Made by a program: the position numbers and the translations under genes
Shown: piece by piece, positions 1-38,799 of the stretch
How the letters are laid out: every line of letters starts with the position of its first letter
Position numbering within the stretch: position 1 is the stretch's first letter
Notes under the pieces: model-generated
Databases searched by the model: none
What the model was told of the DNA's origin: nothing
The model's input: only the letters and a program-made list of their open reading frames with translations
DNA from: Chloroflexota bacterium
GTDB taxonomy: Bacteria; Chloroflexota; Dehalococcoidia; Lucifugimonadales; UBA3495
Direction of reading: 5' to 3'
DNA length: 38,799 nucleotides
Assembly: GCA_002698265.1 (NCBI GenBank)
Contig: NZVX01000069.1
Coordinates: forward strand, 14,449-53,247

Positions 1-683
1 TCCTCGTAAGGAACGGTGTATGAAAAGTTCATGCTGTGGTCTCCGGGCTCAACGGACGAGGTAACAGCGAATCCGGTGCCGATGGATACGATGTCTCCGC
101 CGGGCAGGTCAGATTCCACCGCCAGTTCCGCCGGATCAGGGGGTAGAGCGAAGCGAAGAAAGCTGATCTGGTCCAGCTTGGTCAGGTCGGGGAGTAAAGT
201 GCGGTCACTGGGATTTACGAATGAAACGAACTCCAGAACACTGGCCAGTTGGTCATCTTCGTTCAGGGCGACAAACACCATCACATGCTGCTCCACCTGG
301 ATGATGGAGGCGTCCCGAGTCGTCTCGAACACCGTGACCACCAGGTCTTCGGCCAGTCCAGCGCTGTCCAGAGACAGTCCGTAAAAGACGCCTTGATGGT
401 CCACGCTGACGGCGTAGGACCCGCCCTCTTCGATCTGAACATTCTCGAACACGAACCTGCCCTGGGCGTCGGGCTCGGCCTGCCCCGTGGCGGCCAGCCT
501 GCCGTCGGCAGCGGTAACCAGCATCAGCACGTTGAGACCCTCAAATGTCTCCGCGCCTTCCGTGCCATTCACCACTCGTCCGCGGACGTCTATGGCCTCT
601 TGAGCCCGGAGGGAGTCCTGTTCCAAGGGGGATAGAAATAGCGCGACGGCCAGAACCGCGAGCAAGAACAGCTTTGCCTTCAC
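1..683 (-). CDS. Secreted/anchored hypothetical protein, 3' end outside window
   Basis: Open frame of 227 codons running off the left edge, so the C-terminus is missing. The start is a GTG at 683 whose last bases overlap the TGA of the upstream gene (GTGA), which indicates translational coupling. The first ~25 residues are a Sec-type signal or anchor (KAKLFLLAVLAVALFLSP). What follows looks like a carboxypeptidase-regulatory-like or transthyretin-like beta-sandwich (GRVVNGTEG...; GRFVFENVQIEEGGSYAVSV), then a second beta-rich segment. It is the last visible gene of the act-ccm operon, so a periplasmic role linked to cytochrome assembly is possible but is only inferred from position. I do not recognise the family with certainty. 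Confidence 0.7.
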   Translation of the reverse strand, partial: MKAKLFLLAVLAVALFLSPLEQDSLRAQEAIDVRGRVVNGTEGAETFEGLNVLMLVTAADGRLAATGQAEPDAQGRFVFENVQIEEGGSYAVSVDHQGVFYGLSLDSAGLAEDLVVTVFETTRDASIIQVEQHVMVFVALNEDDQLASVLEFVSFVNPSDRTLLPDLTKLDQISFLRFALPPDPAELAVESDLPGGDIVSIGTGFAVTSSVEPGDHSMNFSYTVPYE

Positions 684-1114
684 GATCGCGGCGCCATCTC
701 TGCGCCGCAGTTGGGACAGGCAGCAGTGCCTTCCAGGACTGCGGCACTGCAATCGGGGCAGACGGCCGCGTTTCCTGCAACGCCGCGAGCTAGGAGGATC
801 TCTTGTTCTAGGACCCACGCCGGGTCGCCGCGTCCCGCCTCAAGCTGGTCTCTAAGCACCGTAGCGGCCTGCACCCGGTATGCCTGAAATTGCGCTTGGA
901 AGTCCTCTTCCGGCATCCGGCCCAGTTGATACTCCAGGTCCAGTGTGGTTATGGAGTCGAAGATATCGGCCAGGGCCTGGTCGTCGGTCTCCGGCGGTGA
1001 GTCCGCGACTGGCAGGGGTTGCCGTCCGCGTACGAACGCGTAGGCCACTACGGCAAAACTGAATGCCGCCAATACCGCGCCAACGAAGATGGATATGACG
1101 GTTTCGGCGTCCAT
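680..1114 (-). CDS. CcmI-like membrane protein with C-terminal zinc ribbon
   Basis: 144 aa. One N-terminal membrane helix (about residues 7-27) is followed by a short acidic linker. A helical segment with LEYQLGRMPEEDFQ resembles the conserved N-terminal part of CcmI-type proteins. The C-terminus carries two Cys pairs (CPDC and CPNC) that form a zinc ribbon. It lies directly downstream of ccmF (30 bp) and overlaps the next gene by 4 bases. Position and the CcmI-like segment suggest a helper in c-type cytochrome maturation. CcmI normally ends in TPR repeats that hold apocytochrome; here a zinc ribbon takes that place. Function is inferred. Confidence 0.6.
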   Translation of the reverse strand: MDAETVISIFVGAVLAAFSFAVVAYAFVRGRQPLPVADSPPETDDQALADIFDSITTLDLEYQLGRMPEEDFQAQFQAYRVQAATVLRDQLEAGRGDPAWVLEQEILLARGVAGNAAVCPDCSAAVLEGTAACPNCGAEMAPRS

Positions 1115-1144
1115 GAGATTCAGTTTATCAGGCCGTCAACGGGC

Positions 1145-3142
1145 CTAGGCCGCCGAGGGACGATGGCCGGCGGCGAAACGGCGGGGGCTGGGTACCGGAG
1201 CCGGGGCGCGTATCTTCTGGGGCCAGAGGGCAATCACGGTACCAAGCACCATCACCGGACCTGCCACCCACATCCACCAGATAAGTGGGTTCACTAAGAT
1301 ACGGAAACCCACGCTCCCGTCCGGCAGGTTCTCACTGGGGACGATGTACAGGTCTTCGATTGGCGTGGAGCGGATGGCCGCGTTGGTGGAAGCCATGTTA
1401 AAGCTAGGGTAAAAGGCCCGTTTGGTGCGAATGGTATCCAAAAGGTCTCCATCACGAAACACCTGGACCGTCGATTCAAACTCGGTCCGGTTGCTCTTGG
1501 GAGTCGCGAGAGTGCCAAGAAAGACCAATTCGTAGTCTTCGACGACAGCGGATTCTCCAGGGCTGAGCACGACGTCTCTTTGAGTGCTGAAGAACGACGT
1601 GCCGACGATGCCCAAGGTCACCATGACCACCGATAGATGCACGATGTAACCACCGTAGCGGGGCCGGTTGGCTGCGATCAAGCGCAGGAACGCGGTTGCG
1701 TAATTCTCCCCCGAACTGCGGTGGCGCGAGCGCGTCCCCCGGTACCATTCCATCAGGATCCCGCCGGTCACGAAGGACGCCAGCCCAAACGCCAGAAGGG
1801 CGTATTCCTTATGCAGACCTAGTATCGCCAAGACCGCCACCGTAGCCAACCCGGCAACGGCCGGTGGCAGCAGCGTCCTCCGTAGCGTGGCCATGCCGGC
1901 TTTCCGCCATGGTATCAATGGCCCGATACCCATCAGGAAGATAAGTCCAAGCATCAAAGGCCCGTTCACCTGGTCGTAGAAGGGCCGGGCCACCGTGATC
2001 TCTTCGTCGTTGGTCAGGCGAGAGATCAAGGGATAAACGGTTCCCCATAGTGTCACGAAAGCGATGGCCAGCAGCAGCATGTTGTTGACCAGGAAGGCTG
2101 CCTCCCTGGAGAGCATGGAGTCCAGGTTCTGGACGCTCTTCAACAGTGGATAGCGCCAGATGAAAATGGCGAAGGGGACAACCACGCCGATAGCCAAGAA
2201 CATCAAGAAAACCCAACCCAACTGGGAGGCTCCGAACGAATGGACCGAAGGCACCGACCCGCCCCGGTTCATGAACATCCCGTAGAGCGCCAGCCCGAAG
2301 GCAACATTGATCAGGACGATGTTCCACATGCGGAACATGCCCCTGCGCTTCTGCACCATGATCGAGTGAATAAAGGCTGTGATACCCAACCACGGCATGA
2401 ACGCCGCGTTCTCCACGGGGTCCCAGAACCAGAACCCGCCCCAGCCTAGGATGGTGTAGGCCCACCAGGACCCCAGGAGCAGGCCACCGGCCAATAACAC
2501 CCAAGAGACCATTCCCCAGACCCGCCCGGCGTCCACCCATTCGTCGCCCGTCTTTCCGGCCAACAGGGACCCGATGGCAAAGGCAAAGGGTACGGTGATG
2601 CCGATCAGGCCGGCCATCAAGGCTGGCGGATGAAAGAACATGCCGAAGTGGGTGAGCAGGGGGTTGATCCCTTCACCGTCCAGTGGCACGAAGGGCAGTT
2701 TGTCGAATGGGTTGGCCATGACAGCCATAACCGCCAGGAAAAACGTCAGGGTCAGCATGAGGACAGCAGTGGTATACGGAAGAGCGTCCTTGAACTTCTC
2801 TGGGGCCCTCCAGACGGCGATTGCGGACATGATCGCCAGGATAGTGGCGATATACAGCAGGGAACCCTCGTTTCCGGCGTAGAAGGCCACCCACGTGAAT
2901 CGGCTGGGCATGGCCAGGTCGCTGTGCGCGGCCACGTAGGCGATCTCGAAGTCACGGCTGATAAAGGCGACCACCAGGCTAAGGGTAGCCGTCAACAGGG
3001 CCAGCCCGACGGCATACATCGCAGTTTGGGAACTATCAACCAACGCCGGCGACAATCGCAGCTTTCCGGCCACAGACCCGATCGTCGAATAGGCAGCAAG
3101 GGCCAGGGCGATCCAGAGACTTATTGCGCCTAGCTCAGCCAT
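1145..3142 (-). CDS. ccmF: Cytochrome c heme lyase subunit CcmF
   Basis: 665 aa, a normal length for the family, with roughly 14-15 hydrophobic helices. The tryptophan-rich heme-handling WWD-type motif is present near residues 230-248 (GWGGFWFWDPVENAAFMPW), and an AGNEGSLL segment lies near residues 88-95. CcmF with CcmH transfers heme from CcmE to the CXXCH motifs of apocytochromes on the outer face of the membrane. The ATG at 3142 directly abuts the TAG of ccmH. Its place behind the act genes fits a need to mature the pentaheme ActA and monoheme ActE. CcmA, B, C and E are not in this window. Confidence 0.93.
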   Translation of the reverse strand: MAELGAISLWIALALAAYSTIGSVAGKLRLSPALVDSSQTAMYAVGLALLTATLSLVVAFISRDFEIAYVAAHSDLAMPSRFTWVAFYAGNEGSLLYIATILAIMSAIAVWRAPEKFKDALPYTTAVLMLTLTFFLAVMAVMANPFDKLPFVPLDGEGINPLLTHFGMFFHPPALMAGLIGITVPFAFAIGSLLAGKTGDEWVDAGRVWGMVSWVLLAGGLLLGSWWAYTILGWGGFWFWDPVENAAFMPWLGITAFIHSIMVQKRRGMFRMWNIVLINVAFGLALYGMFMNRGGSVPSVHSFGASQLGWVFLMFLAIGVVVPFAIFIWRYPLLKSVQNLDSMLSREAAFLVNNMLLLAIAFVTLWGTVYPLISRLTNDEEITVARPFYDQVNGPLMLGLIFLMGIGPLIPWRKAGMATLRRTLLPPAVAGLATVAVLAILGLHKEYALLAFGLASFVTGGILMEWYRGTRSRHRSSGENYATAFLRLIAANRPRYGGYIVHLSVVMVTLGIVGTSFFSTQRDVVLSPGESAVVEDYELVFLGTLATPKSNRTEFESTVQVFRDGDLLDTIRTKRAFYPSFNMASTNAAIRSTPIEDLYIVPSENLPDGSVGFRILVNPLIWWMWVAGPVMVLGTVIALWPQKIRAPAPVPSPRRFAAGHRPSAA

Positions 3143-3823
3143 CTATATCTTCTCGTCCGTTCCAGCAGGGACGTTCCGGTCGGGTGCCTCGGTGCCGGAT
3201 GATTCTGCGGCGGGACCGGGCGGATTGGATGTGTCCCCGGACCGCGGACCGCCGCGAGTCATGTCCAGGTGTCGGTCGACCAGTTGCAAGTAAGGGATCA
3301 GTCCGGGATCCAGCGCCAGCGGCGGCGTGGCCAGAACGGGCGCATGCCGGGTCATGGACCGGATGATGAAGAACACGGCCACCACAGCGGCAAGCACGCC
3401 GCCGGCGGGCAGAAGCCAAGCCACCAGAGCGACCCCGGACTTGGGTGGGGCGCCCAGTATGTCTTGGCCGTAGCGTTCGACGAAGAAATCCAGAATCTCT
3501 TCTCTGTCTTTCCCCTCACCCAGCATCTCCCGGACCATTGCGCGCATCTGCAGGGCGATCTGGACCTGGGCTTGGTCGATGGTCTCGGCCGGACAGACTG
3601 GACACATAATCATGCGGTCGATGCCCTGGGCCTCGCTTTCGCTAAAAACGGCTTCGCTGGGCGTGGATTCAGAGGAAGCGGGTTCCGGGGTCTGGGCGTG
3701 GAGTTGACCGGTCTGAGCGGCAACCAACGCAGCAAATGCCGATAAGATGAGCAGAATAAAGAAGGCCTCGGCCGCAGGCATGGCCGAAACGTGGCGCTGG
3801 TGGGGTCGAATCGAAGGTCTCAT
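3143..3823 (-). CDS. ccmH: Cytochrome c maturation protein CcmH
   Basis: 226 aa. An N-terminal signal or anchor helix is followed by the CcmH redox motif CPVC (about residues 74-77), then a helical segment typical of the family (EEILDFFVERYGQDIL) and the conserved APPKSG...AWLLP. A second membrane helix follows, then a Pro-rich tail. The protein reduces the cysteines of apocytochrome c before heme ligation by CcmF. Two starts are possible: ATG 3823 (used here) or the internal ATG at 3781, immediately before the hydrophobic stretch. The ccmF start follows with no gap. Confidence 0.9.
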   Translation of the reverse strand: MRPSIRPHQRHVSAMPAAEAFFILLILSAFAALVAAQTGQLHAQTPEPASSESTPSEAVFSESEAQGIDRMIMCPVCPAETIDQAQVQIALQMRAMVREMLGEGKDREEILDFFVERYGQDILGAPPKSGVALVAWLLPAGGVLAAVVAVFFIIRSMTRHAPVLATPPLALDPGLIPYLQLVDRHLDMTRGGPRSGDTSNPPGPAAESSGTEAPDRNVPAGTDEKI

Positions 3824-3883
3824 ATCTCAACCGCGGCCGGAAGCGCGGCCCCAATTCGCTCCGGAGTTTTTGGTACGGGGCGT

Positions 3884-4420
3884 TTACTTGGGCAGCGAGC
3901 CGACGTACTCCGCTATCGCGTTGCGCTCATTCTCGCTCAAAAGCTTGCCGAAGGGCGGCATGACTGAAGACGGCCCAAGGGGCCGGGATTCCGCTTCCAA
4001 TCTCGACGCGATGAACGATACCGGTCTGGTCGTGATGTTTGTGTCGACGATGGGTTGGTACCCATAGCTGTTGACTATCCTGGCCAACACTGGGCCGATG
4101 CCTTTGGCATCAGAGCCATGGCACATCTGGCAGTTGACCCGGAACAGGTCCGCGCCGGTGTTGGTCACGGTGGATGTGGTGGGCGGATAGAATGCGACGG
4201 CATCGGCCACACCGATCAAACGGGGAGGCTCATGAGACCGGTAGGACTGCTGGTAGTGCTGTTCGTAGAAGATATCCAAGGGGTAAGACCCCTGGCTGCA
4301 GCCAACCAGCACGATGCCGAAGAGCATGGCGACACCGAAGAACCAGCGCCTCAGTCCGCGCTTGACTTGTCCCGTCCGGGTCCGGCTTAAGACCGGATTT
4401 TGTTCGGCCCGGTTCATCAT
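3884..4420 (-). CDS. actE: Alternative complex III monoheme cytochrome c lipoprotein ActE
   Basis: 178 aa. A hydrophobic N-terminus ends in a lipobox (LVGC, Cys41), so the protein is probably a lipid-anchored lipoprotein outside the membrane. The mature start PLDIFYEQHYQQSYRSHEPPR matches the ActE family. A single heme site C97-x2-C100-H101 and a likely axial Met154 (SSVMPPFG) define a class I cytochrome c fold. It should carry electrons from ActA towards the terminal acceptor. Its ATG overlaps the TAA of actD by one base (TAATG); a second ATG follows immediately. Confidence 0.9.
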   Translation of the reverse strand: MMNRAEQNPVLSRTRTGQVKRGLRRWFFGVAMLFGIVLVGCSQGSYPLDIFYEQHYQQSYRSHEPPRLIGVADAVAFYPPTTSTVTNTGADLFRVNCQMCHGSDAKGIGPVLARIVNSYGYQPIVDTNITTRPVSFIASRLEAESRPLGPSSVMPPFGKLLSENERNAIAEYVGSLPK

Positions 4421-4944
4421 TAAGCGCTTATCCTTTCAGCTTTGAGTACCACGTCGACGGCTCCCGCCTGGGTGAGCAAGGTCTGGGTCTGAGTCAATTC
4501 CGATTCCTCAACGTTGACCAGAACGCCGATGTAACCCTCAGTGATCCGGGTGTCATACAGGCCTTCTTTGAAAGCAGGCAGCCTGGACTCGAAGACGATT
4601 CCGATGATGGTGAAGATGATCGCCGTGAGCATGGTGCTCTCGTAAGTCACCACAGCCATGGGAGGCAAGGAAAGGATGGGTTTGCCGCCCTGGGCCAACG
4701 GGTAGGCCATCTGGGTCATGGAGGTCAGCATGATGCCCACGGTTAACCCGATGAGCGCGCCGATGAATGGGAAGAGGTAAAGCCGGTGGGGCTCTTCCCT
4801 CTCCCCGAATGCGCCCTCAGGATAGGGCGTGTCGGTTAGAAAATCGTAATCGGCTGGTGAGACACCGGCCGCCTTTAAAGCGTCGCCTGCATCGGCGGCG
4901 TTGTCGGCGGTTTCAAACAGCCCCAATATCGGTGATTTGGCCAT
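4420..4944 (-). CDS. actD: Alternative complex III membrane subunit ActD (DUF3341)
   Basis: 174 aa, typical for the family. A soluble alpha/beta N-terminal part (ILGLFETADNAADAGDALKAAG) is followed by two membrane helices (about residues 58-77 and 102-122). The start is ATG 4944. ActD packs against the two NrfD-type subunits in known alternative complex III structures. It is encoded between the second NrfD-type gene and actE, with 19 bp to the upstream gene and a one-base overlap with the downstream one. Confidence 0.88.
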   Translation of the reverse strand: MAKSPILGLFETADNAADAGDALKAAGVSPADYDFLTDTPYPEGAFGEREEPHRLYLFPFIGALIGLTVGIMLTSMTQMAYPLAQGGKPILSLPPMAVVTYESTMLTAIIFTIIGIVFESRLPAFKEGLYDTRITEGYIGVLVNVEESELTQTQTLLTQAGAVDVVLKAERISA

Positions 4945-4963
4945 TTCAGTTCCCTCTAAATGC

Positions 4964-6355
4964 CTAGTCTTCCCGGAATACCGCCGGGACGGTCACCCGG
5001 CCAATCTTTATCTCTGTTCTCAGAATCTCGCCCTCTTTTATGTCGTAAAGCGGAATAAGCGGCACCACCCTGGCGATGGTCAGCATCAACATGGACACCA
5101 AGGCGAATGTGCCGATTATGATGATCCACTCCACGGAGCTGGGCCGGTAGGTATACCAGTCAAATGTCAGTAGTTGCTTACGGGCCAGGCCGGGCACGAT
5201 GATCAAGAACCGCTCCAGCCACATGCCGATGTTCACGAAGATACACGCCAGGGACATGATCCACAGGTTTCTGCGCGCGGGCCTGCTCAACCAAATCGCC
5301 ACCGGCGCGAAGTAAGTCAGGCCCACGAAAATCATCATCCAGATGTTCCACGGGCTGATCATAAACTGGTAGTTCCTAACAGCTATCTCGTCTGCCTCAC
5401 GACCGTAGAAGCCAAAGACAACTTCCATCACGAAGAAGTAGAACCATCCAGTGGCCACTACGATGAGGAGCCTGGCCAGGGCATCGATATGCTCGTGACG
5501 GATATAGTTCTGCCAGCCGTAGATGTAGCGCAGGATGATTAGAACAAATGCGACTGCTGACACGCCGGAGTGAACCGCGCCCACCACGAAGTAGGGGGCG
5601 AAGATCGTCGAGTGCCATGACTTTACCGATACCGCCATACCGAAGTCCCAGGACACGATGCTGTGTACGGAGACGAACACCGGCAGAATCAAGGCCGAGA
5701 GCAGAACCCCGGCGATGATCTGGAGTTTCCACTGCCGGGCGTTGCCTTGCCAGCCCATCGCCAGCATCCCGTAGATGCGGTGGCTGATGCCGGTGGTCCG
5801 GTCGCGCAACACGGCGAAGTCGGGAATCAGCGCAATCATCACGAATAAGATACTGGATGTCAGGTAGGTGTAAACGGCGCTGGGGTCCCAGACCAACGGT
5901 GTCCGGATATTTGGCCAGATGCCGCGAGCATAGTCATAAGGCACGAAGGGCAGTGTGTAGATCCAATAGACCGTACGCCATGGACGCCCGGTGTGAATCA
6001 GTGGCATGGTCATGGCAGTCATCAGCGAGAAGACTGTCAATATCTCCGCTGCCCGCGTCGCGGGACGCCGCCATTCAGCTTTTGATAGGCGCAGGATGGC
6101 CGAGAGCATCACGCCGGCGTGGCTGATGCCTATCCAGAAGACGAAGTTGGTAATGAAGAATCCCCACATCACCGGACGGTTCAAGCCTGTAACGCCGAAC
6201 CCCTGGTTGATCATGAATCCGGCGGTGCTCATGGCAACCAGGACGATGAAGCCAAGCACACTTAACGCCCCAAAGAACCACTTGGGGGAATTAAGGATGC
6301 TGACCAGCAGCTCCCTGTTTACCTGTCTAGATTGTAGCGGTGTGCCTTCCTGCAT
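4964..6355 (-). CDS. actF: NrfD/PsrC-like membrane subunit, ActF-like
   Basis: 463 aa polytopic protein of about ten helices, a distant paralogue of the neighbouring ActC. Family features are a charged N-terminus, many Trp and His residues in the helices, and the C-terminal DIKEGEILRTEIKIGRV tail similar to the ActC tail (EVKEGTLYQ). Alternative complex III contains two NrfD-type subunits that may form quinol sites and ion paths. In the classic actABCDEF order the second copy is last; here it directly follows actC, so the F label rests on homology rather than order. ATG 6355 lies 28 bp after the stop of actC. Confidence 0.82.
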   Translation of the reverse strand: MQEGTPLQSRQVNRELLVSILNSPKWFFGALSVLGFIVLVAMSTAGFMINQGFGVTGLNRPVMWGFFITNFVFWIGISHAGVMLSAILRLSKAEWRRPATRAAEILTVFSLMTAMTMPLIHTGRPWRTVYWIYTLPFVPYDYARGIWPNIRTPLVWDPSAVYTYLTSSILFVMIALIPDFAVLRDRTTGISHRIYGMLAMGWQGNARQWKLQIIAGVLLSALILPVFVSVHSIVSWDFGMAVSVKSWHSTIFAPYFVVGAVHSGVSAVAFVLIILRYIYGWQNYIRHEHIDALARLLIVVATGWFYFFVMEVVFGFYGREADEIAVRNYQFMISPWNIWMMIFVGLTYFAPVAIWLSRPARRNLWIMSLACIFVNIGMWLERFLIIVPGLARKQLLTFDWYTYRPSSVEWIIIIGTFALVSMLMLTIARVVPLIPLYDIKEGEILRTEIKIGRVTVPAVFRED

Positions 6356-6383
6356 GATGCTCCGCCGGGTAAATTGGGTCTAA

Positions 6384-7814
6384 TTATTCAGGTTTGCCCA
6401 GGATCAGATATTCGCCACGGATGAACTTTCCCCACTTCTGGTAGAGAGTCCCTTCTTTGACCTCCCAGATCGAAATCAAGGGCATCAACTTGGTGGCCGC
6501 CAGATAGAGGAAGACGGCCGCCCCCAGTCCTCCGACCACCATGAATACGTCCCAGATGTCCGGATAAACCGGCGCCGGGACATGTTCCATGAAAGCTTTG
6601 TACAGTTCGGCTCCCGGCGCCGCATTGGCCGAGCCGACGAAGATCCTTATGTTAAACATGAGCCCGCCGAATAGCACCAACACCCCGGCTAGGGCCGGGC
6701 CCCAGGCGCTACGGCGAACAGGGTTCCAAAGCAGCACCGCAAACGGAGCTGCAAAGCTAAATATCAGGTTCAGAAGGAAGATTATCGCGTAGGTATCCGT
6801 GACCAGATATTTAATGACGTTCTGTTCGATCTCCAGCCGCCCGTACCAGAACGTGATGAAAAAGGCGAACAGATGGTAGACCCACAGCAGGGTTACTCCC
6901 AATAGCACTTTGCTGGCCGACCAGAAAGTCGACTTGCCGATGTAACCTTCGTACCCACCCCATCGCCGCATGATGAAAAGGACAACGAGGATCGCTCCCA
7001 GAGACATCTGGAGGCTGGTGATAGTGTAGATCACCGGGAATATCGAGTCTTTCCATCCGGGAATCAAGCTCTGAGCGTAATCGGAGCTAATTACGAAATG
7101 CATGAAGATCAGAGTCATGAAATAGAAAGCGCCTAGCAACGCCAGCCCCGCTTTCTGGGCATTCCATTGACGCTTGGTGCCATACCAATTACCGGCCAGA
7201 TAGTTGTAGAGCCAGCGCCTGAATCCGGTAGCGGTATCGCGGCACTCGGCCATATCCGGCTTCGCCGATATCCAGAGTATCGTCAGCGAAGTTATGGTCA
7301 AGAATGCTACTCCCACCAGGTCCCAAGCGTGTGGGGCGCCTATCGGCCCCTCGAACCAGATGGTCCTACGAACGGCCAACTCGCCCTCGATAACTGCGTC
7401 TGGATTGGCGATGCCCGGGAGCAAGAACATTAGGGGGATGAACATCAGAAGGTTCAAGATCCCAACGATGGAAAACAGTTCTGCCACCCTGGAAAGGGGC
7501 CTGCGCCAATGGCTCTTGGTAAACCGGAACGCCAACGCCACCAGGGGTGCTCCGCTGGTGACCATGAACACCATGGAGAAGATGGCCATGTAATAGCCCC
7601 AAGGGGCGATATCGTCGAACCCGTCATCGACGGCGCGGGCTATGAATCCCACGATGCCGAGGATGAAAAAGATTCCAGTCACCGCCAATGCCGTGGTGAA
7701 CGGCCGAGGCATGGCCTTCGTCTTTTCACCGACGTCCTGAGTCATCACTGCGGCATCCGGGAATACCCACATGCCGGCGTGTTGACCGTGACCTTTGGGT
7801 TCGGTTACCGCCAT
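6384..7814 (-). CDS. actC: Alternative complex III quinol-oxidising membrane subunit ActC
   Basis: 476 aa NrfD/PsrC-type protein with about ten hydrophobic segments. It begins with a hydrophilic ~38-residue N-terminus and ends with a hydrophilic tail (PLISIWEVKEGTLYQKWGKFIRGEYLILG). It should hold the menaquinol-binding site next to the iron-sulfur protein encoded just upstream. The ATG at 7814 is four bases after the TAG of actB2. ActC and the ActF-like protein share length, topology and tail, consistent with an old duplication. Confidence 0.88.
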   Translation of the reverse strand: MAVTEPKGHGQHAGMWVFPDAAVMTQDVGEKTKAMPRPFTTALAVTGIFFILGIVGFIARAVDDGFDDIAPWGYYMAIFSMVFMVTSGAPLVALAFRFTKSHWRRPLSRVAELFSIVGILNLLMFIPLMFLLPGIANPDAVIEGELAVRRTIWFEGPIGAPHAWDLVGVAFLTITSLTILWISAKPDMAECRDTATGFRRWLYNYLAGNWYGTKRQWNAQKAGLALLGAFYFMTLIFMHFVISSDYAQSLIPGWKDSIFPVIYTITSLQMSLGAILVVLFIMRRWGGYEGYIGKSTFWSASKVLLGVTLLWVYHLFAFFITFWYGRLEIEQNVIKYLVTDTYAIIFLLNLIFSFAAPFAVLLWNPVRRSAWGPALAGVLVLFGGLMFNIRIFVGSANAAPGAELYKAFMEHVPAPVYPDIWDVFMVVGGLGAAVFLYLAATKLMPLISIWEVKEGTLYQKWGKFIRGEYLILGKPE

Positions 7815-7818
7815 CTAT

Positions 7819-8649
7819 CTAGGCCTTTTCTAACGGGAATGCGTCAACTTTCTTCAGATAGACCACGTTGGGCTTGGTGCCTATCTCTTCAAGCAACCGG
7901 TAGACCCGAGTGTGGGATTCATCAACATGACCGCCGTGCTCACGAGTCTCGATCTGCTCGTTGGCCTCGTCGAAGTACTCTTTCACAGGGCTGGTATCGT
8001 CGTGCTGATCCGCAAACTGTAGGGCATTGGTCGGACAAGACTGAACGCACGCGGGAAGGTAATTGCCCTCCTTCATCCGGCGTTGGTCGAGCTTCCGGTC
8101 GGCGGGCGGGATACTCTCGCCGGTTAGAGGTTCGATGCCGCGCCGTTCTACGTTTACCTCTCCACGGCGCAGGCGCTGCACGCAAAAGGAGCATTTTTCC
8201 ATGATGCCCCGAGTCCGGATGGTCACGTCGGGGTTTAGCTGGTTGCGTAACCGGTCCGGCCACTGCGGTTCCCAGTAGTTAAACATTCTTACGCTGTATG
8301 GGCAGTTGACCGAGCAATACCGGGTCCCGATGCAACGGTTGTAGATCTGGACGTTCATCCCTTCGTCGTTGTGGTAGGTGGCGAACACCGGGCAGACCGG
8401 TTCGCACGGCGCGTTCTCGCAGTGTTGGCACAGGATCGGGATGAACCTGGCCTTAACGTTGGGGAACTCGCCTTCCCAATAACGCTCGATGCGGATCCAT
8501 TGGTAGGCCCGCCGTTGCTGGTAAAACGACTTAACATTGATGGGAATGTTGTTCTCTGCTTGGCAGGCAACAACACAGGCCTGGCAGCCGGTACACCGGT
8601 CCAGGTCCACTACCATTCCCCATTTATGGTTTATTCGCTGAGCTACCAT
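7819..8649 (-). CDS. actB2: ActB iron-sulfur subunit (separate ActB2)
   Basis: 276 aa DmsB/NrfC-type ferredoxin with four cluster sites. Site 1 has C19, C22, C25, C29; site 2 has C74, C77, C82, C86; site 3 has C106, C112, C116 with Thr109 replacing the second Cys; site 4 has C153, C156, C201, C205. The Thr at site 3 fits the one [3Fe-4S] plus three [4Fe-4S] content known for ActB. There is no signal peptide; it is probably carried out by the Tat peptide of its partner. In well-studied complexes this domain is fused to the C-terminus of ActB. Here it is its own gene, 49 bp after actB1. Confidence 0.9.
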   Translation of the reverse strand: MVAQRINHKWGMVVDLDRCTGCQACVVACQAENNIPINVKSFYQQRRAYQWIRIERYWEGEFPNVKARFIPILCQHCENAPCEPVCPVFATYHNDEGMNVQIYNRCIGTRYCSVNCPYSVRMFNYWEPQWPDRLRNQLNPDVTIRTRGIMEKCSFCVQRLRRGEVNVERRGIEPLTGESIPPADRKLDQRRMKEGNYLPACVQSCPTNALQFADQHDDTSPVKEYFDEANEQIETREHGGHVDESHTRVYRLLEEIGTKPNVVYLKKVDAFPLEKA

Positions 8650-8698
8650 CTGATTACCTATCTATTCTACGTTTCTTGGCTGATGCGGCCCGGCGCCT

Positions 8699-11017
8699 TT
8701 AGGCGTTTTCCGGTGCGATGGTTTTGATGATCTCTTCGGAAGGCAGGATGCCGATCTCAACGGCCCTGGCGTCGCCCTCCAACTTGGCTATGCTCACACT
8801 TTCGCCGGTTTTGGAGACCCGCACCCGAGTTCCAGCCCAGGCCAGAGAACCGGTGCCTTGAACTTGGGTTGTCTCCAATATGTCCATGACGTTGGAGCTT
8901 TCGTTGCCAGGCCGGTCGGTAGCGTAATCTGACCCGTGCTTGCGGCCCTGCCCGAAGGGTACGCTCACCGTATCCGGAGGCGCGGCCGGAGTCGGATAGG
9001 CCACAGCCCTGATGGAGTCCTTCGAGGACTCTATGCGCAGGATGTCCCCTTCTTTCACTCCCAACCGATCGGCGGTTGTGTCGTTCAGTTCCACCCAGGT
9101 CTGCCAGGTGACTGTCGACAGCGGATCCGGCGTGGCCTGGAGCCACGGTAGGTGGCCATTGTAGCCGTCCAGCAGGGTGTTGTGGGCAAATGGCACCAGA
9201 TAGAGGGAATCGCCGCCGGCGGCGATCCCGTTAAATTCAGGGTTGGCGGCCTTACCGGCGATGGTCCGCAGTAGACCGTCGGCCGGACGAATACTGGTGG
9301 GTCCGTTGCGGAGTTCGTCCCACCATCCGCCGCGCTTCAGTAGATTGTTCCAGAACTCATCGGCGGAAGAAGCTTCGATCGAACCCCGGTTCAGGTTGAA
9401 CAGGGCATCGGAGCCTTCCCGCAGCATGGCTTTGTAATTGTTCCATGGCAGGTCAGAATCTTTCCCAAGTTCCTGGGCCATGGTCAACAGAACGTCAGGG
9501 AAACTCAACGGGTCAAGGTCAGACAGTGGGTTCACCACGGGCTGTTGCATCCCGACGATCTGGTATCCGGGACCCGGTTCGGAGATATCGTCACCCCAAT
9601 CCTCCAGGGACACACGGTCGGGGAGGATGAGATCGGCCATCACGCTGGTGTCGTCCAAGAACGGCGAGAAACTGACCACGAATAGGTCGTCCGCCTGGGC
9701 GATGGCGTCCCTGAGTTGCAGGGAGTCGGGCAGGCCGTGTACCGGGTCTGCGCCGTGTAGCAGCAACAGTTTCGTCTGTCCGCTGCGAATCTGCTCGGTA
9801 ACGCGGGTCCAGTCTTCCAAACTGCCCGCCGTGCTGGAGTTGGGGACATCGGCCCATGGGCTGGGCGGGTTGAATCTGATCCCGCCCTTCTTGCCAACGC
9901 TGCCCACCAGGAAATTCAGCGCGTAGATGGCTTCCAAGTTGAAGAGCCCGTTGCTCTGGGCTCCGGCAGAACCGCCGCCGATGGCGATGCTGGGCCCGTT
10001 GGCCGCAAAACTGCGGGCCAGGTTCTTCAGGAACTCAACCGGGTTACCGCCGGTCATCTCCGAGGTTAGTCCGGCCAATGGGGCCACAACCTCGGGACGG
10101 AAGGTCTCCAGGACCTGAATCCCGGCATCGCCCCCGACGAAGGAGGCCACGTCGACGCTATCGTCCTGCAGGTCCTCTGCGATGATCACCTGGGCCAGGC
10201 TGAGAGCCAGATAGCCTTCCCATCCGGGCCGCACGGGTAGCCATTTGTCGGCGTTGGCCGCCGTCATGGAGAACCGGGAATCTACCTGATAGAACATGCC
10301 CCGGTCGCGTCCCTCACCCTGGCGGAACTCTCCGTATCCGCGGTTGAACCGAGTGGGGGATACCCAGGTGGACAGGAAGTCGGCGCCGAAGGACAGAATG
10401 AACTTACTGTTCTCCAGCTCGAAGTCGGGCAGGGAGTCTTGTTGGAAGACACTCTTGACCGCTGCCCGGTAGGTGTTGTTATCGATGGCTTCAAAGCCCA
10501 GACGCTCACCTCCGATGGCTGTGGCGAACCGGTCGGCCAACAGCGCCATGTGTCCCCTGAGAGGTGCGGTAATCATCACCGATGATGAGCCGTTGGCACG
10601 CAGGACATCTTTCAGAGTGTCCATGCCGTTGGGCTGCCAATTTACGGGCAGAAACTCGCCGGAACCGCGGGGGCCGCTGCGGCGCATGGCGGTAGGTATG
10701 CGGTCTGGGTGGTAGAGGGCCTGGAGCCCTGCTTCACAACGGGCATGAATCTTACCCTGGTTGGTCGGGTAATACGGATTGCCCTGGACCATCTTGGCCC
10801 GGCCTTCCATCACCCGAATGACGATCCCTTCGCAAGACGGGCAGGTCCGGCATAGGCTGGCGTACCAGTTATCATTTCCCCGGACGAGATCCTCGGGCAA
10901 TTGGACAGGGCTCTGGATATCCAGTTCTCCGTCGCGAATGCCAAAGCCCTCGCAGGCAACGGCTCCCACCGCACCTAGGCCGGCCCATGCTAGGAAATTT
11001 CGCCGGGTTAGCTTCAT
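8699..11017 (-). CDS. actB1: ActB molybdopterin-oxidoreductase-fold subunit (separate ActB1)
   Basis: 772 aa member of the molybdopterin oxidoreductase superfamily. The N-terminus has a Tat motif (TRRNFLAW, Arg5-Arg6) and a possible lipobox Cys at 22 (AVAC). Cysteines 56, 59, 62 and 94 sit where the N-terminal [4Fe-4S] cluster of this superfamily lies, although the spacing x2-x2-x31 is shorter than the usual x2-x3. The C-terminal part has the cofactor-domain-like pattern (VELNDTTADRLGVKEGDILRIESS). ActB in alternative complex III carries no molybdenum, so redox work would fall to the separate ActB2. Whether this copy still holds a cluster or cofactor cannot be told from sequence alone. Confidence 0.88.
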   Translation of the reverse strand: MKLTRRNFLAWAGLGAVGAVACEGFGIRDGELDIQSPVQLPEDLVRGNDNWYASLCRTCPSCEGIVIRVMEGRAKMVQGNPYYPTNQGKIHARCEAGLQALYHPDRIPTAMRRSGPRGSGEFLPVNWQPNGMDTLKDVLRANGSSSVMITAPLRGHMALLADRFATAIGGERLGFEAIDNNTYRAAVKSVFQQDSLPDFELENSKFILSFGADFLSTWVSPTRFNRGYGEFRQGEGRDRGMFYQVDSRFSMTAANADKWLPVRPGWEGYLALSLAQVIIAEDLQDDSVDVASFVGGDAGIQVLETFRPEVVAPLAGLTSEMTGGNPVEFLKNLARSFAANGPSIAIGGGSAGAQSNGLFNLEAIYALNFLVGSVGKKGGIRFNPPSPWADVPNSSTAGSLEDWTRVTEQIRSGQTKLLLLHGADPVHGLPDSLQLRDAIAQADDLFVVSFSPFLDDTSVMADLILPDRVSLEDWGDDISEPGPGYQIVGMQQPVVNPLSDLDPLSFPDVLLTMAQELGKDSDLPWNNYKAMLREGSDALFNLNRGSIEASSADEFWNNLLKRGGWWDELRNGPTSIRPADGLLRTIAGKAANPEFNGIAAGGDSLYLVPFAHNTLLDGYNGHLPWLQATPDPLSTVTWQTWVELNDTTADRLGVKEGDILRIESSKDSIRAVAYPTPAAPPDTVSVPFGQGRKHGSDYATDRPGNESSNVMDILETTQVQGTGSLAWAGTRVRVSKTGESVSIAKLEGDARAVEIGILPSEEIIKTIAPENA

Positions 11018-11049
11018 CTACCTATAGCCCTGTATTGAATCTATTTCCA

Positions 11050-11676
11050 TCACTTGTGGCAGATCGTGCAGTCGGTGGGTATGTTGTTGACCCGGTGACA
11101 ATCCACGCAGGTCCCCATCTTCAGCGACTGGCCGGTCTTCGGTTGGACCACTGTCTTGTTTCCCACATCACCGTGACAGATAGTGCACGTCTGAGCGACG
11201 TCGGGCGATTCGATAATCTCTTCCCCGTTGATGCCATATTTAACGGGGATCGTTTCGTCGGTGAAATACCTTATGTGGGACTCATGGATGAACCGAACGT
11301 GGTCGGGTAAACGGTGGACCCGCTCCCAGTCGATCGGCGTATCGGTCTCGAATGCGGTCCTGACTTTCTCGATCTCGGTCTGAGCGGTAACCGTCCTGCC
11401 GTCTATATCTTTGTGGCAGAAAAGGCAGGTCTCAACGGCTGGCACAGTGGCCGCAGCGCCCTTGGTCACATTGCGGTGACAGAACTCGCACTGGATATTG
11501 TTCTCCGCCACGTGAACAGTGTGGGGGAACGCCACGGGCTGGGTGGGAGCGTTTCCGAGGCCGAACGGCGGGTTGGAGAACCAAGATATGAGCAGAACTA
11601 TAACGACGAAGCCCATTATTACGGTTACAACCCCTCCGGCTACCATGAGGGGCAACATTTTCCGGCTTGGCATCAT
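11050..11676 (-). CDS. actA: Alternative complex III pentaheme cytochrome c ActA
   Basis: 208 aa. One N-terminal membrane anchor (about residues 8-31) and five CXXCH heme motifs at C63, C84, C164, C190 and C203. Extra His residues (for example H52, H55, H121, H126, H131, H134) are candidate distal ligands. The size and five hemes match ActA. It should take electrons from ActB2 and pass them to ActE. Start: ATG 11676, with a second ATG directly after. Confidence 0.92.
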   Translation of the reverse strand: MMPSRKMLPLMVAGGVVTVIMGFVVIVLLISWFSNPPFGLGNAPTQPVAFPHTVHVAENNIQCEFCHRNVTKGAAATVPAVETCLFCHKDIDGRTVTAQTEIEKVRTAFETDTPIDWERVHRLPDHVRFIHESHIRYFTDETIPVKYGINGEEIIESPDVAQTCTICHGDVGNKTVVQPKTGQSLKMGTCVDCHRVNNIPTDCTICHK

Positions 11677-11719
11677 CTAGTAGGTTTGTCCGTCCATCGC
11701 TTTCTTAACTTCATCCGCT

Positions 11720-12013
11720 TTAAATCAGGAACCGGTCCCATACGTTGCGCACGTCCAGGGTTGCATTGATGCCCAAGATCAGGATCACAACCCCGGCGGC
11801 GAACAGAAGGACCGCGAACCCTGTTAGAGGAATACGCAGCTTCTGAGTCGATTCAGGAAGATGGCCAGTAGACACCAACGAGGGTATCAGCGCATGGGCT
11901 GTCAGCAGGGTGATTCCAAATGTCACGACAATGGGGAAGTAGATCCAGAACCATTGCAGGAACATATGGATGTTATTCCAGTCAACGCTCGTTAATGCTT
12001 TTGGGTCTTCCAA
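11720..12013 (-). CDS. Small two-helix membrane protein heading the act operon
   Basis: 97 aa with two clear membrane helices (about residues 20-44 and 66-86) and a conserved-looking C-terminal GINATLDVRNVWDRFLI. The start is probably TTG 12013: the ATG at 12026 is in another frame and no in-frame ATG precedes the stop upstream. It lies 43 bp before actA and behind the operon promoter. Some alternative complex III preparations include an extra small membrane subunit; this could be such a subunit, but I cannot assign it by motif. Confidence 0.6.
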   Translation of the reverse strand: MEDPKALTSVDWNNIHMFLQWFWIYFPIVVTFGITLLTAHALIPSLVSTGHLPESTQKLRIPLTGFAVLLFAAGVVILILGINATLDVRNVWDRFLI

Positions 12014-12066
12014 TAAAACTACCCATGATTGGCCGAGAATCAGCGAATTGGAATGCTAATTTAAGG

Positions 12067-12102
12067 GGGTTTTTCCGTGAGTAACCCGCGCGTAAAAAAC
12101 CC
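12067..12102 (-). promoter_or_regulatory. Leader hairpin upstream of the act operon
   Basis: Eight-base inverted repeat GGGTTTTT / AAAAACCC with a 20-base loop, between the predicted act promoter and the first gene. It could be a 5' UTR stabiliser or attenuator. It lacks a terminal U-run, so it is not a standard terminator. Confidence 0.35.
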
Positions 12103-12122
12103 TTCGGCTAGAAGCCAGGTGA

Positions 12123-12151
12123 AAAATATCACAACTGCCTATGGGTGTCAA
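12123..12151 (-). promoter_or_regulatory. Sigma70-type promoter of the act-ccm operon
   Basis: On the minus strand: TTGACA (12146-12151), 17-base spacer, TATTTT (12123-12128). The expected start point is near 12116, giving a ~100-base 5' UTR before the TTG at 12013. It is the only strong promoter match seen ahead of the operon. Confidence 0.65.
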
Positions 12152-12241
12152 GAGATTTCAGCTTTGGTTACGCATGCTTGCGGGGCTTACCGATGAAGCA
12201 TGGTTCAGGAAAAATAAGCGGTGAATTTGACGGCTGATTGT

Positions 12242-12478
12242 CTAGTTCTGTTTTCTTTTAGGCTTTGGTAACTTCAAGACATACTCGATGCTCTGCCTAA
12301 CGTATCCATTTAATGCCGCACTACTCTGCGGCGCATCGCCAGGAAACACGGCATACTCTTTTTTGACTGGGCCTTTTGCAAAATATCTCAGCGGGACGGC
12401 GGTTCTCTTTAAGAAGAGGTCGTCTTTTGTTTCCTCCGGAAGCTTCATAGCCAACCCAACAGGCGTTAAAAAATGCAT
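12242..12478 (-). CDS. Small hypothetical protein
   Basis: 78 aa, no recognised domain. The ATG at 12478 is preceded by a purine-rich GAGGGAAGG two bases away, too close for an ideal ribosome site. The composition is basic at the C-terminus (KLPKPKRKQN). It lies in a stretch that otherwise holds only gene remnants, so it may itself be a fragment. Confidence 0.3.
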   Translation of the reverse strand: MHFLTPVGLAMKLPEETKDDLFLKRTAVPLRYFAKGPVKKEYAVFPGDAPQSSAALNGYVRQSIEYVLKLPKPKRKQN

Positions 12479-12628
12479 ATCCTTCCCTCGGCATAAAGCA
12501 CGGCGCCGCTAAAAAGTGTTTGTGCTCGAGGCTAACGTCACCGGGTAGGACCGATGACGCATATCCCACGAATCGCCACAATCTATACAGGTATTTCTTG
12601 ACCCCGTGTTGCTTTTGCCAATTTCCGG

Positions 12629-12676
12629 TTAAGCAGACAGGTTGGCCCGGAACCAGTCGATGATCTCTGGCCTCTA
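12629..12676 (-). pseudogene. C-terminal scar of a third CE4 deacetylase
   Basis: Directly behind the TAG that ends the open frame above, the same frame reads RPEIIDWFRANLSA and then TAA. This matches the C-terminus of the intact deacetylase encoded at 13431-14333 (SEIIDWFRSNPPA). The DNA is also similar (about 19 of 23 bases around the WFR codons). I infer that a third deacetylase copy was mostly deleted, leaving its tail fused to the decayed neighbour. Confidence 0.5.
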
Positions 12677-13382
12677 GGAAGGCCGAACCCATAATGCATC
12701 GATTATTTCCTGTAATTCCGTTGAAACGGATTTGCACCGTGTCTCAGGTTTTGAGAATGCGGTAGCATATTCACCCAACACAACGCCTGCATCCGGCACA
12801 TTGTTTGGGTCGATTATCCCAGGCGGTCCAAGTTCATCTTGTACTGCTTTAAGCGTCGCCTTGAGCGCGTCCGCCATTGCGACCACGCCGTTATGGTATT
12901 CCATTTCCTCGTCGTAGATCTCTTATAACGCCTTGGCTAAATCTTGCTCTCGCTCATCGGAGCGTTGAGCTAAAATCAAAGGAAATGGAAGGGAAGGGAG
13001 CCCACTGCGTCCACTTTCTGGGCGATTTCCTCTGCACGGTGGTTATGACACGACAATGGCCGCACATAGAGTCTATGACCTGCTCAACGGTTCCTGCTTT
13101 TTCTTCGTGCTCAGAGAATATCCTATTGAATTGCAGCGCCGAATTCGGTTGGGCATCGCCGACTACAAATCTAAAGTTCGTAACGATCGAGAAGGCAGAA
13201 GCCAGGGCGTTGGATGACTTACGCATTTCATCACACATGATGGCAAAGTCGATAGCTACGTCGGGATGTTGCGTCTTAAGGTAGTCCTTGCCGGTCTTAA
13301 TCGCTTTCGAGATCTTCTGCATATTCTCGATGCCCTTTGAAACGGCATTGATCGCGTCAAGTACCCCTTTAACGATTGTCAT
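12674..13382 (-). pseudogene. Frameshifted gene for a helical protein of unknown function
   Basis: A strong ribosome site (AGGAGAG) precedes ATG 13382. The first frame is good to about codon 113 and then turns to low-complexity sequence. A second frame continues as HNHRAEEIAQKVDAVGS, and a third as DEREQDLAKAL, a TAA at 12923-12925, then EIYDEEMEYHNGVVAMADALKATL. Joined, these give a continuous helix-rich protein, which points to two frameshifts plus one nonsense codon. The family is not recognised; the N-terminus is amphipathic helical without a signal peptide. Base composition is less GC-rich than the neighbours. Confidence 0.5.
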
Positions 13383-13430
13383 AACACTCTCCTTTCTAGC
13401 GTCATGGCATCCGGGAAAGACGCCTGTAGA

Positions 13431-14333
13431 CTAGGCCGGCGGATTGCTACGGAACCAGTCTATGATCTCCGAACCGGACGCCGCCCAGACTCCGTCGTGA
13501 CCCATGATGTGGGCCAACGCCTCTTCCAGATAGCCGATGCGGAACGGCTGGCCTACCAGCCACGGATGAAGATTGATGGTCATCAGCCGGCCGTTGTTCC
13601 CGCCGTCCCGGAACATGACGTCGAAGCCGTCTTTCAACGACTGGCAGTACCTCTCGATCTCCACGCGGCGGTTGGACATGGCGAACAGATCGTCCATCTC
13701 CAGCATCGTCGGCAGAGCGACCAGGCCTCCCGTCATGGGGTAGGGCTGCTCGTCGTTGACCCAATCGCACAGGTAATCGATGCCGGCTTGGCGCAATAGG
13801 CCCGGCGTCCGCTCCGATTCGCCGTAGTCGGTGCCGAACCAACCCCTGGGCGCCAAACCAGTTGCCTCCTTCATAGCATCCAGGGAAGCGCGTATGAAGT
13901 CGACTTCTTCCTCGATGGACATCTTCCCGGAGATCATCTGGGTGCCCGAGACGCCGTGGGCGATGATCTCGCAGCCCCGGTCCTGGCAATGTTTCACCAG
14001 ATAGGGATAGCCTTCGGCGGTCTGGGTGTCCATAGCCACGGTTGCCTTGATATTTAGGTGTTCCAGGGTGTCCAGCACCCTGAAGATCCCCACCCGGTGC
14101 CCATACTCCCGATGGGAGAACCTGGGGTAGTCGGGGAAAGGACGCAGTCCCAGCCCTCCGGCCTGGTCGGCGCTGAAGCTGCCCTCCGGCGCCTCCCATT
14201 CAGTGTGCTCCAGGGTGATGATCACGCACAAAGCGACTTTGGCGTTATCGGGCCAACTCAGTTTGCCTCGGGTGGAAATCGGGGACCACTCGTGATGCTC
14301 GTGGTCCATCCCTTCTCGTCTTTCAGCAGGCAT
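13431..14333 (-). CDS. CE4/PuuE-like polysaccharide deacetylase family protein
   Basis: 300 aa, one full NodB-type domain of the allantoinase (PuuE)-like branch. Recognisable parts are PFPDYPRFSHREYGHRVG near residue 65, the histidine motif IIAHGVSGTQ, GWFGTDYGESERTPGLLRQAG (circularly permuted catalytic region) and the C-terminal LHPWLVGQPFRIGYLEEAL. These enzymes hydrolyse amide or N-acyl bonds with a divalent metal. There is no signal peptide, so it is cytoplasmic and unlikely to act on cell-wall polymer. The start at ATG 14333 has GGGAG eight bases ahead. It lies 45 bp after a paralogue, presumably co-transcribed. Confidence 0.82.
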   Translation of the reverse strand: MPAERREGMDHEHHEWSPISTRGKLSWPDNAKVALCVIITLEHTEWEAPEGSFSADQAGGLGLRPFPDYPRFSHREYGHRVGIFRVLDTLEHLNIKATVAMDTQTAEGYPYLVKHCQDRGCEIIAHGVSGTQMISGKMSIEEEVDFIRASLDAMKEATGLAPRGWFGTDYGESERTPGLLRQAGIDYLCDWVNDEQPYPMTGGLVALPTMLEMDDLFAMSNRRVEIERYCQSLKDGFDVMFRDGGNNGRLMTINLHPWLVGQPFRIGYLEEALAHIMGHDGVWAASGSEIIDWFRSNPPA

Positions 14334-14378
14334 TGCTCAGGTCTCCCATCGCCTTAGATTTTTGAAAAGCCATACGGG

Positions 14379-15287
14379 CTATACCTTGAACTGTTGAGCG
14401 TGTTCCACCGCCTGGTCGTAGTAATTCTCGATGTAGTAATCGGCGATGTCATCGGCGGTGGTCTGCCAGATGCCGTCGTGGGACATGATGTAACTGAGTA
14501 TCTCGTCCAGGTACTTGATACGGTGCGGTTGGCCGATCAGGAAGGGATGGAGGGCGATGCACATCACCCGGCCGCTCTCGGCCCCTTCTTTATACAGCTG
14601 ATCGAACTGTCGCTTGCATATTTCGGCGAAGTAATCGGCTTCGTAATTCACCCGGAACAATGGCGAGTCGTTCAGTTCTATCGAATAGGGCACCGAGACC
14701 AGCTTTCCCGTCTCCACGTTGATGGGCACCGGTTGGTCGTCGTGCATCCAGTCGGTGTGGTAGATCAGCCCGGCCTCGGCCATCAGGTCCGGAGTGCGGA
14801 TGGTTCCGGATATGGCCGGACCCAGCATCCCTTTCAACTGCTTGCCGGTCTGCCGTTTCAGTGTTTCGACGTTGTCCCGGTAGAACTCCCGCTCCTCTTC
14901 CTCCGTATAGGCATACAGGTAGCGGGTGTTGTAGATGCCGTGGCTCATGAAATCCCAGTCTCGCTCCACCATGGCGTCGCGAATCTCCGGGAAGTGTTCC
15001 AGAACAGCCAGGTTTAGGGACACGCAGGCGCGGATCTTGTACTGGTCCAAGACCTCCAGCATGCGCCAGAACCCGACCCGATTGCCGTAGTCCCGGTAGG
15101 AATACTGCTGCACGTCGGGATACGGGGTGCGCGGCCAGGGGTCGCGGGGCCCGTACTGTTCGGGCATGTATTCGTAGTGCTCCACGTTGGGAGCAATCCA
15201 TAACGCCACTCGCTCGCCGTTGGGCCATTTGATGGGCGGGCGTTCGATGATTGGACTGTAGTCCACTCGATGCGGAGGAAGAGACAT
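14379..15287 (-). CDS. CE4/PuuE-like polysaccharide deacetylase family protein
   Basis: 302 aa paralogue of the next gene downstream, with the same layout: TPYPDVQQYSYRDYGNRVG, FMSHGIYNTRYLY and LHPFLIGQPHRIKYLDEIL. No signal peptide. ATG 15287 follows GGAGG at good spacing, and a promoter match lies upstream (15346-15374). It is divergent from the HpaB-family gene across a ~210 bp spacer. The two deacetylases may act on cyclic amide or N-acyl substrates; the true substrate is unknown. Confidence 0.82.
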   Translation of the reverse strand: MSLPPHRVDYSPIIERPPIKWPNGERVALWIAPNVEHYEYMPEQYGPRDPWPRTPYPDVQQYSYRDYGNRVGFWRMLEVLDQYKIRACVSLNLAVLEHFPEIRDAMVERDWDFMSHGIYNTRYLYAYTEEEEREFYRDNVETLKRQTGKQLKGMLGPAISGTIRTPDLMAEAGLIYHTDWMHDDQPVPINVETGKLVSVPYSIELNDSPLFRVNYEADYFAEICKRQFDQLYKEGAESGRVMCIALHPFLIGQPHRIKYLDEILSYIMSHDGIWQTTADDIADYYIENYYDQAVEHAQQFKV

Positions 15288-15345
15288 AACTTAAGACCTC
15301 CAGGCTTGATACCAGCTTGAAATCACTGGTCGAATCGTGTGCCTC

Positions 15346-15374
15346 AGACTAGGGGAAGCAACTTGCACTGTCAA
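15346..15374 (-). promoter_or_regulatory. Promoter for the deacetylase pair
   Basis: Minus strand: TTGACA (15369-15374), 17-base spacer, TAGTCT (15346-15351), about 60 bases ahead of the ATG at 15287. Confidence 0.5.
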
Positions 15375-15500
15375 ATGTATCTTTGACCGTCTAGAACATG
15401 ATTTCATCGGCGCTGGTAAAACATGGGAAGATACCGCAAAATACCGGCGAATACTTTTAAGAAAATCTATGCCCGGCGTTGATTGCCAGGAGGGTACTGG

Positions 15501-16952
15501 ATGCCAGCCAGGACGGGAAAGCAGTACATCGACGGACTAAGCGAAAGGCCGCCCAACCTCTACATGTCTGGCAAGAAGGTAAAAGACGCCACCAAGGAAC
15601 CGGGACTGCAGGGCGGGATCAAGACTTTGGCCCGACTCTACGACCTGCAACACGACCCCGAGTACGCCAAAAAGATGACCTACGAATCGCCGACAACCGG
15701 CGACCAGGTGGGCATGTCCTTTCTGACTCCTCGGACGCACGAGGACCTGGACCGGCGCCGCGAGATGATGCGGAACTGGGCCAAGATCACCTGCGGGATG
15801 ATGGGCCGGACCCCCGATTTCCTGAATGTGAGCTTGATGTCCATGGCCGCCGCGGGCAAGTACTTCGGCCAGAACCGCCCCGAGTTCGAGAAGAATATCC
15901 AGGACTACTACGAGTTGGTCAGGGAGAAAGACCTGGTGCTGACCCACACGCTCGTAAACATCCAAAGGAACCGCTCCGGAGCTGCCACGGCCCTCGACGA
16001 CTCCGTGGACGTAGCATTGTCTGTGGTTAAAGAATCCGACCAGGGAATCATCGTCCACGGGGCACGGGTCTTGGCGACACTGCCAATCGCCGACGAGATA
16101 GCCGTCTACCCTGCACGCTCCCATAGGCTACCCACGGGTGCCCCGGGCCGGACTTCCTTTGCCTTCGCCATACCCTGCGACACGCCGGGCCTCAAGTTCC
16201 AATGCCGGGAGCCCTTCGACTTGGAGCGCTCCAGCTTCGACCATCCCCTGGGTTCTAGGTTCGAGGAGATGGACGCATTGGCGTTCTTCGACAACGTCCT
16301 CGTCCCCTGGGAAAGGGTGTTCCTCTACGGCGACGTAGACATGTGCAACAACATGTCGCTGAGAACGCACCAATTCCTCCATTCGGGCCACCAAGTGGTG
16401 ACCAAGAATGTAGTGAAATGCGAGTTCATCTTGGGACTGGCCAACCTGATGGTCAAAACCCTGGGTTCCGAAGATATGCCCCAGGTGCACGGTATGCTGG
16501 CTGAGATCATCGAGAACCTAGAGATTACCAAGGCCCTGCTGCGAGCGGCCGAGGTAGATGCGGAGGTGGACGAATGGGGTGTCATGTGCCCCGTGGATAT
16601 ATCGCTGATGGTAGCCCGTCAGCAGTTCATCAAGATGTACCCGCGCATGGGCGAGATACTCCACTTGCTGGGCTCTAGCAGCCTGATGGCCCTGCCCACG
16701 GAAGACGATTTCGAGGGCCCCGTCGCCGACGAAATCGCCAGGTACCTGGAGACCGATTTCTCATCGGCCAAGGACCGGGTCCGCCTCTTCCGGCTGGCCT
16801 GGGACACCTGCTGCAGCGCCTTCGGTTCCCGGCAGATCCTCTACGAGCGCTTCTTCCAGGGCGACCGGAACCGTAACGTGGTCCTGATGAACAGCCGCTA
16901 CGACAAAGAACCCATGAGCCAGTTCGTCTTGGACTTCCTCAACCAGGATTAG
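15501..16952 (+). CDS. HpaB-family FADH2-dependent monooxygenase / dehydratase-fold protein
   Basis: 483 aa from ATG 15501, chosen because GGAGGG lies about eight bases upstream; an in-frame TTG at 15483 is less likely. It has the layout of 4-hydroxyphenylacetate 3-monooxygenase large subunits: helical N-terminal domain, beta middle domain (HGARVLATLPIADEIAVYP; RSSFDHPLGSRFEEMDALAFFDNVLVPWERVF) and C-terminal four-helix domain (HQVVTKNVVKCEFILGLANLM). Members hydroxylate phenols with FADH2 from a separate reductase; related proteins are hydroxyacyl-CoA dehydratases. No flavin reductase is nearby. The substrate is unknown. Confidence 0.85.
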   Translation: MPARTGKQYIDGLSERPPNLYMSGKKVKDATKEPGLQGGIKTLARLYDLQHDPEYAKKMTYESPTTGDQVGMSFLTPRTHEDLDRRREMMRNWAKITCGMMGRTPDFLNVSLMSMAAAGKYFGQNRPEFEKNIQDYYELVREKDLVLTHTLVNIQRNRSGAATALDDSVDVALSVVKESDQGIIVHGARVLATLPIADEIAVYPARSHRLPTGAPGRTSFAFAIPCDTPGLKFQCREPFDLERSSFDHPLGSRFEEMDALAFFDNVLVPWERVFLYGDVDMCNNMSLRTHQFLHSGHQVVTKNVVKCEFILGLANLMVKTLGSEDMPQVHGMLAEIIENLEITKALLRAAEVDAEVDEWGVMCPVDISLMVARQQFIKMYPRMGEILHLLGSSSLMALPTEDDFEGPVADEIARYLETDFSSAKDRVRLFRLAWDTCCSAFGSRQILYERFFQGDRNRNVVLMNSRYDKEPMSQFVLDFLNQD

Positions 16953-17000
16953 TCAGCGGAGAAAACTAGTACCTTCATTCGAACATCCCTCCTTCCAAAC

Positions 17001-17083
17001 TGTCATTCTGAGGAACGCCGTAGGCCGACGAAGAATCTTCCAATCGTCACCTTGGCAGACCCTTCGATTCTCCCAGGGTGACA
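17001..17083. repeat. Dispersed-repeat-like element with TGTCA/TGACA ends
   Basis: Begins TGTCATTCTGAGGAACG and ends CCAGGGTGACA, forming an imperfect inverted repeat. From memory, TCATTCTGAG...GAAGAATCT elements recur in intergenic DNA of many environmental bacteria. Only one copy is seen here, so its repeat nature needs the genome. It sits in the 306 bp spacer between two converging genes, which has no coding sequence. Confidence 0.4.
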
Positions 17084-17157
17084 TTAGTGCGGCGTCATTC
17101 AATTCAGAAAACCGTAGGTCTTAACCACAAAAGCCCACAAAGTGAGAGAGAACACAC

Positions 17158-17179
17158 GGTTTCCCCAAATGGGGAAACC
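17158..17179. repeat. Perfect 10-bp inverted repeat
   Basis: GGTTTCCCCA, two-base loop, TGGGGAAACC. Lies between converging genes together with a second hairpin; may act as a terminator or as part of a palindromic dispersed element. Confidence 0.5.
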
Positions 17180-17185
17180 TAGCCG

Positions 17186-17209
17186 CTTCTCCCGTCCAAA
17201 CGGGAGAAG
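17186..17209. repeat. Perfect 10-bp inverted repeat
   Basis: CTTCTCCCGT, loop CCAA, ACGGGAGAAG. Only six bases from the preceding hairpin, giving a double stem-loop of the REP type. No U-run follows on either strand. Confidence 0.5.
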
Positions 17210-17258
17210 GTTGGGATGAGGGCGTTACCCGTCCCGGCCAAGCCAACCGCCAAAAACC

Positions 17259-18644
17259 CTAATCGTCATCCCCTGCCGCGGTGGCGGCCGGTCTGAGCTG
17301 GGTATCGCCGGTGGCGGAAACTTCCGGCAGATCGTTTTCCCAATCTGGGATCAACACATGGGATGTATCGTCCAACAGCGCGATGACCAACACACCGATG
17401 GCGCTGAAACCAACAGATAACGCCATCACCATGTTGAATGACCCCGTCGCGTATATCACCAAACCTGCTAACGCGGTGGCCACGGCATGTCCAATCAGCG
17501 CGCCCGTTGTCTGCCAACCGTAGATCGTCCCCATGGGGCCTTCACCGTAGTACTGGCGGTTGATGACCAGATAGCCGGTCCATTCCCCGCCGAACCCGAT
17601 GCCGAACACCGCGGCGAACATGTAGAACGCCCAGGCTTCCTGGGACCAGAAAAGCATGAAAACGGTGGCGGCCTGGATGCTCAGACTGGCGGCCATCATT
17701 CTCCGAGTGCCGTACATCTCGGCCATGATCGGGGTCACGACACGGCTGAAGACGCTGACCAAGGAGATGATGGTCAGGATGATCCCCGCCTGAGCCAGGG
17801 ACGAGAATGCCCCGCGCTCGAAGGCCATAGGAATCACGTAGATCAAAACCGTGCCGTGTCCGGCGCAACCCAGGCCATGGATCAACGGCAAGTTCCAGAA
17901 CGGCTTGGTGCGGCGGGTGTGCTGATTGAAGACCTTCTGACGCAGCCGGTCCACAGTCTTGTCCCTCAAGACCGCCGGCGGGTCTGTAGCCCTGGCGCCG
18001 TAGGGCTGTATACCCAGGTCGGCCGGTTTGCTGCGCATGAAGGGGACCATGGCCAGCATGATTCCTCCACCGACAGCACCTATGATCATGAAGGTGCTCT
18101 GCCAGCCCAGCACCTCGATGAAGCCGCCCATGAGCGGTGCCATGATGCCGGTGCCGATCCCACCCGCGCCCCAGAGGATACCCACGGCCACCCCTAGGCG
18201 GCGGCGGAACCACCCACTGACGGCCGACATCAGGGGAACCATGGCAAGGGACTGGGTCAGCGACAGCAACACGCCAAAGAAGATGAAGAAGTGCCAGACC
18301 TCGGTCACCTGTCCCAGCAGAAACATGCTGATCAGGTACATGATGGCGGCGGCGAATAACATCCAGCGGGAGCCGTAGCGGTCGCCCAGCCAACCGGTCA
18401 TGGGAGCATAGATCGCTCCGAACATGTAATAGCTGGCGATGGCTATACCGATGGTCCCCAAGCCCCATCCGAAGTCTCCTTCGGCGTCGTTCAGCGGCGG
18501 AACCATGATGCCCGCGGCCATGCTGATGGAGCTGGCGAATATCTGGACCGTGGCCAAGATCCCGATGACCACCCAACTGTAGTGGATGCCAAAGGGCAAC
18601 TTGCCGGCCGAGAATTTAAGGTTGGGCCTGGAGGTGAGGGCCAA
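17259..18644 (-). CDS. MFS transporter (OFA/monocarboxylate-like)
   Basis: 461 aa with about 12 helices. The start at TTG 18644 is preferred over TTG 18665 because it aligns with the start of the tandem paralogue (ALTSRP versus ALIDRP), while the upstream TTG lies within a hairpin. Family signs are GWLGDRYGSRWM between helices 2 and 3, the central PFMRSKPADLGIQPYG loop, and EWTGYLVINRQYYGEGPMG in the second half. Likely exchanges or imports a small organic acid; the substrate is unknown. It lies next to HpaB-family and deacetylase genes, suggesting a catabolic setting. Confidence 0.85.
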   Translation of the reverse strand: MALTSRPNLKFSAGKLPFGIHYSWVVIGILATVQIFASSISMAAGIMVPPLNDAEGDFGWGLGTIGIAIASYYMFGAIYAPMTGWLGDRYGSRWMLFAAAIMYLISMFLLGQVTEVWHFFIFFGVLLSLTQSLAMVPLMSAVSGWFRRRLGVAVGILWGAGGIGTGIMAPLMGGFIEVLGWQSTFMIIGAVGGGIMLAMVPFMRSKPADLGIQPYGARATDPPAVLRDKTVDRLRQKVFNQHTRRTKPFWNLPLIHGLGCAGHGTVLIYVIPMAFERGAFSSLAQAGIILTIISLVSVFSRVVTPIMAEMYGTRRMMAASLSIQAATVFMLFWSQEAWAFYMFAAVFGIGFGGEWTGYLVINRQYYGEGPMGTIYGWQTTGALIGHAVATALAGLVIYATGSFNMVMALSVGFSAIGVLVIALLDDTSHVLIPDWENDLPEVSATGDTQLRPAATAAGDDD

Positions 18645-18663
18645 TTTCCGTTTCCAAAAAGGC

Positions 18664-18689
18664 AATTACGCCGAGTTACCGGCGTAATT
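18664..18689 (-). terminator. Hairpin between tandem MFS genes
   Basis: AATTACGCC / GGCGTAATT, nine perfect pairs with an eight-base loop. On the minus strand a TTTTT run follows three bases later. It may end or attenuate transcription from the upstream MFS gene. It also covers the first possible TTG of the downstream gene. Confidence 0.4.
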
Positions 18690-18784
18690 AGGATATTGCT
18701 AGTGGAACATTATAACTATCGGTGATGATAAGTACACCCCAGCGCGTGATTTTGGCGATAGTCCGGGGTCTGTATGCGCAAACA

Positions 18785-20149
18785 TTAATCGTCTCCAACA
18801 GCGGCGCCAGGCACGAAGTTCGTTCTGGCTTCGGGCGGCAGAGAGTCTTCCCAATCGGGAATCAAAACGTGGGAGGTGCTCTCGAGCGTGGCAATGACCA
18901 GCAATCCGGCGGCGCTAAAGGCCGCGGACAGCACGAACACCGGGTAGAAGGAGCCGGTTACGTAGATAACCAAACCAGCAAGGAACGTGGTCACGGCGTG
19001 TCCGGCGAACGCTCCGGTCATCTGCCAGCCGTAAACACTACCCATGGGGCCATCGCCAAAGTACCGGCGGTTGATCTCCAGATATCCGGTCCACTCGGCG
19101 CCGAACCCCAGTCCGAATGTGGCGGCGAATAGATAGAACATCCATGGGTCGTGGGCCCAGAACAGAATTAGCACCGTTAGGGCCTGGATGCTCAGGCTAG
19201 CGGCCATAACCTTCCTGGGTCCCCAGGCCTCGGCCACGACCGGGGCTCCGAGTCTGCTGACGATGCTTACCAACGAGATGATCGTGATGGTCAGCGCCGC
19301 AGAGGTAGTGCTAAGCCCCTGTTCAACCGCCAGGGGAATCACGTAGATGAGTACGATCCCCATCCCAGCGCAACCTAGCGCATGGATGACGGGAAGGTTC
19401 CAAAATGCCTTGGTGTGCCGTATCTGTTGATTGAAAACCTTAAGGCGCAAGGCCTCCACTGCCCGGATTCTAGCTGGAATTTCAGGTGCATCGCTCGCCA
19501 CCCCGAAGGGCCGGATTCCGATATCTGCCGGCTTACTCCGTATGAACGGGAATACCAGGAGCATGGTTCCGGTGCCTGCCAGACCCACGATGGTAAATGA
19601 CTGCTGCCACCCCATCGTGTCCAGCATGTAGGCGATCAGCGGCGCCAATATAGCGGTCCCGATACCCCCAGTGGCCCACAGGATCCCAACACCCCAACCC
19701 AGGCGGCGGCGGAACCAGCCGCTGATGGACGCCATCATTGGAACCATAGTGATAGAGGCGGTGAACGACATCAGGAAGCTGTAGAAGAGGAAGAAGTGCC
19801 AGAGTTCAGTCACGAACCCCAGCGCAACCATGCCCACGCCGTACGTCAAGGCGCCGACAAACATCATGGGCCGTGCGCCGAACCTGTCTCCTAGGTGGCC
19901 CGTTATCGGGGCGAAGATGGCACTGAAGACATAGTAGAGGCCGATGGCCATGCTGAGTTCACCGATCCCGAAGCGGAAACCGCCTTCCGGGTCGGTCAGC
20001 GGTGGCACCATAACGCCGGCGATCATGAAAACGGAGCTGCCAAAGACCTGGACGATGGCCAGCACGGCCACGATCACCCAACTGTAGTGAACGCCAAAGG
20101 GCATCTTGGCGGCCGAATACCGGAACTTGGGTCTATCTATCAAGGCCAA
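18785..20149 (-). CDS. MFS transporter (OFA/monocarboxylate-like), paralogue
   Basis: 454 aa, clearly homologous along its whole length to the next gene downstream (shared KxFWNLPxIHxLGCAG, EWTGYLxINRxY and TSHVLIPDWE). TTG 20149 is the start; no convincing ribosome site is seen. The residues differ mostly within helices, which would allow different substrates. The pair looks like an old tandem duplication rather than a recent copy. Confidence 0.85.
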   Translation of the reverse strand: MALIDRPKFRYSAAKMPFGVHYSWVIVAVLAIVQVFGSSVFMIAGVMVPPLTDPEGGFRFGIGELSMAIGLYYVFSAIFAPITGHLGDRFGARPMMFVGALTYGVGMVALGFVTELWHFFLFYSFLMSFTASITMVPMMASISGWFRRRLGWGVGILWATGGIGTAILAPLIAYMLDTMGWQQSFTIVGLAGTGTMLLVFPFIRSKPADIGIRPFGVASDAPEIPARIRAVEALRLKVFNQQIRHTKAFWNLPVIHALGCAGMGIVLIYVIPLAVEQGLSTTSAALTITIISLVSIVSRLGAPVVAEAWGPRKVMAASLSIQALTVLILFWAHDPWMFYLFAATFGLGFGAEWTGYLEINRRYFGDGPMGSVYGWQMTGAFAGHAVTTFLAGLVIYVTGSFYPVFVLSAAFSAAGLLVIATLESTSHVLIPDWEDSLPPEARTNFVPGAAVGDD

Positions 20150-20199
20150 TTAGCGCAACCCGCTTGCAAATCTAGGAGATTCGATGAAGCAACCAGTGG

Positions 20200-20227
20200 A
20201 TTATATCGAATCGTTCTCATAAATACA
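20200..20227 (-). promoter_or_regulatory. Possible promoter for the MFS pair
   Basis: Minus strand TATAAT (20200-20205) with a weak TGTATT 16 bases upstream, about 50 bases ahead of the TTG at 20149. Confidence 0.35.
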
Positions 20228-20251
20228 GCCAGACACCACCCGGAGCCACCA

Positions 20252-21064
20252 TCAGATCATGATGTTCATCTGATTGACGATGGTATTGCCCAGAGCCGTG
20301 TCACCGGAGACGGTGACCTTGCCAGAGGTGAGGGCTTCGGAGGGGTCCCAGCGGCCGCATCCTAGGCAGACGAACGTCTCGACATCTGTGGTTATCGTGA
20401 CAGTTGGCGAATCCGGCTCTGCGTCCAGCTCTTTTCCCCGGCCGCCCTCTACCGCCACGGGGACTACGCTGCCTGCCACGCCGGTGATGTTAAAGACTGC
20501 AGTGACACCGTCCGGAGCTTGGGCTTTCCTGGCGGTCACGAAGGGCAGCGCCCGGGCGATCCGGCCCACCGAATGAGAGGCCACCGGGCCCTCTAGCTCG
20601 CCAGGTATGCCCAGCGCACGGCGGATGTCCTGCTCATGGACCCAGGCGTCGAAGATTCGGATGCGCACGAATTCGGTGATCGTTCCGGGACCGATGGGCG
20701 TCTGAGTCTCGGCCGCGAATCCGTCATCGCTCAGGCCCTTGAGGAACGTCAGACGTTGGCCGGTCAACTCACGGAACTCATCCAGGACATGTTGTCCGAG
20801 CCAGGAACGGCGAAAGTCGACCACCACTTCATTGGACTGGCCGACATCGTTCTTGACGTGGGAGGTATCTTGCGGTGTGTGGTCAGGCCGGGGATTGCCC
20901 AAAATTCCGGACTCGGCGCCCACCAAGTGGGAAACCTGGTCCTGGACCGACCAGCCGGGGCAGTCGGTGGGCGTTTTCCATTGGGATTCAGTGAGGGGAG
21001 AGCACAACGAGTCTATAGAACTCCAAACGTATTCCATCAGATCGACCACTTGCTGGTTGCCCAT
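20252..21064 (-). CDS. Maleylpyruvate isomerase family, mycothiol/DinB-like protein
   Basis: 270 aa. The N-terminal MDMPI/DinB-like four-helix domain starts WSSIDSLCSPLTESQWKTPTDCPGWSVQDQVSHLVG, where His36-equivalent, Glu and the later WVHEQDIRRALG provide the metal site. The C-terminal part (VTITTDVETFVCLGCGRWDP...GKVTVSGD) is SCP2-like. The family covers thiol-dependent isomerases and many uncharacterised proteins; the true reaction is unknown. Its start lies only 29 bp after the redoxin stop, so the two are probably one transcript. Confidence 0.8.
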   Translation of the reverse strand: MGNQQVVDLMEYVWSSIDSLCSPLTESQWKTPTDCPGWSVQDQVSHLVGAESGILGNPRPDHTPQDTSHVKNDVGQSNEVVVDFRRSWLGQHVLDEFRELTGQRLTFLKGLSDDGFAAETQTPIGPGTITEFVRIRIFDAWVHEQDIRRALGIPGELEGPVASHSVGRIARALPFVTARKAQAPDGVTAVFNITGVAGSVVPVAVEGGRGKELDAEPDSPTVTITTDVETFVCLGCGRWDPSEALTSGKVTVSGDTALGNTIVNQMNIMI

Positions 21065-21093
21065 GGCTCTCTCCCCTTAATGGCTGGTTTGGG

Positions 21094-21594
21094 TTAGTGG
21101 GCCGCGCCCTCTTCTTCCTTCCGGATATTCTCCCGGCGGGTGATCAAGCGGATGGCCTCGTCGGCGCCCATGCGTCCCACCGGCCCCGAAGCGTACATGG
21201 CGCCCAGCACCGTGCCGTCCCGTCCTAACAGGAACTCGGTGGGCTGGATGTAACCAGCCCCCCCTGACCACCATGATCCCAGCAGGTCGCCGTCGGCTTT
21301 CGTCGCGTCATAGGCCATGGGGAAGGTCAACTTATTGTTATCGACGACTTCCTGTGCCAGTTCTTTGGTGTCAACGCTGACTGCGTAGGTCGTCACTCCC
21401 AGTTCTTCCAGTTCCGCTTTGTTCGCTTCCCATTCGGCTAACTGCCGATTGCAGTAGGGTCACCAATGGCCCCGGTAGATCAGCACCGCTGTGTACCGGG
21501 TGGGTGCATCGTCGGGAAGGGTAATCTTACTTCCGTCCAGCATCTGAAGAGTGATCTTGGGGAGACGGTCTCCCTGTTGCAGCTTTTCCCCCAT
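21094..21594 (-). CDS. AhpC/TSA-like redoxin, candidate selenoprotein (UxxC)
   Basis: 166 aa if the in-frame TGA at codon 45 (21460-21462) is read as selenocysteine. AAGGAG lies six bases before ATG 21594 and the final stop is TAA. The TGA sits exactly at the catalytic Cys of the YRGHWCPYC motif, giving W-U-P-Y-C48-N. The frame is intact and conserved on both sides: GDRLPKITLQMLDGS before, LAEWEANKAELEELGVTTYAVSVD after, then the PTEFLLGRDGTVL redoxin core. A SECIS-like hairpin follows the UGA at the proper distance. It would reduce peroxides or disulfides in the cytoplasm. A sequencing error or nonsense mutation is the alternative, but the position makes chance unlikely. Confidence 0.78.
21431..21451 (-). 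promoter_or_regulatory. Bacterial SECIS-like hairpin
   Basis: On the minus strand, UCGGC pairs with GCCGA around the loop AGUUA, extended by CA/UG across one A-A mismatch. The loop begins 17 bases after the UGA, almost the spacing of E. coli fdhF, and has G then U at loop positions 2-3 as SelB-binding elements require. Confidence 0.6.
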
Positions 21595-21865
21595 CGTTAC
21601 TCCTTTTTGGCCGCGCCTGGCCTAGGTGCGTCCAATATACGATGCCTGACTCCAAAAAAGAGATGCGTGTTGCAACCTGTACAAGAAACTTTTCATGGCC
21701 GCTAACAGAATCGGTGCCAGCATAGCTGTGGCCCGAAGCTCCGTCAACAAATAAACAACACGAGGCGAGCCCTCCTTTGCCCTGGCCGCTCTGAAGTTAC
21801 TGCAATCGGTGCGCCGCCTAACTGAATCATGTCATAATACCGGCAACTTTTTAGGCAGATAGCAC

Positions 21866-22156
21866 ATGAACGACCAGCGGAAGACAAAGAAGTAGCCGCT
21901 GGAAGACCTGCAACGCGAACGCTCAATCGCGCTTGAAGAGGTCTCCAACAAGGTGGCCGCCGCCCACAACACAGACGAAGTGTTGGACCTGATCGTCAAC
22001 GAATCTGTCCGGCTGATTGGCGCGTCTGCCGCCTTCATCCGCTTATTGGAGGGCGGCACAGTATTGGTGGAGAGCGAATTCGGCAACGGGTCAACCTTCA
22101 CCATGAAGCTGCCGGCGGTGGTGGAAGAATCACTGGGTACACAAGCGACCCAGTAA
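21866..22156 (+). pseudogene. Internally deleted sensor histidine kinase
   Basis: ATG 21866 opens a frame broken by TAG at codon 10. It then reads LEDLQRERSIALEEVSNKVAAAHNTDEVLDLIVNESVRLIGA, the beginning of a GAF domain. After LLEGG it jumps straight to VLVESEFGNGSTFTMKLPA, the last ATP-binding (G2) motif of a HATPase domain. The whole GAF core, HisKA domain and most of the ATPase are missing, so this is the scar of a large in-frame deletion. It ends 11 bases before the MBL gene. Confidence 0.72.
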
Positions 22157-22167
22157 GGAGAATCGAC

Positions 22168-23043
22168 ATGAAACAGATAACCAGCAATGTTTGGGTTGAA
22201 ACCGAGACTAGAGGTTGCAACTTTGGATTCGTGACCACCGCCGACGGCATCGTCATGATTGACAGCCCCCACAAGCCCACCACGGCGATATGGTTGAAGT
22301 CGGAGATCGGGAAGCGAGGATTGCTCCGCTACATCATCAATACCGAGCCCCACGGCGACCATTGGACCGGCAACGCCTTCTTCGACGCCCCCGTCATCGC
22401 CCACGAAGGGGTCCGCACCCGCATGCTGAACACCGACATGGCCGAGCATGCCGCCAGAGTCGGCACATTCGGGCCTGACGAGCCGGCGTTGTTGGAAGAT
22501 TACACTGCCAATTTTCCAGTGGTCACCTTCCGCGACACGATGACCATGCACGTCGGCGACCACACCTTCGAGATGATTCACATGCCCGGCCACACCCTCT
22601 ATCAGGCGGCGGTGATTATCAAAGAGGAGGGCGTGGTCTTCACCAGCGACAACATCTTCAACGGCGTCCATTCCTGGTTGCACGAGGCTGACCCAGACCT
22701 GTGGTTGGTGGCATTGGAGTCGCTGCGAGGACTGAACGAGGACATCTTCGTCCCAGGTCACGGCGACATGTGCGGCAAAGGCTATCTGGACGAACAGGGC
22801 GCGTTCATCTCCGAGTGGAAAGACTACGTCCAAAACGCCGTGGACCGGGGCATGACCAGAGAAGAATCGGTCTCAACCCTAACGGCCCTGATCGACCGAT
22901 ACCCCATGGACGTGGAGCAAGCAGCCTTGGCGCCCATGGTCATGGGCATCAACGCCGGTAACCTCTACGACTACCTAACCGGCCCCTGGCCCCCGGTATC
23001 TATGGGGACGGTGGCTACACGACTGCCTGGGGATGATAAGTAG
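22168..23043 (+). CDS. MBL-fold metallo-hydrolase with altered first metal motif
   Basis: 291 aa metallo-beta-lactamase fold; AAGGAG precedes ATG 22168. The usual HxHxDH motif reads E60-P-H62-G-D64-H65, so the first metal-ligating His is Glu. The other ligands are present: H142 (MPGHT), D161 (FTSDN) and H198 (VPGHGD). The C-terminal ~90 residues are helical. Glu might still bind metal, or only one metal site may remain. The substrate is unknown. It closely follows the kinase remnant. Confidence 0.85.
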   Translation: MKQITSNVWVETETRGCNFGFVTTADGIVMIDSPHKPTTAIWLKSEIGKRGLLRYIINTEPHGDHWTGNAFFDAPVIAHEGVRTRMLNTDMAEHAARVGTFGPDEPALLEDYTANFPVVTFRDTMTMHVGDHTFEMIHMPGHTLYQAAVIIKEEGVVFTSDNIFNGVHSWLHEADPDLWLVALESLRGLNEDIFVPGHGDMCGKGYLDEQGAFISEWKDYVQNAVDRGMTREESVSTLTALIDRYPMDVEQAALAPMVMGINAGNLYDYLTGPWPPVSMGTVATRLPGDDK

Positions 23044-23243
23044 GGGCGGCCCCGTCATCCCGGCGCCGGTTTGGTCTCACAGACCTTAGTCCAACCAAGC
23101 CAATCACCGTACGGGCGGGTTAGAAACCTACCCCTATAAGCTCCCCCGGCCATTTCGGTCCCTGGGCCTTGTGGATTCACCTACCGCGGACGGGACAGGA
23201 ATGAACCACGAACCGAGTGTTCTTATTCCAGCCAACTACATGG

Positions 23244-23263
23244 ATTCCTGCTTTCGCCGGAAT
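23244..23263. repeat. Short palindromic intergenic element
   Basis: ATTCCTGC, loop TTTC, GCCGGAAT with one mismatch, followed by GACGG. Elements of this kind (ATTCC-GC-TTTC-GC-GGAATGAC) are, from memory, common between genes in many bacteria; only one copy is seen here. Confidence 0.4.
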
Positions 23264-23269
23264 GACGGA

Positions 23270-23317
23270 AGAAGAAAAGAGAAGGGCCGGGTTAACCCGG
23301 CCCTTCTCTTTTCTTCT
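23270..23317. terminator. Perfect 48-bp palindrome, bidirectional terminator
   Basis: Two 24-base arms with no mismatch, centred on GGGTTAACCC, with a GC-rich core and A-rich/T-rich outer arms that would give a U-rich tail in either direction. It sits between the converging MBL and aminotransferase genes, the expected place for a shared terminator. Confidence 0.75.
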
Positions 23318-23337
23318 GACTTTCACTGCCCGCCTAC

Positions 23338-24516
23338 TTACTCATCAAACGTAGCAATCGCCCGCTGGGCGGCTGACAGGCTAGCGCCGAAGGCCACTTC
23401 GTAGCCTTCTTTGGCCAGGATAGATTCAAGCGCAGAGAGTACCGCGAAGACGTTCTTCTCCCGGGCCGACTCGCCCATCAGCCCGATGCGCCATGCCTTT
23501 CCAGCAAACTCTCCCAGTCCGCCGCCGATCTCGATGTCATAGTCGTTGAGCAGCGCCCCACGGACCTTAGCGTCTTCAACGCCATCTGGAATGGACAATG
23601 TGGTGAGGGGGTTCAGTCGGTGTCCTTCCTCGGCTAGCAGGCTTAGACCGAGAGCTTCCACTCCGGCGCGAAGCCCGGCGGCCACCCTGGCGTGCCTCTG
23701 GATCCGGTTCTCCAGCCCCTCTTCCATCATCATTCGCAGGGCTTCCCGCAGGGCATAGGTCATGTTGATTGGCGAAGTGTGGTGATAGGCCCTGGTCGCG
23801 TTCCAGTACGCTTCAAGGTCCTTAAGGTTGAAGTAGAAGCTCTGCACCTTGGTCGGGCGCTTGCTGACTACGTCCATGGCCGCTGGGCTAAGGCTGATGG
23901 GGGCCAGTCCTGGAGGAGCTCCCAAACACTTCTGGGTCGCGCTGTAACAGATGTCGATGCCCCAGTCGTCCATTCGCACTTCATGCCCGCCCAGAGACGT
24001 AACGGCGTCTACTATAGACAGCGCACCTGCCTCACGTATCACGTCCATCAGCTCTTTTATGAAGCTAAGAACCCCCGTGGACGTCTCAGCATGGACCACA
24101 CCCACGGCTTTCAGGCCTGGATGCCGCTTGAGCTCGTCGCGCAGCATCTGAGGGTCTACCGCTTTGCCCCAGGGAGTGTCCATCAGGTGAACCGTGGCCC
24201 CGCAGCGCTCCGCGATATCGGCCAGTCGGATGCCGAAGTAGCCGTTCCGGCAGATCAGCACCTCGTCGCCCGGCTCGATGACGTTGGCGCAGGCTGTTTC
24301 CATGGCGCCCGTGCCGGTGGACGATATCGGCACGGTCATTTTGTTCTCGGTGTGGAAGACCTCGCGAAGCATGTCGCACACGTCATCCATCACCTGAAAG
24401 AACGCCGGGTCCAAATGACCCACCACCGGCATGGTCATCGCTTGGAGCACGCGTGGGTGTACGGTACTGGGTCCGGCGCCGAGCAGCATCCTCTGGGGTA
24501 GCTGCGATTGATTCAT
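23338..24516 (-). CDS. Class V aminotransferase (alanine-glyoxylate / serine-pyruvate type)
   Basis: 392 aa from ATG 24516; an in-frame TTG at 24531 is also possible, and neither has a clear ribosome site. The PLP lysine is K196 in SATQKCLGAPPGLAP and the cofactor Asp is D170 in SIVDAVTSLGG. GAGPSTVHPRVLQAM at the start and SSTGTGAMETA are family marks. It should transfer amino groups between Ser/Ala and glyoxylate or pyruvate. It stands alone, between a strong terminator and the SDR gene. Confidence 0.88.
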   Translation of the reverse strand: MNQSQLPQRMLLGAGPSTVHPRVLQAMTMPVVGHLDPAFFQVMDDVCDMLREVFHTENKMTVPISSTGTGAMETACANVIEPGDEVLICRNGYFGIRLADIAERCGATVHLMDTPWGKAVDPQMLRDELKRHPGLKAVGVVHAETSTGVLSFIKELMDVIREAGALSIVDAVTSLGGHEVRMDDWGIDICYSATQKCLGAPPGLAPISLSPAAMDVVSKRPTKVQSFYFNLKDLEAYWNATRAYHHTSPINMTYALREALRMMMEEGLENRIQRHARVAAGLRAGVEALGLSLLAEEGHRLNPLTTLSIPDGVEDAKVRGALLNDYDIEIGGGLGEFAGKAWRIGLMGESAREKNVFAVLSALESILAKEGYEVAFGASLSAAQRAIATFDE

Positions 24517-24584
24517 GTTGGAGCTAGTCAATTTTTTTAAGACCCCCGGTCATATAGACACTTTCGTCGATCGATTATCTTAGG

Positions 24585-25382
24585 TTAGAGAACTGCCGAC
24601 GCGCCTCCGTCCAGGTTCACGGCGATTCCCGTCAGATAGCTGGCCCGCTCAGAGGCCAGGAAAGCGATAACGTCGCCGGCCTCTTCGGGCTCGGCTACCC
24701 GGCCTATTGGGACGTTCCGGCCCTGGGCCAGTTCGTCATAGAACGTGTCCAGGGAGAGGTTGGGTTCCTTCTCGAGGCGGGCGTCATACCGTCGCTGGTG
24801 CTGGCCGCTCTTGACCAACCCGATGCAGACGGTGGTGACCAGGATGTTTTCCTTGGCCAGGTCCTTGGACAATCCTTTGGTGATGGCTATACCTGCGGCG
24901 CGAGAGATGGAAGTGGGCATGGAGGCGGGTCCAGGGGTCCGGCCGCCAAGGTTGGTCACGTTAATGATCCGGCCGCCGCCGACTTTACGCATTTCTCCGA
25001 TGGAGTCTTGCATCAGCCGGACCGCAGCCCAAACCTTCAGTTCGAAGTCCGACTGCCAGTCTTCGTGGCTCACGCTCTCGAAGGGTTTGGCCATGGATGA
25101 GCCGGCGTTGTTGACGATTATGTCCACCCGCCCGAAGCTATCCACGGCGGTCTTGATCATCTTCTGGGAGGCGCCGTCGGTGGTGATGTCCAAGGCCAGA
25201 GGTATCACCGAGCCCTCAGTGGCCGTTTTAATCTCTTGTACGGCCTGGTCCAGTACCTCTTGGCGGCGGGCCACGATGACAACGTTAGCCCCTTCTTTGG
25301 CCATACTCAATGCGGCCGCTTTCCCGATCCCGTCACTTCCACCAGTGATGATTGCAACCTTGCCTTCGAGGCCCATGTCCAT
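24585..25382 (-). CDS. SDR-fold protein lacking the usual catalytic residues
   Basis: 265 aa. The Rossmann fold and cofactor motif are intact (TGGSDGIG at 13-20, NNAG at 91-94, C-terminal YLTGIAVNLDGG). Alignment by eye puts N144 at the catalytic Ser, T157 at the Tyr, R161 at the Lys and K116 at the structural Asn; the 13- and 4-residue spacings match the family. GGAG precedes ATG 25382. It probably binds NAD(P) but may not be a normal dehydrogenase. It follows trpB by ~150 bp. Confidence 0.85.
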   Translation of the reverse strand: MDMGLEGKVAIITGGSDGIGKAAALSMAKEGANVVIVARRQEVLDQAVQEIKTATEGSVIPLALDITTDGASQKMIKTAVDSFGRVDIIVNNAGSSMAKPFESVSHEDWQSDFELKVWAAVRLMQDSIGEMRKVGGGRIINVTNLGGRTPGPASMPTSISRAAGIAITKGLSKDLAKENILVTTVCIGLVKSGQHQRRYDARLEKEPNLSLDTFYDELAQGRNVPIGRVAEPEEAGDVIAFLASERASYLTGIAVNLDGGASAVL

Positions 25383-25534
25383 AGTGATTTCTCCTGTTTC
25401 TTAGCCCGGTTATTCAACGAGAATAGAGTCTGAATCAAGCCGAAGCACGCACAGAAAAGGCCTCGGCGAATCGGCAGCCATTATAGCACAGGGGTTTACA
25501 TAGGTTGACGTCTGGTGCAGCTTCGGGTGGACCC

Positions 25535-26746
25535 CTAAATCTCCAGCCCCGACGCCTGGGCGACGATGTCGATATCTTTATCCCCACGACCGCTGAGGCA
25601 GACAAGGACTATCTGGTCAGGTGTCAGCGTCTTCGCCAACTCGACGGCTGCGTGTACTGCGTGGGACGACTCCAGTGCGGGGATGATGCCCTCGGTGCGG
25701 CAGAGCAGATGGAAAGCGTCCAGGGCCTGGGAGTCGTTGACCTCCCGGTACTCAGCCCTACCGGAGTCTTTCAGGTAGCTGTGCTCCGGCCCAACGCCTG
25801 GGTAGTCCAGCCCCGCGGAGATGCTGTGGGTCTCCTGTACCTGGCCATGCTCATCCTGTAGCAGGTAAGACATCGCGCCGTGCAGCACCCCCGGACGCCC
25901 CGCGCTGAGCGTGGCCGAGTGCTTGCCGGTTGCAATGCCTTCACCCCCGGCTTCCAGTCCCATCAGGCGTACGTCCTCATCGGGCACGAAGGGATGGAAT
26001 ATGCCGATGGAGTTGCTGCCGCCGCCGACGCAAGCCAGCACGTAGTCAGGCAATCGCCCTTCAGCCTCCATTAACTGCGCCCTCGCCTCCCGGCCGATGA
26101 CCGTCTGGAAGTCGCGCACCATCACCGGATACGGGTGCGGTCCCACCACGCTGCCAATCAGATAGTGGGTGGTCTCCACGTTGGTCACCCAGTCGCGGAT
26201 GGCCTCGTTGATGGCGTCTTTCAATGTGCGGGTACCCGATTCAACGGGCACGACTTCCGCCTCCAGCAGCTTCATGCGGAAGACGTTCAGCGACTGGCGC
26301 TGAATATCTTCGCGGCCCATGTAGACGATACATTCCAGACCGAGCATGGCACAGGCGGTGGCAGTGGCCACGCCGTGCTGGCCGGCCCCAGTCTCGGCGA
26401 TGATCCGCTTCTTGCCCATGTGCTGGGCCAACAACGCCTGGCCCAGGGCGTTGTTGATCTTATGGGCGCCGGTATGGGCCAGGTCCTCACGCTTGAGGTA
26501 GATCTTGGCGCCGCCGCAGACCCGGGTCAGGTTTTCAGCGAAGTACAGCGCGGTAGGCCTGCCAGCATAGGTGTGCAGCAGATGGCCCAGACGTTCCTGG
26601 AAATCCGGGTTCGCCTTGGCCGTCTGGTAGGCGTCGTCCAAATCCGCAACGGCGGCCATCAATGTCTCGGGGATGAATTTCCCCCCGAAATCACCGAACC
26701 GGCCCCGATCGTCGGGGAAAAGGTGCACCTCGTTTTCATCTGCCAT
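25535..26746 (-). CDS. trpB: Tryptophan synthase beta subunit
   Basis: 403 aa from ATG 26746, chosen for AAGGA just upstream. TrpB1-type sequence: [15 protein letters not shown] at the start, PLP Lys96 in [26 protein letters not shown] phosphate loop and the C-terminal CLSGRGDKD. It joins indole and serine to make tryptophan, normally in complex with TrpA. No trpA follows; the next gene is an SDR. Confidence 0.96.
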
Positions 26747-26759
26747 CGTGTGTTCCTTT

Positions 26760-27446
26760 TTATCCGTTGATCGACTTGGCGGCGGCACGGGCATTGTGCA
26801 TGAAATCCCGTATCTTGGCGTGGTCTTTCTTGCTGTCGGTCTCCACGCCACTGGATACGTCCACACCCCAGGGTTTCACCATGGTGATTGCATCGGAAAC
26901 GTTTTCGGCGGTTAGCCCTCCGGCCAGCAGAAAAGGGTGCCCGGCCTGGGAGAGTGACGCCGCCACATCCCAGTCGAAACCTTTCCCGGTACCGCCTTGG
27001 ATTCCCTCCACGTACCTATCTAGCGTTACCAGGTGTCCAACGCCGCTGAATTCTTTGACCCGATCACCGGTGCCAGCATCATCCGACGCAGTAGCGGATT
27101 CGGCTACGTGCACCACCTTGATCACGTCGCAGCCGACTTGGCCGGCAAATTCGACCGATTCCTGTCCGCAAAGTTGTGCCAGATCTAGTCCGCAGAATTC
27201 GACTACCCCGGCAACTTCTTCGATGGACTGGTCAGCGAATAGCCCCACTATCCGGGGGGCCGGGGGGCCGGAGTTTCTGACGCCATCGACGATGGCTTTG
27301 GCTTCTTTTGGCGTGATCCGCCGGTGCCGCTCGGGCACAAATACCATGCCAATTAAGTCGGCCCCAGCCTCGGCGGCAACCAGCGCGTCGTCCAAGGCGC
27401 GAATCCCGCAGATCTTGACCTTTAATCCCTGAGAATCCATGGTCAC
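26760..27446 (-). CDS. trpF: Phosphoribosylanthranilate isomerase
   Basis: 228 aa TIM barrel with [27 protein letters not shown] (catalytic Cys in KICG) and the C-terminal [13 protein letters not shown] and GVDVSSGVE. The start is GTG 27446, overlapping the trpC stop in a GTGA, or ATG 27440. Converts PRA to CdRP. Confidence 0.95.
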
Positions 27447-28243
27447 GCTGCTGGCGTTTTCTGCCCGGTCAACTCCCGGACCTTTTCGCCGATGTCTGGA
27501 GCGGTCACCAGGGCCTCCCCCACCAGCACCGCATTAACTCGAAAACGATTCATCTGCTGGAGATGGTCGCGGTTGAAGATACCGCTCTCGCTGACTATCT
27601 GCTTGCCTCTGGGGACCAGCGGCGCCAGGCGTTCCGTCACTCCCAGGTCGGTAGTGAAGATGCGCAGGTCCCGGTTGTTTATCCCGATGATCTCAGCTCC
27701 GGCATCCACCGCGGTCTCCAGTTCCACTTCGTCGTGGACCTCCACCAGACATTGCATCCAGTGTGACTGGGCAGCGGCCAGAAGCTCTTTCAATTGGGTT
27801 GGCTCCAAGATTGCCACTATCAGAAGCATGGCATCGGCCCCGGCGGCGCGAGTCTCAACGACCTGGTAGGGGTCGAAGATAAAATCTTTGCGCATGACCG
27901 GCGCGCGTTGGGACGCCCCAGCTTCTTTAATCTGACGCAGGTGGCCCAGTTCACCCTGAAACCTGGGGTCGGTCAGGCACGATATGGCGGCAGCGCCGTT
28001 GCTGGCGTAGGTGTCGGCCAGCTTCAGGTGGTCGAAGTCGGGCAGCAGCAGCCCACGGGAGGGCGAGGCCTTCTTGACCTCTGCGATCAACCGCACTCCG
28101 CCACCTAGCAGCGCACCCGACAGATTCAGGGGTCGTGGTTGGCCAGCAGCAGCAGTCTCTAAGTCGGCGAGGGATACCTGAGTCTTGCTCTCGGCCAGCT
28201 CAACACGCTTGGCGGCGACTATTTCATCAAGGATGTTTGGCAT
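27443..28243 (-). CDS. trpC: Indole-3-glycerol phosphate synthase
   Basis: 266 aa TIM barrel. Start ILDEIVAAKRVELAESK, catalytic Lys in AEVKKASPSRG, MRKDFIFDPYQV, and the EIIGINNRDL and SESGI motifs. Uses the TrpF product. Start ATG 28243, 50 bp after trpD; it overlaps trpF by four bases. Confidence 0.95.
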   Translation of the reverse strand: MPNILDEIVAAKRVELAESKTQVSLADLETAAAGQPRPLNLSGALLGGGVRLIAEVKKASPSRGLLLPDFDHLKLADTYASNGAAAISCLTDPRFQGELGHLRQIKEAGASQRAPVMRKDFIFDPYQVVETRAAGADAMLLIVAILEPTQLKELLAAAQSHWMQCLVEVHDEVELETAVDAGAEIIGINNRDLRIFTTDLGVTERLAPLVPRGKQIVSESGIFNRDHLQQMNRFRVNAVLVGEALVTAPDIGEKVRELTGQKTPAA

Positions 28244-28293
28244 GATTCTACCGTGGGCGTAATTTCCAGACTAGCATTATACTTCGCGGTTCT

Positions 28294-29322
28294 CTAAACC
28301 GGTTCAGCCGGCCCCGCCTGACTAACCTCGATCATGGACTCCATCCGGTCCTTGGCTGCGCCGCTGTCTATGGTCTGGGCGGCAAGTTGCACCCCGTCGC
28401 GGATGTTGGAGACCAGGTCCCCCACCAGCAGCACCCCAGCGCTGTTCAGCAAAACGTAGTCCCGCACTGGACCGCCGGCGCCGTCCAACAACTCCCGCAT
28501 GGTCTTGGCATTGGCCGCCTTGTCTCCACCCCGGACCGCTTCGATCTCTGTGACCGGCAGGCCGGTGTCGGTCACAGAGATCGTCCAATTGCTCACTTTG
28601 CCACCAGCAACCTCCCACACTGATGTGTCCCCAGAGAGAGTCATCTCATCCAGGCCGCCGTCGCCGTGGACGATGATAGAGTGATGGGTGTCCAGCAGGT
28701 TCAAAACCGACGCCATCTGCTCGCTCAACTCCGGAAATGCGACGCCCACCAGCATCGACTGCGCTCCAGCCGGGTTGGTCAACGGCCCCAGAATGTTGAA
28801 CACGGTCCGGATGCCTATCTCCCGGCGTACCGGCCCGGCGTGGCGCATAGACGGATGGAAAGCCTGGGCAAACATGAACCCTATGCCGCTTTCTCTGATG
28901 CAACGCTCCACGCCCTCGGGCGAAAGCTCGATCTTCACCCCCAGTTCTTCCAGTAGGTCGGCACTGCCGCAGGTACCCGAAGCAGCTCTGTTGCCATGCT
29001 TGGCAACTTTTAACCCAGCGCCCGCGGCAACAAAGGCCGCGGCGGTGGAGATATTAAACGTGTTCAGGCCGTCTCCGCCGGTACCCACTGAGTCCACCAA
29101 CATACCGTCTACGTTCACCCGCAGGGCGAATTCGCGCATAACGGTGGCCATACCGGCGATCTCTTCGGTGCTCTCACCCTTGAGCCGGAGTGCCGTCAAG
29201 AACGAGCCCAACTGCGCCTGGGTAGCCTCGCCGGACATGATCTGCCGCATGACCGACGCAGCGTCGTCCATAGACAGGTGTCTGCCTGAGACCACTATGT
29301 CTATCGCTTCCCTGATTTCCAA
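28294..29322 (-). CDS. trpD: Anthranilate phosphoribosyltransferase
   Basis: 342 aa. The PRPP site GTGGDGLNTFNIST and KHGNRAASGTCGSADLLE are present, as is RPVFNILGPLTNPA-type sequence. Translation probably begins at TTG 29322, with AGGAGC about eight bases upstream; no in-frame ATG is better placed. Confidence 0.95.
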   Translation of the reverse strand: MEIREAIDIVVSGRHLSMDDAASVMRQIMSGEATQAQLGSFLTALRLKGESTEEIAGMATVMREFALRVNVDGMLVDSVGTGGDGLNTFNISTAAAFVAAGAGLKVAKHGNRAASGTCGSADLLEELGVKIELSPEGVERCIRESGIGFMFAQAFHPSMRHAGPVRREIGIRTVFNILGPLTNPAGAQSMLVGVAFPELSEQMASVLNLLDTHHSIIVHGDGGLDEMTLSGDTSVWEVAGGKVSNWTISVTDTGLPVTEIEAVRGGDKAANAKTMRELLDGAGGPVRDYVLLNSAGVLLVGDLVSNIRDGVQLAAQTIDSGAAKDRMESMIEVSQAGPAEPV

Positions 29323-29338
29323 CTTTAATAGCTCCTAT

Positions 29339-29923
29339 CTAAACCCTAACCGCCGCGCTCACCGTGTCCAGGAAATTCTGCAGCAGGTGTTTTCCGTCCG
29401 GGGTAAGGATGGACTCGGGGTGGAACTGGACGCCCTCGATCGGAAATTCTTTGTGGCGCAGTCCCATGATCAGCCCGTTGTCGGTCTGGGCCGTGACCTC
29501 CAGGGTGTCTGGGACGGTCTCAGGAAAGACCACCAGCGAGTGGTAGCGAATGGCCTGGAAGGGATTGGGCAGTCCGGCCAAGACTCCGGCGCCGTTGTGG
29601 TTCACCATGGATGTCTTGCCGTGGCGAATCTCGCCCGCCTGGTCTACTTTGGCGCCGTAGACGTGGCCGATGCACTGGTGGCCCAGGCAAACACCCAAGG
29701 TAGGCGTTTTGGGTCCGAACTGCCGGATCACATCGTTGGAGATTCCCGCCTCAAGGGGCGTGGACGGACCCGGAGATATGATAATGCCGTCCGGCGACAT
29801 GTCCGTGATCTCCTCCAAAGAGATCTTATCGTTGCGGACCACCTCAACCTCAGCGCCCAACTCGCATAGATATTGGTACAGGTTGTAGGTGAAGCTATCG
29901 TAATTATCGATCATTAAAAGCAT
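29339..29923 (-). CDS. trpG: Anthranilate synthase glutamine amidotransferase component
   Basis: 194 aa class I glutaminase with the triad C79 (GVCLGHQCIG), H168 and E170 (FHPES) and the oxyanion region SPGPSTP. It supplies ammonia to TrpE. Could also serve as PabA. ATG 29923; trpD follows after 16 bp. Confidence 0.94.
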   Translation of the reverse strand: MLLMIDNYDSFTYNLYQYLCELGAEVEVVRNDKISLEEITDMSPDGIIISPGPSTPLEAGISNDVIRQFGPKTPTLGVCLGHQCIGHVYGAKVDQAGEIRHGKTSMVNHNGAGVLAGLPNPFQAIRYHSLVVFPETVPDTLEVTAQTDNGLIMGLRHKEFPIEGVQFHPESILTPDGKHLLQNFLDTVSAAVRV

Positions 29924-29953
29924 GGTATTTACCCTATCGTCGAGTGGCCGGAA

Positions 29954-30394
29954 CTAGAGGGTCTCCACAAACTCCAGCCAATTGCCGTCGGGGTCTTGGG
30001 CGTATGCCGCCTTGCGCGACAGCTTTCCGTCATCGTCGAACATCGATGCAGGTGGGTTGTTGTATTTTATTCCCTTCTGAGAAGTCTCCTGGTAAAACGC
30101 GTCCAGGTCGTCAACGAAGAAAGCCAGATGTGACGCTCCCAGGTCATTGCGGTGGAGATGGTTCTCCCCGCTGGCCGGGGACAGGTATTGAATCAACTCG
30201 AGTTGATGGCCATCGCCCATGTCCACGAAACCGCCCTTGATGTGGGCGCCGGGGAAGGCCAGCACCTGCTCGACAAACTCCCCTTCACGTTCGGTGCGGC
30301 CCGCGATGCGCATGCCCAGTACTTCAGCGTAGAACTTTATGGACGCCTCGATATCCTTGACCACGAAGCCAGTGTGAAAAAACGATTTCAACAT
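29954..30394 (-). CDS. VOC/glyoxalase-like protein within the trp operon
   Basis: 146 aa, two beta-alpha-beta3 units. Likely metal ligands are His7 (FHTGFVVKD), the Glu in HQLELIQY, the His in ASHLAFFVDD and the Glu in PDGNWLEFVE. Closest in style to lactoylglutathione lyase or methylmalonyl-CoA epimerase. A GGAGA lies before ATG 30394. It sits between trpE and trpG with short gaps (21 and 30 bp), so it is transcribed with them, but no role in tryptophan synthesis is known to me. Confidence 0.83.
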   Translation of the reverse strand: MLKSFFHTGFVVKDIEASIKFYAEVLGMRIAGRTEREGEFVEQVLAFPGAHIKGGFVDMGDGHQLELIQYLSPASGENHLHRNDLGASHLAFFVDDLDAFYQETSQKGIKYNNPPASMFDDDGKLSRKAAYAQDPDGNWLEFVETL

Positions 30395-30415
30395 TTTATT
30401 TCTCCTATTTGTTGG

Positions 30416-31870
30416 TTACTCTGAGCCCTCGGCCAGATCGATAGCGCGCATCAATGCGCCGGCTTTGTGGCGGGTCTCCATGTACTCGTCTTCGCCCGTA
30501 CTGTCAGCGACGATACCGCCGCCCGCCTGAACGTACATCACTCCATCTTTGTAGACACCGGTGCGGAGCACCAAGGCCGTATCCATGTCGCCTGAGTAAC
30601 TGAAATAGCCCACGGCACCTCCGTAAGGCCCCCGCTTCTCGCCCTCCAACTCGGCGATTATCTCCATGGCCCGGATCTTGGGCGCCCCAGACACCGTGCC
30701 TGCCGGAAAGCAGGACCGCAGGGCGTCGTAGGAAGTCATCTCAGGCCGGAGGTCCCCCTCCACATGGGAGACCAGGTGCATCACGTGGGAGAACTTCTCC
30801 ACGTCCATGAGCTGGGTGACCGACACAGTGCCAGGCTGACTGACCCGCCCGATGTCGTTGCGGCCCAAATCCACCAGCATGATGTGTTCGGCCCTTTGCT
30901 TCTCGCTGCTCTTCAACTCCGCCTCGTTGGCGTCGTCTTCGCCGGGAGTCGCACCCCTGGGCCGGGTGCCGGCGATCGGATGGGTGGCGGCTCTGCCGTT
31001 GTGCACGGTGACAACCGTTTCGATGGCCGCCCCTACGATCTGGAAGCCGTCCAAGTTCAGGTAATACATATATGGCGATGGGTTGATGCTGCGGAGAGAC
31101 CGGTAGATCTGGAACGGGTGGGCCTCGGTGCATCGGGAGAAGCGCTGGGAATAGGTTACCTGAATCATGTCGCCGGCATAGATATAGTCGATGCATCGGT
31201 CGATCATCTTGGAGTAATGGTCCGTTGTTTGATTGGACTCGATTTCGCTGGGGACCACCTTCTGTTGTCCGTTGGACTGTAGCTCCGGCGGCAATTCCAA
31301 GGGCTGTGACAGCCGGCTGACCATCTCGTCGATCTTGGCCGTGGCCTCGGCGTAGGAACGGTCGATGTCGCCGTCCAGATTAACGTGACTGACCACTTTG
31401 ATGTCGTGCCGGACGTGGTCGAACAGCAACAGAGTGTCGCAGAACATGAACACCGACTCTGGGACGCCCACGGGGTCTTCCGGCATCTCCGGAACTCTTG
31501 GCTCGAAGTAGCGGATGGTGTCGTAGGCCAGGTAGCCCACCGCGCCACCATGAAACCCGGGCAGCCCTTCAACCGGGGCCAGCTGGAATTTGTCCATTTC
31601 CTCCTGGACGGGCAGCAGTGGGTCGATCTCGCCCAAATCTTCTTTGGCGCCGGTCTTCACCACCTTGTACGGGTCGGTGCCTATAAAGCTGTAGCGGCCG
31701 ATGCGTTCTCCTCCTTCCACGCTCTCCAGCAGGAAAGAATATGACCCCCGCGCCACCTTCAGATAGGCCGAGACCGGAGTTTCCAGATCGGCGTTTATAG
31801 AGCGAAAAACCGGCGCCAGGTTTCCTTGGCCGGTCATCTCCTTAAGTTTTTCCAGTGTCGGTTGGTACAT
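30416..31870 (-). CDS. trpE: Anthranilate synthase component I
   Basis: 484 aa from ATG 31870, preferred over ATG 31876 because GGGAG lies seven bases ahead of the former and only one base ahead of the latter. Chorismate-binding motifs are complete: PSPYMYYLNLDGFQIVGA, HPIAGTRPRG, EHIMLVDLGRNDIG, GTVSGAPKIRAMEII, GGAVGYFSYSGDMD and AGGGIVADS. An N-terminal LLESVEGGERIGRYSF element suggests tryptophan feedback inhibition. Confidence 0.95.
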   Translation of the reverse strand: MYQPTLEKLKEMTGQGNLAPVFRSINADLETPVSAYLKVARGSYSFLLESVEGGERIGRYSFIGTDPYKVVKTGAKEDLGEIDPLLPVQEEMDKFQLAPVEGLPGFHGGAVGYLAYDTIRYFEPRVPEMPEDPVGVPESVFMFCDTLLLFDHVRHDIKVVSHVNLDGDIDRSYAEATAKIDEMVSRLSQPLELPPELQSNGQQKVVPSEIESNQTTDHYSKMIDRCIDYIYAGDMIQVTYSQRFSRCTEAHPFQIYRSLRSINPSPYMYYLNLDGFQIVGAAIETVVTVHNGRAATHPIAGTRPRGATPGEDDANEAELKSSEKQRAEHIMLVDLGRNDIGRVSQPGTVSVTQLMDVEKFSHVMHLVSHVEGDLRPEMTSYDALRSCFPAGTVSGAPKIRAMEIIAELEGEKRGPYGGAVGYFSYSGDMDTALVLRTGVYKDGVMYVQAGGGIVADSTGEDEYMETRHKAGALMRAIDLAEGSE

Positions 31871-31887
31871 TCCCATGCTCCCTTGGC

Positions 31888-32256
31888 CTAGGTGTCCGTG
31901 CCGCGCCGGCCGGAGAAGAATATGGCCCCTTGTTGTACTTGGCTGGGGTCGAAGCCTTCGGATTTTATGTCTGTGAATATGTCCGCGAACAGGGAGAAGC
32001 GGACATTCCCCTTCGCCGCGTTGGCCTCCGCCCGGCGCAGCAGTTGCCCGGTGCCGCAGCCCAAATCAAGCAGGTTTCCGTCGGGAGTGATCGGCTCCAG
32101 GGCCCATTTGATACGCTCCATCAGGATCGTGCCGCTGTCGAACCGGTCCCGGTCTTCGTCGTAGGAACGACTGTACTCCCGGTAAACCGAGCGTTTGAGC
32201 GCCGCGTAACTTGTTTCCAACTCTGTGTCATAGCTTTTGAATTTTTTACCAAACAA
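31888..32256 (-). pseudogene. Shortened SAM-dependent methyltransferase at head of trp operon
   Basis: The open frame holds a normal methyltransferase start (YREYSRSYDEDRDRFDSG) and SAM motif I (LLDLGCGTGQLL), but then joins to what looks like a C-terminal end (FADIFTDIKSEGFDPSQVQQ...FFSGRR). Only about 120 codons remain of a usual 200-250. The frame reaches back into the T-box terminator U-run (TTG 32256) and there is no ribosome site, so even the start seems lost. It is the first frame after the riboswitch and ends 17 bp before trpE. Confidence 0.6.
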
Positions 32257-32585
32257 AAAAAGACCCGTCCATAAAGGGACGAGTCAGCTCGTGTTGCCAC
32301 CCTATTTGCCGACAGAACCCCAATTTGTAGACGGGGTAGTTCCGGCTTCTCAATCGGCGGGAGGGCCCTGGTCTACTTTCGCCCTCGTGCCGTGGACCTT
32401 TAACGGCGCCCAACCGTCACAGCCTAGTTCCGTCCTCGATTTGATCGGGACATCGATCGGCCTGCGGCTCCGGGGTCCATTCGTTCTTCCGCTCTGAGCA
32501 CCGGCTCACACCAAGCCCGGCTCGCTTTGCTCCGCTGGAAGACTACTACTCCCCTTCATAGCCTTTCTACATATTCGTTTGTGTG
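32255..32585 (-). ncRNA. Tryptophan T-box leader
   Basis: The T-box sequence AGGGTGGCAACACGAGC (32287-32303) lies just before an intrinsic terminator: stem 32262-32270 with 32277-32285, six-base loop and a seven-U run. Upstream is a long stem I region starting with an AGUAGUAGU element and holding GAAUGGACC, where UGG (32477-32479) is the likely Trp specifier codon. Uncharged tRNA-Trp would stabilise the antiterminator and allow transcription of the trp genes. The full stem I, II and III fold was not computed. Confidence 0.88.
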
Positions 32586-32591
32586 ATTTTG

Positions 32592-32621
32592 AGTATAGGG
32601 TCGCTGAAAAATTATTGTCAA
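32592..32621 (-). promoter_or_regulatory. Promoter of the trp operon
   Basis: Minus strand TTGACA (32616-32621), 18-base spacer, TATACT (32592-32597). The start point would be near 32585, directly at the 5' end of the T-box. Confidence 0.8.
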
Positions 32622-32652
32622 GTTTTCGTAGGTAAATGGCCAAAGTATGGCC

Positions 32653-33093
32653 CTAGACCGTCGCTTCCCCCAACCCGCCATGCGCCACCGGCACAGCCTC
32701 GTCTTCCCCCGGCCAAGGCGGTGTGGTATGACACAGAAACCGCAGCGGACCGTCCTGACCGGCGCTGAATTGGAAGCTCCAACCTGTGGGGATGACCAGG
32801 GCATCACCGGGCTTCACATCAACGGTGGAGGCATTCTCCGGGTCGGCATCGGGCGGACAACGCCACACCTGCCCAGTACCATCCAGGACGTACCAGACCT
32901 CTTCCACAGTACCGTGCCGGACCGGGCGGGTGACTTCTCCGGAACCCAAAGTGACTTCAACCAGACTGCTATTTGTAGCGCCATGGCGTACGTCCACCAG
33001 CAGGCGTATCTCCGAGCCGTCGGGAGCCGTTAGGTCAGGAGTTGGGCGTCGCTGTCCCAAGGGAGGAACAAGATTGCTGTTGGATGCTGTCAC
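32653..33093 (-). CDS. Cupin-domain protein
   Basis: 146 aa single cupin: RHGTVEEVWYVLDGTGQVW forms motif 1 and GDALVIPTGWSFQFSAG motif 2. Only part of the usual metal-ligand set is obvious (His and Glu of motif 1). GTG 33093 is the start, with AAGGTG upstream. It ends ~30 bp before the trp promoter. Role unknown; 26 bp behind a DASS transporter gene, so probably co-transcribed with it. Confidence 0.75.
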   Translation of the reverse strand: MTASNSNLVPPLGQRRPTPDLTAPDGSEIRLLVDVRHGATNSSLVEVTLGSGEVTRPVRHGTVEEVWYVLDGTGQVWRCPPDADPENASTVDVKPGDALVIPTGWSFQFSAGQDGPLRFLCHTTPPWPGEDEAVPVAHGGLGEATV

Positions 33094-33119
33094 CTCGGCA
33101 CCTTATCTAGCGGTCCCGT

Positions 33120-34526
33120 TTAGGGATTCAAGCCCTCGCCCACCAGACTCCAGTAGGGCAGGACGATGGTAAATAGCACGCCGATGGCGATCACAGTCAT
33201 CACAACACCCATCCTGACTACCTCGGAGGCCTTGATCTCGGCTCGCTGGTAGATGAACACGCTGCCCGTGGCGCTGGCTGGGTAATAGACCACCGAGTCT
33301 CCAACGACAACTACCGCCAAGCCACAGACAACGGGATTCAGCCCCAGGGCCGCGCCGGTGGACATGGCCACAGGAATGATGAACGCCAGATAGCCCGAGA
33401 TGTTGGGCATGACGACCCGGACGGCCGCAGACGCGGCGCACATCGCCAGCAATATCAACGTGGGGTGGTCCCGCAACCCTTCTACGCTTCCCACTAGGGT
33501 GTCCGCGAACCATGCGGCCGCCCCACTGATGATCAACGCATTGGCCAACGACAATGACGAAGCGATAACGAATATGTTGGTCCACCCAATGTTCGTCTCA
33601 AATTCCCGCCACGTAAGGAGACCCACTCCCGGCAGCAAGATCACCGTCATGGCGATCATCGCCGGCACGGCGGGCGGCAGGCCGTGGGCAAAGTCCGTGA
33701 ACCAAAGCAGGGCCGTGCCCAAAGCAATCAGACCCGCCTTTATCTCCTTGGTCTGGATCGGGCCTGTTTTTAAATCGACAGTGTCGACCCCATCAGGCAG
33801 TGTGAACCCCGACCGGTACATCAGGAACACGGCCAGCCCGCCGAACATCAGGATCAGATAGAAGGGCGCGGCCATCAAGATGAACCACCTGGTCCAGGAA
33901 AAATCATCGATCATCCCAAAATCCGCAATCAAGGCAGACGCGACCACCGGGGTGATTCCTCCCGCCAACAATGCGGTGGAACCCAACCTGTTCAGTCCGC
34001 CCATGGCGATCATGACCGCCTTGTTCAATGGCGAGCTTTTTTCCACACCCCAGTGCTCCAACACCTGCTCGTACACATGGACCATGATGGCCCCGCGAGT
34101 GCTGGCGGAGGGAAGGGCAAAGGTCAACCCGGCAAAGGCGGCCAGCATTTGGACGTAGAGCATCCTGGGGCTTCCGCCGGCAAACCGAATGAGATAGGCC
34201 GCCATCCGCGCCGCGAGGCCCGATTGTTGCACGGCCAAACCCAGGGTGAGGATTCCCAACAGGAAATAGGTGACAGGTTGAGAGAAGCCGTACAATGCCA
34301 CGTTGACGTCCTCAACGGCGTCCACCAGCGCCAAGGCGACGATGCTTACCAAGCCAGTCACGGCGATGTGAAGGGTTTCCGTGGCCCACAGCACCACGGC
34401 CATGGCCATCACCGCCAGCGCCCGCTGCCCCTGGTCGGTGAGCCCATCAGGGTTGGGCGCCAGGATCACTGCTAGGAAAACTGCAACCGGAAGACCGAAC
34501 CGGAATGCCAGGGCGCCCGGTCTCAT
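33120..34526 (-). CDS. DASS-family (SLC13-like) sodium:anion symporter
   Basis: 468 aa from ATG 34526 (TTG 34553 is an alternative; no ribosome site is clear). Multi-helix protein with the two related halves of the family: LPSASTRGAIMVHVYEQVLEHWG in the first and MPNISGYLAFIIPVAMSTGAALGLNP in the second. Likely imports dicarboxylates, sulfate or a related anion with sodium. The substrate is not readable from sequence. Confidence 0.85.
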   Translation of the reverse strand: MRPGALAFRFGLPVAVFLAVILAPNPDGLTDQGQRALAVMAMAVVLWATETLHIAVTGLVSIVALALVDAVEDVNVALYGFSQPVTYFLLGILTLGLAVQQSGLAARMAAYLIRFAGGSPRMLYVQMLAAFAGLTFALPSASTRGAIMVHVYEQVLEHWGVEKSSPLNKAVMIAMGGLNRLGSTALLAGGITPVVASALIADFGMIDDFSWTRWFILMAAPFYLILMFGGLAVFLMYRSGFTLPDGVDTVDLKTGPIQTKEIKAGLIALGTALLWFTDFAHGLPPAVPAMIAMTVILLPGVGLLTWREFETNIGWTNIFVIASSLSLANALIISGAAAWFADTLVGSVEGLRDHPTLILLAMCAASAAVRVVMPNISGYLAFIIPVAMSTGAALGLNPVVCGLAVVVVGDSVVYYPASATGSVFIYQRAEIKASEVVRMGVVMTVIAIGVLFTIVLPYWSLVGEGLNP

Positions 34527-34637
34527 ATTTCTGATGGTGGCTAGATCTATCAATTCAAGTACCCGGCGGAACGGCGCATAAAATCCGCCGTTTGTTCGGC
34601 GGCACCTACTCTACCGCAGCTAAATAGGCCGCACAAG

Positions 34638-34672
34638 ATAAAGGCCCCCTGCTAATCTTCGAGGGCCTTTAT
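34638..34672. terminator. Terminator-like hairpin behind the crotonase gene
   Basis: ATAAAGGCCC / GGGCCTTTAT, ten perfect pairs and a 15-base loop. Lies 30 bp after the crotonase stop and ahead of the transporter. The U-run is short, so strength is uncertain. Confidence 0.6.
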
Positions 34673-34702
34673 TTCAACAACCGGTCAACGGTCTGGGATT
34701 GG

Positions 34703-35476
34703 CTACGAAACGCGGGGTTTGCGGCCCTTCCGGTCTAGGAAGTCCTTGAACCCGTCTTCCACGCTGAGTCCCTTGAAACGGCCCTTCCGGCCTTCGATCT
34801 CCGTCTGGAATTGGGTTTCCAGGGCCTCGCCGGTGTGCTCGATCAATAGGGATTTGATGTTGGCCACGCCCTCGGCACGGTTCTTGGCGATCCCCGCCGC
34901 GACCTCGACGGTCCGGTCAATCAATTCACCCGACGGCACCAGATGGTTGAGTAGGCCGATGTGATAGGCCTCGTCCGCGAAGACTTCGCGGCCGCTGTAC
35001 AACAGTTCTTTAGCCTTGGGCCAACCAACCATGGTCGGCAGGCTCCAAGTGGCGTTCAGTTGTCCGTAGTTGACCGCCAAGAACCGGAAGCTGCTTTTCT
35101 CGCTGCCCATTAGGAAGTCCAAGCTGGTCGCCATGACGGTGCCGCCGCCGTAGCAGAGACCGTTGATAGCCCCGATGACCGGCTTGCTGGAAACGGCCAT
35201 ATGCCAGGTGTATTCGGTCCGGGCCGCAGCGCCGGCCGCGCGCTGCTCTTCCGAATTCTCCCGGTTCTCATGGATGTCGGCACCCGCTGAAAATGCCCGG
35301 TCGCCTGCCCCGGTGAGCACGATAACCCCGATGCCGTCGTCCTCCTCAGCCTCGGTTACGAACTCATCCAACTCCCGCACTAGTTGCAGGCTCAATGCAT
35401 TCAAGACCTCAGGCCGGTTCAACGTCACGATGGCCACCCGGTCCACCTGGTCGATCTTAATCATCTCAAAACTCAT
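34703..35476 (-). CDS. Enoyl-CoA hydratase/isomerase family protein
   Basis: 257 aa crotonase. The oxyanion-hole segments AFSAGADIHE and INGLCYGGGTVMA are normal. The region that usually carries the second catalytic Glu (GxxPGxGGT) reads YGQLNATWSLPTMVG, so a standard hydratase reaction is doubtful; isomerase, thioesterase or another CoA chemistry is possible. Start ATG 35476. The ~290 bp upstream, before the next gene, shows no other gene. Confidence 0.85.
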   Translation of the reverse strand: MSFEMIKIDQVDRVAIVTLNRPEVLNALSLQLVRELDEFVTEAEEDDGIGVIVLTGAGDRAFSAGADIHENRENSEEQRAAGAAARTEYTWHMAVSSKPVIGAINGLCYGGGTVMATSLDFLMGSEKSSFRFLAVNYGQLNATWSLPTMVGWPKAKELLYSGREVFADEAYHIGLLNHLVPSGELIDRTVEVAAGIAKNRAEGVANIKSLLIEHTGEALETQFQTEIEGRKGRFKGLSVEDGFKDFLDRKGRKPRVS

Positions 35477-35769
35477 GGCTTCAACTACTCCCGGATTATT
35501 ACCAGATACCCGCCTCTGGCCACCAAGATTCCACCGGCCTGAGGGGGCGATTACCTAAATCTAATAAATCATATCAGGCCCGCAAAGTAAAATTCCCAGC
35601 CGCCTCATCAGACGCGTCGACGCTACGAAATCAGTTCAGCAACGTGACCAGGCTCACATGTCTGGTGTGCCAAGCGTCATGGCTAGGAACCGACGCTGAG
35701 AGTTTACTGGTTGTAACAACAACGGAGTCCTCGGACCAACGCTCCGCTGACGAAAAAGGGGAGAGCAAG

Positions 35770-36177
35770 ATGTTGTATTTATTCAAGGGATGCGGGAAAC
35801 GTGAAGGCGACCCATTGATGGGCACCGACGAATGGCGTCGCTTCCAATGCCGCAGCGTGTACTACCCCGCGCGGGCCCCTGAAGAACAACAGCTGGACCG
35901 CACGGCCTTTCAAGGATCATCCGCTGTCTGCGAAGATTCGGACCGGCCCAAGGTACGCCGGTCGGCCCGCCACCTAAATCCCGTGGTCGCGGCCTCGAAA
36001 TCCAATGAAGAGCAGTGGTTGAACAAGAACCAGCAGGTGATATTCCACCTTGACCAGGGCAAGAAAGTGCGCGAGATTGCCGAGATCGTCGGCAAAGGTC
36101 CTCAGCAGATCCGGGTGGTCCGGGAACGGCTGCGAGGCCTCCGCTCCGCCGCACCCGAGTTGGTGACCGCCGACTAG
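35770..36177 (+). CDS. Small protein with half zinc-ribbon and C-terminal HTH
   Basis: 135 aa; GGGGAG lies about six bases before ATG 35770. The N-terminus (FKGCGKREGDPLMGTDEWRRFQCRSVYY) looks like a zinc ribbon in which one Cys of each pair is missing. The C-terminus (VIFHLDQGKKVREIAEIVGKGPQQIRVVRERL) is a helix-turn-helix of the sigma-4/resolvase type. Perhaps a regulator, or a remnant of a transposon-related DNA-binding protein. The family is not recognised. Confidence 0.55.
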   Translation: MLYLFKGCGKREGDPLMGTDEWRRFQCRSVYYPARAPEEQQLDRTAFQGSSAVCEDSDRPKVRRSARHLNPVVAASKSNEEQWLNKNQQVIFHLDQGKKVREIAEIVGKGPQQIRVVRERLRGLRSAAPELVTAD

Positions 36178-36334
36178 TCCCGCAGAAAATCCTCCCACCC
36201 ACTCCATCTGTTTTGTTCCGGGCCGTAAGATTGTTAGATCCCCTCCCCGCAATTTTGCGGCCCGTAATCTTTCTCCTTCCCTCGCGCCTTCCCGTGCTGT
36301 AACCTAGCCTCCATCCCCCAAAAGCGAGGCAGAC

Positions 36335-37303
36335 ATGAAGGCGATACGCGCGTACGAGATCGGCGGACCCGATGTCCTGAAACTGGAGGACGTACCCGAC
36401 CCTACTCCCGGCCACGGCCAAGCGGTGGTCGACCTCAAATCCATCGGCGTCAATTACACCGACGTCTCCAGCCGAAAGGGCACCAACCCGCCGGCCAGCT
36501 TTCCCTGGACACCGGGGAGAGAAGGCTGTGGGGTGGTCACCGCCATCGGAGAGGGTGTGAGCGAAGTGGTCGTTGGCGACCGGGTCGCCTACGCCATGCA
36601 CACGGGCTCCTACGCCGAACGCCAAGCTGTGCCGTCCTGGCTCCTGGTCCGCATACCCGACGCCATGGACTTCACCACCGGCGCGGCGTCACTCCTCCAG
36701 GGTATGACCGCCCATTTCCTAGTCTTTGGCATCGCCCGGCTCAACCCCGGCGACCAGGTGCTGGTGCACGCCGGGGCCGGCGGCATGGGACTGCTCCTGA
36801 TCCAGCTGCTCAAGCGCCTTGGCGTACACGTCTTCACCACAGTCTCCACCGATGCCAAGGCCGAATTGGCAAAGCAGGCCGGGGCCGACCAGACGATCCT
36901 ATACACCCAGGAAGACTTTGAAGCAGAGATACTGAAGGCCACCGGAGGCCAGGGCGTGCGTATGGTGCTGGACGCCGTGGGTCAGACCACCTTCGAGAAG
37001 GGCTTCAAGTGCCTGGGACGTCGCGGCTACATGGTCCTGTACGGACAGGCGGGTGGTGCGGTAACCGACACCAACACCCGCGCGTTGCAGAACGGTTCGC
37101 TGTATCTCACCCGGCCCAGTCTTGGGGACTACACCGCCACCCGGGATGAGCTGCTCGGACGTGCAGAAGAGGTCCTCAGGTGGCTGCAGTCCGGCGAACT
37201 CAAGCTGCACATCGGTCTAACCCTGCCGTTGGCAGACGCCGTAGAAGCCCACCGCCAATTGGAAGGTAGGGAGACCGTAGGCAAGATTCTTTTGACACCC
37301 TAA
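36335..37303 (+). CDS. Zinc-independent quinone oxidoreductase (MDR family)
   Basis: 322 aa. MDR fold with PGREGCGVVTAIGEGV (no structural zinc Cys), the LLQGMTAHFLV helix, nucleotide loop HAGAGGMGLLLIQLLKRLG and the C-terminal AVEAHRQLEGRETVGKILL. It reduces quinones or enones with NADPH; related to Qor/zeta-crystallin. A GAGG site precedes ATG 36335. Confidence 0.9.
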   Translation: MKAIRAYEIGGPDVLKLEDVPDPTPGHGQAVVDLKSIGVNYTDVSSRKGTNPPASFPWTPGREGCGVVTAIGEGVSEVVVGDRVAYAMHTGSYAERQAVPSWLLVRIPDAMDFTTGAASLLQGMTAHFLVFGIARLNPGDQVLVHAGAGGMGLLLIQLLKRLGVHVFTTVSTDAKAELAKQAGADQTILYTQEDFEAEILKATGGQGVRMVLDAVGQTTFEKGFKCLGRRGYMVLYGQAGGAVTDTNTRALQNGSLYLTRPSLGDYTATRDELLGRAEEVLRWLQSGELKLHIGLTLPLADAVEAHRQLEGRETVGKILLTP

Positions 37304-37556
37304 CCAGGCTGAGCTTGGACCCAATTACCTCCGGTGGACGGGTGCCTTCGCGATTTCGGGGTTTCCTGACTCGCATCCGTTCCTGTTCGGCCTTTCCGTT
37401 TGCTCATGGTGAGCTTTGGCCGAAGGTCGAGAGTCTCGATGTAATAGGACCTGTCGAACCTCCGGCTGTGGTAAGCCGTGCATGCAATCCGCAATGCCGC
37501 CCAAACCGCATACGCCGTGTAGAATATCCCCGACTGACAAATCACCGGAGGTTTCC

Positions 37557-38453
37557 ATGACTGAAAAGTTTGCTGGGGTCCATTGGATGCTGGCAACGCC
37601 CTTCCACGAAGACGAGAGCATCGACACCGCGTCCATGGCCAATCTGGTGGACAAAGCCGTCTCATCCGGATGTCAGGGCATGGTCTGCCTGGGCGTAACC
37701 GGCGAGGCCGCGCGTTTGACCGACCGTGAGCGGTATCAAGTGGCCGAGACGGTCATCCAGCGCTCAGAGGGCCTAGCTGTCACCGTGGGGGCCACCGCAG
37801 GCAGCACCGCCGCAGCCATCGAACGTAGCAAGGAAGCCCAGGAATTGGGCGCCACGGCGGTTATGGTCTCGCCCCCGCCCATGGGCAAACCCAACCCGGA
37901 CGCCGTATTTGCCCACTACTCCCGCCTGGCCGACGCTATCGACCTGCCCATAGTGGTCCAGGACTACCCCAGCACTTCCGGCGTTCACATGTCTCCTGAT
38001 TTCATTGCCGGGCTTTCCAGCAGCGTACCCGCCGTTCAGTACTTGAAGCTGGAGGACCCTCCAACGCCCCCCAAGATCTCGGCCATCCGTAAGCTGGTAG
38101 GCGACGAAATGCCCATCTTCGGTGGTCTGGGCGGTATGTACCTGTTGGAGGAATTGGCCCGGGGTTCCGCCGGCGCTATGACCGGATTCGCCTACCCCGA
38201 AGTCCTGGTGGATATCTGCCGCCAGATGGCCGAGGGCGACCGGGCCAAGGCCGAAGAACTGTTCAACCGCTGTTTGCCACTGATGCTATTTGAGTTCCAA
38301 GAAGGTATCGGCGTTGGCATCCGCAAGTACGCCCTACAAAGTCGTGGCCTGATCAAGAACTCCAATGTCCGCCATCCCGGTCCTAACCCCAACGACGAGA
38401 CCAAAGGCGAGTTCCACCGTCTGGTGGAAGCCGCGGGGTTGTCGTCGATGTAG
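37557..38453 (+). CDS. DHDPS/NAL-family aldolase
   Basis: 298 aa TIM barrel; CGGAGG five bases ahead of ATG 37557 sets the start. The Schiff-base lysine is K164 (YLKLEDPP). The Thr-Thr pair that binds pyruvate carboxylate reads GVTGE (one Thr lost), and the Tyr site reads QDYPST (Y137). These changes make lysine biosynthesis less likely than a role as lyase or aldolase on a sugar acid or other keto acid. The ~250 bp before it holds no other gene. Confidence 0.85.
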   Translation: MTEKFAGVHWMLATPFHEDESIDTASMANLVDKAVSSGCQGMVCLGVTGEAARLTDRERYQVAETVIQRSEGLAVTVGATAGSTAAAIERSKEAQELGATAVMVSPPPMGKPNPDAVFAHYSRLADAIDLPIVVQDYPSTSGVHMSPDFIAGLSSSVPAVQYLKLEDPPTPPKISAIRKLVGDEMPIFGGLGGMYLLEELARGSAGAMTGFAYPEVLVDICRQMAEGDRAKAEELFNRCLPLMLFEFQEGIGVGIRKYALQSRGLIKNSNVRHPGPNPNDETKGEFHRLVEAAGLSSM

Positions 38454-38722
38454 GTCCGTTTCCCAGATAATTTATAGTCCTCGTGGTAGTCCAGAGACTT
38501 TCTAAAAATTTCCCCGGTGCTGGCAACGCCAACCAAATTAGGATCCACGAATACTCGCGCGGAGGTACATTCATCATAGGTTTATTTGACGTGATTATTG
38601 GGGCTATGCAAAAGCGGATCTGACACTGCTTGAAAGAAGGAAGACAAAGGGGATAAGGGCAACCCAGGGATGATAGGGTGGCCATCGCCGCATGTGGTAA
38701 CGCGTTTCCCGGCGGCGGCAAC

Positions 38723-38799
38723 CTACTGCGCCGTCCAGCCGCCGTCTATCACCAACTCACTGCCAGTAACGAAGGACGATTCGTCCGAAGCCAGATACA
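38723..38799 (-). CDS. SDR-family oxidoreductase, C-terminal 24 residues only
   Basis: Reads YLASDESSFVTGSELVIDGG plus WTAQ and a TAG stop. This is the standard SDR C-terminus (YxTGxxxxVDGG). The remainder lies beyond the right edge. The ~270 bp before it (38454-38722) shows no gene. Confidence 0.75.
   Translation of the reverse strand, partial: YLASDESSFVTGSELVIDGGWTAQ

Follow-up and report, generated by a model that had tools for sequence, protein, structure and literature searches.

A redoxin gene of a SAR202-type marine bacterium with an apparent stop codon almost certainly read as selenocysteine

A redoxin gene of a SAR202-type marine bacterium (Chloroflexota, Dehalococcoidia) is interrupted once, within its active-site motif, by TGA. 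Does this codon end the protein, is it an error, or does it encode an amino acid, and if so, what kind of protein results? Our answer to the first part is that the apparent stop at codon 45 is almost certainly read as selenocysteine (Sec). The gene lies in a stretch of 38,799 nucleotides, which was analysed as a whole and is called the window here; the features discussed are collected in Table 1.

Reading frame of the redoxin gene

The preliminary description of this DNA had seen a single frame running from a ribosome-binding site to a TAA and broken only by TGA at codon 45, with sequence typical of the family on both sides, and it had expected gene finders to split or truncate the gene. All three points held. 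The translation agrees with this frame, the end of AAGGAG and the ATG are 5 bases apart, and the orthologues agree with the window redoxin in length and start. Translated from the minus-strand frame, the context of codon 45 reads YRGHW-U-PYCNRQLAEW. In Pfam, the read-through protein matched AhpC-TSA (1.3e-20) and Redoxin (3.3e-15); both matches extend across the TGA and cover about 120-126 residues. The PF00578 score was 74.1 bits against a cut-off of 26. When every TGA of the window was scanned, many chance read-through pairs appeared, and the sole UxxC redoxin was the gene at 21094-21594. The standard ORF list contains just a 100-aa fragment with a GTG start (21094-21396), downstream of the TGA. 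Since ordinary annotation reduces the gene to this fragment, the redoxin function is hidden in these MAGs.

Table 1. Features of the redoxin locus (positions in the window)
Feature	Position	Strand	Basis
Prx-like (AhpC/TSA) redoxin gene, complete, 166 aa including Sec45	21094..21594	-	ATG 21594 to TAA 21094
In-frame TGA, codon 45, read as selenocysteine	21460..21462	-	homologue conservation
Active-site motif U45-P-Y-C48 (UxxC)	21451..21462	-	sequence and helix position
Predicted bacterial SECIS hairpin UCGGC-AGUUA-GCCGA	21434..21448	-	codon lock and covariation
Ribosome-binding site AAGGAG	21600..21605	-	sequence
MDMPI/DinB-type gene	20252..21064	-	Pfam PF11716 9.8e-25

Conservation of the TGA among homologues

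When 50 family genomes were searched in all six frames, 36 full or near-full orthologues were recovered, that of the window included, and every one of them carries the in-frame TGA. Codon 45 was also read directly in 28 family relatives and in the window, and was TGA throughout. An independent collection comprised 56 Chloroflexota (SAR202/Dehalococcoidia) loci with 43-90% identity, from records titled SAR202 cluster, Dehalococcoidia, Chloroflexi and, in one case, Caldilineales. Here, too, codon 45 was TGA in 56/56; this was established by the motif in 51 loci and by hand in five, whose motifs are UGYC, USYC, UTNC or, in a degraded copy, UPYC. The collection and the 50-genome set overlap, some records evidently being identical genomes. 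A Cys version of the redoxin was not found within the family among the orthologues of either set.

The alignment of homologues at codon 45 that the preliminary description had suggested gave TGA in the close relatives and TGC or TGT in more distant ones, which come from other Chloroflexota families (L160-L164). Judged from these sequences, TGA in the SAR202 lineage with Cys codons further out is the classical Sec/Cys pattern. Its retention in all 28 relatives and all 56 loci excludes chance and sequencing error; these many independent assemblies take the place of the read support at 21460-21462 for which the preliminary description had asked. Recoding of the UGA at codon 45 is strongly supported by this comparison.

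Fold, motif and probable function

The AlphaFold model, computed with 48 orthologues, reached a pLDDT of 89.8 and a pTM of 0.86 and places Sec45 just before the N-terminus of the first long helix (residues 46-57). The best fold matches in the PDB were Bcp/AhpC peroxiredoxins (Bcp4, 3hjp, TM-score 0.81) and ResA-type oxidoreductases; the best match by sequence was ResA (4nmu, 8.1e-8). Most orthologues have FYRGHWUPYC, the window IYRGHW, and the peroxiredoxin pattern is FYPxxxTxxC. When the two are aligned, C48 falls on the peroxidatic position and Sec45 on that of the Thr. The PxxxTxxC/TxxU motif is absent from R41-G-H-W-U-P-Y-C, in which both the Pro and the Thr are missing. The preliminary description had placed the TGA exactly at the catalytic Cys. 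It does lie in the active-site motif of a redoxin, but not at the classical peroxidatic Cys of peroxiredoxins: Sec replaces the Thr of TxxC. Because Sec45 occupies this place, the protein is assigned to a thioredoxin-like UxxC subtype, and a selenol where classical peroxiredoxins have Thr makes the classical peroxidase mechanism less likely.

Could the selenoprotein nevertheless work chiefly as a peroxidase, in the manner of a peroxiredoxin, peroxide being attacked by U45 or C48? It belongs to the AhpC/TSA family, its closest structures include the peroxiredoxins named above, and its C48 stands opposite the peroxidatic Cys of a peroxiredoxin (FYPGDFTPVC in L158 vs FYRGHWUPYC). However, the PxxxTxxC signature is lost, with Arg41 in place of the Pro and Sec at the Thr position; moreover, the UxxC motif is of the thioredoxin type, and the literature keeps this Prx-like type apart from the TxxU peroxiredoxins (PMC1088965). 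We regard a mainly peroxidatic role as rather unlikely, though it deserves consideration. From motif and model, we infer that disulfide exchange via a U45-C48 selenenylsulfide is favoured over classical peroxidase chemistry.

In the favoured account, SelB with Sec-tRNA(Sec) recodes the UGA of codon 45 under the direction of a predicted SECIS hairpin, which starts about a dozen bases further on within the coding sequence. A catalytic cycle can be inferred from the fold and the motif. The selenolate of U45 would attack a disulfide (or a peroxide), C48 would resolve the intermediate as the selenenylsulfide, and a cellular thiol or the thioredoxin system would reduce the latter. As far as fold and motif tell, the substrate may be a disulfide or a peroxide.

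A SECIS-like hairpin downstream of codon 45

The orthologues share a hairpin with the consensus NCGGC-AGUUR-GCCGN, in which the G of the small loop is invariant. In the window the SECIS-like loop with this conserved G occupies 21439-21443, and the core stem starts at the 15th base, counting from the U of UGA. A small apical loop containing a G is a feature of bacterial SECIS elements and was used as such by the Sargasso Sea study (PMC1088965). The codons underneath are nearly frozen: codons 50-53 (R-Q-L-A) are CGG in 46/48, CAG in 48/48, TTR (TTA or TTG only) in 48/48 and GCC in 46/46, and elsewhere in the gene the same four amino acids show free synonymous codon use. The relative synonymous entropy was 0.30 at the conserved codons 46-53 vs 0.76 at 42 other entries (Mann-Whitney p = 2e-4), the latter including the TGA codon itself with an entropy of 0. 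The closing pair of the hairpin is GC in 26, UA in 12 and unpaired in 7 of the 45 distinct sequences. The observed covariation was reached by 0/500 shuffles, a control that leaves relatedness in. Folded as a single sequence, the SECIS region of the window was no better than shuffles (z -0.78). Rfam gave no match at the redoxin locus; to our knowledge, none of its SECIS models is designed for bacterial elements.

A second hairpin (columns 6-12/18-25), which excludes the one with the AGUUR loop and is excluded by it, also fits the conserved bases. It pairs well, but no compensation is seen in its variation, and about one fourth of the sequences have lost its outermost pair (column 6). The AGUUR-loop hairpin is preferred.

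Selenocysteine machinery

As a check, the preliminary description had proposed a search for selA, selB, selC (tRNA-Sec) and selD. In the genome bin of the window, which is 78.5% complete and consists of 106 contigs, this search succeeded for selD (380 bits; L056, contig C84, 6099-7019), which itself has an in-frame TGA at the catalytic position (SHCAGUAAK). The model searches did not find selA, selB or tRNA-Sec in the bin; all three are present in relatives. The matches to the tRNA-Sec model in the bin (<=47.3 bits) are called tRNA-Ser(TGA), Arg, Ser, Tyr and others by ARAGORN, and those to the selB model (best 186 bits) stay below the cut-off, the open frame, at 395 aa, being EF-Tu-sized and not SelB-sized.

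Contig C53 of the bin aligns at 87% with the sequence that precedes selB in a congener (L019, 153-1340). The alignment runs to base 29243 of 29244, selB of the congener starts at 1501, and C53 ends about 160 bp short of the position of selB in this neighbouring species. As the alignment reaches the end of the contig, selB would start just past it. Nothing in the bin properly corresponds to the sequences on either side of selA, a sign that DNA is missing and not that the gene was lost. In the genomes of the same family, selB was found in 44/50 and selA in 42/49. A tRNA-Sec scoring at least 62.9 bits was present in 39/49, with the anticodon TCA in 10/10 checked; in the relatives it is not adjacent to selA or selB. 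Nearly the whole SAR202-type family is thus seen to encode selenium insertion. The preliminary description had said that a complete genome without selABCD would refute Sec; the genome at hand, an incomplete bin with selD and with gaps at selA and selB, does not refute it. In the genome G040, from the same genus and 75% complete, neither the redoxin nor selA, selB or a convincing match to tRNA-Sec was found, which may reflect either its incompleteness or a true loss of Sec use.

The absence of selA, selB and tRNA-Sec from the bin would fit an account in which the UGA is a regulated stop: a regulatory or leader product of 44 N-terminal residues would be made, and near-cognate read-through with Trp or Cys would give some full protein. 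We consider this very improbable, since the missing Sec genes map to assembly gaps, the codons are locked as for a SECIS element, and the homologues carry Cys, not Trp. Even less credit can be given to a pseudogene, that of a Cys redoxin in which the TGA arose by nonsense mutation or by an error of sequencing. One relative does have a clearly degraded second copy (L154), but the identical TGA recurs in dozens of independent assemblies, the downstream frame is conserved at the protein level, and the family is without any Cys version. A reassignment of UGA in the lineage (e.g. to Trp or Gly), for which we found no supporting point, is likewise a negligible prospect, since Pfam-identified genes of the window such as the MDMPI gene end in TGA, from which it follows that the code is not reassigned, the invariant W44 next to the TGA is TGG, and Sec machinery occurs widely among the family genomes.

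Taken together, we are highly confident that the gene encodes a selenoprotein made by SelB/SECIS recoding, with a peroxiredoxin/thioredoxin fold and most likely acting as a thiol:disulfide oxidoreductase.

Relation to known selenoproteins

That Sec-containing Prx-like proteins are established in bacteria, as stated in the preliminary description, is borne out: selenoproteins of this type form a known family and not a new one. UxxC proteins of this kind are known from ocean metagenomes as the "Prx-like protein" of the Sargasso Sea study (PMC1088965), were named "Prx-like 1" in the GOS study (PMC2398784) and appear as "Prx-like thiol:disulfide oxidoreductase" in a 2026 review (PMC13188914). The redoxin is best explained as a member of this "Prx-like UxxC" family. 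Like these proteins, it has a PF00578 domain, a UxxC centre, an in-frame UGA, a SECIS-like hairpin and Cys homologues. Unlike the published records, it comes from a named lineage, the SAR202-type Dehalococcoidia, in which every copy found has Sec.

Two other groups are more distant. The Sec-containing peroxiredoxin PrxU (TxxU) has the fold and superfamily in common with the window redoxin, but there Sec replaces the peroxidatic Cys, whereas here it replaces the Thr; the NCBIfam score for PrxU was 26 bits against a cut-off of 270. With the ResA/TlpA thiol:disulfide oxidoreductases the protein shares a CxxC-type centre and the thioredoxin-like fold, but it lacks their N-terminal secretion or anchor segment (it starts with MGEKLQQGDRLP), and its NCBIfam score for the ResA/TlpA type was far under the cut-off.

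Among the open-licence literature, we found no paper that treats SAR202 and selenoproteins together, and the fixed selenium form of the redoxin in this lineage seems little described. New, as far as the sequences tell, is the lineage's use of Sec in the redoxin without exception, along with its further predicted Sec redoxins.

Gene neighbourhood

The MDMPI/DinB-type gene starts 29 bp downstream of the redoxin on the same strand and is followed by two MFS transporters. It is probably co-transcribed with the redoxin. The pair occurs in 27/86 fetched loci (from two overlapping collections), mostly in closer relatives, and the MDMPI neighbours listed there have 53-86% identity. Possibly, the MDMPI/DinB-type protein is a thiol-dependent partner of the redoxin and links it to thiol chemistry. 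The degraded second redoxin copy (G042:C128:10161-10647), which has two in-frame TGAs and has lost its frame, also adjoins an MDMPI gene; the intact copy lies about 10 kb away.

Further selenoproteins of the lineage

An open-frame-filtered search of the window's own genome for W-TGA-x-x-TGY returned the window redoxin and a TlpA/AhpC-type redoxin with the motif WUAVC on contig C93 (L256, 6900-8300). The latter is a UxxC redoxin (FFFATWUAVCRSEL; Pfam AhpC-TSA 2.3e-13) with its in-frame TGA at minus-strand position 771 of the locus and is likely a further selenoprotein of this genome. The relatives have many paralogous redoxins with TGA, in motifs such as FYRGFWUPVC, APWUPHC and AYWUPPC, and the lineage looks rich in Sec redoxins.

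A wider interpretation, which we put forward tentatively and would not yet bet on, is that the SAR202-type Dehalococcoidia, which abound in the ocean, have been overlooked as a lineage rich in selenoproteins, with a fixed Sec machinery and several Sec redoxins that expanded within the lineage, and that the window redoxin, of which no Cys form exists, may serve low-molecular-weight thiol chemistry together with the co-encoded DinB/MDMPI-type thiol enzyme. The Sec redoxin would concretely tie redox metabolism to the supply of selenium in a group common in the ocean. In the paralogous redoxins L176-L194 of the family, sometimes two in a row (L176, L179, L183), the TGA stands in UPVC, UTTC, UPHC or UPPC motifs.
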